A DNA stretch of 64,000 bases from Rhodococcoides fascians A25f (GTDB lineage Bacteria > Actinomycetota > Actinomycetes > Mycobacteriales > Mycobacteriaceae), in assembly GCF_000760935.2 (NCBI RefSeq), contig NZ_CP049744.1, forward strand, positions 2,407,001 through 2,471,000. The letters are read 5' to 3'. Position 1 is the first letter of the stretch. Each line of letters starts with the position of its first letter. The notes beneath the pieces were generated by a model, which worked only from the letters and a program-made list of their open reading frames with translations, did not search any database and was not told the DNA's origin. The translations under genes and the position numbers were made by a program. Of this stretch, positions 1 to 64,000 are shown piece by piece.

Positions 1-73
1 CGGTCAGGATCATCTCGAGTGGCGATCGCGGGTCGGCCCCGCTGTTGATGTTCCGGCTGCGGCGAGTTCTCAC
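1..73 (-). CDS. unidentified element gene, 5' end only
   Basis: This is the first 24 codons of a leftward gene that leaves the window. It begins with GTG, and this GTG overlaps the TGA stop of the 58-aa gene before it (GTGA), the same coupling used along the rest of this operon. The visible N-terminus is basic (R-T-R-R-S-R). Too little is present to assign a function. The overlap and the continuing frame are the only support. Confidence 0.4.
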   Translation of the reverse strand, partial: MRTRRSRNINSGADPRSPLEMILT

Positions 74-246
74 AGGTTCTTCCCTGAGTCGTTGATGGTG
101 GCTGTCTGTGCGAGGTGCGGGCGGCATCGAAGGCACGGGATCGGGCGCGCCTCGTCGTCGTAGCCGATCCACCCGTTCGAGCAGTGGTGCGATTGCACGA
201 CCGACAGGTGTCGCTCGTCGATCTCTTCGCCGGTTCGATCCTTCAC
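70..246 (-). CDS. small Cys/His (zinc-finger-like) protein of the integrated element, 58 aa
   Basis: This is a short leftward gene with a GTG start and an AAGGAG about 12 bases upstream. The 58-aa product has a C22-x15-C38-x2-C41-x2-H44 pattern followed by P-H-L, preceded by a G-W-I-G-Y-D-D segment. From memory, short proteins of this style (His/Cys, G-W-x-G, then P-C-x-x-C-x-P-H-L) recur in actinobacterial phages and integrative elements. Their function is unknown, and zinc binding is inferred from the residue spacing. The stop overlaps the GTG of the next gene. It lies downstream of the repeat array and the HTH gene, so it is probably the continuation of the same operon. It is too short for most gene callers to find. 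Confidence 0.6.
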   Translation of the reverse strand: MKDRTGEEIDERHLSVVQSHHCSNGWIGYDDEARPIPCLRCRPHLAQTATINDSGKNL

Positions 247-353
247 GTGAATCAGAGACTCCTTTCCGGTACGCGCGCATGTGCGGTCGTAAGCCGAGTT
301 CGAAAGCGACCACCCTTGATCTCTGGTTGATCAGTACGTGATTTGCATGATTT

Positions 354-536
354 AGCGACACTGGTGTCGCTTTGAACTGCCACCAATGTCGTTTCGACTT
401 GCGCAAATGTCGTTTCGACTTGCGCAAATGTCGCTTTGAAATGTCTCAAATGTCGCTTAGACATGGGTATCTCGGAGCAGTCGAGGCGACATGGGTGTCG
501 TTTCCGAATCGACATTCGAAGCGACACCCATGTCGC
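354..536. repeat. iteron-like array of GTGTCGC/ATGTCGY half-sites
   Basis: About ten copies of a short TGTCGY core fill this stretch. Four direct copies of ATGTCGYTT start at 386, 407, 428 and 450, spaced 21, 21 and 22 bases apart. Two of these repeats are identical over about 20 bases. Three imperfect palindromes flank or follow them: AGCGACAC-TG-GTGTCGCT at 354-371, a GCGACAT/GTGTCGT pair at 486-502, and GCGACAC-CC-ATGTCGC at 521-536. Helically phased repeats of this kind resemble replication iterons or a multi-site operator. The right half of the array forms the 3' end of the HTH gene, so about 27 codons of that protein are written in the repeat sequence. An origin or operator role is inference. 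Confidence 0.65.
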
Positions 537-900
537 CTACAGGCCTGCCATCGGGGTCGAGCCATAGTCGATCGAGGACGTCCGGCGGGACTGCCAGCCG
601 GTACTCGGCGGGAGTTCCTTTCCAGTTGTTCGCCGGTCGAGTTCGGACGATCCAACCGTTGTTCCGGAGCCACACCATGCCGCGGTTGACGGTCCGAACA
701 GTGACCTCCATTTCGCGCGCCAGGCGCTCGACACTCGGTCGCACACCGGTCCCGTCTTTCGACGAGCCGAACGTTGCGAGAGTGAGCGCGAGGAACTTGG
801 CCGACCCCGGCATGCGGGTTCGCTTGACGACGCGCTCCCAGTCGAACCTGCCGATAGATTGCGGGCCGTCCTCGCCGTCGAGAACTGGCGCTGCTGTCAT
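457..900 (-). CDS. helix-turn-helix protein, candidate replication initiator of the element
   Basis: The product has 147 aa. Residues of about 15-105 read as a winged helix-turn-helix domain, with a T-V-R-T-V-N-R-G-M recognition-helix segment and an N-N-G-W-I wing. This is the type found in phage and plasmid replication-initiation proteins. The ATG overlaps the stop of the 85-aa gene (ATGA), so translation is coupled to it. The C-terminal 27 residues are low-complexity (D-M-G-V-A-S, T-P-M-S) because they are encoded within the repeat array. A gene carrying repeats at its own 3' end suits a Rep protein binding an origin inside or beside its gene. A transcriptional regulator of the element is the main alternative. 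Confidence 0.65.
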   Translation of the reverse strand: MTAAPVLDGEDGPQSIGRFDWERVVKRTRMPGSAKFLALTLATFGSSKDGTGVRPSVERLAREMEVTVRTVNRGMVWLRNNGWIVRTRPANNWKGTPAEYRLAVPPDVLDRLWLDPDGRPVGDMGVASNVDSETTPMSPRLLRDTHV

Positions 901-1154
901 AGTGACTCGCGGACCTCCGCGTCGGCCCGGACTCGCTGCTCGTCACGGGCCAGCTCCTTGGAGGTCCACTCCTCCGGGGTAGGAATCGTCGCCAGGACGG
1001 TAGCCAAGGCGTCGACGAGATCGACCGCCTCGGTGAGGTCCAGCGAGATACTCGATGACCCGTACACAATCCTGAGGCGTTTACCCTCGACGTCGCGCGT
1101 GACGACGACAGGGGCGTTTGTGAGTTCGTCAATTGTCATGAAAGCCATGATCAT
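897..1154 (-). CDS. hypothetical protein of the integrated element, 85 aa
   Basis: I do not recognise this protein. It is small and acidic, with a beta-rich first half (V-V-V-T-R-D, L-R-I-V-Y) and a helical second half ending in charged residues. The start chosen, ATG at 1154, overlaps the stop of the 107-aa gene (ATGA). A second ATG two codons later would also work. Its own TGA overlaps the start of the HTH gene. The position inside an unbroken chain of overlapping genes is the strongest evidence that it is translated. Its length and D-L-V-D-A-L-A helix recall small accessory proteins of actinobacterial integrative elements, but no function can be stated. Confidence 0.6.
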   Translation of the reverse strand: MIMAFMTIDELTNAPVVVTRDVEGKRLRIVYGSSSISLDLTEAVDLVDALATVLATIPTPEEWTSKELARDEQRVRADAEVRESL

Positions 1155-1474
1155 TTGCCCGTTCTGGTTGGCTCTGCGGCATCCGCGAGCATGGTGAGGG
1201 AGGCTGCGAGTCGGCGTGCGTCGTGTGGTTCGATCGACCACGGGCCGAACTCGATTTGCGGGCCGCCGAGCCCGTTGTCGTGAAATACCGCAGTGATCGG
1301 TACGTCGTCCCACGAGTCGGCGGCGGCATTGCAGAGCTTGTGGTGGTGCCGTTCGATGAACAGCCGTGGCGCGTCGTCCAGTACGGGATACCGAGTGTCC
1401 GGTGGCAGCTCGCTCCACGGCTCGGGCGCGGTCTCGATCGGCGGCTGCGGTCGGTGCCAGAATTTCTCGTCCAT
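1151..1474 (-). CDS. hypothetical protein of the integrated element, 107 aa
   Basis: The 107-aa product is not recognised. It opens with a proline-rich stretch (P-Q-P-P-I-E-T-A-P-E-P-W). It then has R-H-H-H-K and a central F-G-P-W-S-I-E-P-H-D-A-R-R-L-A-A-S-L segment. The latter resembles the F-G-P-W-S-I and D-A-R-x-L-A sequence in the neighbouring element proteins, which hints at shared ancestry of the small genes in this operon (inference). Both ends overlap neighbours by ATGA. No signal peptide or membrane segment is seen, so a cytoplasmic location is likely. Confidence 0.6.
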   Translation of the reverse strand: MDEKFWHRPQPPIETAPEPWSELPPDTRYPVLDDAPRLFIERHHHKLCNAAADSWDDVPITAVFHDNGLGGPQIEFGPWSIEPHDARRLAASLTMLADAAEPTRTGK

Positions 1475-2061
1475 CAGGCCACCACATCCGATCGAGCCTC
1501 GATGGCGACCGCGCGGCTAGCCTCCTGCAAAAGCTGTGCAGCGAATGCCAGGGCCTCGCGAGGCAGGAACGCCACGTTGGCACCGCAGTTCATCGACAGG
1601 TACGGCTGAGTGATCTGACCACGGTCGTTGGCCTGCCAGGTCGTTGAGGCGTAAACCTCGTTTCTGTCGGGACCGATGTACATGCTCGGGGTGCCGACTG
1701 TTCCTTCCGATCGGTGCCACTCGCCCTCGAACGCACCGTCTTGACTCTCGGTCTCGATCTCGCCGGGGTTGAGCGCGCGGTAGTCGACGACGGCCTCGAT
1801 GACCATCTCCACGAACGCGTCGATGTTGCGCGGCAGCACCGTGAGGTCATGGAAGGACTGGCCGCCGTCCTGGTCAGCGCAGTCGATCACGATGTTCGGC
1901 TTCTCGGTGAAGGTCTCGTCACCGTCGTGTCCGTCGTAGCGCACCACCTGAGCGACGAACGCGCCCTTGGTGACCTGCGCAAGGATTGTGTCCTGGCCGC
2001 CGTTCGGCGCGAGCTCCGCCAGCACCTCTGCGCTTGTGGGGGCGTTGGGTATAGTGGTCAT
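1474..2061 (-). CDS. hypothetical protein of the integrated element, 195 aa
   Basis: The 195-aa product is unrecognised. It is acidic and soluble, with a repeated-fold feel: V-A-Q-V-V-R-Y-D near residue 40, then a Y-L-S-M-N-C-G-A-N-V-A-F-L near residue 155 followed by an L-P-R-E-A-L-A-F-A-A-Q-L-L-Q-E-A helix at the C-terminus. The terminal helix resembles the D-A-R-R-L-A-A-S-L helix of the next protein, so the two may be related. It is coupled by ATGA overlaps to the 39-aa gene upstream and the 107-aa gene downstream. Function is unknown. Conservation of the coupled order in other elements would support a shared role. Confidence 0.65.
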   Translation of the reverse strand: MTTIPNAPTSAEVLAELAPNGGQDTILAQVTKGAFVAQVVRYDGHDGDETFTEKPNIVIDCADQDGGQSFHDLTVLPRNIDAFVEMVIEAVVDYRALNPGEIETESQDGAFEGEWHRSEGTVGTPSMYIGPDRNEVYASTTWQANDRGQITQPYLSMNCGANVAFLPREALAFAAQLLQEASRAVAIEARSDVVA

Positions 2062-2177
2062 GATCGATCAGTTCCTTCCGGGATGTTGGGATTGGTTATC
2101 TCGCCCTCGATCGCGGTTGCCGCCGCGTCGGGGGCGCTTTCGTCCGGCAGTTCGTATGGGTCGGGCGTCAAAGGCAT
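2058..2177 (-). CDS. tiny coupled gene after excisionase, 39 aa
   Basis: This 39-codon gene lies exactly between the excisionase-like gene and the 195-aa gene. Its ATG overlaps the excisionase stop and its TGA overlaps the next ATG, both as ATGA. The peptide is acidic and proline-rich (P-L-T-P-D-P-Y-E-L-P-D-E-S-A). Without it the chain of coupled genes would have a 115-base gap, which is the main reason to believe it. No function can be assigned. Confidence 0.5.
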   Translation of the reverse strand: MPLTPDPYELPDESAPDAAATAIEGEITNPNIPEGTDRS

Positions 2178-2377
2178 CAGGCCGCGCCTTCTCCGCCGGT
2201 CGCCTGGGCGTCTTCCCATGCGATGACATCGACGAGCTTGTAGCGAGCGAAACGGCCAATCTTCGAGAACCGCGGGCCTCGTCCCTGACTTGCCCACTGC
2301 GCCAGCGTCTTACGTGGAATCTTCAGTCGAGTTGCGGTCTCGTCGCGTGTGAGCCAGTAGTGCTCAGTGGTTTCCAT
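2177..2377 (-). CDS. excisionase / AlpA-type helix-turn-helix protein
   Basis: The product has 66 aa and a MerR/Xis-like helix-turn-helix. It reads Y-W-L-T-R-D-E-T-A-T-R-L-K-I-P-R-K-T-L-A-Q-W, then G-P-R-F-S-K-I-G-R-F-A-R-Y wing residues and a V-I-A-W-E final strand. This is the usual architecture of excisionases and directionality factors of actinobacterial integrative elements. It is the first gene of the leftward operon. It is divergent from the repressor across the 2391-2438 operators, which fits repression of excision and replication genes by the element repressor. An activator of the operon is an alternative role. Confidence 0.8.
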   Translation of the reverse strand: METTEHYWLTRDETATRLKIPRKTLAQWASQGRGPRFSKIGRFARYKLVDVIAWEDAQATGGEGAA

Positions 2378-2390
2378 CGAGAACCTTTCG

Positions 2391-2438
2391 TTGATGAGAT
2401 CTCGTCAATTTGGATCTTGAGCGTCGAGGTCTCATCAA
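2391..2438. promoter_or_regulatory. paired operator between xis-like gene and repressor
   Basis: A 18-bp near-perfect palindrome, TTGATGAG-AT-CTCGTCAA (one mismatch), spans 2391-2408. A second copy of its right half, CTCATCAA, lies at 2431-2438 with a degenerate left half (G-A-G conserved). The pair lies between the divergent repressor and excisionase-like genes, directly in front of the latter. It is the natural binding site for the repressor. Binding is inferred from symmetry and position. Confidence 0.6.
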
Positions 2439-2452
2439 TTACTACATGAGTG

Positions 2453-2480
2453 TTGTGGATACCGCAAGACCCTCTATAGT
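2453..2480 (+). promoter_or_regulatory. repressor promoter, probably giving a leaderless mRNA
   Basis: TTGTGG at 2453-2458 and TATAGT at 2475-2480, separated by 16 bases, match a sigma-70/SigA promoter. The ATG chosen for the repressor starts 8 bases after the -10 box, where transcription should begin, and no ribosome site precedes it. The transcript is therefore predicted to be leaderless, as is common for phage-type repressors and for actinobacteria. Confidence 0.55.
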
Positions 2481-2487
2481 TGCGGGT

Positions 2488-3114
2488 ATGACATCAGAAC
2501 CATGGGCGGACGCTCAGGCGCGACGCATTGGCGAAACAGTGAAGTCGCTTCGGGGTAAACAATCAGCGCAATGGCTGTCGGACCGAACCGCCGAGCTGGG
2601 TCACCGCGTCTCACGCAGCACCATCTCCGAGATTGAGACTGCTCGTCGAAAGACTGTTACGACCGCTGAATTAACCGCTCTTGCATGGTCTTTGAAAGTT
2701 CCGCCGGTCCGCCTTCTGTTTCCTGACCTACCTGGTGGTCGGGTCGAAATTGTGTCTGGAGAAACCTACGAATCGGCCACAGCAATGATGTGGTTTTCGG
2801 GTGAAACAACCTTTCAGCCTGACATCCTCAAGGCCGGTTGGGATGAGAAACCGGAGGCGGAGCGGATGGAAGATCTCGCCGAGGTGCGATCTGTCACCGA
2901 CGGGGCGAAGCTGGTTGATTTGGCGCGTCAGCAGAAGCACACGGAGTCCGAGATTGAGCGGCTGACCGCTGTTGCCAACAGAATGCAGGCGTCGGACCAG
3001 CCGGAGCTGGCGTCCACTTTCGTAAACGAGATCGCTGGAAAGCAGGCCTACCTCGCGTATTTGGACAAGGAGATACGTATGACGCCGGGCGCGGTCGTAG
3101 ACGATGGCAGGTAG
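2488..3114 (+). CDS. element repressor, XRE (Cro/CI) family
   Basis: The product has 208 aa from the leaderless ATG. In-frame earlier starts lie in the operator and promoter and are rejected. Residues of about 10-75 form an XRE helix-turn-helix: A-R-R-I-G-E-T-V-K-S-L-R, S-A-Q-W-L-S-D-R-T, then V-S-R-S-T-I-S-E-I-E recognition helix. A short linker is followed by a charged helical tail (E-S-E-I-E-R-L-T) that is probably a dimerising coiled coil. It is divergent from the excisionase-like operon and overlaps the integrase gene by 11 bases, so it may also set integrase levels. It most likely keeps the element in the integrated state. Confidence 0.8.
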   Translation: MTSEPWADAQARRIGETVKSLRGKQSAQWLSDRTAELGHRVSRSTISEIETARRKTVTTAELTALAWSLKVPPVRLLFPDLPGGRVEIVSGETYESATAMMWFSGETTFQPDILKAGWDEKPEAERMEDLAEVRSVTDGAKLVDLARQQKHTESEIERLTAVANRMQASDQPELASTFVNEIAGKQAYLAYLDKEIRMTPGAVVDDGR

Positions 3115-4270
3115 ACCGCCTCTTCGCATTGGCCAGCACGGCAAGATCACGCGGACGGATCTGGGTGGGGGACTTTGGTTGGCAAAGTGTCGTTACCGCG
3201 ACGATGACGGGGTAGTCCGGATCGTCGAACGCCGCACACCTGCAGGCGTGCGGGATCAGCACGGCAAGCATGCAGAGCAGGAACTGCTGACTGCGCTCGA
3301 GTCGCGTCACGCGCCGAATGAGGAGGAGATCACCGGCGCGACACTCGTGGCCGCGCTGTGCAAGACGTATCTATTGCGGCTCGCCGACGAGGGCCGATCG
3401 ACCGCCACAACGGACACCTACCAGTTCGCGCTCGCCAAGCTGCAAACGTGGACTGCAGGACTGAGGGTGTCCGAGGCGACGCCGGGCCGGATGGATACGG
3501 TTCTTCGCGCCATGAGCAAGACGCACGGCGCAACAATGGCCCGCCAGGCCAAGACGGTCTTGCGCGGCGCGCTCGGAATGGCTGTTCTCGCCGGCGCTCT
3601 CCCGACGAACCCGCTCAGGGATGTCACCGCGATCAGGGGGAAGGCCGGCACCAAGGGCTCTCGCGCTTTCACCGCGGCTGAGCTCCGTAAGCTGTTCGCC
3701 GACCTCGGGGCGTCCGAGTATTGCCGAAGGCACGACCTGGTCGACCCAGTCACAATGCTCATTGCCACGGGTCTGCGTCGGTCGGAATTGCTGGGCCTGC
3801 TGATCGACGAATTCGACGGTGCCACAATTAAAGTCACAGGCAAGGTGGTGCGGGTCAGGGGTGTTGGTCTGGTTCGCAGCCCGACGACGAAATCTGATGC
3901 GGGGGAGCGGACAATCCCACTGCCTCGCTTTGCGATCGAGATGCTTGAGCGGCGAGCGGGGGAGCTGCACCCCACCGATCAGGGCGTCATCTTCCCGTCG
4001 ACAGCCGGGACTTTGCGAGACCCGAACAACTTCGGCAAAGAATGGCGGAACGCGCGTGAGCTACTCGGCGTACCCGACACGACGTCACACAGTTTCCGAA
4101 AGGCACTCGCTACGCTGATAGATGACGAGCGGCTACCGGCGCGGATGGGGGCCGATCACCTCGGGCACCGCAACGTGTCGATGACCCAGGACAAGTACAT
4201 GACCCGAGGCCGGATCCATACCGAGGTCGCGGATCTCCTCGATCGGACCGTTGCCATAAGTGATGAATAA
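3104..4270 (+). CDS. int: tyrosine-recombinase integrase
   Basis: This 388-aa phage-type integrase catalyses site-specific recombination between the element and the tRNA gene next to it. The N-terminal arm-binding part is followed by a SAM-like core-binding domain (about 75-170) and the catalytic domain (about 185-375). Catalytic residues visible are R225 (T-G-L-R-R-S-E), H329-x-x-R332 (H-S-F-R), H355 (L-G-H) and the nucleophile Y365 (D-K-Y). The set is complete, so the enzyme is probably active. The start overlaps the repressor gene, implying co-transcription. The gene ends 44 bases from the 3' end of a tRNA, the standard arrangement for integrases using tRNA attachment sites. Confidence 0.93.
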   Translation: MAGRPPLRIGQHGKITRTDLGGGLWLAKCRYRDDDGVVRIVERRTPAGVRDQHGKHAEQELLTALESRHAPNEEEITGATLVAALCKTYLLRLADEGRSTATTDTYQFALAKLQTWTAGLRVSEATPGRMDTVLRAMSKTHGATMARQAKTVLRGALGMAVLAGALPTNPLRDVTAIRGKAGTKGSRAFTAAELRKLFADLGASEYCRRHDLVDPVTMLIATGLRRSELLGLLIDEFDGATIKVTGKVVRVRGVGLVRSPTTKSDAGERTIPLPRFAIEMLERRAGELHPTDQGVIFPSTAGTLRDPNNFGKEWRNARELLGVPDTTSHSFRKALATLIDDERLPARMGADHLGHRNVSMTQDKYMTRGRIHTEVADLLDRTVAISDE

Positions 4271-4272
4271 AC

Positions 4273-4308
4273 GATGGCCTTCTCAGTGTTGCCACCGAAA
4301 AGGCCATC
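4273..4308. terminator. hairpin terminator after the integrase
   Basis: A perfect 9-bp inverted repeat, GATGGCCTT and AAGGCCATC, encloses an 18-base loop just after the integrase stop. No long T-run follows, which is usual in actinobacteria. It separates the integrase from the oppositely oriented tRNA. Confidence 0.55.
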
Positions 4309-4313
4309 TGACG

Positions 4314-4387
4314 TGGGGCGGGCGGGGCTCGAACCCGCGACCAATGGATTATGAGTCCACGGCTCTAACCGACTGAGCTACCGCCCC
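4314..4387 (-). tRNA. tRNA with CAU anticodon (Met or lysidine-type Ile2)
   Basis: A complete cloverleaf can be folded. The acceptor is GGGGCGG/CCGCCCC with discriminator A. The D-arm is GCTCAG...GAGC. The anticodon stem is GTGGA/TCCAT with loop CTCATAA, and the T-arm is GCGGG-TTCGAGC-CCCGC. The anticodon is CAU. CCA is not encoded. It lacks initiator features such as an unpaired first position, so it is elongator Met or Ile2. Which of the two cannot be settled by eye. Its 3' half is the presumed attachment site of the adjoining element. Confidence 0.9.
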
Positions 4388-4456
4388 AAGCGCGTACTAG
4401 GTACGAGCCTGCAGAATCGTACAGAATCACGCCGCCTCGTCGGTGCATCGGGGGAG

Positions 4457-6592
4457 CTATTTCGCCCGGACCTGCACCGGGACGCCGTTGAGGATCGCAT
4501 TGGCCGAGACGGCGTCGACGCGGCCCGGGTCGGTGATGTCGTTGACACTCGGTCCTTGCACCGTCGTCGCGACGGACAACTGGACACCGGGGCGCTGATG
4601 ACCGAAGCCGTGCGGCATGCTCACCACGCCCGGCATCATCTTCTCCGATGCCGCCACCTCGATATCGACGGTTCCGGCGGCGGAGGTGACCGACACCATC
4701 GACCCGTCCTCGATGCCGCGGTGCGCAAGATCGTCCGGATGTGCCAGAAGCTGATGTCGCGCTTTGCCTTTGGTGAGCCGGGCGGTGTTGTGCATCCACG
4801 AGTTGTTGCTCCGTAGGTGCCGCCGTCCGATCATCAACAACTCGTCACCACTCGGAACTGCGCTGGAATGCATCAGATCCACCAACGCGGGAAGTTCGGT
4901 GACCACGACGTCCTGAATCAACTGGACACGCTTGTCCCGCGTCTTCAACTTCTGCGGAAAGCCGGGACGCAGTGGACCGAGATCGATGCCGTGCGGATTT
5001 GCCCGAAGCTTGCGTAGCGACAAGCCTTTTCGTCGGCTACGGAGCAGGATGTCCAGAGTGCGAGCAGGGGACAGGCGCAGGCGTGCCTCACCGATGATGC
5101 TCTTCGGGCTCACTCGTGCTTTCAGTCGATCGATCGTCGAACCAGCCATCCGGTTCTTGTAGCGCAGCGAGAGATCCCGGAAGATCTCCCAATCATGCTT
5201 GGCGTCAGCCTGCTTGGGCAGAACCGCGGGCATGTATTTCGCGGTGTTGTGTACCGCGAAAGAATTGAAGATCAGATCGTAGTGGTCGCGTTCCAGCGAC
5301 ATCGTCGGCGGCAGAATCACGTGTGCGTGACGCGAGGTCTCGTTGATGTAGAAGTCGAACGACACCATGAAATCCAGGGCCGCGAAGGCGTCGTTCAGGG
5401 TGGTGCCGCCGGGCATCGACAACACCGGATTTCCGGACAGAACCGCCATCGCGCGGATCTGGTCTTTACCTTCGGTGGTGATCTCGTCGACAAGCGTCGA
5501 ACAGGGGTATTCGCCTGCGAACTCGGGCAGATTCCGAACGCGACTGCGCCACTTGTCGAAGTGACCGCGGCCGACGATGCCCTGCTTGATCAGATCGATC
5601 GCGGGATCGGTCACCATGGCACCGCCAGGGCGGTCGAGATTGCCGGTCACGATGTTGAGCACCTGAATGGCCCACTGACACACGGTGCCGAATTGCTGGG
5701 TCGACACTCCCATTCGGCCGTAGGCCACAGCAGATTTCGCTGCGGCGAAATCACGAGCGAGAGTCGAGATCTCGTCCGCCGAGATTCCGACCACGGGGGC
5801 GACGGCCGCCGGGGTGAACTCCGCGACGAGATCCGCGAGTCGATCGGCCCCGTCGATGTAGTCGGCCACCTTCATCGCTCCGTCGACAACGATGGTGTGA
5901 ATCATCGCGAGCAGCAGCAGTGCGTCGCTGCCGGGGCGAACGAAGAAGTGTGTGTCGGCGATGTCGGCGGTCTCGGTCTTGCGCGGATCGACCACGACCA
6001 GGCGGCCACCCCGTTTGCGCAGTGCCCGCGCTCTCTTGGCGAAATCTGGCACCGTCATCATGCTGCCGTTGGACGCCATCGGATTACCGCCGAGGACGAG
6101 AAAGAAATCGGTTCGATCGATGTCGGGGATCGGTAGCAGCAGCTGATGGCCGTACAGCAGATGGTCGACGAGCTGATGTGGCAGCTGATCCAGCGAGGTG
6201 GCGGAGTAGCGATTGCGCGTCCGTAGTAGCGAGGTGAACGGAATTCCGTGCGTCATCGCGCCCATCGAATGCACGTTGGGGTTTCCCTGATAGACGCCGA
6301 CCGCGTTGCGCCCGTACTTCTTGCGCGTCGAGACGAGACCCTCGACGACGAGGTCGTATGCCTCGCTCCACCCGATCTTCTCCCACTTGTCGCCCACCCG
6401 CTTGACCGGTGTGGTGAGTCGATCGGTATCGGCATGAAGATCGATCAACGACAGTGCCTTGGGGCAGATGTGGCCGCGTGAGAGTGGATCCTTCTCGTCA
6501 CCCCGGATCGACACCACTGCGTCGTTCTCCACGGTGAACTCGAGCCCGCAGATCGCCTCGCACAAATTGCACGATCCATACACAACCGACAT
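4457..6592 (-). CDS. molybdopterin-dependent oxidoreductase (formate dehydrogenase-like)
   Basis: The product is a 711-aa bis-MGD enzyme. C8-x2-C11-x3-C15-x27-C43 at the N-terminus binds a [4Fe-4S] cluster (Molybdop_Fe4S4 domain). The large molybdopterin domain follows (Y-Q-G-N-P-N, G-G-N-P-M, V-V-D-P-R-K-T-E, G-G-A-M). A C-terminal molydop-binding domain (about 590-705, H-P-D-D-L-A, G-F-G-H-Q) closes it. No twin-arginine signal is present, so it should be cytoplasmic. The substrate cannot be read from sequence. Related actinobacterial proteins are annotated formate dehydrogenase-like or biotin sulfoxide reductase-like. The start at 6592 has GGGAG 5 bases upstream. An ATG four codons earlier lacks spacing to a ribosome site. 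It appears monocistronic. Confidence 0.88.
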   Translation of the reverse strand: MSVVYGSCNLCEAICGLEFTVENDAVVSIRGDEKDPLSRGHICPKALSLIDLHADTDRLTTPVKRVGDKWEKIGWSEAYDLVVEGLVSTRKKYGRNAVGVYQGNPNVHSMGAMTHGIPFTSLLRTRNRYSATSLDQLPHQLVDHLLYGHQLLLPIPDIDRTDFFLVLGGNPMASNGSMMTVPDFAKRARALRKRGGRLVVVDPRKTETADIADTHFFVRPGSDALLLLAMIHTIVVDGAMKVADYIDGADRLADLVAEFTPAAVAPVVGISADEISTLARDFAAAKSAVAYGRMGVSTQQFGTVCQWAIQVLNIVTGNLDRPGGAMVTDPAIDLIKQGIVGRGHFDKWRSRVRNLPEFAGEYPCSTLVDEITTEGKDQIRAMAVLSGNPVLSMPGGTTLNDAFAALDFMVSFDFYINETSRHAHVILPPTMSLERDHYDLIFNSFAVHNTAKYMPAVLPKQADAKHDWEIFRDLSLRYKNRMAGSTIDRLKARVSPKSIIGEARLRLSPARTLDILLRSRRKGLSLRKLRANPHGIDLGPLRPGFPQKLKTRDKRVQLIQDVVVTELPALVDLMHSSAVPSGDELLMIGRRHLRSNNSWMHNTARLTKGKARHQLLAHPDDLAHRGIEDGSMVSVTSAAGTVDIEVAASEKMMPGVVSMPHGFGHQRPGVQLSVATTVQGPSVNDITDPGRVDAVSANAILNGVPVQVRAK

Positions 6593-6675
6593 CGCATCTC
6601 CCATTCCTGTGGACCGAGAGTAGCCCGGCGGGGGACCGGGGCACCGTCATCGGCCGACAATTAGGCTCTGGAGTT

Positions 6676-7479
6676 GTGCCTACCCTCGATCTCACAGCCT
6701 CGTGGCCCGTCGATCATGTTAGTGCCGCAGTCGTCACCGACTCCGGTGTTCGGGAGGAAGTCGGCGACGCCGACAGTGTCTACGAACTCGCCTCGGTGAC
6801 CAAGCTGCTCAGTGCGTACGCGGTCCTCGTTGCCGTCGAGGAAGGCGCGGTGGAACTCGATCAGCCCGCAGGGCCGGAGGGTTCGACGGTGCGTCATCTG
6901 CTGGCACACGCGTCGGGGTTGGCGTTCGGCGACCGCACAGTCCAGGCACCGGCCGGCACCAAACGGATCTATTCGAGTGCCGGGTTCGAGGTGTTGGCCG
7001 AGCTGATCGAAGCCGAATCAGGCATCGCCTTCCCCGACTACTTGGACGAGGCCGTGTGCACGCCGCTGCAGATGACGAACACGTCGCTGCCGGGGTCGGC
7101 CGGTCACGGCGGCCGCTCCACACTCGCCGATCTGACGAGGTTCGCGACCGAGTTGCTCGCGCCGACGCTCCTGGCGTCGCAGACACTGGCGTCGGCGACA
7201 GAGGTGCAGTTTCCCGGTCTCAACGGAATCGTGCCCGGCTACGGATCACACAAGCCCTGCGACTGGGGGCTCGGGTTCGAGCTGCGCGGTGAGAAGACCC
7301 CGCACTGGACCGGCAGCAACAACTCGCCGTCCACGTTCGGTCACTTCGGGCAGGCCGGAACGTTCCTGTGGGTGGATCCCGCAGTATGCACTGCATGCGT
7401 GGTGTTGACCGACAGGGCGTTCGGAGACTGGGCCAAACCGCTGTGGCCGGAGCTGTCCGACGCAGTGCTGGCAGGGTGA
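6676..7479 (+). CDS. serine hydrolase of the beta-lactamase/PBP-like family
   Basis: The product has 267 aa. S40-x-x-K43 (A-S-V-T-K) is the nucleophile motif of class C beta-lactamases and DD-peptidases. Y99-S-S101 is the second motif, and G-H-F-G-Q-A-G near residue 220 stands for the H/K-x-G box. No signal peptide is visible, so a cytoplasmic esterase or peptidase role is more likely than antibiotic resistance. The GTG start lies about 9 bases after a TAGGCT box, so the mRNA may be leaderless. It is divergent from the molybdoenzyme gene with a short shared promoter region. The physiological substrate is unknown. Confidence 0.82.
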   Translation: MPTLDLTASWPVDHVSAAVVTDSGVREEVGDADSVYELASVTKLLSAYAVLVAVEEGAVELDQPAGPEGSTVRHLLAHASGLAFGDRTVQAPAGTKRIYSSAGFEVLAELIEAESGIAFPDYLDEAVCTPLQMTNTSLPGSAGHGGRSTLADLTRFATELLAPTLLASQTLASATEVQFPGLNGIVPGYGSHKPCDWGLGFELRGEKTPHWTGSNNSPSTFGHFGQAGTFLWVDPAVCTACVVLTDRAFGDWAKPLWPELSDAVLAG

Positions 7480-7623
7480 AACTCGGCTGTTCCCAGATTG
7501 CACTGGCGCAACAGGGGCAACTCGGGGCACACTAGTACACACACGCGTTGATTCACTGCAGCCCGCCGAAGCATGTCGAGGTCGTTGGGGAAGACGTCCC
7601 TCGTCGAAGCTGGAGGTAGTGCA

Positions 7624-8136
7624 ATGCGTGGATCGAATCAGTTCGCAGAAGCGACGTCGGGTGTTGTGTACATCCACTCGTCGCCCGCTGCTCTGTGCCC
7701 GCACGTCGAATGGGCGTTGACCGACGCCCTCGATTGCCGTGCGAATTTGAAGTGGTCTGCGCAGCCTGCCTCCGATGGTCAGCTCCGCGCCACCACCGAC
7801 TGGGTGGGCCCGGTCGGTACCGGAGCCAAGCTCGCCGGCATCCTGCGCTCGTGGCAGATGCTGCGGTTCGAGGTGACCGAGGACGCCAGTGAAGGCGTCG
7901 ACGGCGAACGGTTCTCGCACGTACCCGGATTGGGCCTGTGGCGCGGAACGACGAGCGCGAACGGTGACGTGGTACTCGGCGAGATGCGACTGCGCGCCTT
8001 GATGGAAAACAACCAGGGGAATTTCACTGCAGCCGTGGAGCATGCTCTCGGCTCGGACTGGGATGCTGCCCTCGAGCCGTTCCGCACCGGTGGTGCCGGA
8101 GCGGAAGTGACGTGGTTGAGCCGCGACGTCGGTTAG
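7624..8136 (+). CDS. DUF3145 family protein
   Basis: The 170-aa product starts at the ATG preceded by GGAGG. A longer in-frame version to 7573 has no ribosome site. It matches the conserved actinobacterial DUF3145 family as I remember it: G-V-V-Y-I-H-S-S-P-A-A-L-C-P-H-V-E-W near the start, W-S-A-Q-P centrally and a G-x-A-E-V-T-W-L-S end. No catalytic motif is known for the family, and the protein is presumed cytoplasmic. The gene is often found near accD6/FAS-II genes in mycolata, as here. A link to lipid synthesis is only contextual. Confidence 0.82.
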   Translation: MRGSNQFAEATSGVVYIHSSPAALCPHVEWALTDALDCRANLKWSAQPASDGQLRATTDWVGPVGTGAKLAGILRSWQMLRFEVTEDASEGVDGERFSHVPGLGLWRGTTSANGDVVLGEMRLRALMENNQGNFTAAVEHALGSDWDAALEPFRTGGAGAEVTWLSRDVG

Positions 8137-8226
8137 CTGACCGGGTTGCTGGGGCCTGGGTGTCGCGGTAGTTTCGCGGGCGTGCCTGGGTAGGCATGTG
8201 GGAACGACCGTGGAGTGGTGAGTTCG

Positions 8227-8673
8227 ATGCTGTCGACTGGAAAAGTGATTCGATTCGACGAGTTCAAGGGGTACGGATTCGTAGCGCCGGACGAGGGCGG
8301 CGAGGACGTGTTCATTCACGTCAACGATCTGGACTTCGACAAGAGACTGTTGGCACCCGGGGTTCGAGTCGAGTACGTCGCCGTGGAAGGCGACCGAGGC
8401 CTCAAAGCCACTCAGGTACAGATCATCGACGGTCCGGCATCGACCGCGCTGGTCACCCGACGCAAGCCCGACGTGCCGTTCCACGACATTCCGGTCAGCG
8501 AACACCAACAACTCGAAGACGTCATCTGCGACGTGCTGTCCGAAGGGGACTTCACCGCGGAACTGACCGAGGCTCTCCTGACCGCCAACGGCACCTTGTC
8601 GGCCACGCAGATTCTCGACATTCGATCAGCGATTCTGCAACTGGCTCACGATCACAAGTGGATCGAGAGCTGA
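8227..8673 (+). CDS. cold-shock domain protein with C-terminal extension
   Basis: The product has 148 aa. Residues 1-65 are a cold-shock domain: G-K-V-I-R-F-D-E-F-K-G-Y-G-F-V-A-P with the RNP1-like K-G-Y-G-F and RNP2-like V-F-I-H-V motifs. These bind single-stranded RNA or DNA. A second helical part of about 75 residues (H-Q-Q-L-E-D-V-I...L-S-A-T-Q-I-L-D-I-R) is not found in classic 67-aa Csp proteins but is typical of the longer actinobacterial type. The ATG at 8227 is preferred because it opens directly into the domain. GTG codons at 8215 and 8218 are alternatives. The gene is convergent with accD6. Confidence 0.85.
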   Translation: MLSTGKVIRFDEFKGYGFVAPDEGGEDVFIHVNDLDFDKRLLAPGVRVEYVAVEGDRGLKATQVQIIDGPASTALVTRRKPDVPFHDIPVSEHQQLEDVICDVLSEGDFTAELTEALLTANGTLSATQILDIRSAILQLAHDHKWIES

Positions 8674-8705
8674 CTACACGAGGCGGCGGAGAGCCTCCCG
8701 AGTGA

Positions 8706-10139
8706 TCAGAGTGGAATGTTCTTGTGGTTGCCCCGCGCCGCGGGGGCATCCGCGAGTGCTTTCGTGACCGTGCTGCGAGTCTTGCTCGGCTCGATGACCT
8801 CGTCGACGACGCCGATGGCCACTGCGCGCTCGACGCCACCGGCGATGCTCTCGTGTTCGACGGTGAGGCGATCGTGCAGTGCCTCACGCTCTTCGTCGGG
8901 CGCGGCGGCGAGTGCCTTCTTGTGCAGGATGCCGACGGCTGCCTTGGCGCCCATGACGGCGACCTCGGAGCCGGGCCAGGCGTACACGGCAGTGGCACCG
9001 AGTGCGCGAGCGTTCATGGCGATGTACGCACCGCCGTAGATCTTGCGCGTGACCAGGGTGACGCGAGGAACGGTCGCTTCGGCGAAGGCGTGCAACAGCT
9101 TTGCGCCGCGGCGGACGACGCCTTCCCATTCCATGCTGACACCGGGCAGGTATCCGGGAACGTCGACGACCACGATGAGCGGGATGCCGAATGCGTCGCA
9201 CAGGCGCACGAAACGGGCTGCCTTCTCTGCACTTTCGGAGTTGAGGCAGCCGCCGAGGCGAATGGGATTGTTGGCGATGACGCCGACGGTGCGGCCGCTG
9301 ATGCGTCCGAGACCGATGACGATGCTGCGGGCCCAGCCGCCCTGGAACTCCTCGAAGGTCGATTCGCCTTCGACGTTGTCGAGCAGCTCGTGGACGATCG
9401 GGTGCACATCGTATGCGCGACGGTTGGATTCGGGCATCAGAGCCCGGAGATCGGTGTCGCCGTGCTCGGCGGCGGCGATGTCGAATTCGCCCTGCTCGCA
9501 GAACATGGACACCAGACGGCGGGCGCGGGTGAACGCGTCCATCTCGCTGTCGGCGACGATGTGGCAGACACCGGACTTCTTGTGGTGTGTGTCGGGGCCA
9601 CCGAGCGAGGCCATGTCGACCTGCTCGCCGGTGACGCTGCGGACGACGTCGGGACCGGTGACGAACACGCGTCCCTCGGGAGCCATGATGACGACGTCGG
9701 TCAACGCAGGACCGTAGGCGGCGCCGCCGGCCGCGAAGCCGAGGACGACGGAAATCTGGGGGACGAGGCCGGATGCTCGAACCATGGCCTCGAAGACGAG
9801 TCCTACGGCATGGAGAGCTTCGACGCCCTCGGCCAGGCGAGCGCCACCGGAGTGCCACACGCCGACGAGCGGAGCGCGCTGTTCGATGGCGGTATCGATG
9901 GCGGCGACGATGTGCTTGCAGCCGTCGACGCCCATGGCACCGCCCATTACGGTGGCGTCGGAGCAATACGCGATGGTGTGGACTCCGTCGATCTCACCGG
10001 AGGCCGCGAGAATGCCGGACTTGTCCCGATCGTGCAGGGGCACAGTGGTTCCGGTGTCGAATAGGTTCTCGAGGCGGGCGAGTGGATCGCGGGGATCGGT
10101 AGAAGTACCGGATCGAGTGACGGGAGCCAGAATTGTCAT
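8706..10139 (-). CDS. accD6: acyl-CoA carboxylase carboxyltransferase beta subunit AccD6
   Basis: The 477-aa biotin-dependent carboxyltransferase transfers carboxyl from biotin on the AccA3 subunit to acetyl-CoA (and propionyl-CoA), supplying malonyl-CoA to the FAS-II genes beside it. The two crotonase-like halves are visible. The N half has G-A-R-L-A-E-G-V and G-F-A-A-G-G-A-A-Y. The C half has N-N-P-I-R-L-G-G, V-D-V-P-G-Y-L-P-G and K-I-Y-G-G-A-Y-I-A-M. Length fits mycobacterial AccD6 (about 473 aa). It is last in the fabD-acpM-kasA-accD6 order. Two hairpins separate it from kasA, so its expression may be partly uncoupled. Confidence 0.93.
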   Translation of the reverse strand: MTILAPVTRSGTSTDPRDPLARLENLFDTGTTVPLHDRDKSGILAASGEIDGVHTIAYCSDATVMGGAMGVDGCKHIVAAIDTAIEQRAPLVGVWHSGGARLAEGVEALHAVGLVFEAMVRASGLVPQISVVLGFAAGGAAYGPALTDVVIMAPEGRVFVTGPDVVRSVTGEQVDMASLGGPDTHHKKSGVCHIVADSEMDAFTRARRLVSMFCEQGEFDIAAAEHGDTDLRALMPESNRRAYDVHPIVHELLDNVEGESTFEEFQGGWARSIVIGLGRISGRTVGVIANNPIRLGGCLNSESAEKAARFVRLCDAFGIPLIVVVDVPGYLPGVSMEWEGVVRRGAKLLHAFAEATVPRVTLVTRKIYGGAYIAMNARALGATAVYAWPGSEVAVMGAKAAVGILHKKALAAAPDEEREALHDRLTVEHESIAGGVERAVAIGVVDEVIEPSKTRSTVTKALADAPAARGNHKNIPL

Positions 10140-10186
10140 CGCTTGTCCTTCTTCAGGGCCCCCGTGGGGGCGAGGCCCGAACCGGG

Positions 10187-10216
10187 GCCGTTCACGAGGA
10201 ACGGTCCCCGGTTCGG
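10187..10216. terminator. strong hairpin between kasA and accD6
   Basis: CCGAACCGGGG-CCGTTC pairs with GAACGG-T-CCCCGGTTCGG around a 5-base loop. This gives a 17-bp stem with one bulged base. No T-run follows on either strand. It may be an attenuator or an mRNA-stabilising or processing element within the FAS-II operon rather than a true terminator, because accD6 is expected to be expressed with kasA. Confidence 0.5.
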
Positions 10217-10242
10217 ATCATGCACTGCGAGAGCGGGATTCG

Positions 10243-10265
10243 CTGAGTCGAAACGATCGACTCAG
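10243..10265. other. second hairpin directly after kasA
   Basis: CTGAGTCG (10243-10250) and CGACTCAG (10258-10265) form a perfect 8-bp stem with a 7-base loop, beginning 5 bases after the kasA stop. With the larger hairpin it makes a structured 130-base intergenic segment in an otherwise tight operon. A role in RNA processing or partial termination is inferred. Confidence 0.4.
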
Positions 10266-10269
10266 TGCA

Positions 10270-11520
10270 TCACGCCTTTCCGAAGGCGAGCGCTACGTTG
10301 TGCCCACCGAATCCGAACGAGTTGTTGATCGCGTAATCGATCTGTCCGACGCGGGGCTCGCCCTTGACGACGTCGAGATCGATCTCGGGATCCTGATTCT
10401 CCAAATTCAGTGTGGGAGGGATGATTCCCTCACGCACTGCCAGCACCGTCAGAACCGACTCGAGGGCACCGACGGCACCGATCGAGTGGCCGAGAGCGGA
10501 TTTCGGTGCGTACACCGCTGCGTGATTTCCGACGGCCTTGTTGATCGCCAGCGCTTCGGCAGTGTCTCCGATGGGAGTTGCCGTTGCGTGGGCGTTCACG
10601 TGGGTGATGTCGGACTTCTGCAGGCCTGCGGTCTCGATGGCGCGCTGCATCGCACGCGCGGCACCCTTGCCCTCCGGGTCGGGAGCCACGAGGTGGAACC
10701 CGTCGGAGGTGATTCCGGCACCGAGCAGGCGGGCGTGAATCGTTGCGCCGCGAGCCTTGGCATGCTCCTCGGTCTCGATGACCATGAGCGCACCCGCTTC
10801 ACCGAAGACGAAGCCGTCACGATCCTTGTCGAACGGACGTGAGGCACCCTTCGGATTGTCGTTGTTGGTGCTCATCGCCCGCATCATGGAGAAGCTGGCG
10901 ATCGGAACCGCGTCGATGTAACCCTCGACGCCACCGGTGACGACCATGTCCGCGTCGCCCATCACGATCATTCGCCATGCGTGAGCGATGGCTTCCGATC
11001 CCGAGGAGCAGGCCGAGACGGGAGTGATGACGCCGGCCTGCGCTTTGAGTTCGAGTCCGACGACCGCTGCGGGGCCGTTCGGCATGACCATCTGAACGGC
11101 GAGCGGAGACACCTTGCGGTAGCCGCCGGCCTTCATCTTGTCGTTGGCGTCGATCAGAGAATCGCCGCCACCGAGGCCGGTACCGATCGACACGCCGAGG
11201 CGGAGGGGATCGACGTCGGGGGTACCGGCGTTCTTCCACACCTCGCGACCGAGCACGGTGGCCAGCTGCTCCACGTAGCTCAGGCGACGAATCTCGACCC
11301 GTGAGAGCAGGCTCTGCGGGTTCACCGCGAGGTGTCCGCCGATCCGCACGGGCAGGTCGTACTCGGCGACGAAATCGTCTTCCAGAGTTGCAATCCCGCT
11401 GTCGCCGTTCAGCAGACCCTTCCACGTGGCATCGACGTCACCCGCAAGTGACGTGGTCGCAGCGAGGCTGGTGACGACGACACTGGGGAAGCGTCCGCTG
11501 GCGGTGGATGGGTTGGTCAT
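10270..11520 (-). CDS. kasA: beta-ketoacyl-ACP synthase KasA (FAS-II)
   Basis: The 416-aa KAS-II type condensing enzyme elongates acyl-AcpM with malonyl-AcpM, making the long chains of mycolic acids. C171 (V-S-A-C-S-S-G), H311 (N-A-H-A-T-A-T), K340 and H345 ([12 protein letters not shown]) form the catalytic set and fall at the same positions as in M. tuberculosis KasA from memory. The ATG at 11520 aligns with the mycobacterial start. A GTG at 11532 that overlaps the acpM stop (GTGA) could add four residues. No kasB follows, unlike in mycobacteria. This fits the shorter mycolic acids of rhodococci (inference). Confidence 0.95.
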
Positions 11521-11528
11521 GGGCCCTG

Positions 11529-11831
11529 TCACTCGCTCGCGGAGTCGTCGAGCTTGGCCTTGATAGCTTCTGCGGCTTCGGGGTTCTCCGCTTCGAGCTT
11601 CTGGATGTAGTTGACGGCGTCACCGACGGTGCGCAGACCTGCGAGGTCCTCGTCGGGGATCTTCACGCCGTACTTGTCCTCGGTCTGCACTGCGATCTCG
11701 ACCATGGAGAGCGAGTCGATGTCGAGGTCGTCCACGAAGGACTTCTCGATGGTCACCTCGGACGGTTCGATGCCCGTGACCTCTTCGATGATCTCTGCAA
11801 GTCCGGCGATGAGGTCTTCCTGGCTGGCCAC
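11529..11831 (-). CDS. acpM: meromycolate extension acyl carrier protein AcpM
   Basis: The 100-aa carrier protein holds growing acyl chains for KasA. S40 in [12 protein letters not shown] is the 4'-phosphopantetheine site. The core is nearly identical to mycobacterial AcpM ([16 protein letters not shown]). The C-terminal tail ([15 protein letters not shown]) is shorter than the mycobacterial one. The GTG at 11831 is chosen because it starts where AcpM homologues start, with AAGGGA upstream. ATGs at 11873 and 11906 would add unrelated residues. It lies 127 bases after fabD and is coupled to kasA. Confidence 0.93.
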
Positions 11832-11958
11832 TGTTGTGGGTCCCTTCTCTTCTGTGTCGAACGCCGAAGTCATGTGCTTCGAGACGCGGTTGTGCATTTC
11901 TGCCACTCGGGGAGTGGAAGTAGATCCGCAGTGCTGAGACTGCGGTGTGGTTACCGAG

Positions 11959-12867
11959 CTATCCGAGCTCGGCCAGTGCGGAAATGTCCGCCGGTGTCTT
12001 CAGGCCGAGGTTGGCGACGCCGCGCAGTTCACGCTTGGCGATGCCGACCAGTGCGCCTGCCGGGGGCAGTTCCACAAGTCCGGTGACCTGCGCGGTGCGC
12101 AGGTAGGCGTTGCACAGATCCCACCGCACGGGGCGAGTGACCTGAGCGGCGAGTTTGTTCAGTGCGTCGGCACCCGAGGTGACCGGCTGACCGTCCGAGT
12201 TGGACAGCAGCGTCCGCGACGGCTCCGATGGCGTGATGGCAGCAGCGGCCGCGGCAACGGTGTCGCCCGCCGACGCCATGTATTTGGTGTGGAACGCGCC
12301 TGCGACCGGCAGTGCGCGAACCCGGGCCTTCTCGGGCGCGCTCTCGGCCAGCTCGGCGAGCTTGGTCAGCAGTCCGGCTGCGACGATCTGTCCGGCGGCG
12401 TTGACATTGGCCGGGGCGAGGTCGAGTTCTTCGAGTCGGGCGAGCACGGCGGCCTCGTCGCCGCCCAGGACGGCAGACATGCCGGTCGGTTCGAGCGCAC
12501 AGGCCTTGGCCATAGCAGCGCCACGGACCGCGGCGAGGGAGACTGCGTCGTCGGAGGAGATGACGCCGGCGATGGCCGCGGCAGCAAGCTCGCCCACGGA
12601 GTGTCCGGCGATGACGGCATCCTCGGGGAACAGGCCGCGGGCTGCGATCTCCTCGAAAGCGAGCAAAGCGGACGCCACGACCAGCGGCTGTGTCACCGCG
12701 GTATCGGTGATCTCCTCGGCTGTGGCCGTGGTGCCGAGGCGAACGAGGTCCAGGCCGGAAGCCTTCGACCACAGTGCGAGGCGGTCTGCCGCACCCGGCA
12801 ATTCGAGCCAAGGCAGCAGCATGCCGGGAGTCTGGGAGCCCTGACCGGGCGCAAGCAACGCAATCAC
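11959..12867 (-). CDS. fabD: malonyl-CoA:ACP transacylase FabD
   Basis: The 302-aa enzyme moves malonyl from CoA to AcpM for FAS-II. Its start motif, I-A-L-L-A-P-G-Q-G-S-Q, is the conserved N-terminus, which fixes the GTG at 12867. The active serine lies in A-G-H-S-V-G-E. The acyl-binding arginine lies in A-V-R-G-A-A-M, and the catalytic histidine in V-A-G-A-F-H-T. The frame stays open far upstream, but that part has no homology and overlaps the regulator gene. It is first of the fabD-acpM-kasA-accD6 run and lies about 65 bases downstream of a perfect palindrome that probably binds the MabR-type regulator. Confidence 0.95.
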   Translation of the reverse strand: MIALLAPGQGSQTPGMLLPWLELPGAADRLALWSKASGLDLVRLGTTATAEEITDTAVTQPLVVASALLAFEEIAARGLFPEDAVIAGHSVGELAAAAIAGVISSDDAVSLAAVRGAAMAKACALEPTGMSAVLGGDEAAVLARLEELDLAPANVNAAGQIVAAGLLTKLAELAESAPEKARVRALPVAGAFHTKYMASAGDTVAAAAAAITPSEPSRTLLSNSDGQPVTSGADALNKLAAQVTRPVRWDLCNAYLRTAQVTGLVELPPAGALVGIAKRELRGVANLGLKTPADISALAELG

Positions 12868-12930
12868 AGGGTTAAGAGAACACTGTCGGGGCCCGTCTGA
12901 GTGATGTCGCGCTCGATGAACTCTCGACAA

Positions 12931-12957
12931 GCAATTTGTGGGAACCCTACAAATTGC
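12931..12957. promoter_or_regulatory. candidate MabR/FasR operator upstream of fabD
   Basis: GCAATTTGT-N9-ACAAATTGC is a perfect inverted repeat with 9-bp arms lying between the regulator gene and fabD. Its inner TTTGT-N9-ACAAA matches the operator form I remember for mycobacterial MabR, which controls the same operon. Location, symmetry and the adjacent regulator agree. The exact published consensus could not be checked here. Confidence 0.7.
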
Positions 12958-12995
12958 CTCGTGGGGATCCGCCATCGCCGGAGGGTGGTTGCTCG

Positions 12996-14390
12996 TTACG
13001 TGACTACTTCTCCGAATGTGACCTGTGTGACAAATGGGGCAGGATGGGGCGGTTCGTGATGGGTTCGAGCCAACCTTCCTACTGTTGCTGCAACTCGGAG
13101 CACGTACGCATCGCGCGGGTTGGTGGGATCGCGCCCGGTTACCTCGGCAATGCGCTTGAGGCGATAACGGACGGTATTTGGATGAACAAACAGCTGCCGT
13201 GCGCAGGTTTCGACGGCGCCGCCGCAGTCCAGATAGGCGTCGAGCGTGTCGGCCAATCCGGAACCCGCCGCAGCCAACGGAACGACCACATGATCGTTCA
13301 GCGCCGATATCGCCGCACCGTCGTTCAGCAGCGCACGCTCGGGTAGCAGCTCGCCCGCATGCACCGGACGCGGTGCGCCTCGCCAACCAGCCACGGCCTG
13401 CATCCCGGCGAACGCCTCGAGGGCGCTCGAGTGCGCCGCTCCCAGAGTGCGGGTGGTGGGACCGATGACGACGGGCCCGTCGGAGAAGTTCTGCAGCATG
13501 TCGTCGATGAATGCGTGGTGGGCAGACGAATCGGTGATCTGGCCGCTGACCACCATGACCAACCGCGTCCCCTGAACAACGGCCAGTGCTGCGCGCCCGT
13601 GCTTCTGCGCCACCGCGTGCACGGTTCCGACGACGGACACACCCCGATCGTCCGGGGGAGTGCCGACCAGCACAGTGGCGGGCGCGGTGGCGTCCCAGTT
13701 CAACGTGGCGGCGCGGGACAGCATGTCCGAGCCGGTGTCTCCGCGCACGACGGCGTCGACCACGAGGGCTTCGAGGCGGGTGTCCCAGGCTCCACGGGAC
13801 TCGGCGGCGCTGGCGTAGACCGATGCGGCCGCGAAGCCGAGCTCGCGTCCGTACCGCAACACGGCCTCGGTCAGGGCCACCAACTGCTGATCGTTGCGTG
13901 CCAGAGCCGGAAGCCACTGCTCGAAGAACTCCATCGCCACGCGGACCATGTCGACCGTCTGGCGCAGAGTGAGGCGTCGGGCGAGGTCTTGGGGGATGAC
14001 CTGAAAGGCATCGAGAGAGAAGCGAATGTCGCTGTGGGGATTCTTCAGCCACTCGAGAAAGTTGTCGACGGCTGTCTGAATCAACAACTGCACGCTCGCG
14101 CGTTGGGCCGCGTCCAGATCGCCGAAGAACGGCAGCTGGCCCTGCATCGTCGTCACGGCCTCGGTCGAGAGTCGGCCGGAGAACTGTTTGACCCGTCGCA
14201 GAAGGGCGTCGGGCAGAGGATCGCGCTTCTGGCGGGAGGGTGCAAGTGAGGCGACCGGGAGGTGCACCTCGTTGTCCGACGTCAGGGAATCGCGAGTCAA
14301 CGAATCGCGCAACGCTTCGCGATAGGCGTCGCGTCGGGACACATCGCGTGCGGACGCGCTGCCCGGAGGTTCGGGTTTCGCATCGGACAT
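12996..14390 (-). CDS. mabR: PucR-type transcriptional regulator of FAS-II (MabR/FasR homologue)
   Basis: The product has 464 aa. The middle is a GGDEF-like sensory fold typical of the family. The C-terminal PucR helix-turn-helix (about 385-440) reads C-A-R-Q-L-F-V-H-P-N-T-V-R-Y-R-L-K-R-I-A-E-V-T-G. The same gene stands between aceE and fabD in M. tuberculosis (Rv2242, MabR) and Streptomyces (FasR), where it binds the FAS-II promoter and responds to long-chain acyl-CoA. Here all neighbours and orientation are the same, and a palindrome lies just after it in front of fabD. The N-terminal 50 residues are charged and less conserved. Confidence 0.92.
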   Translation of the reverse strand: MSDAKPEPPGSASARDVSRRDAYREALRDSLTRDSLTSDNEVHLPVASLAPSRQKRDPLPDALLRRVKQFSGRLSTEAVTTMQGQLPFFGDLDAAQRASVQLLIQTAVDNFLEWLKNPHSDIRFSLDAFQVIPQDLARRLTLRQTVDMVRVAMEFFEQWLPALARNDQQLVALTEAVLRYGRELGFAAASVYASAAESRGAWDTRLEALVVDAVVRGDTGSDMLSRAATLNWDATAPATVLVGTPPDDRGVSVVGTVHAVAQKHGRAALAVVQGTRLVMVVSGQITDSSAHHAFIDDMLQNFSDGPVVIGPTTRTLGAAHSSALEAFAGMQAVAGWRGAPRPVHAGELLPERALLNDGAAISALNDHVVVPLAAAGSGLADTLDAYLDCGGAVETCARQLFVHPNTVRYRLKRIAEVTGRDPTNPRDAYVLRVAATVGRLARTHHEPPHPAPFVTQVTFGEVVT

Positions 14391-14477
14391 AGGGAGAACC
14401 TACGCCCGACCCCCGCCCCTATCGCGACGGACATGCTTCGCGACGTGGGACGGGGGTCGGCCGAACAGGCGTGGAAC

Positions 14478-17297
14478 CTACGCCGAACCGGTGTCGGCGA
14501 ACGACGTCGGAGCTGCAGTCACGTCGTCGATCTTGTACTTCTCCGCGGCCTCGACAGCCTTGGACTTGTCGATCTCACCGGATGCTGCAAGGGCCGACAG
14601 CGTGGCGACGACGATCGACTCGGCGTCGACGTTGAACACCCGACGCGCGGCCGGACGGGTATCGGAGAACCCGAAGCCGTCGGTGCCGAGAGTGACGTAA
14701 TCGCCCGGAACCCACTGGCGAATCTGGTCCGGCACTGCACGCATCCAATCCGAGGACGCGACGACCGGGCCGTTGGCGTCGGCGAGCGCCGAGGTGACGA
14801 ACGGAACACGCTTGTCTGCACCGGGATTGCGCAGCGACTCCCGCTCGGCATCGACGCCGTCGCGCCGCAGTTCGCCCCAGGACGTCACCGACCAGACGGC
14901 CGAGCGCACGCCCCACTCCTCGAACAGCAACTCTCGGGCCTTGCGGGCCGAGACCATGCCGACGCCCGACGCCAGCAACTGCGCCTCGGGTCCGTCGCCT
15001 TCCTGCGGAGCAGCGAACCGGTAGATGCCCTTGAGCAAGCCCTCGACGTCGAGGTTCTCCGGCTCGGCCGGCTGCACGTACGGCTCGTTGTACAGGGTGA
15101 TGTAGTAGAAGATGTTCTCGCCGCCGAAGCCCTCGACACCTTCGGTGCCGCCGTACATCCGTCGCAGACCGTCCTTGACGATGTGTGCGATTTCGTAGGA
15201 GAACGCCGGGTCGTAGGCCACAGCCGCCGGGTTGGTCGACGCCAGCAGCAGCGAATGACCATCGGCGTGCTGCAGACCCTCACCGGTCAGGGTGGTGCGG
15301 CCGGCGGTGGCACCGAGGACGAACCCACGAGCCATCTGGTCCGCGGCAGCCCACAGGCCGTCGCCGGTGCGCTGGAAACCGAACATCGAGTAGAAGATGT
15401 ACAGCGGGATCATGACCTCGCCGTGCGTGGCGTACGAGGTACCGACCGCGGTGAACGACGATGTCGAGCCGGCCTCGTTGATGCCCTCGTGCAGGATCTG
15501 ACCGACCGAGCTCTCCTTGTAGGCGAGCATCAGCTCCGAGTCCACCGAGGTGTACAGCTGGCCGTTGCGGTTGTAGATCTTCAGCGACGGGAACCACGAG
15601 TCCATGCCGAACGTGCGGGCCTCGTCGGGGATAATCGGCACGATTCGGTGGCCGATCTCCTTGTCTCGCAACAGCTCTTTCATGACGCGCACGAGCGCCA
15701 TGGTGGTGGCGACTTCCTGCTTGCCGGAGCCCTTGCGGAGTGTCTTGTACGTGTCGTCGCTCGGCTGCGGCAGCGGCTTGACGTCGACGCGCCGCTCAGG
15801 GACGAATCCGCCGAGCTTGGCACGCCGATCGAGCATGTACTGGATCTCGGGAGCGTCCGCACCGGGGTGGTAGTACGGCGGCATGTAGGGATCCTTCTCG
15901 AGCTCCTCGTCGGAGATCGGGATGTGCTGAATGTCGCGGAACGTCTTGAGATCGTCCAGCGTCAGCTTCTTCATCTGGTGCGTGGCATTGCGACCCTCGA
16001 AGTGCTTGCCGAGGGTGTAGCCCTTGATGGTGTGCGCCAGGATGACCGTCGGCTGGCCCTTGTGTGCCATCGCTGCCGCGTAGGCAGCGTGCACCTTGCG
16101 GTAGTCGTGGCCGCCGCGCTTGAGATTCCAGATCTCGGCGTCGGACAGATCCGCTACGAGCTCTTTGGTGCGGGGATCGCGGCCGAAGAAGTTGTCGCGG
16201 ACGTAGCTGCCGTCGTTGGCCTTGTACGTCTGGAAGTCACCGTCGGGGGTGGTGTTCATGAGGTTGACGAGCGCGCCGTCGCGGTCCTTGTGCAGCAGCG
16301 AGTCCCACTCGCGGCCCCAGACGACCTTGATGACGTTCCAGCCGGCTCCGCGGAAGAACGACTCCAGTTCCTGGATGATCTTGCCGTTACCGCGCACCGG
16401 GCCGTCGAGACGCTGCAGGTTGCAGTTGACGACGAACGTGAGGTTGTCCAGACCCTCGGTCGCAGCGACGTGCGCAAGTCCACGTGATTCCGGCTCGTCC
16501 ATCTCGCCGTCGCCGAGGTACGCCCACACGTGCTGATCGGAGGTGTCCTTGATGCCGCGGTCGTTCAGGTAATGGTTGAAGCGAGCCTGGTAGATGGCGT
16601 TCATCGGGCCGAGGCCCATCGACACCGTCGGGAACTCCCAGAAATCCTGCATCAGACGCGGGTGCGGGTACGACGGCAGTCCACCGCCCTCGGACTCGTG
16701 GCTGGCCTCCTGACGGAAGCCGTCCATGCGCTCGGCCGGGATACGGCCCTCGAGGAACGCGCGGGCATAGATGCCGGGGGAGGCGTGACCCTGGATGAAG
16801 ATGTGGTCGCCGCCGCCCGGGTGATCCTTGCCGCGGAAGAAGTGGTTGAAGCCGACCTCGTAGAGCGCTGCGGAGGACGCGTAGGTGGAGATGTGTCCGC
16901 CGACGCCGACGCCGGGACGCTGCGCGCGGTGCACCATGATGGCCGCGTTCCAGCGGATCCAGGCACGGTAGCGGCGTTCCATCGACTCGTCGCCGGGAAA
17001 CCACGGCTCGTTCTCGGTGGGGATCGTGTTGACGTAATCCGTAGACGTCAAGGACGGCAGCGCAACCCGGCGCTCGCCGGCGCGCTCGAGCAACCTGAGC
17101 ATCAGGTAGCGAGCGCGGTTGGGGCCGGACCTCTCCAACAAGCCGTCGAACGATTCGATCCACTCGTTGGTCTCGTCGTTGTCGATATCGGGCAGGTACG
17201 ACGCGACACCCTCACGGATGACGCGGACCCGGCCGTCCGAGCCCTTCTTGCCTGCAGACGATGTGTTCTGCCGTTCGCCGCTGTTCACTTCGGACAA
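14478..17297 (-). CDS. aceE: pyruvate dehydrogenase E1 component AceE (homodimeric type)
   Basis: The product has about 939 aa and is a thiamine-diphosphate enzyme. It decarboxylates pyruvate and passes the acetyl group to E2 lipoate in the pyruvate dehydrogenase complex. The ThDP motif starts at [10 protein letters not shown] and ends at V-V-N-C-N-L-Q. The conserved [16 protein letters not shown] and [10 protein letters not shown] segments are present. The start is a choice. The TTG at 17297 has AGGAG exactly 8 bases upstream, whereas the GTG at 17306 overlaps that site and is unlikely. It stands alone, divergent from the DUF3052 gene, and is followed by mabR. Confidence 0.94.
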
Positions 17298-17555
17298 CGT
17301 GTGCACTCCTCAATGTGGCGGACGCTCGGTGTGGCGCCCGGTCCCGGTAGACCCGCCCCTGTGACGGCGGTCTACTTTCCTCGTTCTCGTGATTCCTCCC
17401 CAATCCTGCTACATCTTGTTGGTTCTGGTAGTACAGAGGTCCAATACCCACCAGTAGAAATTTATGTACTCAATTTCGGCGCGGTCAGCTTGCGCGAACG
17501 GCTTCAACACTGTTCGCTTTGTCTACTGCACCCACAATTCAAGGAGGTCACCACC

Positions 17556-17978
17556 GTGGTCGCCGCGGCGGACGCTCAGAACTACGCTCAGAAACTTGGC
17601 ATAACTCGCGACATGGTCGTACAGGAGCTGGGCTGGGACGAGGACACCGACGATGATCTGCGCGCCGACGTAGAAGATGCGATCGGTGGGGAGACCCTCG
17701 ACGAGGATTCCGACGAGGTGATCGATGTTGTGCTGCTGTGGTGGCGCGACGGAGACGGTGACCTGGTCGATGCACTCATGGATGCAATCGGTCCGCTCTC
17801 GGACGATGGCATCGTGTGGGTCCTCAGCCCCAAGACCGGCATGTCCGGTCATGTCGAACCCAGCGAGATTGCCGAATCCGCCCCGACCGCAGGATTGACG
17901 CAGACCTCTGCGGCAAATCTCGGCGACTGGATCGGAAGTCGATTGGTTCAGCCCAAGACTCCTGCCACCAAGCGGTAG
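17556..17978 (+). CDS. DUF3052 family protein (Rv2239c-like)
   Basis: The 140-aa acidic protein is read from a GTG with a perfect AAGGAGG 8 bases upstream. Conserved features are Y-A-Q-K-L-G-I near the start, W-D-E-D-T-D-D-D-L, V-L-L-W-W-R-D-G-D-G-D-L-V-D-A-L, and V-L-S-P-K-T-G. The family is universal in actinobacteria, and its biochemical role is unknown. Its gene lies between aceE and ahpE in M. tuberculosis too. It is followed after 31 bases by ahpE, so the two are probably co-transcribed. The protein is soluble, with no signal or membrane segment. Confidence 0.88.
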   Translation: MVAAADAQNYAQKLGITRDMVVQELGWDEDTDDDLRADVEDAIGGETLDEDSDEVIDVVLLWWRDGDGDLVDALMDAIGPLSDDGIVWVLSPKTGMSGHVEPSEIAESAPTAGLTQTSAANLGDWIGSRLVQPKTPATKR

Positions 17979-18009
17979 GCCGATGCTCGACACAGGAAGA
18001 CGGTTCTAG

Positions 18010-18471
18010 ATGCCGATCGAGGTTGGCGCGGTTGCGCCCGACTTCACCCTCAAGGACCAGAACAACCAACTGGTCACGTTGTCGTCGTACAGGAACGTGA
18101 AAAACGTTCTGCTCGTGTTCTATCCACTGGCTTTCACCGGCACGTGCCAGGGCGAGCTGTGCAAAGTGCGCGACGAGCTACCGACGTTCGAGAACGACGA
18201 CACCGCGATCCTGGCGATCTCGGTGGGTCCGCCTCCGACCCACAAGATCTGGGCTGCAGAACAGGGTTACACCTTTCCGCTGCTGTCCGACTTCTGGCCA
18301 CACGGTGAAGTGGCTCAGGCGTACGGCGTGTTCAACGACAGCGCAGGATTCGCCAATCGCGGAACGTTCGTCGTCGACAAGTCCGGAATCATCAGATTCG
18401 CCGAAATGAACGGTCCCGGGGAAGCCCGAGACAGTTCATCGTGGTCCGAGGCACTCGCACAGGTGAACTGA
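18010..18471 (+). CDS. ahpE: peroxiredoxin AhpE, with an extra cysteine
   Basis: The 153-aa peroxiredoxin reduces peroxides and peroxynitrite through C46 in P-L-A-F-T-G-T-C (motif P-x3-T-x2-C). The region I-S-V-G-P-P-P-T-H-K-I-W and L-L-S-D-F-W-P-H-G are AhpE signatures, and length equals M. tuberculosis AhpE. That enzyme is 1-Cys, with Asp in the position where this protein has C51 (C-Q-G-E-L-C). C51 sits on the same helix as C46 and might act as a resolving cysteine, as in atypical 2-Cys Prxs (inference). The gene is in an apparent operon with the DUF3052 gene. Confidence 0.92.
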   Translation: MPIEVGAVAPDFTLKDQNNQLVTLSSYRNVKNVLLVFYPLAFTGTCQGELCKVRDELPTFENDDTAILAISVGPPPTHKIWAAEQGYTFPLLSDFWPHGEVAQAYGVFNDSAGFANRGTFVVDKSGIIRFAEMNGPGEARDSSSWSEALAQVN

Positions 18472-18558
18472 CCTGCGGAATTGTAGTTAGAGATCAGACA
18501 CGATAAATTTCTCCAAGCGTTCCGGTGGCCCGGGGTTGTCCCCAGGCCACCGGTACTC

Positions 18559-18633
18559 GGGCGTATAGCTCAGCGGTAGAGCTCTGGTTTTACACACCAG
18601 CGGTCGGGGGTTCGAACCCCTCTGCGCCCACCA
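18559..18633 (+). tRNA. tRNA-Val (UAC anticodon)
   Basis: A full cloverleaf is visible. The acceptor is GGGCGTA/TGCGCCC followed by ACCA, so CCA is encoded. The D-arm is GCTCAGCGGTAGAGC. The anticodon stem is CTGGT/ACCAG with loop TTTACAC, and the T-arm is GGGGG-TTCGAAC-CCCTC with one mismatch. The anticodon UAC reads valine codons. Its 3' 48 bases recur at 22412-22459, marking it as an integration target. Confidence 0.95.
18586..18633. repeat. att direct repeat, tRNA copy
   Basis: This is the 48-bp sequence from the anticodon loop to the CCA end of tRNA-Val. It matches 22412-22459 except at two positions (18595 and 18605). It restores an intact tRNA after integration, as expected for the tRNA-side attachment site. 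Confidence 0.8.
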
Positions 18634-18792
18634 ATGTTTCCCCAGGTTAGAGGCTCGCGGCAGGATTAAAGCCAGTCCGGCAATCCGTGCAGTCCGCAGT
18701 GAGAATCCCTACGGTTCGTATCTGTCCGCTACCGATGTGTTCGCCCACGTTCATTCGAATGCCGCATCGAGCCGGCCTAGATCGACGCGTGG

Positions 18793-18990
18793 GTGCGCAA
18801 GATCGACACAGAGTCGAGCGGTAACCCGCACATCGCGCAGCAGATCGTCAACGGCACCGGCGAGGCAGCCGATCCGCTCATCGGCACTGTCAACACGGGC
18901 ATGAGCAAGAACGAAGTGACTACCGCGATCGGCGACGCGACCAACTGCGCGATGCGGCGAACCGAACAGGGAAGGACCAGGACGCGATAG
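18793..18990 (+). pseudogene. short remnant, possibly of a phage lysozyme-like/tape-measure protein
   Basis: A 65-codon frame opens with V-R-K-I-D-T-E-S-S-G-N-P-H-I-A-Q-Q-I-V. This recalls the start of soluble-lytic-transglycosylase domains in phage tape-measure proteins (E-S-S-G-N-P). An in-frame TAG lies just before it, and the downstream part loses the domain. It is probably a fragment left by an earlier phage or element. It could also be chance. The remaining DNA between the tRNA and the next gene shows nothing else. Confidence 0.3.
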
Positions 18991-19029
18991 CTGCAAGAGT
19001 TTGTCGGTGGTCGCAACTAGTCTGGTTTC

Positions 19030-19905
19030 GTGACCGAAATTGCCGCAGCGGACTACCGACACCCCAAGTGCTACGCCAACACTGGGGGAGGATGCTCGAC
19101 CAAGATCTCGGGCGAGCACTACATCTCTCATGGCCTGATCAAGCTCTACAGCTTCGATGATCCCAACGCGACGATCCGGCATGACAACGGCCTAGGCGTC
19201 CGGCGGTTCGTCCAGCCGAAGAAGTTCGTCGCGAATGTCCTGTGCGAGACGCACAACAACGGTTTATCGGATGCCGACAAAGCAGCTATCAAGCTTGCGA
19301 CATTCCTCCGCGCAATTGCTTTGCGCTACCGGGGCGGCGCAGGCGATTGGGGAGAAGTCGAGTCGGTCGAGATCTCCGGCGATGATTTTCAGCGGTGGGT
19401 GCTGAAATTACTCCTTACGCACGCTGCGGGGAATGCCTTCGGCTCCGACGGAGTCGCGGTCGAAAGCCCGATTATCGATGACTCTATCCATCTCCTGCTC
19501 GACCGCGCAGCATGGCCTCGGACCTGGGGACTTTACGTCGCCGCTGACACCGGTCACCAGCATCTCAAGTTCGACCCCTTCTCGCGGGTCGAGACCGTAA
19601 CCACCGACTGGTGTAACGCGTACCCAATGTTCGGCAACGAAGGCAACGCCATGCGGGGAGGACTCGTCGAGCTGGCGGGTGTTGGTTTCGGCTTGAGTTT
19701 GTTTAATCCGGGACGCCGGAACCGGCTGCATCGTGCTGTGGGACTGAGACGCCGCTTCGACGATCCGCGGAATCCTGCGCGAGGAACGGTCCAGAAGCCG
19801 AAGTACATTGCGTGGGTGCGCGACGGGGTCGAAAAGCGCATTAACTTCGCTTGGAACGACCAGCACGAGAACAAGAGCGTCACTTACACGATGAGGACGG
19901 CATGA
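19030..19905 (+). CDS. HNH-like zinc-motif protein of the island (candidate nuclease)
   Basis: The product has 291 aa. The N-terminal 90 residues carry C14-x7-C22-x6-E29-H30 and C72-x2-H75-N76-N77-x2-S-x2-D. This spacing is that of HNH-type treble-clef nucleases (C..C, E-H, C..H-N). The remaining 200 residues are not recognised and may bind a target. There is no signal peptide. The GTG start lies 6 bases after a TAGTCT box, so a leaderless mRNA is possible. The stop overlaps the start of a small membrane protein gene (ATGA), so the two are expected to act together. Nuclease activity and a defence role are inference. It could also be a non-catalytic zinc-binding protein. Confidence 0.65.
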   Translation: MTEIAAADYRHPKCYANTGGGCSTKISGEHYISHGLIKLYSFDDPNATIRHDNGLGVRRFVQPKKFVANVLCETHNNGLSDADKAAIKLATFLRAIALRYRGGAGDWGEVESVEISGDDFQRWVLKLLLTHAAGNAFGSDGVAVESPIIDDSIHLLLDRAAWPRTWGLYVAADTGHQHLKFDPFSRVETVTTDWCNAYPMFGNEGNAMRGGLVELAGVGFGLSLFNPGRRNRLHRAVGLRRRFDDPRNPARGTVQKPKYIAWVRDGVEKRINFAWNDQHENKSVTYTMRTA

Positions 19906-20381
19906 TCGACCCCGTATGGGCTGGCGTCGTGGGTACCGCGGTAGGCGCTGTTGCGGGTAGTGCAGCGTCCCTACTCGCTCCGCTAATCAACTGGCGAACC
20001 GAGAAGAAGCGCCTTGGCGTCGAGAAAGATAACGCGAAGGAGCTCGCGGATCACCAACACACACTCGACCTCTCGCGGATCCAGCGCGAGGCTGAAGCCT
20101 CCGAGCTCGAGGCGAAACGTGTATGGATCGCACAGTGGCGGGAGGGTGTCGCAGAAGCGACGACGAACTACCATGACGCGAGCCGACGGGCGAGCGTGCA
20201 CTTGAGGCCGCTTGCTGGCGTCCCCTGGTTCGAAACCCTTCGGCCGCATCTGGACGAAACCAATCTTCAGATTGCGGTCGACTTTCTTCAGCCGGTTTTC
20301 GTTGAGATCGACGAACAGAAGTCCAAGGCCTTGTCGGATGAGATCACTCGAATCGCTCGCCAATGGCACGTGTACGAGTAG
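19902..20381 (+). CDS. small membrane-anchored coiled-coil protein, coupled to the HNH-like gene
   Basis: The product has 159 aa. Residues 4-28 form one hydrophobic helix rich in G and A (V-W-A-G-V-V-G-T-A-V-G-A-V-A-G). A highly charged helix follows (about 32-95, E-K-K-R-L-G-V-E-K-D-N-A-K-E-L), likely a cytoplasmic coiled coil. The C-terminal part includes P-W-F-E-T-L-R-P-H-L. Small membrane proteins with this layout are common in mobile islands in my recollection, with no known function. The ATG overlaps the stop of the HNH-like gene. A strong terminator follows, so the two genes form a closed transcription unit. It may place the HNH protein at the membrane. Confidence 0.7.
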   Translation: MIDPVWAGVVGTAVGAVAGSAASLLAPLINWRTEKKRLGVEKDNAKELADHQHTLDLSRIQREAEASELEAKRVWIAQWREGVAEATTNYHDASRRASVHLRPLAGVPWFETLRPHLDETNLQIAVDFLQPVFVEIDEQKSKALSDEITRIARQWHVYE

Positions 20382-20387
20382 CAGAAC

Positions 20388-20425
20388 GGCCCCGCCTCAA
20401 CCGGGAGATCAAGGGCGGGGCCTTT
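20388..20425 (+). terminator. rho-independent terminator of the HNH/membrane operon
   Basis: GGCCCCGCC and GGCGGGGCC form a perfect 9-bp GC stem with a 17-base loop and are followed by TTT. It begins 7 bases after the stop of the membrane-protein gene. From here to 20600 I see no gene or clear signal. Confidence 0.75.
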
Positions 20426-20600
20426 CCACAAACATCGCGTAGCTGCAGCCCGCGGTGTTGGGATCTGTAGTGCCCGACACCCCGGGTCGACGCAAAAACT
20501 TGGAACTGTCTAAGCGCCGAACACAACCGTCGACACGCCAGAGCTTTCGCCTCCCGGCAGAATGCAACACCTCGACCCCGCTCGCAGGGGGACACTGCGA

Positions 20601-20680
20601 TTGACGCGAACGTGTCACTCGGTACGGTAGCTTCTATCTATATGTTCACCGTTGACGTGACCGGGTTCTACGCGTAACGG
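20601..20680 (+). promoter_or_regulatory. two tandem SigA-like promoters for the 409-aa gene
   Basis: TTGACG at 20601-20606 with TACGGT at 20623-20628 (16-base spacer) is one promoter. TTGACG at 20652-20657 with TAACGG at 20675-20680 (17-base spacer) is the other. Both point toward the 409-aa membrane-protein gene, which starts at 20716. They show that this gene is expressed separately from the HNH pair. Confidence 0.55.
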
Positions 20681-20715
20681 TACGCGAATTAATTGCTTGC
20701 GCTAGATAAAAGTGT

Positions 20716-21945
20716 GTGAGCGTGTTAAACATCGAAAATCCTGTATACGCTCCGCGAGAAGGCTACGATCCTATCCAAGGGTGCTCTCTCCAACAAGCTT
20801 GGGAGTTCGAAATGGCAGCTATTGCGGCGATCACGCTTGACTCAGTCCCGGGAAAAGTCGACGCGATCAAGTTGTACCAGAAGGCGACGTCTGCAGGCTG
20901 GGTCGTATTGGAAAGCTACACAGAAAATGAGGGCGGCTCAGAACCAGTTACAATCTTTTCTAAACCGTTCGACACGCAGGACGACGCTGCCTTTGGCGTG
21001 GCAATACTCGGTGACGATTTAACGGGTTATATCGTACGCGATAATAACTACGACGGCGGCATGGTCTTCCTGAATAATCCGGATCAATCAAACGACACAA
21101 TGCGAGAAATTGCTGGTCGCTTTGAGGGCAAGTTCGACTGGACCGGCCCGTCCGTAGTTGTGAAGCCGACTGCTGCGGCCGGCCCAGATCGATCTGGGCC
21201 GGTAGACGAGCAACCGAAAACGGATGTCACTGAACACGACGAGACTGACAACGCTGAACTGTTCAAACTTCTCTTCGCTGCGCTCGGGGAAGCGAAATCA
21301 GCGAAGTCTGCAGCTGACTACCTAGAAGCGATCTCTTTACCTGTTCTCGCAGCGAACACCTGGAGGTTGGCTACTGACCAGCGACTTGTCAAAGTTCTTG
21401 GAACCTCCGCTGATTCCGATCTGGCGCTAATTGCGCGGGATGTTCTGCGCGTAAGGAATGGGCTTCCAACCGCAGCTGCGGCCGATCGTGAGAAGGCAAT
21501 TTCTTTGAACGATCAGAAGCGTGCCAACTTGTCCAATGATTTTCTCAAAGAGAACGTCAAGCTTGCTAAGTCTGTTGTCGCGCAGCGCGTTCGGTGGACT
21601 GAGTTATCGAATTTCGTCCCCCCTTTCCTAGGCGTTTCGCTGATTTTTTCCGGGATTCTGTCGATCATTGCGTTCCTTTTAACAAGAGATCACCACATCG
21701 ACGGATACCAACTCCCGCTGGTGCTGTTCGTTCTTGCGCTCATTGCAGTATCGCCCTCGGTGCTTTTGCTTCTTGAGAGGCCTCTCCGGGGATTAGACCA
21801 TTGGTCGCCAGGCGGCAAAGTCGAGGACGATGCGAAAGCTGAGAAGGATGAGAAAACGGAAGATCCAGCCGCTCCCGATTCTGTATCTGAGAAAGAAGAA
21901 ACTCCAGTCACCTCGCGTTTGGAAATTAAGATCGTGAGTGATTGA
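20716..21945 (+). CDS. unrecognised 409-aa membrane protein of the island
   Basis: I do not recognise this protein. Residues 1-145 form a mixed alpha/beta domain with a lower-GC codon pattern than the chromosome (many AAT, TTT and AAA codons). Residues of about 175-290 are charged and helical. Two transmembrane helices lie at about 300-325 and 332-353 (S-L-I-F-S-G-I-L-S-I-I-A-F-L-L and V-L-F-V-L-A-L-I-A-V). The last 55 residues are acidic and lysine-rich. Large soluble domains with C-terminal membrane helices occur in effector proteins of defence systems, but nothing here proves this. The GTG start lacks a good ribosome site. It has its own tandem promoters. Confidence 0.65.
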   Translation: MSVLNIENPVYAPREGYDPIQGCSLQQAWEFEMAAIAAITLDSVPGKVDAIKLYQKATSAGWVVLESYTENEGGSEPVTIFSKPFDTQDDAAFGVAILGDDLTGYIVRDNNYDGGMVFLNNPDQSNDTMREIAGRFEGKFDWTGPSVVVKPTAAAGPDRSGPVDEQPKTDVTEHDETDNAELFKLLFAALGEAKSAKSAADYLEAISLPVLAANTWRLATDQRLVKVLGTSADSDLALIARDVLRVRNGLPTAAAADREKAISLNDQKRANLSNDFLKENVKLAKSVVAQRVRWTELSNFVPPFLGVSLIFSGILSIIAFLLTRDHHIDGYQLPLVLFVLALIAVSPSVLLLLERPLRGLDHWSPGGKVEDDAKAEKDEKTEDPAAPDSVSEKEETPVTSRLEIKIVSD

Positions 21946-22010
21946 TTGGTACTGCACCTGGCAGAGTTGAACGCAACTGAGAAAATGCGTCTTGGGGTTT
22001 CACGTACGCG

Positions 22011-22251
22011 GTGGCGAAGACCGGTGGTGCTGACGGATGTCTACATCAAGGCGTCCGGTGCCTTGGCAGGGAAACTGGAGAGGCGGAGTCGCTGTTCGGC
22101 CTAGTCTCTATCGCCTCTTCGGGGCACGCGGCGACGACATCTCGAAGGCACTTTCATCCTCGCCGCGTCATCGTTCAGAAGGCAGGTCGTCGAGTTCGCG
22201 GACTCAATACGCATTGCCTTGTTCATATACGATCCGGCGGGAGAGGTGTGA
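22011..22251 (+). pseudogene. decayed Mrr-type restriction endonuclease fragment
   Basis: Pieces of one protein appear in different frames. V-A-K-T-G-G-A-D-G runs from 22011. After a shift, V-Y-I-K-A-S-G-A-L-A-G-K-L follows at about 22039. After further damage, G-T-F-I-L-A-A-S-S-F-R-R-Q-V-V-E-F-A-D-S, then I-A-L-F-I-Y-D-P-A-G-E-V and a stop. The order fits the Mrr_cat fold, with G-x-D-G-G-x-D around the catalytic Asp and the later V-T-x-x-x-F-x-x-x-A-x-x-A part. The break lies right at the catalytic motif, and the Q-x-K strand is not recoverable. The rest of 21946-22411 shows no intact gene. Confidence 0.45.
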
Positions 22252-22411
22252 GCGGCGAACCAAGGTCGCGCGCAAGTTCCATTGAACAAACGACTGTGCG
22301 GTGAGGGCGTCAATCAAACGGATGATCTGACTGCCTTCGCTGAATCCGGTGACCTCATGCTCCTCGGCCTAGTTCAGAGGTCCGCCAACGAACTAACGGG
22401 GTCCGTGTACC

Positions 22412-22459
22412 GGTTTTACATACCAGCGGTTGGGGGTTCGAACCCCTCTGCGCCCACCA
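22412..22459. repeat. att direct repeat, distal copy of tRNA-Val 3' end
   Basis: These 48 bases repeat the tRNA-Val sequence from the anticodon loop to CCA with two C-to-T differences (22421 and 22431). The 5' half of the tRNA is absent, so this is not a functional tRNA. It ends one base before the monooxygenase stop codon and marks the right boundary of the island. Confidence 0.8.
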
Positions 22460-23851
22460 TCAAGCCGATTCTCGGCTTGACCGAACCTCCCGCACGATCT
22501 GCTGCGCCCGGTGTTCCTCGGGCAGTCGATCACCTTTGCCGAAGAGCTTGTGACGCAATGTGCCCGGCGTGTACTCGGTGCGATAGGCACCCCGCCGCTG
22601 CAATTCGGGGACGACGAATCGCACGACGTCCTCGAACGTTCCCGGGGTGATGGCATACGCGAGATTGAAGCCGTCCACGTCGGTCTCGTCCACCCACTCC
22701 TGCAATTGGTCTGCGACTTCGCCGGGGGACCCGACGATGCGCGGACCGGCACCGCCGATACCGCCCCACTCGGCGATATCGCGCACCGTCCATTCCTTAC
22801 CGTCGGCCCCGATCGACTGGAACGATGCGACGAACGACTGAATCGCATTGCTCTCGACATTGCCGAGTGGCTCGTCGAGCGCATACCGCGACAGGTCGAC
22901 GCCCATCCAGCCCGACATGAACACCAACGCACCCTCGGCACTGGCATACGACCGATACTCGTCGTGTTTGGCATGGGCGAGCTCGGATGTCTCGTCGGTG
23001 ACGATGGTGAGCAGCTGATAGATCCGCGCCGAATATGGATCACGGCCGGCATCGCGCAGCGCCCGACGAATATTCGAAACCGTCTGCGCCAGAATCTCCT
23101 TGGTGGGTGCTCCGACGAAGATCGCTTCGGCATTCTGCGCCGCGAACCGTACGCCACGCGGCGACGCGCCGGCCTGGAAGATCACCGGCGTCCGCTGCGG
23201 TGACGGCTCGGCCAGATGGATACCCGGCACCGTGAAGTGCTTGCCGCGGTGGCCGATTCGATGCACCTTGGTTGGGTCGGTGAACACACCGGTCTCGCGA
23301 TCGCGGACCACCGCGTCCTCGTCCCACGACGCCTCCCACAACTTGTAGAGCACCTCGAGGTACTCGTCGGCGTGGTCGTAACGATCGTCGTGCTTCAGCT
23401 GATCGTCGTGGCCCATGTTCTGCGCCGCCGACGGTAGATACCCGGTGACGACGTTCCACCCGATGCGGCCATTGGTCAGATGGTCGAGCGTGGAGAGCCG
23501 TCGCGCGAACGGATACGGATGCTCGAAGCCGGTACCCGCAGTGATCCCGAAGCCCAGATGCTCGGTGACCGCGGCCTGCGCGCTGACGAGCAACAGTGGG
23601 TCCGATACGGGAATTTGCGCACCGTGCCGGATGGCGGCGTCATGATTGCCGCCATACACGTCGTACGTGCCGAGGACGTCGGCGATGAACAAACCGTCGA
23701 ACAGGCCTCGTTCCAACAGCTTCGCCAGATCGGTCCAGTAGCCGAGTTCCTTGTAGCGCCACGACTGATCGAGTGGATGACGCCACAGACCGGGAGACTG
23801 ATGCGCGACGCAATTCATGTCGAAGGCATTGAAGCGAATCTCACGTGACAC
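22460..23851 (-). CDS. FMN-dependent monooxygenase, NtaA/SnaA/DszA/SoxA family
   Basis: The 463-aa bacterial luciferase-like TIM-barrel enzyme takes reduced flavin from a separate reductase to oxygenate C-S or C-N compounds. Family marks are F-N-A-F-D-M-N near the start, S-P-G-L-W-R-H-P, Y-W-x-D-L-A-K-L-L-E-R-G-x-F-D-G, G-T-Y-D-V-Y, G-W-N-V-V-T-G-Y-L-P-S-A and F-Q-A-G-A-S-P-x-G. The substrate is unknown. The gene is divergent from a MetNIQ-type transporter and near a nitroreductase, so use of an organosulfur compound as a sulfur source is plausible (inference). The stop codon directly touches the island's distal att repeat. Confidence 0.9.
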   Translation of the reverse strand: MSREIRFNAFDMNCVAHQSPGLWRHPLDQSWRYKELGYWTDLAKLLERGLFDGLFIADVLGTYDVYGGNHDAAIRHGAQIPVSDPLLLVSAQAAVTEHLGFGITAGTGFEHPYPFARRLSTLDHLTNGRIGWNVVTGYLPSAAQNMGHDDQLKHDDRYDHADEYLEVLYKLWEASWDEDAVVRDRETGVFTDPTKVHRIGHRGKHFTVPGIHLAEPSPQRTPVIFQAGASPRGVRFAAQNAEAIFVGAPTKEILAQTVSNIRRALRDAGRDPYSARIYQLLTIVTDETSELAHAKHDEYRSYASAEGALVFMSGWMGVDLSRYALDEPLGNVESNAIQSFVASFQSIGADGKEWTVRDIAEWGGIGGAGPRIVGSPGEVADQLQEWVDETDVDGFNLAYAITPGTFEDVVRFVVPELQRRGAYRTEYTPGTLRHKLFGKGDRLPEEHRAQQIVREVRSSRESA

Positions 23852-24021
23852 GGGGGAACTCCTTCGGCGGGACGACCTGTCTTCGATATCGACAGCGGTG
23901 CGACGCTACCGACGACCCAAACCGATGGGAACAGTTCGGATCGTGATGAGTCGATAGCTGGTCAGCAGCGCTTCGATACCTCAGTGTTGCGCAGTCACAT
24001 CAGCGAAAAGAGCGTCGGAGC

Positions 24022-25029
24022 ATGATCGAAATAGCGCAATTGACCAAGACATACGGGACGGGGGAGAACACGACCGTCGTCCTCGACCGGCTGGATTTCA
24101 CGGTGCAGTCCGGCGAGATCCTGGCCGTCGTCGGTCCCAGTGGTGCCGGCAAAAGCACGCTGGCCCAATGTATCAACTTGCTGACTCGGCCCACCTCGGG
24201 CTCGGTGATCGTCAACGGAGACGACCTGGCGCAGTTGAATGCCAAGCAACTTCGGGTGGCGCGCCGCCGCATCGGTACCGTTTTTCAGTCGTCGAGCCTG
24301 CTCTCGCGTCGAACGGTGGCGGAGAACGTCGCATTGCCCCTGGAGTTCCTCGGAGTCACGAAGGCCGAGACGGCCAGGCGAGTGGGAGAGCTTCTCGACC
24401 GAGTAGGGCTGTCCGACAAAGCCGCTCGCTATCCGTTTCAGCTCTCGGGCGGACAGCGTCAACGAGTGGGAATTGCGCGAGCATTGGCACTTCGGCCGTC
24501 GGTGTTGCTCTCCGACGAGGCCACCTCCGGGTTGGATCCGCAGACCACCGAGTCGGTGGTCGAGTTGCTGCGCGAACTTCGTCGCGATCTCGACCTCGCC
24601 ATCGTGTTCATCACTCACGAAATGGATACCGTTCTGCGAGCTGCTGACTCGGTGGCCAGGCTCGACCACGGCCGCATCGTCGAATCCGGGAAGCTTATCG
24701 ATCTGCTGACCGACCACACGTCGGCGCTCGGCAACGAGCTGCGCCCCAGGCGTGACGACGCACAGGCAGCGACCGGCGACGTGCAATGGAACGTCACCTA
24801 CGATTCGCCCGATGTTCCGCAGGACTGGATCGGGCGGCTGGGCCAGGATCTGGGCGCACCGGTCGCGCTGTTGGGAGCCTCTGTGCAAGTAGTAGCCGGA
24901 GTGGCTGTCGGCAGCGCCTCGCTCGGCATCGGTGCCCACCTGAGTGGACGTGTCCCCGGTGCGCTCACGGCTCTCGGATTGTCCGGATCTACGAATACCG
25001 AGCAGCCGATCCTGGAGGTCGCGTCGTGA
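24022..25029 (+). CDS. metN: MetN-type ABC transporter ATPase
   Basis: The 335-aa ATP-binding subunit belongs to a methionine-type importer. It shows Walker A G-P-S-G-A-G-K-S-T (about 47-55), signature L-S-G-G-Q-R-Q-R-V-G-I and Walker B V-L-L-S-D-E-A-T-S-G-L-D. After the ATPase domain the last 90 residues form a NIL domain (about 250-325). In MetN this domain binds methionine and inhibits transport when internal methionine is high. Its TGA overlaps the GTG of the permease. The substrate may be methionine or a related sulfur compound, given the divergent monooxygenase. Confidence 0.92.
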   Translation: MIEIAQLTKTYGTGENTTVVLDRLDFTVQSGEILAVVGPSGAGKSTLAQCINLLTRPTSGSVIVNGDDLAQLNAKQLRVARRRIGTVFQSSSLLSRRTVAENVALPLEFLGVTKAETARRVGELLDRVGLSDKAARYPFQLSGGQRQRVGIARALALRPSVLLSDEATSGLDPQTTESVVELLRELRRDLDLAIVFITHEMDTVLRAADSVARLDHGRIVESGKLIDLLTDHTSALGNELRPRRDDAQAATGDVQWNVTYDSPDVPQDWIGRLGQDLGAPVALLGASVQVVAGVAVGSASLGIGAHLSGRVPGALTALGLSGSTNTEQPILEVAS

Positions 25030-25730
25030 TCGCGGTACTCGCGGCAGGCAACAAGGTTCCGGTAGACGAACTGCCGGCTCTGCTGTTGCCCGCGTTGGGC
25101 GACACCCTCACGATGGTCGGGATCGTGATGTTCATCGTGGTTCTCGTCGGTGTGCCCCTCGGTGCGGTGTTGTTCAACCTCGGCCATGGCGGGTTGTTCG
25201 AGAACCCGGTGCTCCATGCTCCGATCAGCTGGATCGTCAGTATCGGTCGGTCGTTACCGTTTCTGATCTTGATGGCTGCACTGGTTCCGGTCACGCGATG
25301 GATCACCGGAACGAACATCGGTATCGCAGCCGCTGTGGTGCCGATGTCGTTGGCGGGCATCGCATTCTTCACCCGCATCGTCGAGAACTCACTGCGCTCG
25401 GTTCCGACGTCGGTGGTCGACGTCGCTCGGGCGTCGGGTGGCTCCACACTGCAGGTCACCACCACGCAGCTGTCCGAGGCGGTGCCGTCGATCATCGGTG
25501 GACTGACGATCAACGTCATTGCCATGATCGAGTACTCGGCTATCGCCGGAACCATCGGTGCAGGCGGAATCGGTTATGTTGCAGTCACATACGGCTATCA
25601 ACGATTCGATCACACCGTGATGATCGCGACGATCGTCATTCTGATTCTCACCGTCGCCGCCGTCCAGCTCGTCGGCGATGCCCTTGTTCGCTACACCACA
25701 CCTCATCAGCGTGCCTTGCGCACTGCCTGA
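25026..25730 (+). CDS. metI: MetI-type ABC transporter permease
   Basis: The 234-aa inner-membrane permease has five to six transmembrane helices. The EAA-like cytoplasmic loop that touches MetN is V-D-V-A-R-A-S-G-G-S-T-L-Q-V. The G-A-G-G-I-G-Y-V-A-V-T-Y-G-Y-Q-R-F and final helix are typical of MetI. The GTG start overlaps the metN stop (GTGA), so translation is coupled. The start is fixed by this overlap and by the usual family length of about 220-235 aa. It pairs with the substrate-binding protein encoded 27 bases downstream. Confidence 0.92.
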   Translation: MIAVLAAGNKVPVDELPALLLPALGDTLTMVGIVMFIVVLVGVPLGAVLFNLGHGGLFENPVLHAPISWIVSIGRSLPFLILMAALVPVTRWITGTNIGIAAAVVPMSLAGIAFFTRIVENSLRSVPTSVVDVARASGGSTLQVTTTQLSEAVPSIIGGLTINVIAMIEYSAIAGTIGAGGIGYVAVTYGYQRFDHTVMIATIVILILTVAAVQLVGDALVRYTTPHQRALRTA

Positions 25731-25756
25731 ACCGCATTCGAGAGGTCCAACCCATC

Positions 25757-26644
25757 ATGACAACGTCCACCGAAGCGCACGGCTTCGAGCTGAAGAACCG
25801 TCGAAAAGCGCCCTGGATCATCGGTGCCGTCGTGCTGCTGATCGCACTCGCCGTGATCGTCCGCATCGCGTTCTTCGGCGACACGGCCTCGGCCAACGAC
25901 ACCGAGGGCGCAACGCTTGTCGTTGCCACGGCCGAGGGGAACGCGTCCGAGCAGGCCCTCGTGAATTTCGTTGCAGAGCAGGTCGCCCCCAAGTACGGCA
26001 TCTCGGTCGAGTTCCGCGGACTCGCAGACAGCAACACCATCAACCGCGCCGTCAGCGAAGGGGAAGTAGCGGCAACCGTCTACCAGCACAAGCTGTGGCT
26101 CGGCCAGGTACTCGAGTCCAACCCCGACTTCCAGGAAGAAGCCGCAACCCCGGTGTTCCGGTGGGGCTTCGGATTGTGGTCCGACAAGTACTCCGACCCA
26201 GCTCAACTGCCGGACGGCGCAACGGTCTCGCTCTACTCCGATCCGGCCAACGAAGCGCAGGGTCTGTGGGTACTCGAACGAGCCGGTCTGATCACCCTCG
26301 ACCCCGCCGTCGACAAGTCGACGGCCACGCAAAAGGACATCGTAGGAAACCCGAAAAACCTGAAGTTCACGCTGCTGGACTTCGCGGCGCAGTCACGGGC
26401 ATTGCCGGATCTCGATGCAGCAGTGGGCTATACCGAGTACTACCTGGCGGCCGGTATCCCCGTCGAGAAGCAGATCTTCGCACCGCCGGCACCGGACGAG
26501 TTCGCCGGACAGCTCACGATCGGTAGCCGTTGGGCAGATACCGACAACATCAAGAACCTCGTCGCTGCGTTCAAGGACCCTGCGGTGCAGGAATTTCTGG
26601 CGACCGACCCGCGGGTGAAGGACATCCTGCTTCCTCTGCAGTGA
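25757..26644 (+). CDS. metQ: MetQ/NlpA-type substrate-binding protein, membrane-anchored rather than lipidated
   Basis: The 295-aa protein delivers substrate to the metNI transporter. Residues 18-40 form a hydrophobic helix (W-I-I-G-A-V-V-L-L-I-A-L-A-V-I-V) after a positively charged start. The mature NlpA fold follows: V-V-A-T-A-E, A-A-T-V-Y-Q-H-K-L-W-L, L-Y-S-D-P-A-N, A-V-G-Y-T-E-Y-Y, with a D-P-R-V-K-D end. Unlike classical MetQ there is no lipobox cysteine at the end of the helix. The protein is therefore probably tethered by its uncleaved helix. The ATG follows GAGAGG. It is the third gene of the metNIQ operon. Confidence 0.9.
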   Translation: MTTSTEAHGFELKNRRKAPWIIGAVVLLIALAVIVRIAFFGDTASANDTEGATLVVATAEGNASEQALVNFVAEQVAPKYGISVEFRGLADSNTINRAVSEGEVAATVYQHKLWLGQVLESNPDFQEEAATPVFRWGFGLWSDKYSDPAQLPDGATVSLYSDPANEAQGLWVLERAGLITLDPAVDKSTATQKDIVGNPKNLKFTLLDFAAQSRALPDLDAAVGYTEYYLAAGIPVEKQIFAPPAPDEFAGQLTIGSRWADTDNIKNLVAAFKDPAVQEFLATDPRVKDILLPLQ

Positions 26645-26740
26645 GCAGTGCCCGCCCGACGGTCCAGCGCATGACCGTCGGGCGTGGCCGTGGTGTTACC
26701 TTCGATCCGCACCCGACAGCACTGACACGAGGCGGACGAC

Positions 26741-27415
26741 GTGACCCGGTACGACGCGCTGACAGAACTACTCGACGAGAGATATTCGTGCCGGCAGTTC
26801 CTGCCGAAGCAGGTATCTCGTGAAGTGCTCGAGCAGTTGTTGGCGGCCGCTCAGCGCACTCCATCGTGGTCGAACACTCAGTCGTGGCAGGTCATCGTCA
26901 CCGAGGGCGATGCCACCCGGAAGTTTTCCGAGGCACTGGTCGAGCACGTCGCATCCGGCGTCCCACAACCGGACTTTCCGTTCCCGGCCAGCTACAACGC
27001 CCTGCACCGCGCGCGGCGACGCGAATGCGGCGGAGCACTGTACGAGAGCATCGGTGTGGTCAAGTCCGACACCGAGGCGACGACGCGTCAGTTCATTCGC
27101 AACTACGAGCTGTTCGACGCCCCGCACGCGGCCATCATCACCACCGATGCCGATCTGGGTGTCTACGGGGCCGTCGATTGCGGGTTGTATCTGCAGACGT
27201 TCCTGCTTGCCGCCCAGAGTCTCGGTCTCGGAGCCATCGCGCAGGCAGCATTGGCCGCCTACTCACCGTTTCTGCACGAGTGGTTCGACATCCCGGACAC
27301 CCGCCGCGTGGTGGCCGGCATTTCCTTCGGCTACCCGGACGAGACCCACTCGATCAACGGATTTCGCACCAGCCGAGCGCCTTTGGACGAGACGGTGAGA
27401 TTCGTCAGCAGCTAG
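26741..27415 (+). CDS. nitroreductase-family flavoprotein
   Basis: The 224-aa FMN-dependent nitroreductase-fold protein begins at a GTG. Residues 15-20 (Y-S-C-R-Q-F) and R-T-P-S-W-S-N-T-Q-S-W near 40-48 form the FMN-binding start. G-L-Y-L-Q-T-F-L-L-A-A-Q-S-L-G-L-G centrally and G-I-S-F-G-Y-P-D near the end are family features. It could supply reduced flavin or reduce nitro or quinone compounds with NAD(P)H. It lies 97 bases after metQ in the same direction and may belong to the sulfur or flavin cluster. It converges on the next gene, with 4 bases overlapped. Confidence 0.88.
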   Translation: MTRYDALTELLDERYSCRQFLPKQVSREVLEQLLAAAQRTPSWSNTQSWQVIVTEGDATRKFSEALVEHVASGVPQPDFPFPASYNALHRARRRECGGALYESIGVVKSDTEATTRQFIRNYELFDAPHAAIITTDADLGVYGAVDCGLYLQTFLLAAQSLGLGAIAQAALAAYSPFLHEWFDIPDTRRVVAGISFGYPDETHSINGFRTSRAPLDETVRFVSS

Positions 27416-27840
27416 GGCGCGAGGTGTGGCCCGAACTTGACTTCGATCTCGGCGAAGTAGGCGTCGGCCAACGCAACGAACCGCTCCTCGTCGAGCGCGA
27501 TTCGATCGCCGACGGCGTATCCCAGAATGCTCTTGGCGGGATCCAAGTTTATGGTCGGATCGCTGGTCATGATGTCCTCGGCTGCTGTCATCGACGCGGC
27601 GAGCACGCGGACCTCGTTGAGCGGATTGCCGTTCTTCTTCTCCTGCCCACGCATCCGGTGCAAGAAATACACCTCGAGCGTCAGCACGAGATTGTTCAAG
27701 AAAGCGACGTCGAATGCCTTGTCCGCGGCGGTCGTCTCCGCGCGGCCGGATGCGACCGCACGATAGGCAGACAGCTGAGAATCGAGGCGCGCACGGCAGG
27801 CGTCGATGTATTCGCGTGGGTACGACTTCACGGACAGCAC
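27412..27840 (-). CDS. conserved hypothetical protein, 142 aa
   Basis: I do not know a function. The likely product begins at the GTG giving V-L-S-V-K-S-Y-P-R-E-Y-I-D-A-C-R-A-R. A GTG three codons later is an alternative, and the frame stays open upstream without coding character. The protein is helical and soluble, with F-D-V-A-F-L-N-N-L-V-L-T-L-E-V-Y-F-L-H-R-M-R-G around residue 55 and D-R-I-A-L-D-E-E-R-F near the end. The pattern resembles helical proteins conserved in mycolata. It follows the FAD oxidoreductase gene by 44 bases and may be co-transcribed with it. Confidence 0.6.
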   Translation of the reverse strand: MLSVKSYPREYIDACRARLDSQLSAYRAVASGRAETTAADKAFDVAFLNNLVLTLEVYFLHRMRGQEKKNGNPLNEVRVLAASMTAAEDIMTSDPTINLDPAKSILGYAVGDRIALDEERFVALADAYFAEIEVKFGPHLAP

Positions 27841-27884
27841 GGGGGAGATGTTAATCGGCGTCGTAGGTGGACGCAGGGCAAACG

Positions 27885-28826
27885 TCAGCCCCGAAGGCGA
27901 CGAACCAGCTCGGTACCGACATCCGTGCCCGAGCGCCACGCGCTTTCCACCCGGGGCGCTCCGGACGCACACCATTGATCGCCGGCGAACCCGACGAGTC
28001 GTCCGTCGCGCTGCTCGAGCGCAAAAGTGGAATCGTGCTGCGACGCAGGCTTTGCGAACGTCCATCGATGGGCGTGCGTCCAGCTGGGTGCCGTGGAAAC
28101 GACCGACAGTTCGCGCAGCGCGTCGAGAACCGGGGCGATCACCGCGTCGGGATCGCCGAGATGCTGTTGTGCACGCTCCGAGGTCGTGTGCACCACCAAT
28201 ACGGGTGCACCGTCACCCCGCCGGGCACCGTCGTCGACGACGAACGCGATATCGGGATGATCGTTGACGAAGGCCGCGTCGCGGAACGGCACATCCAACC
28301 CGTCGAATCCGCATGCCACCGCGATGACCGGTTCGTACTCGACGGCGTCGGGGACTGCGGTCAGTCGCGTCGCTTGAGGATCGGGCATCGCCACTACGAT
28401 GTGGCCGTCGGGTAGGTCGGTCAACTCGGAGGATCCTTCGATGTCGAAGTCGCCCAGCAAGTCTCGTACCAGAGAACGAAGCCCGTTCGGGGTGGCCCAT
28501 CGAACCGGGCCGGTGGTGGTGCACGGTGCCGTCTCGGGCTTGAGAATGCCGAACGTGTTGGCCCACTGGCGCGCCAGGCCCCTCGACTCCCAGTCGGCCA
28601 CCACCGTCGAGAATTCCTGATCGCGAACGGTGAAGTAGCCGGCACCCAGATCGACGCGTCGTCCGTGCAACTCGGGGGAGGACATCCGTCCGCCGGGAGC
28701 GCGTCCTCTGTCGACGATGCGAAACGGCACGGCTGCGTCGTGGAGAACCCGGGCACATGCCACGCCTGCAATACCCGCACCGACAATGGTGACTGGACCG
28801 GTGGAGGAGCCCTCTTCGGAGTTCAT
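27885..28826 (-). CDS. FAD-dependent amine oxidase-like oxidoreductase (renalase-like)
   Basis: The product has 313 aa. The Rossmann motif V-G-A-G-I-A-G-V-A-C-A (about 14-25) and the I-V-D-R-G-R-A-P-G-G-R-M stretch with its E/D-R ribose contact are those of NAD(P)/FAD amine oxidases. The length and V-D-L-G-A-G-Y-F-T match the bacterial renalase-type subgroup. The end (V-G-F-A-G-D-Q-W...G-T-x-x-G) contacts the flavin. The substrate is unknown, and renalases oxidise isomers of NAD(P)H. It lies in the same direction as the ASCH/winged-helix gene 18 bases upstream. Confidence 0.83.
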   Translation of the reverse strand: MNSEEGSSTGPVTIVGAGIAGVACARVLHDAAVPFRIVDRGRAPGGRMSSPELHGRRVDLGAGYFTVRDQEFSTVVADWESRGLARQWANTFGILKPETAPCTTTGPVRWATPNGLRSLVRDLLGDFDIEGSSELTDLPDGHIVVAMPDPQATRLTAVPDAVEYEPVIAVACGFDGLDVPFRDAAFVNDHPDIAFVVDDGARRGDGAPVLVVHTTSERAQQHLGDPDAVIAPVLDALRELSVVSTAPSWTHAHRWTFAKPASQHDSTFALEQRDGRLVGFAGDQWCASGAPRVESAWRSGTDVGTELVRRLRG

Positions 28827-28844
28827 CGGTCCAGTATGCCGGGG

Positions 28845-29432
28845 TCAGTCCGTCGTGTTGTCGGTGAGGCGAAGGTACGCGGCACCGCGTGGAGAAATTC
28901 GGTATCCGGTCTCGAGGCTGAGCGTCAAACCCAAGTTCTTCAGTCGACGCACTCGGGCCTTGAACGTCTTCGTGTCCAGGCCGGCCTGTTCGGCAAGATC
29001 CGCTGCGCGACGTCCAGGATCGGCGACTATTGCCATCAATGTAGTTCTGGTCCAGGGGCTTTCGGATCGCGAATCCATACCCGCGAGGGTGGTGGTGAGG
29101 GTGTTGGCTGCCTCGTCGTCGACGGCATCGTCGTCGGCGAGAGCATCGCGCGGATCCGGGCCGACGTAGGACACCTCGATGACAAAGGTGGGATTGGCGG
29201 CGGGACCGAAGAAGGACTTCTCGAGGCGCGCACGAGTACCTTCGCCTGCCGCACGTGCTTCCGCGTCGGTCAAACCGGCGGGATCCACCTCGCGGACGGA
29301 GTCGATGCGAATCATCCCCGACGGCGAGCGCAGCACGGATCCGACCGTCACGTTCGGGCTCGCCCATCGTCGGTACACGCGCCGAACGGAACCGTCGGCG
29401 ATGGCGTGCGCAACAGCGACCGAGAAAATCAT
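28845..29432 (-). CDS. ASCH-like plus winged-helix protein
   Basis: The product has 195 aa. Residues 1-110 look like an ASCH/PUA-type RNA-binding fold: V-R-R-V-Y-R-R-W, V-G-S-V-L-R, I-R-I-D-S-V-R-E-V-D. Residues 125-190 resemble a winged helix-turn-helix (R-A-A-D-L-A-E-Q-A-G-L-D-T-K-T-F-K-A-R-V-R-R-L-K-N-L-G-L). Such fusions are common in actinobacteria and are not functionally characterised to my knowledge. The ATG is close to the divergent permease promoter. Regulation of its neighbours is possible but unproven. Confidence 0.7.
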   Translation of the reverse strand: MIFSVAVAHAIADGSVRRVYRRWASPNVTVGSVLRSPSGMIRIDSVREVDPAGLTDAEARAAGEGTRARLEKSFFGPAANPTFVIEVSYVGPDPRDALADDDAVDDEAANTLTTTLAGMDSRSESPWTRTTLMAIVADPGRRAADLAEQAGLDTKTFKARVRRLKNLGLTLSLETGYRISPRGAAYLRLTDNTTD

Positions 29433-29559
29433 GAGCCTGCTTTCACGGACGAGACGATATCAATCTGCCGAGTGATCCACGGAAAGTTCTGTACCATCGG
29501 TTGTCTGGACAATTCGGTCACCTGCTGCGGTATGCCAGACCTTGTGTTGGACTATCTGG

Positions 29560-30969
29560 ATGGCAATTACAGATAAGCCAGATACCGGAGAGCACGGACT
29601 CGGCACCAGTCTCAAACCGCGGCACGTAACGATGATCTCTATAGCCGGAGTGATCGGCGCCGGATTGTTCGTCGGCTCCGCCAATGCCATCGCAACCGCA
29701 GGACCTGCGGTGCTGTTGGCCTACTTCTTCGCCGGACTCCTGGTGATCCTGGTGATGCGCATGCTCGGGGAAATGGCCACCGCCAACCCCGACACAGGAT
29801 CGTTCTCCACGTATGCCACACGCGCACTGGGGCATTGGGCCGGCTTCTCCGTCGGCTGGCTGTATTGGTGGTTCTGGGTACTGGTGATCCCCGTCGAGGC
29901 GACCGCCGCAGCCGCCATCCTGACCAACTGGTTGGGCGGCGCGCAGTGGATGTGGGCACTGATCATCGTCGTTGCCCTCACCGCGACCAATCTGATCAGC
30001 GTCGGCAACTACGGTGAATTCGAGTTCTGGTTCGCGCTGGTGAAGGTGGTGGCAATCATCGCCTTCATCGGCCTCGGCATCGCAGCCATCCTGGGATGGC
30101 TGCCGAACTCCGAAGTCAGTGGCGTGGACCAACTCTGGGCTTCGGGTGGCTTCATGCCGCTCGGCTTCGGCGCGGTGATAGCCGCCATGCTCACCACGAT
30201 GTTCTCGTTCATGGGATCGGAGATCGTCACCATTGCCGCCGCCGAATCCAAGGACCCGGCGAAGGGAATCACCCGCGCGACGAACTCGGTGATCTGGCGT
30301 ATCTCGATCTTCTACTTCGGGTCGATCTTCATCATCGTCGCGTTGGTGCCGTGGAACGAACTGGATCCAGCAACGGGCTCATACCAGTACGTGCTGTCCA
30401 AGATGGGAATTTCCCATGCAGAGACCATCATGGACATCGTCATCCTGACCGCCGTCGCGTCCTGCCTGAATTCGGCGCTCTACACCGCGTCGCGTATGTT
30501 GTATTCGCTCGGTGATCGAGGGGATGCACCTCGGGCGGTCAAGAAGATCACGTCCAACGGAGTGCCATGGATCGCAGTGATTGCGTCGATGGTGCTCGGG
30601 TTCCTCGCCGTTGTCGGTAACTACATCCTGCCCGAGAAGCTCTTCACCTACCTGCTGGCAACCACCGGTGCCGTCGCACTGTTCGTCTACCTCGCCATCG
30701 CCAGCAGTCAATTGGTGCTGCGACGTCAACTCGACCGCGACGGAGAACGCCCTGCCGTTCGAATGTGGCTGTACCCGTGGCTCACCTACTTGGCCATCGG
30801 GTTCATCGTCTTCGTCCTGGTCATGATGGTGGTACGGCCGGAGCAGCGTTCTTCGATCCTGCTGTCGGCCGTGCTTGCAGCAGTGACGGTGATCGGTGGA
30901 GTCCTCGTTCAACGCCGAAACACGCGGCGCGACACTGTGGCCGCCCGCGTGCCCGGTGACTCGGCCTAG
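29560..30969 (+). CDS. amino-acid permease, GabP-like (APC superfamily)
   Basis: The 469-aa permease has twelve predicted membrane helices. The N-terminal G-L-G-T-S-L-K-P-R-H-V-T-M-I-S-I-A-G-V-I-G-A-G-L-F-V-G-S is the substrate-binding unwound helix of the amino-acid/GABA transporter family. A-E-S-K-D-P-A-K-G-I-T-R-A-T-N-S-V is the conserved cytoplasmic loop. GABA or an aromatic or branched amino acid is the likely cargo. ATG at 29560 is chosen over an upstream TTG. It is convergent with the alcohol dehydrogenase gene, and their ends overlap by 4 bases. Confidence 0.88.
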   Translation: MAITDKPDTGEHGLGTSLKPRHVTMISIAGVIGAGLFVGSANAIATAGPAVLLAYFFAGLLVILVMRMLGEMATANPDTGSFSTYATRALGHWAGFSVGWLYWWFWVLVIPVEATAAAAILTNWLGGAQWMWALIIVVALTATNLISVGNYGEFEFWFALVKVVAIIAFIGLGIAAILGWLPNSEVSGVDQLWASGGFMPLGFGAVIAAMLTTMFSFMGSEIVTIAAAESKDPAKGITRATNSVIWRISIFYFGSIFIIVALVPWNELDPATGSYQYVLSKMGISHAETIMDIVILTAVASCLNSALYTASRMLYSLGDRGDAPRAVKKITSNGVPWIAVIASMVLGFLAVVGNYILPEKLFTYLLATTGAVALFVYLAIASSQLVLRRQLDRDGERPAVRMWLYPWLTYLAIGFIVFVLVMMVVRPEQRSSILLSAVLAAVTVIGGVLVQRRNTRRDTVAARVPGDSA

Positions 30970-32132
30970 ATCCCGGCGTACACCTGGCGGTACAGATCGA
31001 CGATCTGCTCCGCCGTCGGGACGACCGGATTGTTACCCGGGCTGCCGGAGGCGAGAGCCTGCTCGGCCATCAGTGGCAACAGGTCGTCCCACTTCGACTT
31101 GTCGATCCCGAACGTTTCCGGTGTCGGAACCTCGACCTCACGGCAGAGGGTGACGATCGCGTCCTGCAACTTGCCCCCGGCGACCTGATCCGAATCGCTT
31201 TCCGATGCCGCACCGAGCGCGCGAGCACAGTCGGCGTAGCGAGACGGTGCCCCCGTGATCGAGAACGCCGTGACGGCGGGCAACAGCATTGCGTTCGACA
31301 GCCCGTGTGCCACATGAAAATGGGCACCGATTGGCCGGCTCATACCGTGCACCAGACAGACGCTTGCGTTGGAGAACGCCATGCCGGCCTGGGTCGAGGC
31401 GTGCATCATCGCTTCCCGCGCTTGTCTGTCGTCACCGTCTCGATACGCCCGCAGCAACGACGTGCCGATCGTGCGAATCGCGCTGAGCGCCAAACCGTCG
31501 GAGATGGGGTTGGCCTTCTTGCTGACGTATCCCTCGATGGCATGCGTCAAAGCGTCGACGCCGGTATCGGCGGTCAGGCGTGCCGGCATCGACATCGTCA
31601 GCTCGAAGTCGATGATCGATGCGATCGGCAGAAAGGACAGGCCGGGGCACAACATCTTCTCGTCCGAGGCAACATCGGTGATGATGGTGAACTGGGTTGC
31701 CTCCGAACCACTTCCGGCTGTGGTGGGAATGGCGATGATCGGCAGGGCCGGGCCGGTCGAGAGTACGGGTGCCTTGAAGTCCCGCATCGTCCCGCCCTGC
31801 ACCGCGAGAATGGCCAGCGCCTTGGCCGTGTCCATGGGACTGCCACCACCGAACCCGATGATCGAGTCGGCCGAATGCTGCTGCACCGCCTCGAGGCCGG
31901 CGACCAACGAGTCGGTGGTCGGATCCGGGACGGTGCCCGAGAACAGTGCGGGCGTCTTTCCGGCCTCGGTCATGATCTGCATCAAGCGATCGGCAGAACC
32001 GTTGCCCGCCATGAACGCATCGGTGACGAGCAACGGACGCGAGACATTCAGGTCGGTCAGGACCGTGCCCAGCTCTTCGACTGCACCGCCGCCCAGCTTG
32101 AGAAACCGAGGAAACGAAATATTGGCAACCAT
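30966..32132 (-). CDS. iron-containing alcohol dehydrogenase
   Basis: The 388-aa group III dehydrogenase has an NAD-binding N-terminal half (G-G-G-S-P-M-D-T-A-K, P-T-T-A-G-S-G-S-E) and a metal-binding C-terminal half. The metal ligands are in T-G-V-D-A-L-T-H-A-I-E and in H-G-M-S-R-P-I-G-A-H-F-H-V-A-H-G, which carries three histidines. Members oxidise propanediol, methanol, hydroxy-acids or similar. It shares the strand with the semialdehyde dehydrogenase gene, 50 bases behind it. The two could act in sequence as alcohol then semialdehyde oxidation, as in 3-hydroxy-acid or valine-type catabolism (inference). Confidence 0.9.
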   Translation of the reverse strand: MVANISFPRFLKLGGGAVEELGTVLTDLNVSRPLLVTDAFMAGNGSADRLMQIMTEAGKTPALFSGTVPDPTTDSLVAGLEAVQQHSADSIIGFGGGSPMDTAKALAILAVQGGTMRDFKAPVLSTGPALPIIAIPTTAGSGSEATQFTIITDVASDEKMLCPGLSFLPIASIIDFELTMSMPARLTADTGVDALTHAIEGYVSKKANPISDGLALSAIRTIGTSLLRAYRDGDDRQAREAMMHASTQAGMAFSNASVCLVHGMSRPIGAHFHVAHGLSNAMLLPAVTAFSITGAPSRYADCARALGAASESDSDQVAGGKLQDAIVTLCREVEVPTPETFGIDKSKWDDLLPLMAEQALASGSPGNNPVVPTAEQIVDLYRQVYAGI

Positions 32133-32146
32133 GGTGTGCTCCTTCC

Positions 32147-32197
32147 GCTCAGCTGTTTTCAGGGCTCAGCTATTTTCAGGGCTCAGCTGTTTTCAGG
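32147..32197. repeat. three tandem 17-bp repeats at the end of the mmsA gene
   Basis: The unit GCTCAGCTGTTTTCAGG occurs three times head-to-tail at 32147, 32164 and 32181. The middle copy has one change (A for G). The copy at 32181 contains the last codons and TGA of the semialdehyde dehydrogenase (E-N-S-stop), so the other two are duplications of that gene end. It looks like a recent slippage expansion in the space before the alcohol dehydrogenase gene. Confidence 0.75.
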
Positions 32198-33676
32198 GAA
32201 GCCGAGATTGATGCCGCCGTGGCTGGGGTCGAGCCAGCGGCTGGTGACGGCCTTTCCTCGGGTGAAGAAATGCACTCCTTCGGTGCCGTGTGCGTGGCTG
32301 TCGCCGAAGAGGGAGTTCTTCCAACCACCGAAGCTGTAGTACGCCATGGGAACCGGGATCGGCACGTTGATGCCGACCATGCCGACCTCCACCTCGTTCT
32401 GGAAGCGTCGTGCTGCGCCGCCGTCGTTGGTGAAGATGGCAGTGCCGTTGCCGTAGGGATTGTCGTTGATCAGCTCGAGCGCGTCGTCGTAGGTGTCGAC
32501 GCGGACGACCGAGAGAACCGGTCCGAAGATCTCGTCGGTGTAGACGCTCATCTCGGGGGTGACGTGGTCGATGAGCGTGGGGCCGAGCCAGAATCCGTTC
32601 TCCCCGCCATCGGCCTTCACGCCGCGGCCGTCGACGACGAGAGTGGCTCCGGCCGCTTCGCCTGCATCGACGTAGGAGGCAACCTTGTCTCGGTGGGCCT
32701 TGGTGACGAGCGGTCCCATGTCTGCCCCGCGGGTGCCGTCGCCGGTGACCAGCGGCGTGGTGCGTTCGGCGATCTTGGCCACGAGTTCGTCGGCGATATT
32801 GCCGACGGCGACGAGTGCGGAGATGGCCATGCATCGTTCGCCTGCAGAGCCGAAGCCGGCGTTGACCATGGCGTCGGCGGCGAGGTCGAGATCGGCATCG
32901 GGGAGGACGACGGCGTGGTTCTTGGCACCGCCGAGGGCCTGGACGCGCTTTCCGTTGGCGGTGCCGGTGGAGTACACGTATTGGGCGATGGGGGTCGAAC
33001 CGACGAAGGAGATCGACTTGATCTTCTTGTTCTCGAGCAGCTCGTCGACGGCCACCTTGTCGCCCTGCAGCACGTTGAACACGCCGTCGGGCAGGCCCGC
33101 CTCGGCCCACAGCTTCGCCAACCAGATGCTGGCACTGGGATCCTTCTCGGAGGGCTTGAGGACCACGGTGTTACCGGCCGCGATGGCGATGGGGAAGAAC
33201 CACATGGGGACCATGGCGGGGAAGTTGAAGGGGGAGATGATGCCGACGGGCCCGAGCGGCTGACGGATCGAGTAGACGTCGACCCCGGTCGACGCGTTCT
33301 CTGTGTATCCGCCCTTGAGTAGATGTGCGATGCCGCAGGCGAATTCGACGACTTCCTGGCCACGCGAGATCTCACCGAGGGCATCGGAGAGAACCTTTCC
33401 GTGCTCGGCTGTGATGATCTCGGCGAGCTCGTTCTTCTTGGCGTTCAGCAGCTCTCGGAACGAGAAAAGGATGGAGGTTCGCTTGGCCAGAGAGGTGTCG
33501 CGCCACGCCGGGAATGCGGCGGCGGCAGCGTCGATGACCGCCCGAGCGTCGCCGGTGTCTGCCAGGGCAAGTGTGCCGGTGACCTCGCCGGTCGCGGGGT
33601 TGGTGACGGGGGAAGTCCGGTCGGACTTGCCGGAGTAGGTCTTGCCATCGATCCAGTGCGCAATGACGTCGGTCAA
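32183..33676 (-). CDS. mmsA: methylmalonate-semialdehyde dehydrogenase (acylating)
   Basis: The 497-aa CoA-acylating aldehyde dehydrogenase converts methylmalonate semialdehyde (or malonate semialdehyde) to propionyl-CoA (or acetyl-CoA), CO2 and NADH in valine and inositol breakdown. MmsA/IolA signs are P-F-N-F-P-A-M-V-P-M-W-F-F-P, F-V-G-S-T-P-I-A-Q-Y-V-Y, and the catalytic Cys in G-S-A-G-E-R-C-M-A-I-S (about residue 283). The C-terminus F-G-G-W-K-N-S-L-F-G-D-x-H is typical. A LysR regulator is divergent, with a palindrome between. The alcohol dehydrogenase follows on the same strand, likely as one operon. Confidence 0.93.
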   Translation of the reverse strand: MTDVIAHWIDGKTYSGKSDRTSPVTNPATGEVTGTLALADTGDARAVIDAAAAAFPAWRDTSLAKRTSILFSFRELLNAKKNELAEIITAEHGKVLSDALGEISRGQEVVEFACGIAHLLKGGYTENASTGVDVYSIRQPLGPVGIISPFNFPAMVPMWFFPIAIAAGNTVVLKPSEKDPSASIWLAKLWAEAGLPDGVFNVLQGDKVAVDELLENKKIKSISFVGSTPIAQYVYSTGTANGKRVQALGGAKNHAVVLPDADLDLAADAMVNAGFGSAGERCMAISALVAVGNIADELVAKIAERTTPLVTGDGTRGADMGPLVTKAHRDKVASYVDAGEAAGATLVVDGRGVKADGGENGFWLGPTLIDHVTPEMSVYTDEIFGPVLSVVRVDTYDDALELINDNPYGNGTAIFTNDGGAARRFQNEVEVGMVGINVPIPVPMAYYSFGGWKNSLFGDSHAHGTEGVHFFTRGKAVTSRWLDPSHGGINLGFPENS

Positions 33677-33751
33677 CGTTCGGTCCTTTCCATCGGTGTG
33701 TCTCGAGTCTCACTGGTATCGATGCACATGTCAAAGGCCAAAGTCGCAGAT

Positions 33752-33773
33752 TGCCGTGCATAAATGCACGGCA
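33752..33773. promoter_or_regulatory. perfect palindrome, candidate LysR operator
   Basis: TGCCGTGCAT-AA-ATGCACGGCA is a perfect inverted repeat with 10-bp arms, 16 bases before the LysR gene start and 75 bases before mmsA on the other strand. A further half-like GATGCAC lies at 33721. Position in the divergent region suggests control of both genes by the LysR protein, including autoregulation. Confidence 0.65.
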
Positions 33774-33789
33774 GGGATAAGCTGGACGA

Positions 33790-34686
33790 GTGTTCAACCC
33801 AGACCACCTCCGCTACTTTCTCGAAGTGTCGAGAACGGGACGCCTGACCGACGCGTCTCGCACTCTCGGCGTGGACCACACCACCGTCGGCCGTCGTATC
33901 ACGGCCCTCGAAAAGTCGGCCGGACAGCGGCTTTTCGACCGAACCCCGTCGGGTTGGCGATTGACCGAGGCGGGGCGGCGGCTCGTCGGATACGCCGAAA
34001 CCGTGGAGTCGACGCTCATCGCGGCGTTCGAGGATCAGACGTCCGACACCGGATCGCTGCGTGGCACCGTGCGTATCGCGGCTCCGGACGGCTTCGGAGC
34101 CTTCGTCCTGACACCGAAACTCGGCGTACTGCGGGACAAGCACCCTGATCTCGATATCGAGTTGGTCACCGCCACTGAGCACAACTCCTTGGCGACAAGG
34201 GAATTCGACATCGCCATCACGCTGGAACGGCCGTCGCCGAGATTCGTCGTCACGCGCAGGTTGGCGACGTACTCGCTCGAGCTCTATGCCGCCGAGGAGT
34301 ATCTTGCGGCGACGTCGCCGATCCACACCGTCGACGACCTCCGGGGCCACACGCTGATTTCGTACGTCGATGCTCTACTCGATGTTGCGCCCCTGCGAAT
34401 CCTGGACTCGATCCTGCCCGAGGGGCGCGCGCAGATTCAGACCAACAACATCACCGGGCAGTGGATCGCGGCGAGATCCGGTGTGGGAATTGCGCCGTTG
34501 CCCAGCTACATCGGCGAGCCGGACGTGGCGCTCACGTCGGTGCTGCCCGGCGTCGTCTCGGTCGAGCGGACGTATTGGACCGTGGTGCCGCGAGAGCTGA
34601 CCGGTTTGGCGCGGGTGAAGGCCGTCGACGAATTTCTGCGCTCGGTCGTGACCGACGAGCAGCATCTCTTTCCTGTGCCGCAGTAA
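33790..34686 (+). CDS. LysR-family transcriptional regulator
   Basis: The 298-aa protein has a winged helix-turn-helix at residues 3-62: L-R-Y-F-L-E-V-S-R-T-G-R-L-T-D-A-S-R-T-L, then H-T-T-V-G-R-R-I-T-A-L-E. A LysR effector-binding domain follows (about 90-295: G-T-V-R-I-A-A-P-D-G-F-G, A-R-S-G-V-G-I-A-P-L-P). It begins at GTG. It is transcribed away from mmsA and is probably its regulator, with the effector an intermediate of the pathway (inference). Confidence 0.9.
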   Translation: MFNPDHLRYFLEVSRTGRLTDASRTLGVDHTTVGRRITALEKSAGQRLFDRTPSGWRLTEAGRRLVGYAETVESTLIAAFEDQTSDTGSLRGTVRIAAPDGFGAFVLTPKLGVLRDKHPDLDIELVTATEHNSLATREFDIAITLERPSPRFVVTRRLATYSLELYAAEEYLAATSPIHTVDDLRGHTLISYVDALLDVAPLRILDSILPEGRAQIQTNNITGQWIAARSGVGIAPLPSYIGEPDVALTSVLPGVVSVERTYWTVVPRELTGLARVKAVDEFLRSVVTDEQHLFPVPQ

Positions 34687-34877
34687 CTACGGGAGAACTG
34701 CACAGCGCGAGATAGCCGGTGGCCGTTCGATTTTGGACGTTCGGATGAGACGGGCGTCTCGTGACGACCGACACACGTGACGGCCACCTCAATCGAGTAG
34801 GAATTGGCCTACTGGCGGGTAACAATCGGGTACAGCCAAGTCCGCACTGCGGATCCACTCGAGATTCTGGGGGAATC

Positions 34878-35003
34878 ATGACAATGTTCGTAATGGCAGC
34901 CGTCGGCTTCGTAGGAATGGCAATCGCCCTGCTCAACGACGGAAGCGACATCGACTTCCGCAACCGTCAACTCGCAAGCGCATACCGCCAGCGCTGGGCC
35001 TGA
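34878..35003 (+). CDS. small membrane peptide, 41 aa
   Basis: This short frame starts at an ATG with GGGGGA three bases upstream. Residues 2-20 are hydrophobic (M-F-V-M-A-A-V-G-F-V-G-M-A-I-A-L-L), followed by a charged tail (D-F-R-N-R-Q-L-A-S-A-Y-R-Q-R). It is probably a single-span membrane peptide, of unknown role. It lies 46 bases before cobD in the same direction. Coding status rests on the ribosome site and composition only. Confidence 0.45.
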   Translation: MTMFVMAAVGFVGMAIALLNDGSDIDFRNRQLASAYRQRWA

Positions 35004-35049
35004 CACACCGGTTCTCGGTACCGGATGGGCAGTTGGCAAGATTCGTGGG

Positions 35050-36018
35050 ATGTGGACGCACCCCCGAGCGATCGGCTTACTGATCGGCTACGGCCTCGAT
35101 CGCGTGTTCGCAGACCCGAAGCGCTGGCATCCGGTCGCAGGGTTCGGCACGACGGCACTGCACGTGGAACGAGTTCTCTACCGTGACAGCAGAACCGTCG
35201 GAGTCATACATGCGGCGACGCTGATCGGTTCGACGGCCGCTATCGGTGTCGCCTCGAGCCGCGCCGCCGCCCGCATGGGTGCACCTGCCGAGACGGTTCT
35301 GGTCGCGGCCGCCACCTGGGCAGCGCTGGGTGGAACGTCGCTGTCCAGGGTGGGTGGGCAGGTGGCGGACTGCCTCGACAGCGGAGACCTGGCGGGTGGG
35401 CGTGCATTGCTCCCGTCGCTGTGTGGCCGCGATCCGGAATCACTCGACTCCGACGGACTGGCGCGAGCCGCCCTCGAATCCATCGCAGAGAACACATCCG
35501 ATGCCGCCGTGGGTGTCCTGGTGTGGGGCGCGTGTGCCGGAGTGCCCGGCATTCTGGCCTACCGCGCGAGCAACACGCTCGACGCCATGGTCGGCTATCG
35601 GTCCGAGAAGTATCTGCGCTTCGGTTGGGCCGCAGCGCGAATCGACGACGTCCTCAATCTGGTGCCCGCCCGGGTCACCGGACTGGCGACGGTACTGGCA
35701 GCGCCCCTGGTACACGGCTCGCCCGTCGAGGCAGCAAAGATATGGCGTCGCGACGCGTCGAAGCACCCAAGCCCCAATGCCGGTGTTGCCGAGGCCTCGG
35801 CTGCAGGCGCGCTGGGACTGCAACTCGGAGGCAGAACTCAGTATCGACACGGCGTCGAGAACCGCCCGACCCTGGGGGACGGGGCCTCGCCCACGGCGCG
35901 CGACCTTCGCCGAGCGGTCACGCTGTCGACCCGGGTGCAAGAACTGTCGGTGATCGCGTCAGCGATTCTTGCCGTAGCGATCGGCCAGGCGAGGATCCGA
36001 CGGCACCGTGGGACGTGA
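35050..36018 (+). CDS. cobD: adenosylcobinamide-phosphate synthase CobD/CbiB
   Basis: The 322-aa integral membrane enzyme attaches the aminopropanol-phosphate arm to adenosylcobyric acid in cobalamin synthesis. Family features are L-D-R-V-F-A-D-P-K-R-W-H-P-V-A-G-F-G at the start, E-N-T-S-D-A-A-V, A-Y-R-A-S-N-T-L-D-A-M-V-G-Y-R and D-A-S-K-H-P-S-P-N-A-G. Its end overlaps the converging SURF1 gene by 60 bases. The cobC-type genes nearby belong to the same pathway. Confidence 0.92.
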   Translation: MWTHPRAIGLLIGYGLDRVFADPKRWHPVAGFGTTALHVERVLYRDSRTVGVIHAATLIGSTAAIGVASSRAAARMGAPAETVLVAAATWAALGGTSLSRVGGQVADCLDSGDLAGGRALLPSLCGRDPESLDSDGLARAALESIAENTSDAAVGVLVWGACAGVPGILAYRASNTLDAMVGYRSEKYLRFGWAAARIDDVLNLVPARVTGLATVLAAPLVHGSPVEAAKIWRRDASKHPSPNAGVAEASAAGALGLQLGGRTQYRHGVENRPTLGDGASPTARDLRRAVTLSTRVQELSVIASAILAVAIGQARIRRHRGT

Positions 36019-36876
36019 CGCAGCGCGCGCTCTGGCGCGCTTCTCGCGTCGGGTGGGAAGTGTGAATTCTTCTTCTTCGTCGGGTACGGGCTCGTTGTCG
36101 GGAGCGGGGTCTGGCTCGCCGGACATCGCGTCGGCCATCTCGGCACGAGACATGCGACGCTCCCTGATCTCGGCGCGAACGAAGTACGCCAGACCCAGCG
36201 GTGCCATGATGCCGAACGCCAGCCACTGCAGACCGTAGGAGAGGTAGGGCCCTGCATCGGTCTGAGGCAATTCGATCAGGCCCAGCCCGCCCGGTTGATC
36301 GTCGTCGAGCTGGAGGTACCCGTCGATCGCATCGACGCCGACCGCCGCGCCGATCTGCTCCGGATTGATGTTGTAGACCTGCAGGTGACCGTCTTCCTCG
36401 ATCGGTTCCCGCGACGTGCCCTCGGCCTGACGCACTCGGGCGTTGAGCGTCACCTGTCCCGTAGGTGCGGGCGCGAAGTCGGGTGGTCTTGTGCCCTCCA
36501 CCGGCAGCACGTACCCGCGGTTGACCAGTACGGTGGGCCCACCGTCGATCTCGAACGGGGTGATGACCTCGTACGCGGGCTGTTCACGAATGCTGCGCAG
36601 CCGCACCAGTGCCTCGGAATCGACATCGTAGGAACCCGTCGCGATGACGCGGCGCCATTCGTCGTCGGCCGGGAAGCCGTTGGCGGTGAGGATGTCCGAG
36701 ATGGGTACCGGATCTGCATCGACCGACCGGGTGATCAGGTCGTTCCGCGCAGAGGTCGAGGTGTTCTTACCGAGCTGCCACGGAGCGAGCACACTGAAGC
36801 ACAGAAATGCGAACGCCAGCGCGACGGCGGCCAGCACCAACCACTTCGGACGCAGCAAGAACCCTAACTTCTCCAC
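35959..36876 (-). CDS. SURF1 family cytochrome oxidase assembly protein
   Basis: The 305-aa membrane protein has two transmembrane helices, at about 11-33 and 217-237. The periplasmic part between them contains W-Q-L-G-K, G-S-Y-D, V-N-R-G-Y-V-L-P, the SURF1 signature. SURF1 assists insertion of heme a into the aa3-type oxidase. The C-terminal 60 residues are acidic then basic and extend beyond the usual family end. That extension is the part encoded over the 60-base overlap with cobD. It corresponds to Rv2235 in mycobacteria. Confidence 0.88.
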   Translation of the reverse strand: MEKLGFLLRPKWLVLAAVALAFAFLCFSVLAPWQLGKNTSTSARNDLITRSVDADPVPISDILTANGFPADDEWRRVIATGSYDVDSEALVRLRSIREQPAYEVITPFEIDGGPTVLVNRGYVLPVEGTRPPDFAPAPTGQVTLNARVRQAEGTSREPIEEDGHLQVYNINPEQIGAAVGVDAIDGYLQLDDDQPGGLGLIELPQTDAGPYLSYGLQWLAFGIMAPLGLAYFVRAEIRERRMSRAEMADAMSGEPDPAPDNEPVPDEEEEFTLPTRREKRARARAASRPTVPSDPRLADRYGKNR

Positions 36877-36894
36877 CCCACCACGGTAGCGGGG

Positions 36895-37368
36895 TCAGCC
36901 GGAGAGCTGAGACCGTGCCCAGTTCAACAGTCCGGGAACCGCACCTTCGATCTGCTCGCGCACCTCGGTGAACGCGGAGTCGGACGAGTAGTACGGGTCG
37001 GCGACCGACGAGTCGTCGGCGTCGGGATCGAACGATCGCAGCAGGGCCACTCGATCGGCCGGCGCGCCGAGCTGCAGCAGCGCCTTCGCATGGCCGGTGT
37101 CGAGCGCGACGATCAGGTCTGCCTCCAGATGGTCCGGTCCGACCTGCGCGGCCTCGTGCTCACCGTCGTAGCCGTGGGCAACGAGCTCGGCTACGGTGCG
37201 GGGATCGGCACCGTCGCCCACGTGCCAGCCGCCGGTGCCCGCACTCGACACCCGCACTTCATCGGCGAGACCGGCATCGCGCAGATGCGCGGCGAAGACC
37301 TTCTCGGCCATCGGCGATCGGCAGATGTTGCCGGTGCACACGAATGTCACATGCAGTGGCTCGTTCAC
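36895..37368 (-). CDS. ptpA: low-molecular-weight protein-tyrosine phosphatase
   Basis: The 157-aa cytoplasmic (or secreted) phosphatase has the P-loop C11-T-G-N-I-C-R17-S and the catalytic Asp in D-P-Y-Y near residue 124. The GTG at 37368 overlaps the TGA of the HAD gene (GTGA), which fixes the start. In M. tuberculosis the orthologue PtpA is secreted and blocks phagosome maturation. It lies next to ptkA as here. A role in a free-living relative is unknown. Confidence 0.92.
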   Translation of the reverse strand: MNEPLHVTFVCTGNICRSPMAEKVFAAHLRDAGLADEVRVSSAGTGGWHVGDGADPRTVAELVAHGYDGEHEAAQVGPDHLEADLIVALDTGHAKALLQLGAPADRVALLRSFDPDADDSSVADPYYSSDSAFTEVREQIEGAVPGLLNWARSQLSG

Positions 37369-38057
37369 TGGCCTGCCACCGTGTTCTGCTCGAGCACCGC
37401 AGCCAACTCGTCCATGTTCGATGCGGTGAACGCGGCGTCGTCGCTCTCGCCGTCGACGCCGTAGCCCCACTCCACGTACACCGTGGGAATGCCGAATCGT
37501 GCTGCACCGTGCACATCGTGGTCACGGTCACCGATCATGATCACCCCGTCGGTGCCGCCGTCCGCGTGTTCCACCGGGTCGATGCCGAGATTGGACAACG
37601 AGTGTGCGATGACATCGGACTTCGCTCGTCGGGTGCCGTCGTTGCTGGCACCTCCGATGAACTCGAAGTATCGAGACAGACCGAAGTGGTCGAGAATGCG
37701 AACGGCGAAGCGCTCCGATTTCGACGTCGCCACCCCGAGGCGCACTCCTCGGTCCTGCAATCGAGTCAGCACCGTCTCGATGCCGTCGAACGCGGTGTTC
37801 TCGGCCCAGCCCCGCTCGTCGTACCGCTCGAAGTACGCCGCCAACGCGCGCTGTGCGGCGTCCTCGTCCAGACCCAGCCCGCGCAAGGTGTCGATCAGCG
37901 GCGGCCCGACGACCAGCGACAGCTGCTCCTCGGTCGGCTCGGGGGCGTCCACGGAGGCCAACGCATGGCGAAAACCGGCATGAATTCCCGGTGCGGAATC
38001 GGTCAACGTCCCATCGAGATCGAACAGGACAACGGACGCGGGGGTAACGGCAGACAT
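37365..38057 (-). CDS. HAD-superfamily hydrolase, PtkA-like
   Basis: The 230-aa protein has the HAD nucleophile motif L-F-D-L-D-G-T-L (D13, D15), motif II T-S-K and motif III-IV G-D-R-D-H-D. It resembles phosphoglycolate phosphatases. The same gene before ptpA in M. tuberculosis is ptkA (Rv2232), reported as a protein tyrosine kinase acting on PtpA. That protein has a disordered N-terminal extension of about 70 residues which is missing here. Whether this one is a kinase or a phosphatase cannot be told. It is translationally coupled to ptpA. Confidence 0.87.
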   Translation of the reverse strand: MSAVTPASVVLFDLDGTLTDSAPGIHAGFRHALASVDAPEPTEEQLSLVVGPPLIDTLRGLGLDEDAAQRALAAYFERYDERGWAENTAFDGIETVLTRLQDRGVRLGVATSKSERFAVRILDHFGLSRYFEFIGGASNDGTRRAKSDVIAHSLSNLGIDPVEHADGGTDGVIMIGDRDHDVHGAARFGIPTVYVEWGYGVDGESDDAAFTASNMDELAAVLEQNTVAGQ

Positions 38058-38113
38058 GTTCGAAGCCTATCGGTGCGGCCTGCTCGGGAAAGCCTGCGGC
38101 TACGCTCGTCGCG

Positions 38114-39175
38114 ATGTCCGATACAACTGCCGAACCCGACGCGCTCCGCCGTCACAGGCCGGATGAGCTCCTTCGTCACCATGGTGACGTGGAGGTCGAG
38201 TCCGGATTCGTCGACTTCGCCGTCAACGTGCGCGGCGACGGCCCGCCTGCATGGCTTCGGGACCGGCTGGCCACTGCACTGAGTTCGCTGGGTTCGTACC
38301 CGAGCGCTGCGGCCGAGTACGCCGCACGAGAGCAAGTGGCCGCACACCACGGCCGCTCCCCGGACGAGGTGCTGCTGCTCAGCGGCGGCGCCGAGGGCTT
38401 CTCGATGCTGCCGCGCTTGGAGCCCTCCCTCGCGGCAACGATTCATCCGTCCTTCACCGAGCCCGATTGGGTGCTGGAACAGGCGGGTGTACCGGTGCAT
38501 CGGGTTATTTTGCCGCCGCCTTTCGAGCTCGATCCGATGCTCGTGCCCGATGCCGCCGACATGGTGATCATCGGCAACCCCACCAATCCGACGTCGGTTC
38601 TGCATCTATGCGAAGCGGTCCTGAACCTGCGTCGGCCCGGCCGAACGGTGGTGGTCGACGAGGCCTTCGCCGACGCAGTGCTCGGTGCCGGAGAATCGGT
38701 TTCGTTACAGCGCTCGGATGACGTGGTGGTCCTGCGCAGCCTGACGAAGACGTGGGCGTTGGCGGGGTTGCGGTGCGGATATGCGCTGGGGCACCCTGAC
38801 GTTCTCGCGAGGATGCAGCGCGGCCGCGCGCACTGGCCGCTGGGGAGTCTGCAAATCGAAGCAATCCGCGCCTGCACAGAACCGTTTGCCATCGATCAGG
38901 CACGCGCCGAATCCGAACGCATCGACCGCGAACGATCTGCGATGATCGGCCGACTGAGCGTTCTCGGTTTGGACGTCACCGGCCCGGCCCGAGCGCCGTT
39001 TCTGCTGGTGCGCTTCGAGGGTGCCGATCTGGTTCGAGAACGCCTGCGCACGATGGGTATTGCGGTCCGCCGCGGCGACACGTTCCCGGGGCTCGACCGT
39101 CACTACCTGCGCGTCGCGGTACGGGACTCGCAGCAGGTCGACATACTGGTGAATGCGTTGAGCACCGTTCTGTGA
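38114..39175 (+). CDS. cobC: aminotransferase class I, Rv2231c (CobC)-like
   Basis: The 353-aa PLP enzyme has the fold of histidinol-phosphate aminotransferase and L-threonine-O-3-phosphate decarboxylase. G-N-P-T-N-P-T-S contacts the cofactor, and V-V-D-E-A-F precedes the PLP lysine K212 in S-L-T-K-T-W. R-x-G-Y and a C-terminal L-R-V-A-V-R follow. In cobalamin synthesis it would make aminopropanol phosphate for CobD. The mycobacterial orthologue carries the name cobC, but its activity is inferred. It precedes the NIF3-like gene by 14 bases. Confidence 0.83.
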   Translation: MSDTTAEPDALRRHRPDELLRHHGDVEVESGFVDFAVNVRGDGPPAWLRDRLATALSSLGSYPSAAAEYAAREQVAAHHGRSPDEVLLLSGGAEGFSMLPRLEPSLAATIHPSFTEPDWVLEQAGVPVHRVILPPPFELDPMLVPDAADMVIIGNPTNPTSVLHLCEAVLNLRRPGRTVVVDEAFADAVLGAGESVSLQRSDDVVVLRSLTKTWALAGLRCGYALGHPDVLARMQRGRAHWPLGSLQIEAIRACTEPFAIDQARAESERIDRERSAMIGRLSVLGLDVTGPARAPFLLVRFEGADLVRERLRTMGIAVRRGDTFPGLDRHYLRVAVRDSQQVDILVNALSTVL

Positions 39176-39189
39176 GGAGAGCAACGAAC

Positions 39190-40311
39190 ATGACAGTGAC
39201 ACTGGCGGACGTCATCGAGGTTCTCGACAATGCCTACCCACCACGCCTGGCCGAGAGCTGGGACTCGGTGGGCCTGGTGTGTGGAGATCCCAAAGCTGTT
39301 GTGCAGCAGGTTCTGTACACAGTCGACGTCACCGATGCAGTGGTCGACGAAGCCATTGCCTGGGGCGCCGATCTGATCGTGGCCCACCACCCATTGCTGC
39401 TCAAAGGCGTGGACACCGTGGCGGCCGACACCGCGAAGGGGTCGGTGATCCACCGTTTGATCAAGGCCGACTGCGCACTGTTCACCGCCCACACCAATGC
39501 CGACTCCGCCGATCCGGGTGTATCCGACGCACTCGCAGCCGCCCTCGGCGTGATCGACACCAGGCCCCTCGACCCCATTCCTGCTCCTGCACACGACAAG
39601 TGGGTGGTCTTCGTACCGACCTCCGACTCGGCCGCGGTACGGCAGGCCCTGTTCGACGCCGGAGCCGGACAGATCGGCGACTACAGCGAAGCCAGCTGGC
39701 AGGCGACCGGTCTCGGCCAATTCCGTCCCGGCCCGAATGCGCACCCGACACTGGGCATTCTCGGTGAGGTGCACACGGAGACCGAGGATCGAATCGAGGT
39801 TGTTGCCCCCAAAGCAGAACGTGCGCAGTTGCTTTCGGCTCTACGTCACGCCCACCCCTACGAGGAGCCCGCGTTCGATGTCTTCGAGTCCGCGGCATTG
39901 CCGTCGTGCACCGGCTTGGGACGCATCGGTCGACTGCCGAATCCGATGACCCTCGCCGAGTTCACCGACGTCGTCCGCGAAGCGCTACCTGCCACGACGT
40001 GGGGAGTACGCGCTGCAGGAAATCCCGAGGCCACGGTCTCGGTGGTGGCGATGTGCGGGGGAGCAGGCGATTCGTTCCTGTCTGCCGTCGCGCGAACGGA
40101 CGCCGACGTGTACGTCACCTCGGATCTGCGGCACCACCCTGTCGACGAACATCTGCGCGCGGGTGGGCCCGCGGTGATCGACACCGCGCACTGGGCGTCG
40201 GAGTTCCCGTGGTGTGAACAGGCGCGCACCATCGTCGACACCGCGTTCGGTGACACGGACGGGTGGAGCAGCAGGGTCACCGATGTGCGCACCGACCCCT
40301 GGACGCTGTGA
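39190..40311 (+). CDS. NIF3-like / GTP cyclohydrolase I type 2-like metal protein
   Basis: The product has 373 aa. It has the dinuclear metal site residues in V-A-H-H-P-L-L (H-H near residue 65), T-N-A-D-x-A-D, and at the C-terminus T-S-D-L-R-H-H and D-T-A-H-W-x-S-E. An inserted middle domain (H-P-Y-E-E-P-A-F-D) is of the PII-like YqfO type. The function of NIF3 proteins is unsettled. The ATG is preceded by GAGGAG 10 bases upstream. A GTG overlapping the cobC stop is a longer alternative. It is followed by the zinc-ribbon gene, as in mycobacteria (Rv2230c-Rv2229c). Confidence 0.88.
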   Translation: MTVTLADVIEVLDNAYPPRLAESWDSVGLVCGDPKAVVQQVLYTVDVTDAVVDEAIAWGADLIVAHHPLLLKGVDTVAADTAKGSVIHRLIKADCALFTAHTNADSADPGVSDALAAALGVIDTRPLDPIPAPAHDKWVVFVPTSDSAAVRQALFDAGAGQIGDYSEASWQATGLGQFRPGPNAHPTLGILGEVHTETEDRIEVVAPKAERAQLLSALRHAHPYEEPAFDVFESAALPSCTGLGRIGRLPNPMTLAEFTDVVREALPATTWGVRAAGNPEATVSVVAMCGGAGDSFLSAVARTDADVYVTSDLRHHPVDEHLRAGGPAVIDTAHWASEFPWCEQARTIVDTAFGDTDGWSSRVTDVRTDPWTL

Positions 40312-40436
40312 TCGGTGACGATCGTGACTTGTGAACCCCTGGCGACAGGCGGTCGAAGCCGATCCGGCTCTCTCGGTTTCGAGCAGCCGGTAGGGTGATC
40401 TCTTACCAACTTCCATAGTCGCAGGAGTCATCAAGC

Positions 40437-41174
40437 GTGAACGTCGATCCCAAAGTCCAGGCCTCGCTGCTCGAATTGGCCGGTGTGGATACCGAACTCT
40501 CGCAGATCGCCCACCGCCGCAAAAGCCTCCCCGAGCAGCAGGAGGTGGACAAGCTCGAGACCGAGCGCACCACCCGCAAGGACGCGGCCGTGACGGTGCA
40601 GATCTCGATGGACGACCTCGATCGGGACATTCGCAAACTCGAGGGCGAGGTCGACGCGGTTCGTCAACGCGAGGCTCGCGACAAGAAGATGCTCGAGAGT
40701 GGCACCATCGCACCGAAGCAGATGACGGAGTTGCAGCACGAGCTCGGCAGCCTCGAACGTCGCCAGGGCATCCTCGAGGAGGAACTGCTCGAGGTCATGG
40801 AGCAGCGTGAGGCCAGCGAGCGGGACTACGAGCACGCCGGTGCGCAGCTGACGCAGATCGAGGACGAACTCGTCGACGCCGGCCGCCGCCGCGACGACGC
40901 CGTTGCAGACCTCGACACCGCCGAGAAGCGCAGCGCCGAGCGCCGCGAGTCCCTGGCATCGGGGTTGCCCGCGGATCTGCTTGCTGTTTACGAGAAGCAG
41001 CGAGCTCTCACCGGCCGCGGTGCGGCATTGCTGCAGGCTCGCCGCTGCGGTGCCTGCCGGATCGAGCTCGACCGCAACGAGATCGCGAGCATTGCCAACA
41101 AGCCGGCAGACGCTCTGATTCGTTGCTCGGAATGCAACGCAATCCTGGTGCGCACCAAGGAATCCGGAATTTGA
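40437..41174 (+). CDS. C4-type zinc ribbon coiled-coil protein (Rv2229c-like)
   Basis: The 245-aa protein is a long antiparallel coiled coil (about 5-185, rich in E, R and K heptads). It is followed by a C4 zinc ribbon, R-R-C-G-A-C (about 203-206) with R-C-S-E-C (about 231-234). This is the actinobacterial zf-RING_7 family, found across bacteria and proposed to act on nucleic acids, with no firm function. The GTG start fits the conserved N-terminus. The next gene starts 6 bases after its end, so the two are a tight unit. Confidence 0.88.
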   Translation: MNVDPKVQASLLELAGVDTELSQIAHRRKSLPEQQEVDKLETERTTRKDAAVTVQISMDDLDRDIRKLEGEVDAVRQREARDKKMLESGTIAPKQMTELQHELGSLERRQGILEEELLEVMEQREASERDYEHAGAQLTQIEDELVDAGRRRDDAVADLDTAEKRSAERRESLASGLPADLLAVYEKQRALTGRGAALLQARRCGACRIELDRNEIASIANKPADALIRCSECNAILVRTKESGI

Positions 41175-41179
41175 GCCAG

Positions 41180-42289
41180 ATGTCGCGGGTTGTCGCCGAG
41201 GCCGATGGAGGATCGCGGGGGAACCCCGGGCCCGCTGGATACGGCGCAGTGGTGTTCAGCGCCGATCGCTCGCAGGTGCTCGCCGAGCGTCGGGCTTCGT
41301 TGGGGGTGGCCACCAACAACGTCGCCGAGTACAACGGCCTGATCGCCGCACTCAGTGCCGCACGTGACGTCGGGGCCCGCGAGGTTGCCGTCCGCATGGA
41401 CTCCAAACTCGTCGTCGAGCAGATGTCCGGGCGCTGGAAAGTGAAGCACCCGGACATGATTCCGCTTCAGCGGAAAGCGGCCGAACTGGCTCGCGGCTTC
41501 GATTCCGTCACCTACGAGTGGATTCCGCGCGCACAGAACTCGCACGCCGATGCGCTCGCCAACGAGGCGATGGACGCCGCGGCCGAGGGTGTGGACCTGT
41601 CGGAACTGCCCGATGCCGAGCCGGCCACGAAGAAGGCCGAGTCGCCCGGGTGGACCGGTGCGATGGGGGAGCCCACGCGCCTGCTGCTGTTGCGGCACGG
41701 GCAGACCCCCATGTCGGTCGATCGGCGATACTCCGGCCGCGGCAATCCTGACTTGACGGAACTGGGTCAACGCCAAGCAGATTCTGCCGCAACGGTTCTC
41801 GGTTCACGGACAGACATCGACGCCATCGTGGCCTCGCCGCTCGCGCGCGCCCAACAGACGGCCTCAGCGACCGCCGACCGCCTGGGATTGCCCGTCACCA
41901 CTGTCGACGGTCTCATCGAGACCGACTTCGGCGACTGGGAAGGACTGACGTTCACCGAGGCCATGGAACGTCACCCCGAGGTCCACAAGGCGTGGCGCGG
42001 CGACACCTCCGTGGCACCACCGAACGGGGAGAGTTTCGACGCCGTACGTGTACGCATCGAAGCGACCCGTGACCAGTTGCTCACCGAGTACGCCGGAAAG
42101 ACCCTTCTGGTGGTCACCCATGTCACCCCGATCAAGATGCTGCTGCAACTTGCGCTCGACGTCGGCCCGTCGCTGCTGTATCGACTGCACCTCGATCTCG
42201 CGTCGCTGAGTATCGCCGAGTTCTACCCCGACGGCGGGGCCTCGGTGCGATTGGTGAACGACACCTCGCACCTGGCTTCACCGGCCTGA
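41180..42289 (+). CDS. bifunctional RNase HI / alpha-ribazole phosphatase-like protein
   Basis: The product has 369 aa. Residues 1-135 are an RNase HI domain with D-G-G-S-R-G-N-P-G, V-A-E-Y, M-D-S-K-L-V and N-x-x-A-D-A-L-A-N supplying the D-E-D-D metal site. It cleaves RNA in RNA/DNA hybrids. After a linker, residues 160-365 form a histidine-phosphatase domain starting L-L-L-R-H-G-Q-T, with E-T-D-F-G-x-W-E-G and T-H-V-T-P-I. This removes phosphate from alpha-ribazole phosphate in cobalamin synthesis. The fusion matches Rv2228c. TTG at 41171 is an alternative start overlapping the previous stop. Confidence 0.93.
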   Translation: MSRVVAEADGGSRGNPGPAGYGAVVFSADRSQVLAERRASLGVATNNVAEYNGLIAALSAARDVGAREVAVRMDSKLVVEQMSGRWKVKHPDMIPLQRKAAELARGFDSVTYEWIPRAQNSHADALANEAMDAAAEGVDLSELPDAEPATKKAESPGWTGAMGEPTRLLLLRHGQTPMSVDRRYSGRGNPDLTELGQRQADSAATVLGSRTDIDAIVASPLARAQQTASATADRLGLPVTTVDGLIETDFGDWEGLTFTEAMERHPEVHKAWRGDTSVAPPNGESFDAVRVRIEATRDQLLTEYAGKTLLVVTHVTPIKMLLQLALDVGPSLLYRLHLDLASLSIAEFYPDGGASVRLVNDTSHLASPA

Positions 42290-43149
42290 ACCGAGGCTCG
42301 GTTCCGTGCACGGGATCCGGGCGACAACAGTGACAACAGTCTGGACTCGTCTCGCGAGCCGGGTGCTGCGGTGTAGACGATCACCCGAACATCGGAGCCT
42401 GCCGGCTGGAACACGTCCCCATCGAGGACCATCGACCCCACCAGAGGATGGTCGATGTTCTTGCGTGCTCCCCGGTAGACGGCCGGCCGAGCGTGGTGCC
42501 AACGATCGGAGAATTCGTCGCTGCGCGCTCGAAGGTCATGGACGAGGTTGTCGAGCTCGGCGTCGTCGGGATGCGAAATTTGTGCCACGCGGAGGTCGCC
42601 GACCAGCGCGTCTCGATACTGTTCCCGTTGCCCGGGGTCGACCCACATGGTCGACATGTCCTCGGTCATCTCGAACCAGACCTGGTTGCGTGAATGTCCG
42701 GACAGGTCCATCGGATTGCCCATCAGAGCGGACCATGCCGCGTTCCATCTCAGCAGCCACCAATCGGCCGCGTACACCGCCGTAGGCCAGTTCTCGGCTC
42801 GGGCCAGCAGCCGATCGACGCTGTCCGGTACCGATCGATCGACGGCCGACGACGGTGCCGCGAGTCCGGCAGCTCGATACAACACTCCGGCATCGGCGAG
42901 GTCGAGGCCCAAGGCCCGAACGAGAGCAGCGACCACCGCCGCCGACGGATTCGACGCGCGACCCTGCTCCAGCTGGACCAGGTAGTCCACCGAGATTCCG
43001 GCGAGTGTGGCGAGTTCCTCGCGGCGTAACCCCGACGATCTCCGAGGCCTGACGGCCGAGTCGGAGGGGACGGGTGCGCTGCGGTCGCGCCAGCCACGGA
43101 GCACCGACGAGAAACCCGCCGGCCGGCGTCCCTGCTGCTCTACGGTCAT
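42223..43149 (-). CDS. XRE regulator with MmyB-like ligand domain
   Basis: The 308-aa protein starts at the ATG at 43149. A longer open frame has no homology. Residues 8-75 contain an XRE helix-turn-helix (L-R-R-E-E-L-A-T-L-A-G-I-S-V-D-Y-L-V-Q-L-E-Q-G-R). Residues of about 100-270 form the MmyB-like PAS-type ligand pocket (V-Y-A-A-D-W-W-L-L-R-W-N-A-A-W). Such regulators usually stand divergent to a short-chain dehydrogenase and control it, exactly as here. Its 3' end overlaps the RNase HI fusion gene by 67 bases on the opposite strand. Confidence 0.88.
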   Translation of the reverse strand: MTVEQQGRRPAGFSSVLRGWRDRSAPVPSDSAVRPRRSSGLRREELATLAGISVDYLVQLEQGRASNPSAAVVAALVRALGLDLADAGVLYRAAGLAAPSSAVDRSVPDSVDRLLARAENWPTAVYAADWWLLRWNAAWSALMGNPMDLSGHSRNQVWFEMTEDMSTMWVDPGQREQYRDALVGDLRVAQISHPDDAELDNLVHDLRARSDEFSDRWHHARPAVYRGARKNIDHPLVGSMVLDGDVFQPAGSDVRVIVYTAAPGSRDESRLLSLLSPGSRARNRASVQAGEARCEVSFTNRTEAPPSG

Positions 43150-43175
43150 CTCACCACTGTGCCACCTCGGCCACG

Positions 43176-43239
43176 GGCATCTTCTCGATGACGATCTGGG
43201 TGGTACCGGCAGACCTACCGACAAGCGGCATCTTCTCGA
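43176..43239. promoter_or_regulatory. 13-bp direct repeats between MmyB-like regulator and SDR gene
   Basis: GGCATCTTCTCGA occurs twice, at 43176-43188 and 43227-43239, exactly 51 bases apart (about five helical turns). Both copies lie in the 119-base divergent intergenic region. They are the best candidate sites for the XRE/MmyB-like regulator. Binding is inferred. Confidence 0.5.
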
Positions 43240-43268
43240 GCGGGCCGCCGCGCCTTAGCGTCGACGTC

Positions 43269-43967
43269 ATGAGCACAATCACGATGATCACCGGCGGCAA
43301 CAAGGGAATCGGCCACGAGACGGCGCGGCGCTTACAGCGTGCCGGCCACACCGTGGTCATCGGTGCCCGCAACCGTGAGCTGGGTCGTGCTGCGGCCGCC
43401 GACCTCGGCGTCACGTTCGTCCAACTGGACGTGACCGATCAGGGCAGCGTCGACGCTGCTGCGCGCCAGGTGCGTGCGGACCATGGACGCCTCGACGTCC
43501 TGATCAACAACGCAGGAATCACCGGCGCGTTCGTTCCGCTCGAACAAGGATCGGCGGATGACGCCCGAGACGTCTTCGACACCAACGTCTTCGGCGTCGT
43601 TCGAGTGACCAACGCATTCGTGCCACTGCTGAAGATCTCGAACCATCCACGAATCGTCAACATCTCCTCGGGTGTCGGATCCATTCAGGACACCATCGAG
43701 CACGACTACTTCGACTGGCAGGTGGTACCGCCGATCTACGCGTCGTCCAAGACCGCCCTCAACATGCTCACGGTGAAGTACGCGCGCGCCCTGCCGATGA
43801 TGCGAGTCAATGCCGCCGACCCCGGCTACACCCGCACTGATCTCAACGCAGGCAAGGGTGCACACGACGTCACGCAGGGCACCGACGAAATCGTCCGACT
43901 CGCCACGATTGCCGACGACGGACCTACCGGCACCGTGGGAAACAGTCAGGGTCTGCTCCGCTGGTGA
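43269..43967 (+). CDS. short-chain dehydrogenase/reductase
   Basis: The product has 232 aa. T-G-G-N-K-G-I-G at residue 8 binds NAD(P)H, and N-N-A-G stabilises the fold. S (N-I-S-S-G) and Y-A-S-S-K form the catalytic Ser-Tyr-Lys set. The G-A-R-N-R at the second strand end favours NADPH. The substrate is unknown. It is divergent from the MmyB-like regulator, which probably controls it. The region before the GNAT gene (43968-44064) shows no other gene. Confidence 0.9.
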   Translation: MSTITMITGGNKGIGHETARRLQRAGHTVVIGARNRELGRAAAADLGVTFVQLDVTDQGSVDAAARQVRADHGRLDVLINNAGITGAFVPLEQGSADDARDVFDTNVFGVVRVTNAFVPLLKISNHPRIVNISSGVGSIQDTIEHDYFDWQVVPPIYASSKTALNMLTVKYARALPMMRVNAADPGYTRTDLNAGKGAHDVTQGTDEIVRLATIADDGPTGTVGNSQGLLRW

Positions 43968-44064
43968 CCATCGACCGACAGGGCACGGTGCCGCTGCTCG
44001 CCGCACACGGTTGCCACCGCGGTAGTGCTCGTGGCGTTGCGGACATTCGCTCTATGGTCGAGGC

Positions 44065-44538
44065 ATGGGCGATGTCGAAATCCGGTTGGCGAGGTCCGAC
44101 GAAAACGAGACGATCTCGGAACTCGCACTTCGGTCGAAGGCTTACTGGGGATACTCCGAGGATTTCCTGCAGGCATGTCGTGTGGAGTTGACGTACGACT
44201 CGGCTGTATGCGGATCGGGTCGGATGTGGGTCGCCGTCGTCGGTTCGTCCGGGCCGGAAAGCTCCGTCGTCGGTTTCAGCGTGCTCGGGGGTGAAGCGCC
44301 TGCGGGTGAACTGACGGCACTCTTCGTGGACGCGAGTTCCATCGGAACCGGCTGTGGTCGAAAATTGCTCGAGCACACGATCAGTGAGGCTCGCGCGCAG
44401 GGATTCGAGCGTCTGACGCTCGACGCGGATCCCGGAGCCGAACCGTTCTATCTCCACTTCGGTGCCGTCCGCATCGGTACTGCTGTGAGTGGGTCGATCG
44501 CCGGGCGAGAACTGCCACGGCTCGAGATTGTCTTGTGA
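44065..44538 (+). CDS. GNAT-family N-acetyltransferase
   Basis: The 157-aa protein has a GNAT fold. Motif A is E-L-T-A-L-F-V-D-A-S-S-I-G-T-G-C-G-R-K-L-L (acetyl-CoA pyrophosphate loop Q/R-x-x-G-x-G/A replaced here by I-G-T-G-C-G-R). F-Y-L-H-F-G-A-V-R near the end is motif B. The acceptor is unknown. It lies on its own after the SDR gene and converges on the ArsB-like transporter gene with 17 bases between. Confidence 0.85.
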   Translation: MGDVEIRLARSDENETISELALRSKAYWGYSEDFLQACRVELTYDSAVCGSGRMWVAVVGSSGPESSVVGFSVLGGEAPAGELTALFVDASSIGTGCGRKLLEHTISEARAQGFERLTLDADPGAEPFYLHFGAVRIGTAVSGSIAGRELPRLEIVL

Positions 44539-44555
44539 CGAGGGCCCGATGAGGC

Positions 44556-45806
44556 CTAGAACTGCAACGCGAGCCACAAGCCCGCCACGGCCCCGACGAT
44601 GGTCAGTGGAGTGGTGATGACGCCCAACACGGTGAAGGTGCGCAGGTCTGCCGGCTCGTCGTTGGCCGATGCGACGCGTCGCCACAGCATGATTGCCAGC
44701 GACCCGACGTAGGTGAGGTTGGGGCCGAGGTTGACCCCGATCACCATGGCCAACAACAGCGCTGGGGGAGCGTCGGCGCCGAACGCGGCCAGTAATAGCA
44801 GGGTGGCGGGCAGGTTGTTGACGATGTTCGACGCCACCGCCGCAATGGCAGCCGCGGCCAGCAGGGACGCGAAGGTGGTGTCGGACGGCAGGATTCGCGC
44901 CAGCCAGTCGCCGATCGGGCCCGTCGTCACGCCGAGAACGACGATGCCGAGAAGAAAGACGAATCCACAGAAGGGCAGATCGGCGCCGCGCAGAATGGCG
45001 CGAGGTGTGGTGTGCCGAGCTCGAAGTGCCGGGATCGCGAGCGCAATCGACCCCACGGCCGCCACCCAGAACGGTTCGATATCGAACAGTCCCGCCACCG
45101 CAAAGCCGACGAGTGTCGCACCGAGGATGAGCAGCGTGCTGCGAGGTGCGGGCACGTCGTCGGTTCTGTGTTCGGTCGGGGTTTGCGTTGGTGTCGCGGT
45201 GCGGGTCAGATCCTTGCGGAAGAAGATCAGGAACACCGCCAGTTCGATGGCGACCGCGAAGATCCACGGAAGTGCCATCAGGGCCGTGAAATGCAGGAAG
45301 GTCAGTCCGGTCGCAGCGAAGGCCAGCAGGTTGGTCAGATTGGACACCGGCAGCAGAGTCGACGCCGAATTGGACAGGTGCGCAGTGGCGTAACTGTGTG
45401 GACGCGGCGACATCCCCAGGATGCGAGCTGCACCGATGATGGCCGGTGTCAGCAGAACCACGGTCGCGTCGAGGCTCAGTACGGCTGTGGTTGCCGCTGC
45501 CGCTGCGAACACGAGGGTGAGCAGTCTGCGGGGGCTGCCCTTGGATCCGCGTCGTAGCTTCGCGGCGATCCAGGTGAACACACCGAGGGCATCCGACAGA
45601 TGCGCCAGGATCAGGATGAACGCCAGAAATACCACGGTGGGAGCGAGTTCGAGTACCTGCTCCCGAGCGGCGTCGAGGCTGACCAGGCCGACGAGAAGAA
45701 CAACTGCTGCCGCTGGAAGCGCGGCGACGATCTCGGGGAGACCGCGCGGGCGAACGATGGCGAAGACGAGAACGGCGGCGACCAATGCCGCAGCGAGAAC
45801 GGTCAC
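44556..45806 (-). CDS. ArsB/NhaD-like SLC13-type membrane transporter
   Basis: The 416-aa protein has about 11 transmembrane helices. The first half has the re-entrant motif L-S-L-D-A-T-V-V-L-L-T-P-A-I-I and the second half S-N-I-V-N-N-L-P-A-T-L-L-L, the paired motifs of the arsenite/sodium-proton antiporter (IT) superfamily. Arsenite export is possible, but no arsR or arsC lies nearby, so the cargo is open. The GTG start overlaps the stop of the DUF1697 gene (GTGA). Confidence 0.83.
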   Translation of the reverse strand: MTVLAAALVAAVLVFAIVRPRGLPEIVAALPAAAVVLLVGLVSLDAAREQVLELAPTVVFLAFILILAHLSDALGVFTWIAAKLRRGSKGSPRRLLTLVFAAAAATTAVLSLDATVVLLTPAIIGAARILGMSPRPHSYATAHLSNSASTLLPVSNLTNLLAFAATGLTFLHFTALMALPWIFAVAIELAVFLIFFRKDLTRTATPTQTPTEHRTDDVPAPRSTLLILGATLVGFAVAGLFDIEPFWVAAVGSIALAIPALRARHTTPRAILRGADLPFCGFVFLLGIVVLGVTTGPIGDWLARILPSDTTFASLLAAAAIAAVASNIVNNLPATLLLLAAFGADAPPALLLAMVIGVNLGPNLTYVGSLAIMLWRRVASANDEPADLRTFTVLGVITTPLTIVGAVAGLWLALQF

Positions 45807-46327
45807 GCGAGAATCTTCACGAGAGTGCGAACGTTCCGCGTGGTGGTCGTGGCCTTGTACTTCGCCTTCGCCGTGGCTTTCCCGAACGTGCTGTCGGTGG
45901 TGTTGCCCTTGCGCACCTCCCAGTAGAGCACGCTTTTCCCCTCGGCAATCCTCTCGAGCTCGGGGTCGAGTTCTTCTGCAAGAGCGGACAATTCGGTCAA
46001 ATGGCTATCGTCGCTACCGAACACCACATAAGGATGCCAGCCTTCCCGTTCGGCGTCGAACGGGTAGGACTCCACTATCGCCCCCAGTGCCGGGGCGTCG
46101 AGCACGACAACCCAGGCTCGGTAGCCGAACGCCTCGGCGAGCGTGCTTTCCACCTGTGCTTTCAGGGCGGCGGCGGTCAGCGGCGACTGCAGCAGTACAT
46201 TGCCGGTCGCCAGAATCGTGCGGACATTCGTGAAGCCGGCCGAGGCCAAAGCAGCACGGAGATCGACCATCTTGATGTTGATGCCGCCGACGTTGATGCC
46301 GCGCAGCAGCACGACCCATTCACTCAT
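45803..46327 (-). CDS. DUF1697 family protein
   Basis: The 174-aa protein begins at the ATG giving S-E-W-V-V-L-L-R-G-I-N-V-G-G, the conserved DUF1697 start (L-R-G-I-N-V-G-G). It continues with L-A-S-A-G-F-T-N-V-R-T-I-L-A-T-G-N-V. Its end, T-x-T-T-R-N-V-R-T-L-x-K, is typical. The family is widespread and its function is unknown. A longer frame upstream runs into the TetR operator region and is rejected. It is coupled to the transporter gene behind it. Confidence 0.87.
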   Translation of the reverse strand: MSEWVVLLRGINVGGINIKMVDLRAALASAGFTNVRTILATGNVLLQSPLTAAALKAQVESTLAEAFGYRAWVVVLDAPALGAIVESYPFDAEREGWHPYVVFGSDDSHLTELSALAEELDPELERIAEGKSVLYWEVRKGNTTDSTFGKATAKAKYKATTTTRNVRTLVKILA

Positions 46328-46373
46328 GGACAGAACTGTAGTGAAGCGCTCGAGAACAACCATTGAAGTCAGT

Positions 46374-46391
46374 AGTTAGTAACCAGTAACT
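46374..46391. promoter_or_regulatory. candidate TetR operator
   Basis: AGTTA and TAACT form an inverted repeat around GTAACCAG, just before the tetR start and between tetR and the divergent DUF1697 gene. A direct AGTAAC repeat overlaps it. Autoregulation of the TetR-MFS pair from here is likely but not proven. Confidence 0.4.
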
Positions 46392-46398
46392 TGAACCC

Positions 46399-46977
46399 AT
46401 GGCGCAGCGTGGACGGATGACAGGCTCGGACCGACGGCAGCAAATACTGCGGATAGCGGCAGACGAATTCGCTTCGTCCGGACTGCACGGCGGTTCGACC
46501 GACAGGATCGCCCGCGAAGCAGGGATCACCCAGGCCTACATCTTTCGAATATTCGGAACCAAGAAGGCACTGTTCTCCGAACTGGTCGTCGCGTCCTTCG
46601 ATCGTGTGGCGGATGGGATGCGCGAGGCGGCAGGCGCAGCCACCGGGCACCAAGCGTTGGCCGCGATGGGGGAGCGCTATTACTCCATGCTCGAGGATCG
46701 AACCTCACTCCTGCTCCAGCTGCAGGGGATCGCCGCGTGTGGCGACTCCGAGGTGCGGGACGCCGTTCGAGAGGCCTTCGCCCGGATGTGGAACACCGTC
46801 GTAGAGGTCACCGGGCTCGACGCCGTGACCGTCAAGGCGTTTCTCGCGTTCGGCATGCTGCTCAACAGTGGCGCAGCCATGCAGATTCATGAGGTCGACC
46901 AACCCTGGGCGAACGGAGTGGGCACTCGCATCCACGCCGGATTGTTCGATCACATCACCAGCGATACGAACCGGTGA
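46399..46977 (+). CDS. TetR-family transcriptional regulator
   Basis: The 192-aa repressor has an N-terminal helix-turn-helix (residues of about 12-58: R-R-Q-Q-I-L-R-I-A-A-D-E-F-A-S-S-G, I-T-Q-A-Y-I-F-R-I-F-G-T-K-K-A-L-F). The helical ligand-binding domain follows. It overlaps the MFS exporter gene by 4 bases (GTGA), the usual arrangement of a drug-responsive repressor with its efflux pump. The inducer is unknown. Confidence 0.92.
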   Translation: MAQRGRMTGSDRRQQILRIAADEFASSGLHGGSTDRIAREAGITQAYIFRIFGTKKALFSELVVASFDRVADGMREAAGAATGHQALAAMGERYYSMLEDRTSLLLQLQGIAACGDSEVRDAVREAFARMWNTVVEVTGLDAVTVKAFLAFGMLLNSGAAMQIHEVDQPWANGVGTRIHAGLFDHITSDTNR

Positions 46978-48377
46978 CCGCCGACGCCGAGGTCAGCGGG
47001 GAGCGCCTGTTGGTACCCGCGCTGGTGTTCGTCGGAGTGGTCGTCGCTGCCGTCGGTAGCCTCGGTGCACCGCTGATCACCAGTGTCGCAACCACATTCG
47101 ACGTCTCACTGTCGAGTGCGCAGTGGACGTTGACGCTGGCCCTGTTGACAGGCGCCGTGACCACGCCGCTGCTAGGTCGGCTGGGTTCCGGTCCGCATCG
47201 ACGTGCGGCCATCCTCGTCACGCTCGCCGTCGTGTCGGTCGGCGGAGTTCTGACCGCACTGCCGCTGTCCTTCGCCTGGTTGCTCCTGGGCCGCGCGGCC
47301 CAGGGAGTGGGGCTGGCCCTGACCTCGATGCTGATGGGGGTTGCACGAGATCATTTGTTCAGCAGTCGGTCTGGTTCCACCATCGCGCTGCTGTCGGTTG
47401 CGTCGACGGCGGGTGTCGGAGTGGGATACCCGTTGTCAGGGTTTTTGACCGACCACGGTGGGATTCGCGCCGCCTACGGATTCGGTGCCGCTCTGACGGT
47501 CATGGCGGTGGTGGTTGCTCTGAAGGCGATTCCACCCTCGACCCAGAAGCGGGCGACTCCACTGGACGTTCCCGGTGCAGTGCTGCTCGCGTTCGCCCTG
47601 TCGTTCGTCTTGATTCTCGTGAGTGAGACCGCGCTGTGGGCGAGCCACGCCTGGACGGCGGTGGTACTCGGTACAGGTGCAGTTGTCGCGACCGCCATCT
47701 GGGTACGCGTCGAACTTTCCAGCCCGGCACCGCTCGTCGATCTCCGATTGCTCCGCCGTCGAGCTGTGGTCGGCGCGAACGGCGCGATGTTCTTGGGCGG
47801 CATCGGCATGTATTTGTTGCTGGCCATCACCACGCGTTACGCGCAGACACCCTCCGCGGCCGGTTACGGCTTCGGTCTCGACGTCTTCGCCGCCGGGCTG
47901 GTTCTGGTTCCGTTCTCGGTGTTCGGGTTTCTCGCGGGCAAGCTCGTGCCTCGTGCACTGCGTCGAGTGGGGCCGGGTAGCGCACTGTCGGTCAGCGCAC
48001 TCGTCGTTCTGGCGGCCCTGGTCCTGTTCGCCTCCACCCGCACCGACATCGCGCAACTCTGCGTGGTGATGGGCATCCTCGGCGTCGGAGTGGGGAGTTT
48101 CTCGGCTGCGCTGCCTGCCGTCGTTCTGTCGGTCGTCCCTCCCGAGGAGACGTCGAGTGCCATGAGTATCACCCAGGTGGTGCGCAGCGTCGGATTTGCC
48201 TTCGGTAGTGCGATCGGTGGGCTCGTGTTGGCCACGGGGACCAGTGCAGGGTCCACCTTTCCCTCGGAGGGGGCCTACACGTCGGCGGCCTGGGTGGGCG
48301 CAGCCGTCACCGCTGCCGCGGCCGTCGTGAGTGCCACTGTTCTTCGTGGCCGGGCAGTCGCCGGACATCCGACGTGA
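46974..48377 (+). CDS. MFS drug/solute exporter
   Basis: The 467-aa membrane protein has 14 likely transmembrane helices (DHA2-like). The L-L-G-R-L-G-S-G-P-H-R-R motif A is in the loop between helices 2 and 3, and L-L-G-R-A-A-Q-G-V-G-L follows. Motif C is present as A-S-T-A-G-V-G-V-G-Y-P-L-S-G in helix 5. GTG start overlaps the tetR stop. Export of an antibiotic or lipophilic compound under TetR control is the probable role. The gene ends 20 bases before rnpB. Confidence 0.87.
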   Translation: MTADAEVSGERLLVPALVFVGVVVAAVGSLGAPLITSVATTFDVSLSSAQWTLTLALLTGAVTTPLLGRLGSGPHRRAAILVTLAVVSVGGVLTALPLSFAWLLLGRAAQGVGLALTSMLMGVARDHLFSSRSGSTIALLSVASTAGVGVGYPLSGFLTDHGGIRAAYGFGAALTVMAVVVALKAIPPSTQKRATPLDVPGAVLLAFALSFVLILVSETALWASHAWTAVVLGTGAVVATAIWVRVELSSPAPLVDLRLLRRRAVVGANGAMFLGGIGMYLLLAITTRYAQTPSAAGYGFGLDVFAAGLVLVPFSVFGFLAGKLVPRALRRVGPGSALSVSALVVLAALVLFASTRTDIAQLCVVMGILGVGVGSFSAALPAVVLSVVPPEETSSAMSITQVVRSVGFAFGSAIGGLVLATGTSAGSTFPSEGAYTSAAWVGAAVTAAAAVVSATVLRGRAVAGHPT

Positions 48378-48397
48378 GCCGGGTAGAGTACGCAACC

Positions 48398-48845
<448 letters not shown>

Positions 48846-48901
48846 ACTCACTTTTCTCGCAGTTCTCCTGCGGCGGTGCTCCATGGGGCACACTGGAAGT
48901 C

Positions 48902-49084
48902 ATGACCGACGACGACACCTCCTGGTACTACGACATCAGCACCAAGCAGGTTGTGCAGGGCAAGGAGACCAACGCCCTCGACCGCATGGGCCCGTATCCG
49001 GACAAGGCCACCGCAGAGCAGGCGCTGAAGATCGCAGCCGCGCGCAACAAGGCCGCCGACTCCGACGACGACTGGAACAACTGA
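48902..49084 (+). CDS. small SPOR-like protein, 60 aa
   Basis: The 60-aa acidic protein has W-Y-Y-D-I, Q-G-K-E-T-N-A-L-D-R-M-G-P-Y-P-D-K-A-T-A-E-Q-A-L-K-I-A-A. The D-R-M-G-P-Y-x-x-x-A-x-A-E-x-A-L pattern is the short actinobacterial SPOR-domain-like family. Its function is unknown. ATG at 48902 lies soon after rnpB. The next gene begins 3 bases after its stop, so both are probably translated from one mRNA. Confidence 0.78.
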   Translation: MTDDDTSWYYDISTKQVVQGKETNALDRMGPYPDKATAEQALKIAAARNKAADSDDDWNN

Positions 49085-49086
49085 CG

Positions 49087-50517
49087 GTGCTGCTCACCCG
49101 GCTGAGGGCTCCGAATTTCGATTTCGAGGCCATCAGATCCGAGTTCGGTCTGTCCGATGTCTTCGACGCAGCGGTGTTGCGCGAAGCGCAGAACGCCCGA
49201 GATCTGCACGCCGACAACAGGATCGACCGCACCGACATTCCCTTCGTCACCATCGACCCGCCCGGCTCGAAGGACCTCGATCAAGCTGTCCACATCGAGA
49301 AGACGTCCAACGGATTGGTGGTGCACTACGCGATCGCCGACGTGGGTGCGCTGGTGATGCCGGGGGGAGCGCTCGACGTGGAAACCCGCCGACGCGGCCA
49401 GACGTTCTATCTGCCCGACGGATCTGTTCCGCTGCACCCACGCGAATTGTCGGAGGGCTCCGGAAGCCTGTTGGAGGGACAGACTCGCTGCGCCGCGTTG
49501 TGGACCATCGAACTCGACGACGTCGGCGAAGCAGCTGCCTGGACGGTCACCCGCGCGCTGGTGCGATCTGTCGCACGGCTGGATTACGCCGGAGTGCAAG
49601 CCGGCGTCGACGCGGGAACTCCGCATCCCTCGATCGCCGCCTTGGCAGAATTCGGATCGCAACGGGCGAACGCGGCCAGACGCCGCGGAGCCATCGACAT
49701 CACGCTGCCCGAGCAGGAAGTGGTGCCGAACGGGCCGGGCTGGCGCATCGTCCTGCAACCACGCACTGCGGTGGACGGTTGGAACGCGGAGGTGTCGCTG
49801 CTGACGGGAATGTGCGCTGCCAGGATCATGCTCGACGCCGGAATCGGCATCGTTCGTACCCTTCCACCTGCCCCGGGCGAGGCCGTCGAAACCTTGAAGA
49901 GGACCGCCGCTGCTCTCGGAATCGATTGGCCCGCAGGTGCGTCCGCCGGAGCGGTGCTGGCAGACCTGCCCGCCGACGAACCGTCGACACTGGCGATGAT
50001 GAGCCAGGCGACCGGCTTGCTGCGCGGAGCGGACTATCTCGCGTTCGATCGCACGACCAGCGCTGCCGCCGGTGACGCAACGGTGGAGCATTCGGGAATC
50101 GGTGCGCCGTACGCCCATGTGACAGCGCCACTGCGTCGGCTGTCGGACCGCTTCGCCACCGAAGTGTGCCTGTCGGTCGTAGCCGGATCGGCGGTGCCGG
50201 ACTGGGCGACGCAGGCCTTACCCGAGCTACCGGCGATCATGCGTGGATCCGATTCTGCAGCATCGAAGGTCGACCGTGCATGCGTCGACCTCACCGAGGC
50301 ACACGTACTGAAAGAACGAGTGGGCGAGACGTTCGATGCGGTCGTACTTCGCGGTGCCGAGGGCAAGCGAGACGCCGAGGTACTCGTGTCGGATCCCATC
50401 GTCATCGGCAAGTGCGACGGCGAACCTCCTGCGGGGGAGTCGGTGGCGGTCCGGTTGACCCAGGCCGACACCGACTCGCGCAGGATCGCTTTCGGCTACG
50501 CGCCCGTCACGGACTGA
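49087..50517 (+). CDS. RNB-domain ribonuclease (short RNase II/R-like)
   Basis: The 476-aa 3'-5' exoribonuclease has the RNB magnesium site in T-I-D-P-P-G-S-K-D-L-D-Q-A (D57, D63, D65), then H-Y-A-I-A-D-V and G-Q-T-F-Y-L-P-D. Y-A-H-V-T-A-P-L-R-R-L-S-D closes the RNB domain. At 476 aa it lacks the cold-shock domains and a clear S1 domain of RNase II/R. This is the short form common in actinobacteria. The GTG is 3 bases after the SPOR-like gene stop. It ends overlapping the converging iminopeptidase gene by 11 bases. Confidence 0.9.
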   Translation: MLLTRLRAPNFDFEAIRSEFGLSDVFDAAVLREAQNARDLHADNRIDRTDIPFVTIDPPGSKDLDQAVHIEKTSNGLVVHYAIADVGALVMPGGALDVETRRRGQTFYLPDGSVPLHPRELSEGSGSLLEGQTRCAALWTIELDDVGEAAAWTVTRALVRSVARLDYAGVQAGVDAGTPHPSIAALAEFGSQRANAARRRGAIDITLPEQEVVPNGPGWRIVLQPRTAVDGWNAEVSLLTGMCAARIMLDAGIGIVRTLPPAPGEAVETLKRTAAALGIDWPAGASAGAVLADLPADEPSTLAMMSQATGLLRGADYLAFDRTTSAAAGDATVEHSGIGAPYAHVTAPLRRLSDRFATEVCLSVVAGSAVPDWATQALPELPAIMRGSDSAASKVDRACVDLTEAHVLKERVGETFDAVVLRGAEGKRDAEVLVSDPIVIGKCDGEPPAGESVAVRLTQADTDSRRIAFGYAPVTD

Positions 50518-51463
50518 AGCGGTCGGTCGCCTCGACGAGGTGGTGCACGATGCCCGGCTCGGCCGCTGAGTGCCCTGCGTCGTCTACGACCACCAGATCC
50601 GCGCCGGGCCATGCCTTGTGCAGGGCCCACGCACTCGTTGCGGGGCACACGACGTCGTAGCGGCCCTGCACGATGACGCCCGGAATGCCGTCGAGCAGAT
50701 GCGCGTCGCGCAGCAATTGATCTTCGTCGAGAAAAGCATGGTTGCGGAAGTAGTGGTTCTCGATGCCCGCGAATGCACGCGCAAATCGGGGGTCCGAATT
50801 GTCCTGCACTGCATCCGGTTTCGGCAGTAAGTAGCTGGTAGCTGCCTCCCAGGAGGACCACGCCACCGCGGCCCTCGTCGCTACCTCCGTGTCCTCGGAC
50901 ATCAGCTGCCGGTGATACGCCTCGACGAGATTGCCGTCGCGCTCGCTCTCCGGAATGGGCGCGAGGAACTGCTCCCACAGATCGGGGAAGATGTTGCCGG
51001 CACCGCCGCCGTAGTACCAGTCGATCTCCGACGGCCGTACGAGAAAGATTCCTCGGAGGATCAGTCCGCGCACGCGGTCGCGGTGCGACTGGGCGTACGC
51101 CAGTGACAGCGTCGAGCCCCACGAACCGCCGAACACCAACCACGTGTCGATACCCAGATGCTCCCGGAGCTTCTCCATGTCCGAGATCAACCGATCGGTG
51201 GTGTTGACCGACAGATCGGCACCGTCGGCGATGTGCGGGGTCGACTGCCCGCAGCCCCGCTGATCGAACAACACGATCCGATAGGCCTGCGGGTCGAAGT
51301 AGCGCCGCTGCAACGGATTGGTGGCACCGCCCGGACCACCGTGCACGAACACCACCGGCGCACCGTCGGGATTGCCCGAGGTTTCCCAGTAGATCCGTTG
51401 GCCGTCGCCGACATCGAGGTGGCCGGTCTCGGTGGGGTCGATCTCGGGGTAGAGAGAACGCAT
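50507..51463 (-). CDS. pip: proline iminopeptidase (alpha/beta hydrolase, S33)
   Basis: The 318-aa cytoplasmic peptidase removes N-terminal proline. H-G-G-P-G-G forms the oxyanion site, and the nucleophile is S114 in G-G-S-W-G-S. D-Q-R-G-C-G-Q-S and Y-Y-G-G-G-A-G of the cap are typical of Pip. The catalytic Asp is in G-R-Y-D and His in D-A-G-H-S. The ATG lies directly beside the stop of the lipoprotein gene, so they form one operon. A longer frame is rejected because it overlaps the lipoprotein. Confidence 0.92.
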   Translation of the reverse strand: MRSLYPEIDPTETGHLDVGDGQRIYWETSGNPDGAPVVFVHGGPGGATNPLQRRYFDPQAYRIVLFDQRGCGQSTPHIADGADLSVNTTDRLISDMEKLREHLGIDTWLVFGGSWGSTLSLAYAQSHRDRVRGLILRGIFLVRPSEIDWYYGGGAGNIFPDLWEQFLAPIPESERDGNLVEAYHRQLMSEDTEVATRAAVAWSSWEAATSYLLPKPDAVQDNSDPRFARAFAGIENHYFRNHAFLDEDQLLRDAHLLDGIPGVIVQGRYDVVCPATSAWALHKAWPGADLVVVDDAGHSAAEPGIVHHLVEATDRFSP

Positions 51464-51464
51464 C

Positions 51465-51914
51465 CTAGAAGCCCACCAGACCCGACGCCAGGTCCGGAAT
51501 GTCGAGCGAACGGATGGCCTCGTCTCGAACGTCCGAACACGTTTCCTTCGTGACGTCGTCGACGATCGCTCGGTTCTGCACCACCTGCAGGTTGATGACG
51601 CCACTCTGCGCCGCCCAGGTCTGCACCAGAATGTTCAACCCGCCGCGGCCGAGCGTGGGCCCCTGCACGCGCCAATTGGACAGCTGCGCTTCCAGATCGG
51701 TGCACAACTGCTGCTTCTGGGCATCGGTGATCACCGCTTCCGCGGAAGTCGTGGTGACCGTAGTGGTCGGCGCGACCGTCGTCGTCGAGGACGACGAACC
51801 GGTGTTGGTGGTATCGGTGCTGCAGGCGCCCACGAGAGTGAGCAGCGCAGCCGCACCGGCCAGTGCGACTGCGCTTCTACCTGCGATGGACGTAGTACCC
51901 CGTCTGGTTGTCAT
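51465..51914 (-). CDS. small secreted lipoprotein, 149 aa
   Basis: The product has 149 aa. A signal peptide of about 30 residues ends in the lipobox L-V-G-A-C31, so it should be lipidated and exported. A Ser/Thr-rich linker of about 25 residues follows (S-S-S-S-T-T-T-V-A-P-T-T-T). The mature domain of about 90 residues has two cysteines (C71 and C126 approx.) that may pair. No family function is recognised. It precedes the iminopeptidase gene with no gap. Confidence 0.85.
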   Translation of the reverse strand: MTTRRGTTSIAGRSAVALAGAAALLTLVGACSTDTTNTGSSSSTTTVAPTTTVTTTSAEAVITDAQKQQLCTDLEAQLSNWRVQGPTLGRGGLNILVQTWAAQSGVINLQVVQNRAIVDDVTKETCSDVRDEAIRSLDIPDLASGLVGF

Positions 51915-51945
51915 GGCCTCGAGTGTGCCATCCGAACCGGAAAGA

Positions 51946-52797
51946 TCAGTAGCTGTGTTCGGGTCCGGGGAACACGCCCGAGCGCACCTCGGACAGGTAC
52001 GTGGTTGCCGCAGTGCGCAGTGAGTCGCCGACGTCGGCGAACTTCTTGACGAACTTCGCGGTTTTGCCGTTGGTGTATCCGGCCATGTCCTGCCACACCA
52101 GGACCTGTGCGTCGCATTCGTTGCCCGCGCCGATGCCGACCGTGGGAATCGTCAGCTTTCGGGTGACCTGACCGGCGATGTCGGCGGGAACCATTTCCAT
52201 GACGACGGCGAACGCACCTGCCTCCTGAACCGCGATGGCGTCGGCCACCAGCTGCTCGGACGCGTCGCCGCGGCCCTGCACCCGGAAGCCGCCGAGGGTA
52301 TTGACACTCTGCGGGGTGAAGCCCACGTGGGCCATCACCGGAATGCCTGCAGCGGTGATGGCGGCGATCTGCCCGGCGACGCGCTCGCCGCCTTCGAGCT
52401 TGACCGCGCCTGCGAGGCCTTCCTTCATGAACCGGACTGCCGTCTCGAGAGCCTGCTGCGGTGAGGCCTCGTAGGTGCCGAAGGGCAGGTCTGCGACAAC
52501 GAGAGCGTGCGGCGCACCGCGTACCACTCCACGGACCAGCGGAAGCAGCTCGTCGACCGTGATCGGGACGGTGGTGTCGTAGCCGTAGACGACGTTCGCT
52601 GCGGAATCGCCGACGAGGAGCACCGGAACACCGGCTTCCTCGAAAATGCGCGCACTGGAGTAGTCGTAGGCGGTCAGCATTCCCCAGCGCTCACCCTCTG
52701 CCTTCATCTGCAGCAGGTGATGGGTGCGGGTCTTGCGGGTCAAACCGGTGGCGGGTACGTCCTGGGAAGAGCCGCCGTACACAGCAGTTTCGGACAT
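51946..52797 (-). CDS. panB: 3-methyl-2-oxobutanoate hydroxymethyltransferase PanB
   Basis: The 283-aa enzyme makes ketopantoate from alpha-ketoisovalerate and 5,10-methylene-tetrahydrofolate, the first step of pantothenate and CoA synthesis. Signs are [40 protein letters not shown] and G-I-G-A-G-x-x-C-D-A-Q. AAGGGA lies upstream of the ATG. It is followed by nadE on the same strand in the upstream direction, 133 bases apart. It corresponds to Rv2225. Confidence 0.95.
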
Positions 52798-52930
52798 CTT
52801 TGTCCCTTTCTGGTCCTCGAGGCCCGCTCGGCGGGTCCCCGGGATGGGGTGTGATGACATCGAGAAGTCTGCCACCGCGCACGACATGCCGGAGCGCTCC
52901 GAGCAGTGCAATTCGTCACACTCGATCGGG

Positions 52931-54649
52931 TTACGCGTAGTCCCGCCATCCGTTGGTGATCGGCATCCGGCGATCGCGCCCGAAGGCGCGCGAGGTGACC
53001 TTGCTGCCGATCGGATACTGACGCCGCTTGTACTCCGACGCATCGACCTTGCGGAGAATGTCCGCGACCACCACTGCGTCGAAGCCGGCCGCGACGATGT
53101 CGTCGAACCCCTGATCGTTGTCGACGTACCTGAACAGGATCGCGTCGAGTTCGTCGTAGTCGGGCAACGAGTCGGTGTCGAGCTGTCCCGGTCTGAGCTC
53201 GGCGGACGGCGGCTTGTCGATGCTGGAATCGGGGATCGGAGGAATGTCTCCGCGGTCGGCAGCGGACTTGTTCCGCCACCGCGCCAACTCCCACACGAGC
53301 GACTTCGGTACGTCCTTGATCGGCGCGAAGCCGCCGACCGCATCGCCGTAGATGGTCGAATAGCCAACGGCCAGTTCGGACTTGTTGCCGGTGGCCAGAA
53401 CCAGATGGCCGAATGTGTTCGACAGTGCCATCAGCGTCATGCCGCGGCAGCGCGCCTGAATGTTCTCCTCGGCCAGTCCGGTCAGGTGCAGCTGGTCGAC
53501 GAAGGAGGCGACCATGTCGGCAATGGGCTCGACGCTGAAGTGGATACCGGTGCGCGACGCAAGATCTTCTGCATCGGTGCGGGAGTGGCCCGAGGAGTAC
53601 GTCGACGGCATCGACACTGCGTGCACTGCATCGCTACCGAGGGCGTCGACGGCGATGGCCGCAACCACCGCCGAGTCGATTCCACCCGACAGTCCCAGAG
53701 TCACCGAACGAAAGCCGTTCTTGTGCACATAGTCTCGCAAGCCTGTCACCAGAGCGCCCCACACCTGTTCCTCCGCGCAGGCAACGTCGGAGAGAAACGG
53801 CTCGGCTCGCTGCCAGCCGGTGATCGCGACGTCGGGCAGCGGTACCCGATCGATGCTCCAACCGGGTACAGCTTCGGCATTCGGACGTGGATCGGTGGGC
53901 GCGTCCACGTCGACGATCAGCAGATGCTCGACAAATTGCGGGGAGCGTCCCCACATGGAACCGTCGGGACCGATCACGAAGCTCGCCCCGTCGAACACCA
54001 GCTCGTCCTGTCCGCCGACCACGTTCACGTAGGCGATCGGGACGCCGATCTCGTTGGCCCGGCGCGCGGCGATGGAGTGCCGTACCTCGTTCTTGCCCTG
54101 CTCGAAAGGGCTGGCATTGAGGCAGAGCAACATGTCGACACCCGCTGCCCCGTAGGCCGCTACCGACCCGCCCGACTGCCAGATATCCTCGCAGACAACA
54201 ACTCCGAGCCTGAGCTCGTTCACCCGGGCGATGCTCAAGCGCGATCCGGGAGCGAAGTAGCGGGCCTCGTCGAACACTCGGTAGGTGGGAAGGGAGTGCT
54301 TGTCGTAGCGAGTTGTCACCCGTCCGTCGACGATCACCGCGGCGCTGTTCCGCGAGCCCTCGGCATCGCGATCGAGGTAGCCCACCACCACGATGCGGTC
54401 GCCGCATCCGGCGGCATCGAGCGCAGTGGCCAATTCGGTCAGTGCTCGGGCGGATGCGGCGGCGAACGACGGCCGAAGAGCCAGATCCTCGACCGGGTAT
54501 CCCGTCAGAGCCATCTCGGGAAACAACACCACGTTGGCACCGTCGTGAGCGGCGCGGACCGTCCACTCGACGATTGCGGCGGAGTTCGCCGCGAGATCGC
54601 CGACGACGGAGTTCGTCTGGGCAAGGGCGAGTCGGAGGGCCTGCACCAC
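52931..54649 (-). CDS. nadE: glutamine-dependent NAD+ synthetase NadE
   Basis: The product has 572 aa. The N-terminal nitrilase-type glutaminase domain has E45, K117 and C153 (L-F-P-E-M, Y-D-K, V-V-C-E-D-I-W). It makes ammonia for the C-terminal synthetase domain, whose PP-loop is [10 protein letters not shown] (about 305-314). Ammonia amidates deamido-NAD+ with ATP. It is about 100 residues shorter than the 679-aa mycobacterial enzyme, so it is the shorter two-domain class. The GTG pair at 54646-54649 starts directly before Q-A-L-R-L-A-L-A-Q. Confidence 0.93.
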
Positions 54650-54729
54650 GTAGACGCTAGTGCTCGGCGGCCATCCCTGCCGGGCAGCGAGAATGGAGTG
54701 CGGTCGGACAGACCTGGCACGATCGTGCC

Positions 54730-56298
54730 ATGAGAACGCGCACCAGGAACACGGCCGTGGCGCTGTCCGCAGTTGCCGTGTTGCTCGCAGGCTGCTCCGG
54801 CTCCGAGCCCACCGCCGCACCGGAGTCATCCGCTGAGCCCGAGGCATCATCGCCGGCATCGGTTGCCGGTCCGGTTCCCGCGGGTCTCGAGGCGTTCTAC
54901 AACCAGACTCTCCAGTGGGAGTCCTGCGATCGGTACAACACCGACGGCAGCGAGCTGGGCGACTCCGTCGAGTGCGCGATGGTCACCGTGCCGCTCGACT
55001 ACGCCGATCCCGCGGGCACGACCATCGAGGTCGCCATATCCCGGACCCGGGCGGCAGGCGAGAAGATCGGATCGATCCTGATGAACCCCGGCGGTCCCGG
55101 CTCGTCGGGTTTGTATCTGGCCACGCAGGCCGACGGCACCGCCGTTGCGGACCGCTTCGATCGCGTCGGGTTCGATCCTCGCGGGATCGGGGCCTCCGAA
55201 CCCGAAGTGCGCTGTCTGACGTCCGAGGAGGTCGACGAGGAACGCCGCGAGCCGGACGTCGACGTCAGCCCCGAGGGCATCGCGGCCACCGAGGCCGAGC
55301 ATCGGGACTATGCGGCCCAGTGCGTCGACCGCACCGGAGCCGATGTGCTCGAGCACGTCGGCACCAGGGAAGTGGTGCGCGACATGGACGTCATCCGGGC
55401 AGTTCTGGGGGACGAGAAGCTGACCTACGTCGGCTACTCCTACGGCACCCGCATCGGCACCGCGTACGCCGAGGAATTCCCGTCGAACGTTCGGGCGATG
55501 GTGCTCGACGGTGCGCTCGACCCCGATCAGTCACCCGTCGACGAGGCAGTCGCCCAGGGCGCGGCGTTCCAGACCGCGTTCGATCAGTTCGCCGCCGACT
55601 GCGCACAGACCGACACCTGCCCGCTCGGAACCGATCCGGCTCGAGCCGTCGCACAGTTTCGATCCCTGGTCGACCCACTGATCGACCAGCCCGCCGAGAC
55701 GACCGATCCACGTGGCCTCAGTTACGACGACGCGATCACCGGGGCTCAGCAGGCCCTGTACTCGCAGCAGCTGTGGCGGCTGCTGCGGGCGGGATTGAAC
55801 GAACTACGCGACGGTCGAGGCGATACCTTGCTCCGTCTCGCCGACACCTACTCCGGACGGCTGGAGGACGGTAGCTACACCAACATCGACGACGCGTTCA
55901 ATGCCGTCCGATGTGTGGACGGACCGCCGACCACGGACCGAGCAGCGGCCGACGAGGCCGACGCCCGGTTCCGCGCCGCCGCGCCGTATCTGGACGACGG
56001 CCGAGCCACGGGCAACGCGCCGCTCGACCTGTGCGCGTTCTGGCCGGTGCCGAACACGAGCGACCCGCACATCGTCGATGTCGAGGGCCTGCCGACGCTG
56101 GTGGTGGTGTCGACGACCAACGATCCGGCCACTCCGTATCAGGCCGGAGTGGAACTGGCTGCGCAGCTGCGAGGCAACCTCGTGACCTACGACGGCACCC
56201 AGCACACGGTGGCGTTCTCGGGCGTGGGCTGCATCGACGATCCGCTGGTGAACTACCTCGTCGATCTGGTCCCGCCGGGTGACGGATTGCGCTGCTGA
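54730..56298 (+). CDS. exported lipoprotein alpha/beta-hydrolase, Hip1/CaeA-like
   Basis: The product has 522 aa. A signal peptide ends in the lipobox V-L-L-A-G-C22. The hydrolase domain has the oxyanion H/N-P-G-G-P-G (M-N-P-G-G-P-G-S-S-G), nucleophile G-Y-S-Y-G-T (about 238), and at the C-terminal TAP-like part the Asp in T-N-D-P-A-T-P and His in G-T-Q-H-T. The mycobacterial neighbour of glnA2, Rv2224c (Hip1/CaeA), is a cell-envelope serine protease/esterase of the same size. This is likely its orthologue. It is divergent from nadE. Confidence 0.9.
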   Translation: MRTRTRNTAVALSAVAVLLAGCSGSEPTAAPESSAEPEASSPASVAGPVPAGLEAFYNQTLQWESCDRYNTDGSELGDSVECAMVTVPLDYADPAGTTIEVAISRTRAAGEKIGSILMNPGGPGSSGLYLATQADGTAVADRFDRVGFDPRGIGASEPEVRCLTSEEVDEERREPDVDVSPEGIAATEAEHRDYAAQCVDRTGADVLEHVGTREVVRDMDVIRAVLGDEKLTYVGYSYGTRIGTAYAEEFPSNVRAMVLDGALDPDQSPVDEAVAQGAAFQTAFDQFAADCAQTDTCPLGTDPARAVAQFRSLVDPLIDQPAETTDPRGLSYDDAITGAQQALYSQQLWRLLRAGLNELRDGRGDTLLRLADTYSGRLEDGSYTNIDDAFNAVRCVDGPPTTDRAAADEADARFRAAAPYLDDGRATGNAPLDLCAFWPVPNTSDPHIVDVEGLPTLVVVSTTNDPATPYQAGVELAAQLRGNLVTYDGTQHTVAFSGVGCIDDPLVNYLVDLVPPGDGLRC

Positions 56299-56400
56299 CC
56301 TGCTACCTCACCAGCCGCGATGTGGGCAGAGAGTTTCACGAAGTGAGACTGAATTCACGATGTAACACAGATTTAACTCCGTTTGCTTACTCTCGCGTTC

Positions 56401-57741
56401 ATGGATCGTCAAAAGGAATTCGTGCTCCGGACTCTCGAAGAGCGCGACATTCGTTTCGTCCGCCTCTGGTTCACCGACGTCCTCGGGTATCTGAAATCGG
56501 TGGCCATCGCCCCCGCGGAGCTCGAAGGGGCGTTCGACGAGGGGATCGGCTTCGACGGTAGCGCCATCGAAGGGTTCGCTCGAGTTTCCGAGGCCGACAC
56601 CGTCGCCAAGCCCGATCCCTCGACGTTCCAGATCCTGCCGTGGTCCACCAGCAAGGGCCACCAGCACTCGGCGCGCATGTTCTGCGACATCGCCATGCCC
56701 GACGGTTCGCCGTCCTGGGCCGACTCTCGCCACGTGCTGCGTCGCCAGTTGAGCAAAGCCGCAGACCTCGGATTCAGCTGCTACGTGCACCCTGAGATCG
56801 AGTTCTTTCTGCTCAAAGATGCCCCGCAGGACGGCTCACCGCCCACCCCTGCCGACAACGGCGGTTACTTCGACCAGGCCGTGCACGATTCGGCCCCGAA
56901 CTTCCGCAGGCACGCCATCGACGCGCTCGAGTCGATGGGCATCTCGGTCGAATTCAGCCACCACGAGGCCGCGCCGGGACAGCAGGAGATCGATCTGCGG
57001 TACGCCGACGCGCTGTCGATGGCCGACAACATCATGACCTTCCGCTACGTGGTCAAGGAAGTCGCCATCGAAGAGGGTGTGCGTGCGACGTTCATGCCCA
57101 AACCGTTCAGCGACCAGGCCGGCTCGGCGATGCACACACACATGAGCCTGTTCGAGGGCGACGCCAACGCCTTCCACAACCCGGACGACCCGATGCAGCT
57201 CTCGGAAACCGGCAAGTCTTTCATCGCCGGCATCCTCGAGCACGCCAACGAGATCAGCGCCGTGACCAACCAGTGGGTCAACTCCTACAAGCGGCTGGTG
57301 CGCGGCGGCGAGGCACCGACCGCCGCATCGTGGGGACCGGCCAACCGCTCGGCCTTGATCCGCGTGCCGATGTACACCCCGAACAAGGCGTCGTCTCGGC
57401 GCGTCGAGATTCGCAGCCCCGACTCGGCCTGCAACCCGTACCTCGCCTTCGCGGTGCTGCTCGCGGCCGGTCTTCGCGGAATCGAGAAGGGGTACACCCT
57501 GCCGCCCGAGGCCGAGGAAGACGTGTGGGCACTGACGTCCGCCGAGCGTCGCGCCATGGGATACAAGGAACTGCCGGGCAATCTCGATCAGGCGTTGAAC
57601 GCGATGGAAGGGTCCGAACTGGTCGCAGAAGCACTGGGCGAGCACGTGTTCGACTTCTTCCTGCGCAACAAGCGTCGTGAGTGGGAGGAATACCGCAGCC
57701 ACGTCACGCCGTACGAGCTGAAGGCCTACCTGGGTCTGTAG
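56401..57741 (+). CDS. glnA2: glutamine synthetase GlnA2
   Basis: The 446-aa type I glutamine synthetase makes glutamine from glutamate, ammonia and ATP. N-terminal G-F-D-G-S-A-I-E-G-F, the metal site H-P-E-I-E-F-F, S-A-M-H-T-H-M-S and N-S-Y-K-R-L-V-R-G-G-E-A-P are conserved. Its ATG gives D-R-Q-K-E-F-V-L-R-T, identical in length to mycobacterial GlnA2. An upstream in-frame ATG is rejected. A TACTCT box ends 7 bases before the ATG, so the mRNA may be leaderless. GlnE, the adenylyltransferase, follows. Confidence 0.94.
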   Translation: MDRQKEFVLRTLEERDIRFVRLWFTDVLGYLKSVAIAPAELEGAFDEGIGFDGSAIEGFARVSEADTVAKPDPSTFQILPWSTSKGHQHSARMFCDIAMPDGSPSWADSRHVLRRQLSKAADLGFSCYVHPEIEFFLLKDAPQDGSPPTPADNGGYFDQAVHDSAPNFRRHAIDALESMGISVEFSHHEAAPGQQEIDLRYADALSMADNIMTFRYVVKEVAIEEGVRATFMPKPFSDQAGSAMHTHMSLFEGDANAFHNPDDPMQLSETGKSFIAGILEHANEISAVTNQWVNSYKRLVRGGEAPTAASWGPANRSALIRVPMYTPNKASSRRVEIRSPDSACNPYLAFAVLLAAGLRGIEKGYTLPPEAEEDVWALTSAERRAMGYKELPGNLDQALNAMEGSELVAEALGEHVFDFFLRNKRREWEEYRSHVTPYELKAYLGL

Positions 57742-57884
57742 AGCAGCGGGGTCTTTTGACAGACCGGCGTCGTCATGGGCTACGTTCTAGTCGATCGTGA
57801 ATGTAGTTCCGATGCCGGCGCGGGCACCCTCGCGTCGCATTACCGACGACGGGGTAAAACTGTGGCACGCCGAGGTGGATTCTG

Positions 57885-60800
57885 ATGGTGCGTCCTCCGA
57901 CTTCCAGATCCGTCGTTCCCGGACCGGGCCGCCTCGGTTTGGTCGAAGAAACTGCGCCGTCCGATCTGCGCACTCTCGGTTGGACCGATGAGGACAGCCT
58001 CGAGCTGCTCTGGTCGCTGTCCCGCGCGCCCAACGCCGACCTCGCGCTCCGCACCCTGGTGCGCTTGTACGAGTCGCTCGGTGCCGGTTGGTCGGAGTTC
58101 GACACGGCGCTGCGCACGGACAAGGGATTCCGCGGGCGCATCCTCGGGCTCGTCGGCGCATCGAGTGCGCTCGCCGATCACCTCGTTGCAGACGACAGCA
58201 CCTGGCGTTTGCTGGTGACCAAGGAAGGTCAGGGCACCGGGGTCTCGGCGAAGATCGAACTCCCCAGCAAGGCGACCCTGGTTGCGGAACTTCTCGAGGT
58301 GGTCGGGGCCGAGCCCGAGTTCGGACCCCATGCCGCACCCGATCTGTACCGTGCGTCGATCACCGGACCACCCGCCGTGATCGCTCTGCGCAAGAAGTAC
58401 CGCGACCAGATCATGGTGTTGGCCGCGTACGACCTCGCCGCGACTGTCGAGAACGAGCCCGTCCTGCCGTACACGGTGGTCGGATCGCAGCTCTCCGACA
58501 TGGCCGACGCGGCCCTCACCGCAGCATTGGCCGTCGCCGTCGCAACCGTGTGCCCCGATGCGCCGTGTCCGACGCGCTTGGCCGTCGTCGCGATGGGCAA
58601 ATGTGGTGCGCGCGAACTCAATTACGTCTCCGACGTCGATGTCGTGTTCGTCGCCGAACCCGCAGACTCGCAGGCGAGCCGCATCGCGGGTGAGATGATG
58701 CGCATCGGATCCTCGGCCTTCTTCGAGGTGGATGCCGCGCTGCGACCCGAGGGCAAGCGCGGCGAACTGGTCCGCACCCTGGATTCGCATGTGGCGTACT
58801 ACAAGCGGTGGGCCAAGACCTGGGAGTTCCAGGCTCTGCTCAAGGCCAGGCCGATGACCGGTGACATCGCACTGGGCAACGATTACGTCGACGCGGTCAA
58901 CCCGATGGTGTGGCTGGCGAGTCAGCGCGAGGACTTCGTTCCGGAAGTGCGCGCAATGCGTCGTCGCGTCGAAGAGATGGTGCCGCCGGAGCTCCGCGAA
59001 CGCGAGATCAAACTCGGACGCGGCAGTCTGCGAGACGTCGAATTCGCCGTCCAGCTACTGCAATTGGTGCACGGTCGAACCGACGAGTCGCTGCGCGTGC
59101 TCGGTACGACCGACGCACTGACCGCGCTCACCGAGGGCGGGTACGTCGGCCGCGACGACGCCGCGAATCTGACGGCGTCCTACGAGTTCCTCCGGTTGAT
59201 CGAGCACCGCCTGCAGATGCAGCGAATGCGGCGCACACACACCCTGCCTCCGCAGGACGACGAGGAAGCGCTGCGGTGGTTGGCCCGTTCGGCGCACATG
59301 CGACCCGACGGCAATCGCGACGCTCTCGGGGTGCTGAACGCCGAGATCAAGAGGAATGCCCAGCGCATCAGACGACTGCACGCCAAGCTCTTCTACCGGC
59401 CGCTGCTGGACTCGGTGGTCAAGTTCGACTCCGAGACAGTACGTCTGACACCCGACGCGGCGACGCGTCAGCTCGCGGCCCTCGGCTACGCCACCCCGCA
59501 GAACGCACTGGGTCACTTGCGGGCGCTCGTCGGCTCGGGCACTCGGCGCGGCCAGATTCAGGCCGTGCTGCTCCCGACGCTGCTGGAGTGGCTCGCCGAC
59601 ACCCCCGATCCGGACGCCGGTCTCCTCAACTACCGCCGACTGTCGGAATCGGCGGGGGAGCAGACGTGGTTCCTGCGCGTGTTGCGCGACGAGGGCGCAG
59701 TGGCTCAGCGGCTGATGATCGTGCTCGGATCCTCGGCCTACGTACCGGATCTGTTGATCAAGGCCCCCGAGGTGATTCGGTTGTTCGCCGACGGCCCCAC
59801 CGGCCCGCGCCTGCTCGATGTCGAGCCCGAAGAGACCTATCGCGCCATCCTGTCTTCCTCGGCCCGCTACGAGGATCCGGTACGGGCGATCAACGCGGCT
59901 CGGGCGCTGCGACGCCACGAACTGGCCCGAGTGGCCTCGGCAGACATCCTCGGCATGCTCGACGTGCCTGCGGTGTGCAGAGCGCTGTCGTCGGTCTGGG
60001 CCGCCGTCATCAATGCCGCTCTCGCAGCTGCCATCCGGGCCAGCGAGATCGAGCGCGGCGAACCGGCACCGGCAACTCTGGCCGTCATCGGCATGGGAAG
60101 ACTCGGCGGCGGCGAGCTCGGATACGGCAGCGACGCCGACGTGCTGTTCGTGTGCGAGCCGGTCGACGGGGTCGACGAGACCGTTGCGGTCAAGTGGGCC
60201 AACACCATTGCCGACCGCATCCGCAAACTGCTCGGCGCGCCCAGCACCGACCCGCCCCTCGAAGTCGACACCGGGCTGCGTCCGGAAGGCCGCAGCGGAC
60301 CGGTGGTGCGCACGCTGTCGTCCTACGCCGCGTACTACTCGCAGTGGGCCCAGGCCTGGGAAGTCCAGGCTCTGCTGCGGGCCCACCAGGTGGCCGGCGA
60401 CCAGGATCTCGGCATTCGGTTCCTGTTGATGGCAGACAAGGTGCGCTATCCCGAGGGTGGGGTGTCCGCCGACGCGGTCCGTGAGATCAGACGCATCAAG
60501 GCGCGCATCGACTCCGAGCGTCTGCCCAAGGGGGCCGACCCCTCCACCCACACCAAGCTCGGGCGCGGGGGATTGGCCGACATCGAGTGGACCGTCCAGC
60601 TGATTCAGCTCCGGTATGCGCACAAGGTTCTTTCGCTGCACAACACCTCGACCCTGCAGTCGCTGGACGCGATCGGTGCGGCCGAGCTCATGAGCGAAAC
60701 CGACGTGGAGTTGCTGCGCGAGGCGTGGATCCTCGCGACGAAGGCCCGCAACGCACTGGTTCTGGTGCGCGGCAAGCCGACCGACCAGCTACCGGCACCG

Positions 60801-60932
60801 GGCGCGGTGCTCTCCGCCGTGGCGCAGGTCGCGGGCTGGGAGAACGGCGACGCCGGTGCGTTCCTCGACAACTACCTGCGTGTCACGCGTCGGGCAAAGG
60901 CAGTGGTGGAGCGGACCTTCGGCGGCAGCTGA
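57885..60932 (+). CDS. glnE: glutamine synthetase adenylyltransferase GlnE
   Basis: The 1015-aa bifunctional enzyme attaches and removes AMP on glutamine synthetase. Two nucleotidyltransferase domains are visible: [16 protein letters not shown] (about 240-255, adenylyl-removing half) and [16 protein letters not shown] (about 735-750, adenylyl-transferring half). Helical glnD/GlnE linkers lie between. GAGGTGG lies upstream of the ATG. It sits after glnA2, as in all mycolata. It converges on the betaine-type transporter genes. Confidence 0.95.
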
Positions 60933-60945
60933 TCACTGTCTCCCT

Positions 60946-61929
60946 CTAGTCACTGCCGACGGTGACGAATCCCTGCTTCACCATCCAGTCGCGCGCGACA
61001 TCCGCGGGCTCGCGTCCGTCTATGTCCACCTGCCGGTTGAGCTCGGTGATCTCGTCGTTGGTCAGCGCCGCGGAAATAGGAGCGGTGACCTCGGCGATCT
61101 CCGGGTATTGCTCGGCAATGGGCGTGCGAATCACGACCGTGGCGTTGTAGCGGGGAAAGAAGCTCTTGTCATCTTGAATCACGACCAGGTTCAGACCTTT
61201 GATACGGCCGTCGGTGGTGAACACCTCACCGAACTTGCACTGCGAACCGTCGGCCGTTGCCTGATAGATGATGCCGCCCTGCAACACCTGCCGCGGAACG
61301 ACGTTGGGGTCGAAGCCGTAGGCAGCGGCCATACCCGGAAACCCGTCCTGTCGTGAATTGAACTCGGTCTCCACGCAGGTCTGTGCCGCGGCCGGATCGG
61401 TGGTGGCGAGCGCGGCGTAGTCCGAGAGCGTCGTGATGCCGGTCGCGTCTGCCGTCGTCTGATTCATCGCGAGTGCGTACGTGTTGTCCATCGGTGCAGG
61501 GTTGACCCAGGTGAGTCCGTTGGCTGCGTCCTGGTCGCGCAAGGCCTCGAACTGCCCGGTGGCGTCCGGGATGGCGGTTTCGTTTCCCAGGAAGTTGATC
61601 CAGGCCGTACCCGTGTATTCGTAGGTGACGTCCACCTGGCCGGAAACCATGGCTTGGCGGGTGCTGTTGGACCCCGAAATGTTGGTGAGGTCTCGGACGT
61701 CGGCTCCGGCTGCCACCAGCCCGAATTCGAGTATGTAACCCAGGATCACCTGCTCGGTGAATTCCTTCGAGCCGACGATCAATTGTGCGCCTTCGAGACC
61801 CGGTACAGGTTGAATGCTGCCGGGTTCCACGGACAGCGGCACTGCGCTGCCCGACTGCAGACCGCAACTCGTCACTGCCGTCATCATGACGGCGCAGAGG
61901 GCAATAAACCCTCGTGTCGTGTGCCGCAT
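60946..61929 (-). CDS. ProX/OpuBC-type substrate-binding lipoprotein, copy 2
   Basis: The product is a 327-aa exported binding protein. Lipobox V-T-S-C22-G anchors it. The type II periplasmic fold (OpuAC family) shows V-G-S-K-E-F-T-E-Q-V-I-L-G, Y-E-Y-T-G-T-A-W, and N-S-R-Q-D-G-F-P-G. Likely cargo is glycine betaine, choline or a similar quaternary amine. It is a close paralogue of the gene just upstream (36 bases apart), with nearly identical length and most residues shared. It is the last gene of the transporter operon. Confidence 0.88.
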   Translation of the reverse strand: MRHTTRGFIALCAVMMTAVTSCGLQSGSAVPLSVEPGSIQPVPGLEGAQLIVGSKEFTEQVILGYILEFGLVAAGADVRDLTNISGSNSTRQAMVSGQVDVTYEYTGTAWINFLGNETAIPDATGQFEALRDQDAANGLTWVNPAPMDNTYALAMNQTTADATGITTLSDYAALATTDPAAAQTCVETEFNSRQDGFPGMAAAYGFDPNVVPRQVLQGGIIYQATADGSQCKFGEVFTTDGRIKGLNLVVIQDDKSFFPRYNATVVIRTPIAEQYPEIAEVTAPISAALTNDEITELNRQVDIDGREPADVARDWMVKQGFVTVGSD

Positions 61930-61965
61930 CAGCTTTCGGTCCTCACGGCTCGATGTAAGAGACGG

Positions 61966-62949
61966 CTAATCCGCGCCTGCGGTGACGAAACCCTCTTTGA
62001 CCATCCAGTCACGTGCGACGTCGGCCGGTTCGCGGCCGTCGACGTCGACCTGTTTGTTCAGTTCGGTGATCTCGTCGTTGGTCAGCTTCGCCGAAATCGG
62101 CGCAGTCACCTCGGCAATTTCCGGATACTGCTCGGCGATCGACGAGCGGATCACGACGGTGGCGTTGTACCGGGGAAAGAAGCTCTTGTCGTCCTCGACA
62201 ACGACGAGATTCAGACCCTTGATTCGGCCGTCGGTGGTGAACACCTCACCGAACTTGCATTGCGAACCCTCGGCCGTCGCCTGATAGATGATTCCGGTCT
62301 GCAGAATCTGACGGGGAACGGCATTGGGGTCGAAACCGTACGCTGCCGCCAGGCCGGGAAATCCGTCCTGTCGTGAATTGAACTCGGTCTCCACGCACAA
62401 CGCCGACGCAGCCGGATCGCGCGCCACGAGAGCTGCGTAGTCCGACAGAGTCTTCACTCCGGTCTGGTCGGCTGTTGCCTGGTTCATCGCCAGGGCGTAC
62501 GTGTTGTCCATCGGCGCGGGATTGACCCACGTCAGTCCATTGGCGACATCGGCATCGCGGATCGCATCGAACTGCTCGGTGGCATCCGTGATGGGACTTT
62601 CGTTGCCGAGGTAGTTGATCCAGCCGGTCCCGGTGTACTCGTAGGTGAGATCGACCTGCCCGGAGACCATGGCCTGGCGGGTGCTGTTCGACCCCGAAAT
62701 GTTCGTCAGGTCGCGAACGTCCGCGCCTGCAGCCGACAACGCGAATTCGAGGATGTAGCCCAATACGATCTGCTCGGTGAAGTCTTTGGAGCCGACGGTC
62801 AGTTCCGCGCCCTCGAGACCTGGCATCGCTTCGATGCTGCCGGGCTCCACCGACAGCGGCACGGCGCTGCCAGATTGCAAACCGCAACCTGCCAGTGCGA
62901 TCGTGCTGACCGCGCACAGAGCTATGAGTTGTTGTGTCGAGCGCCGCAT
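61966..62949 (-). CDS. ProX/OpuBC-type substrate-binding lipoprotein, copy 1
   Basis: The product has 327 aa and the lipobox A-L-A-G-C22-G. Sequence is almost parallel to the next gene: V-G-S-K-D-F-T-E-Q-I-V-L-G, Y-E-Y-T-G-T-G-W, N-S-R-Q-D-G-F-P-G, K-G-L-N-L-V-V-V-E-D-D-K-S-F-F-P-R-Y. Its ATG shares a base with the TGA of the permease gene (TGATG), so it is coupled to the transporter. Two binding proteins feeding one permease may widen the substrate range or adjust affinity (inference). Confidence 0.88.
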   Translation of the reverse strand: MRRSTQQLIALCAVSTIALAGCGLQSGSAVPLSVEPGSIEAMPGLEGAELTVGSKDFTEQIVLGYILEFALSAAGADVRDLTNISGSNSTRQAMVSGQVDLTYEYTGTGWINYLGNESPITDATEQFDAIRDADVANGLTWVNPAPMDNTYALAMNQATADQTGVKTLSDYAALVARDPAASALCVETEFNSRQDGFPGLAAAYGFDPNAVPRQILQTGIIYQATAEGSQCKFGEVFTTDGRIKGLNLVVVEDDKSFFPRYNATVVIRSSIAEQYPEIAEVTAPISAKLTNDEITELNKQVDVDGREPADVARDWMVKEGFVTAGAD

Positions 62950-63758
62950 CAGCGGAGTCCTTTCGGGCCGAGATAGGCCTCGGCGAGTGCCCCGAGCCAG
63001 TCCACGAACAACGCGAGGGCCACGGCGAGAACGCCTCCGACGACGAGGATGAGTGGCTGGTAGAGCTTGTAACCGGTATCGATCAGAACTCCGAGACCGC
63101 CCGCTCCCACGAGGAAGCTCAAGGTGGCGGTACCGACGGCGAGCACCAGCGACGTTCGTAGACCGGCCAGCATGTACGGCACGGCGAGTGGAAACTCGAT
63201 ACGCCAGAGGATGCCGCTACTCGACATGCCCTGTCCGCGTGCAGCATCGATGTAGCTCGGGTCGACCTGCTGAAAACCGAGCATCGTGTTTCGGAGAACG
63301 GGAAGCAGCGAGTAGAACGCGATGGGCAGTACGCCGATCCAGAAACCGGTCTTGCCGGTCGCGAGGAACAGCAACACCAACAGGCCTACCGCCGGAGCGG
63401 CCTGACCGATGTTGGCGATACCGATGAAGATCGGTGCCAACTTTCGGTAGCCGTTGCGGGTCAACAGGATTCCCAGAGGAACCGCTATGGCCAGCACGAG
63501 CGCCGTGACGACGATCGTGATCAAGACGTGCTCTTTCAACGCCTGGAACAGCGTGGCCGCGTTCAACGTCTCCGCTTGTGTAGCAGTCAGATCGCGAGTG
63601 AACGTATAGGCAAGAAGTGCGACAACCACTATCGCGATGAGGGCCGGTTGCACCAGTAGCCGAACACGTTCCGCTCGCTTGGCAGCCTGCTTCGCCGCCT
63701 GCACGCCGCTGTCGTCCCCTGCTGCATCGACGACCGACGAATCCGCAGCGGTCGTCAC
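62949..63758 (-). CDS. OpuB/ProW-type ABC transporter permease
   Basis: The 269-aa inner-membrane permease has about six transmembrane helices after a charged N-terminal tail of about 30 residues. The EAA loop Y-I-D-A-A-R-G-Q-G-M-S-S-S-G-I-L-W-R-I-E-F-P and G-x-G-G-L-G-V-L-I follow the BPD_transp_1 pattern for osmoprotectant transporters. GTG start overlaps the ATPase stop (GTGA). It pairs with the CBS-containing ATPase at the window edge. No second permease is seen within the window. Confidence 0.9.
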   Translation of the reverse strand: MTTAADSSVVDAAGDDSGVQAAKQAAKRAERVRLLVQPALIAIVVVALLAYTFTRDLTATQAETLNAATLFQALKEHVLITIVVTALVLAIAVPLGILLTRNGYRKLAPIFIGIANIGQAAPAVGLLVLLFLATGKTGFWIGVLPIAFYSLLPVLRNTMLGFQQVDPSYIDAARGQGMSSSGILWRIEFPLAVPYMLAGLRTSLVLAVGTATLSFLVGAGGLGVLIDTGYKLYQPLILVVGGVLAVALALFVDWLGALAEAYLGPKGLR

Positions 63759-64000
63759 GACGGACTTCCTGCCGTCACGTCTTCCGCTGAGGTGTCCTTG
63801 TCGTGGTCATGAGCATGCTGCGAACGGATGGTCTTGATGGTGTCGATCAGTTGCTCGATGGTGATCGTGCCGGCGTATTCGCCGCGCTGACCGGTAACTG
63901 TGGCGGTCGCGTTGCCCTCGGCGAGAAGCGCTTCGAGTGCGTCCTGCAGCGTCGACTGCGTCGAGACCATCTCGCCCATCGGAACACCGACGTCGCGCAG
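63755..64000 (-). CDS. ABC transporter ATPase C-terminal CBS part (OpuBA-like), partial
   Basis: This is the last 81 codons of a gene whose start lies beyond the window. The visible part is one CBS domain (L-R-D-V-G-V-P-M-G-E-M-V, L-Q-D-A-L-E-A-L-L-A, G-T-I-T-I-E-Q-L-I-D). It is followed by an acidic tail with H-A-H-D-H-D. The OpuBA/ProV ATPases carry such CBS modules after the ATPase domain, where they sense ionic strength. The ATPase domain is expected just outside the window. Confidence 0.82.
   Translation of the reverse strand: MRDVGVPMGEMVSTQSTLQDALEALLAEGNATATVTGQRGEYAGTITIEQLIDTIKTIRSQHAHDHDKDTSAEDVTAGSPS

Follow-up and report, generated by a model that had tools for sequence, protein, structure and literature searches.

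A 3,826-bp segment inserted at a tRNA-Val gene of Rhodococcoides fascians A25f, within the 64,000-nucleotide stretch of DNA analysed here (the window), is the remnant of a prophage that has kept three open genes among broken ones. Two of them form an overlapping pair, a nuclease-like protein of 291 aa followed by a one-helix membrane protein of 159 aa, and the third encodes a membrane protein of 377 aa (Table 1). Why would these genes remain open while their neighbours decay? Our best explanation, which we hold tentatively and somewhat short of an even chance, is that the pair is prophage-borne anti-phage cargo in which exchangeable membrane anchors tether the nuclease-like protein, in a manner resembling the SNIPE system.

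Table 1. Features of the insert and its attachment site (positions in the window)
Feature	Position	Strand	Basis or remark
tRNA-Val, anticodon TAC	18559..18633	+	last 48 nt double as left attachment repeat
attL, left direct-repeat copy	18586..18633	+	46/48 identical to right copy
Siphophage tape-measure gene, remnant of 3' end	18781..18987	+	tblastn to phage tape-measure proteins
291-aa nuclease-like protein, HNH-like motif	19030..19905	+	GTG start; conserved residues; codon-position pattern
159-aa protein	19902..20381	+	one N-terminal membrane helix (hydropathy); likely coiled coil in our reading
GC-rich hairpin, possible terminator	20384..20426	+	follows the 291-aa/159-aa pair
377-aa protein, two predicted C-terminal membrane helices	20812..21945	+	409 aa if started at GTG 20716
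Decayed small Mrr-type nuclease gene	21948..22260 (approximate limits)	+	several frames; tblastn matches
attR, right direct-repeat copy	22412..22459	+	second copy of the tRNA 3' end

A prophage remnant at tRNA-Val

An earlier note on this DNA, made from its letters alone, had proposed an insert of 3.8 kb bounded by the direct repeat, and comparison within the genus bears this out. All 37 of the 37 genomes compared match the left flank or the tRNA end of the site (G018 through the 43-nt end only), and 36 regions downstream of it were retrieved. Two of these, in G033 and G023, are empty sites in which the right flank of the window starts no more than 8 nt from the tRNA end, so that 18634-22459 is a clean insertion; the G033 flank is 99% identical to that of the window, yet has no insert. 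A partial second copy of the tRNA end is present in four other regions of the 36 (G026, G008, G027 and G021). G026 carries an integrase at the site (Pfam Phage_integrase), G021 an open reading frame that in our reading resembles it, and G008 a two-gene cassette with ImmA/IrrE and DUF4411. The site is an integration hotspot. Within the insert of the window no integrase was found, nor any further open reading frame of at least 160 aa beyond extended forms of the three genes; another element at this site, L106, does have an integrase. A search for phages with the same attachment sequence returned 85 records, and the 20 matches listed are phage tRNA-Val genes in identity bands of 80-95%; the exact attachment 28-mer occurs in none of the viral contigs.

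What kind of element was inserted? The mobile island of the earlier note is real as an insertion, but its nature as a prophage remnant had been overlooked. The segment at 18781-18987 matches 89 of 50,697 phage records at E <= 0.1 (tblastn), 76 of the 89 being phages of Gordonia and 7 of Rhodococcus; among the 20 matches listed, identity is 39-64% and 19 are annotated as tape measure. A second Rhodococcus (G010) has the same remnant, better preserved, directly upstream of its 291-aa gene. The last 50 residues of that copy match 73 phage records, and a transposase with an rve domain comes after the block. In R. tibetensis (L005) a decayed and weaker match occupies the equivalent place (E 6e-4 to 0.05). 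Because the tape-measure end precedes the 291-aa gene in all three, we consider the 291-aa/159-aa pair to be siphophage-type prophage cargo carried behind the tape-measure gene; this phage late-gene setting is seen on the upstream side in the window and G010, the downstream side having been lost in the window. We also considered a plain satellite island and rejected it, since the tape-measure remnant points to a prophage.

The decayed Mrr-type nuclease of the earlier note is confirmed. At about 22120-22248 an in-frame fragment has 35-40% identity to two intact small nucleases (E 1e-5 and 5e-5), which in turn match Pfam Mrr_cat at 8e-11 and 7.7e-6, and one of these two, L137 in genome G191, sits among what we read as phage structural genes. 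Both the Mrr and the tape-measure identities rest on tblastn; Pfam searches with five broken pieces of the insert returned no family.

The remaining intact gene, described in the earlier note as encoding a 409-aa membrane protein, is indeed open and has two predicted C-terminal helices, but its length needs revision: the database entry (P0135) has 377 aa and begins at ATG 20812, and the sole relative found starts near the same point, so the start is probably this ATG. That relative, with 42% identity, emerged from 7,992 scored candidates that share most words with the query. Across 351 genomes the protein has two matches besides the window, one in G022 at the same tRNA-Val site and one in G191, a 249-aa protein matching at its C-terminus and lying in a prophage-like region together with the Mrr-type L137; the 377/409-aa protein is probably prophage cargo as well. 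The predicted model of this protein is poor (pLDDT 41 with three sequences).

Two regulatory signals in the earlier note fared less well. Tandem promoters had been assigned to the 409-aa gene, and a scan of 18500-22520 for sigma-70-type promoters found none, against 1.3 expected, although such scans are weak for actinobacteria. The strong terminator proposed behind the pair is a hairpin whose GC-rich stem spans 10 bp and whose T-run is poor, and its folding energy of -24.2 kcal/mol is not exceptional against 300 mononucleotide shuffles (-18.5 +/- 3.3, lowest -29.7 kcal/mol).

A nuclease-like protein with optional membrane partners

With its 181 relatives, the 291-aa protein forms an unnamed family. 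Its motif residues, C14, C22, E29-H30, C72 and H75-N76, are the same in all 28 close relatives and are kept in 11 of 11 diverse ones, except for C14 in one. The predicted model is confident (pLDDT 92) and places strands at 26-30 and 67-72 and a helix at 73-78. Is it an HNH enzyme? The pattern of C-C, E-H and C-H-N that led the earlier note to this name is conserved, but the structure prediction and fold search that it had called for did not match an HNH-like fold, an outcome that it had itself named as refuting: the model resembles no solved structure in the PDB, HNH enzymes included. Pfam gives no HNH-family match, a profile comparison with HNH_5 scores no better than its reversed control, and a sequence search of the PDB yields one row at E 0.33 for the protein and none for its diverse alignment (A5). 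Searches of Pfam, PHROGs and NCBIfam gave weak rows only, well under the cut-offs. As neither a solved structure nor an HNH profile is matched, HNH denotes here a resemblance of motif only; a small motif could nevertheless escape the fold test. By our reading of the motifs, HNH_5 (PF14279) and the 291-aa protein have in common the order C..C, D/E-H, C..C/H-N, whereas the latter has about 190 further residues and a predicted fold without a solved relative.

The overlap of the 291-aa stop with the membrane-protein start, also reported in the earlier note, is confirmed at 4 nt (19030-19905 against 19902-20381, the second frame starting with ATG). To how many members of the family does such a pairing extend? 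We compared 18 family loci, comprising 12 genome contigs, three further genomes, two plasmids and the window; the distant genome-contig matches L015 and L016, nine other distant matches, duplicates under G handles (L028-L030, L032, L033) and 14 of 16 plasmid records (L066 and L067 among them) were left aside, and a gene-order search for further loci found nothing new. A partner was defined as a same-strand open reading frame of at least 50 aa starting between -60 and +250 nt around the stop, with helices called by a hydropathy scan. By this definition a one-helix membrane protein lies directly downstream in five loci (window, G010, L010, L012 and L013), and it comes in two kinds: a short one of 159 aa in the window and 167 aa in G010, overlapping by 4 nt in both, and a long one of about 257 aa in the other three. 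BLASTP against a database of the five proteins gives E values within kinds of 4e-53 or lower (long) and 3e-40 or lower (short), whereas the best value between kinds is 0.03; the two kinds are unrelated. No membrane partner is present within the same interval in the other 13 loci, among them L065, whose copy of the 291-aa gene is interrupted, and L005, whose small hydrophobic reading frames downstream (70 and 111 aa) were not counted. The pairing is real and recurrent, and it is optional, since 13 of 18 loci have no membrane partner; we rejected an obligate pair on the same count. The coupled pair of the earlier note thus holds with the same partner in 2 of 18 loci and with an unrelated one-helix partner in 3 of 18, but within the interval searched not in the rest.

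The 159-aa family has 11 relatives and matches in 16 of 401 genomes; of these 16 only G000 and G010 have a full-length member of the 291-aa family, and the two genes are adjacent in both. The phage and plasmid collections contain no match to the 159-aa protein.

A possible tethered nuclease and its rivals

In Mycobacteriales the 291-aa family travels on prophages, on plasmids and in tRNA islands, and 13 of the 18 loci bear a mobile mark. This mark is a tape-measure remnant in the window, G010 and, weakly, L005; a tRNA with an integrase or HTH_17 gene in L004, L010, L012, L013 and L014 (for L010 and L012 the integrase was matched below the Pfam cut-off); an adjoining recombinase or integrase in L007, L008 and L059; and a plasmid in L064 and L065. 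None was identified in L003, L006, L009, L011 and L058. Two tRNAs lie about 4 kb from L003. Defence-type neighbours, chosen by eye and without a control set, occur in 4 of 18 loci: SIR2 (L004), DUF4062/PDC-S60 just below the Pfam cut-off (L009), McrBC with a type IIG enzyme (L058), and TIR with a HEC-03B-like gene (L065). Ordinary metabolic genes are among the neighbours tested in L003, L005, L006 and L011. Outside this count, L006 has a Schlafen AlbA_2 protein in its vicinity and L012 an AbiEi-like one. The case for the defence role that the earlier note suggested is circumstantial: these neighbours, the mobility and the exchangeable anchors speak for it, but PADLOC assigns no family to any of the three intact proteins at E <= 1.

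How might the pair work? We propose that tRNA-Val was the integration site of a siphophage-type prophage, or of an element descended from such a prophage, which would then have lost its structural genes and integrase while retaining accessory cargo, the 291-aa/159-aa pair being a putative late-region 'moron' behind the tape-measure gene. The 159-aa protein would tether its partner to the inner membrane face through its N-terminal helix, and could be exchanged for an unrelated one-helix protein. The 291-aa protein may combine a zinc-stabilised C-C/C-H site with a catalytic E-H/N pair and would cut the DNA of another phage during entry. The analysis establishes the remnant, the conserved motif, the conservation of coding, the recurring mobile setting and the two kinds of membrane partner; nuclease activity, physical interaction and an anti-phage role of the pair are what we infer from these lines of evidence.

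The nearest parallel is SNIPE, described in PMC13190303 as a membrane-bound DUF4041 / GIY-YIG nuclease with diverse N-terminal membrane-targeting regions, which cleaves the DNA of a phage as it is being injected. SNIPE acts at the inner membrane, a placement that is only proposed for the 291-aa protein, and it is one polypeptide, whereas the window has two genes in whose products Pfam matches neither DUF4041 nor GIY-YIG. The diversity also differs in form, residing in N-terminal membrane regions in SNIPE and in separate, exchangeable partner genes in the window family.

A second parallel leads to a different explanation. Sbash 30/31, CarolAnn 43/44 and Butters 30/31 are, according to PMC6426596, PMC6426606 and PMC7542560, paired prophage genes that defend actinophage lysogens; among these accounts, loss of membrane potential is proposed for Sbash 30/31 and membrane domains are predicted in Butters gp31. 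Like them, the window has two adjacent genes in a prophage remnant, a likeness by description only. It differs in that the soluble gene product bears a nuclease-like motif and that the two genes stand behind a tape-measure gene. In the phage collection, which may not include those pairs, neither of the two window proteins matched them. The membrane protein could then be the effector, through membrane damage or an entry block, with the 291-aa protein a sensor or regulator rather than a nuclease. We judge this unlikely. The soluble 291-aa protein is widespread while its membrane partner varies or is lacking, so that an anchor fits better than an effector.

Still less likely, in our estimate, is that the 291-aa protein serves the phage life cycle as a packaging or assembly nuclease and was left behind by chance. 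The window copy does come after a tape-measure gene. Gene 3 of mycobacteriophage Mao1, too, encodes a member of the same family, 24.6% identical and with the motif residues retained; the terminase gene stands immediately before it and the portal gene further on, two genes intervening, and this place in a packaging region suggests that part of the family serves the phage. The Mao1 protein carries a SEC-C motif, unlike the 291-aa protein, and the next annotated gene encodes a DNA binding protein instead of a membrane protein. Against a general life-cycle function, only 3 of 50,697 phage records match the 291-aa protein at E 0.01 (Mao1, and Mask and Sejanus with genes similar to Mao1 gene 3); viral contigs contain no match to the close alignment and five loci by the diverse A5; relatives occur on plasmids and at tRNA genes; and coding constraint persists. 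Alignments A1, A2 and A3 all found no close relatives in viral contigs. Directly behind the A5 viral relatives no hydrophobic-helix gene was seen except at L141, where a 182-aa reading frame with two hydrophobic stretches overlaps the end of the 291-aa relative.

The genes might also be decaying passengers that are still open only for want of time since the insertion. On either side the Mrr and tape-measure genes have already broken down, and a 99% identical flank is found without the insert, but three frames are open amid broken neighbours, and substitutions at codon positions 1/2/3 number 71/60/147 for the 291-aa gene and 57/36/93 for the 159-aa gene between the window and G010, and 161/124/250 for the 377-aa gene between the window and G022. 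This third-position excess in all three intact genes implies protein-coding constraint since divergence, though the bias may reflect earlier constraint, and we regard passenger decay as improbable. An addiction pair, in which a membrane antitoxin would restrain a nuclease-like toxin, is the least probable reading: the overlapping start and stop and the ImmA/IrrE and DUF4411 cassette at the same tRNA site in G008 are in its favour, but the 159-aa and 257-aa partners are unrelated, and the absence of a partner from 13 of 18 loci suggests that it is dispensable for surviving the 291-aa protein.

Returning to tethered anti-phage cargo, we saw no description of an HNH-like-plus-membrane pair among the open-access papers listed by literature searches, nor in passages of PMC13313380 and PMC13092281. 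It is conceivable, if doubtful, that the pair is split, membrane-tethered nuclease immunity of a new kind, in which a protein of unsolved fold reaches the site of phage DNA entry by way of unrelated one-helix anchors. Should it prove to be a tethered nuclease whose anchors can be swapped, the cleavage of phage DNA at entry would have arisen more than once, and a defence module that can be tested, and that bears on actinophages, would be added. The mobile DNA of Mycobacteriales carries an unnamed family whose predicted fold is confident yet unmatched and whose motif resembles an active site.

Relatives of the 291-aa and 159-aa proteins

The family of the 159-aa membrane protein has other partners, since at three loci that encode its relatives (L019, L020 and L040) the relative is followed or overlapped by another membrane protein, about 250 aa long; a VVVEPQ stretch is common to these second proteins. 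In mycobacteriophage Mao1, the gene for a distant relative of the 291-aa HNH-like protein lies directly 3' of the terminase gene.

Coordinates of the phage relative and of the nuclease in the prophage-like region
Feature	Locus and position	Source	Character
Gene 3, distant relative of the 291-aa protein	L063:1727-2920	Mycobacteriophage Mao1	SEC-C motif
Small Mrr_cat nuclease	L137:5291-5758	Genome G191	Hydrophobic C-terminus as read from sequence

An Mrr_cat nuclease in a prophage-like region

The surroundings of the G191 nuclease read as a prophage late region, and opposite its gene runs a reading frame for a coiled-coil protein with an N-terminal anchor.

Other inserts at the tRNA-Val site

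Behind the same tRNA-Val, genome G022 carries an insert (L108) that encodes a DUF2971 protein and, of all relatives of the 409-aa protein in the window, the nearest. In the insert of G003 (L104) lie genes for several small membrane proteins whose family is unknown, one gene start there resembling one from the G191 prophage-like region. The attachment site in G008 (L110) holds an element in which an ImmA/IrrE-type HTH protein, RmrA-like according to PADLOC, adjoins a DUF4411 protein; together these two likely form a toxin-antitoxin-type or defence cassette.
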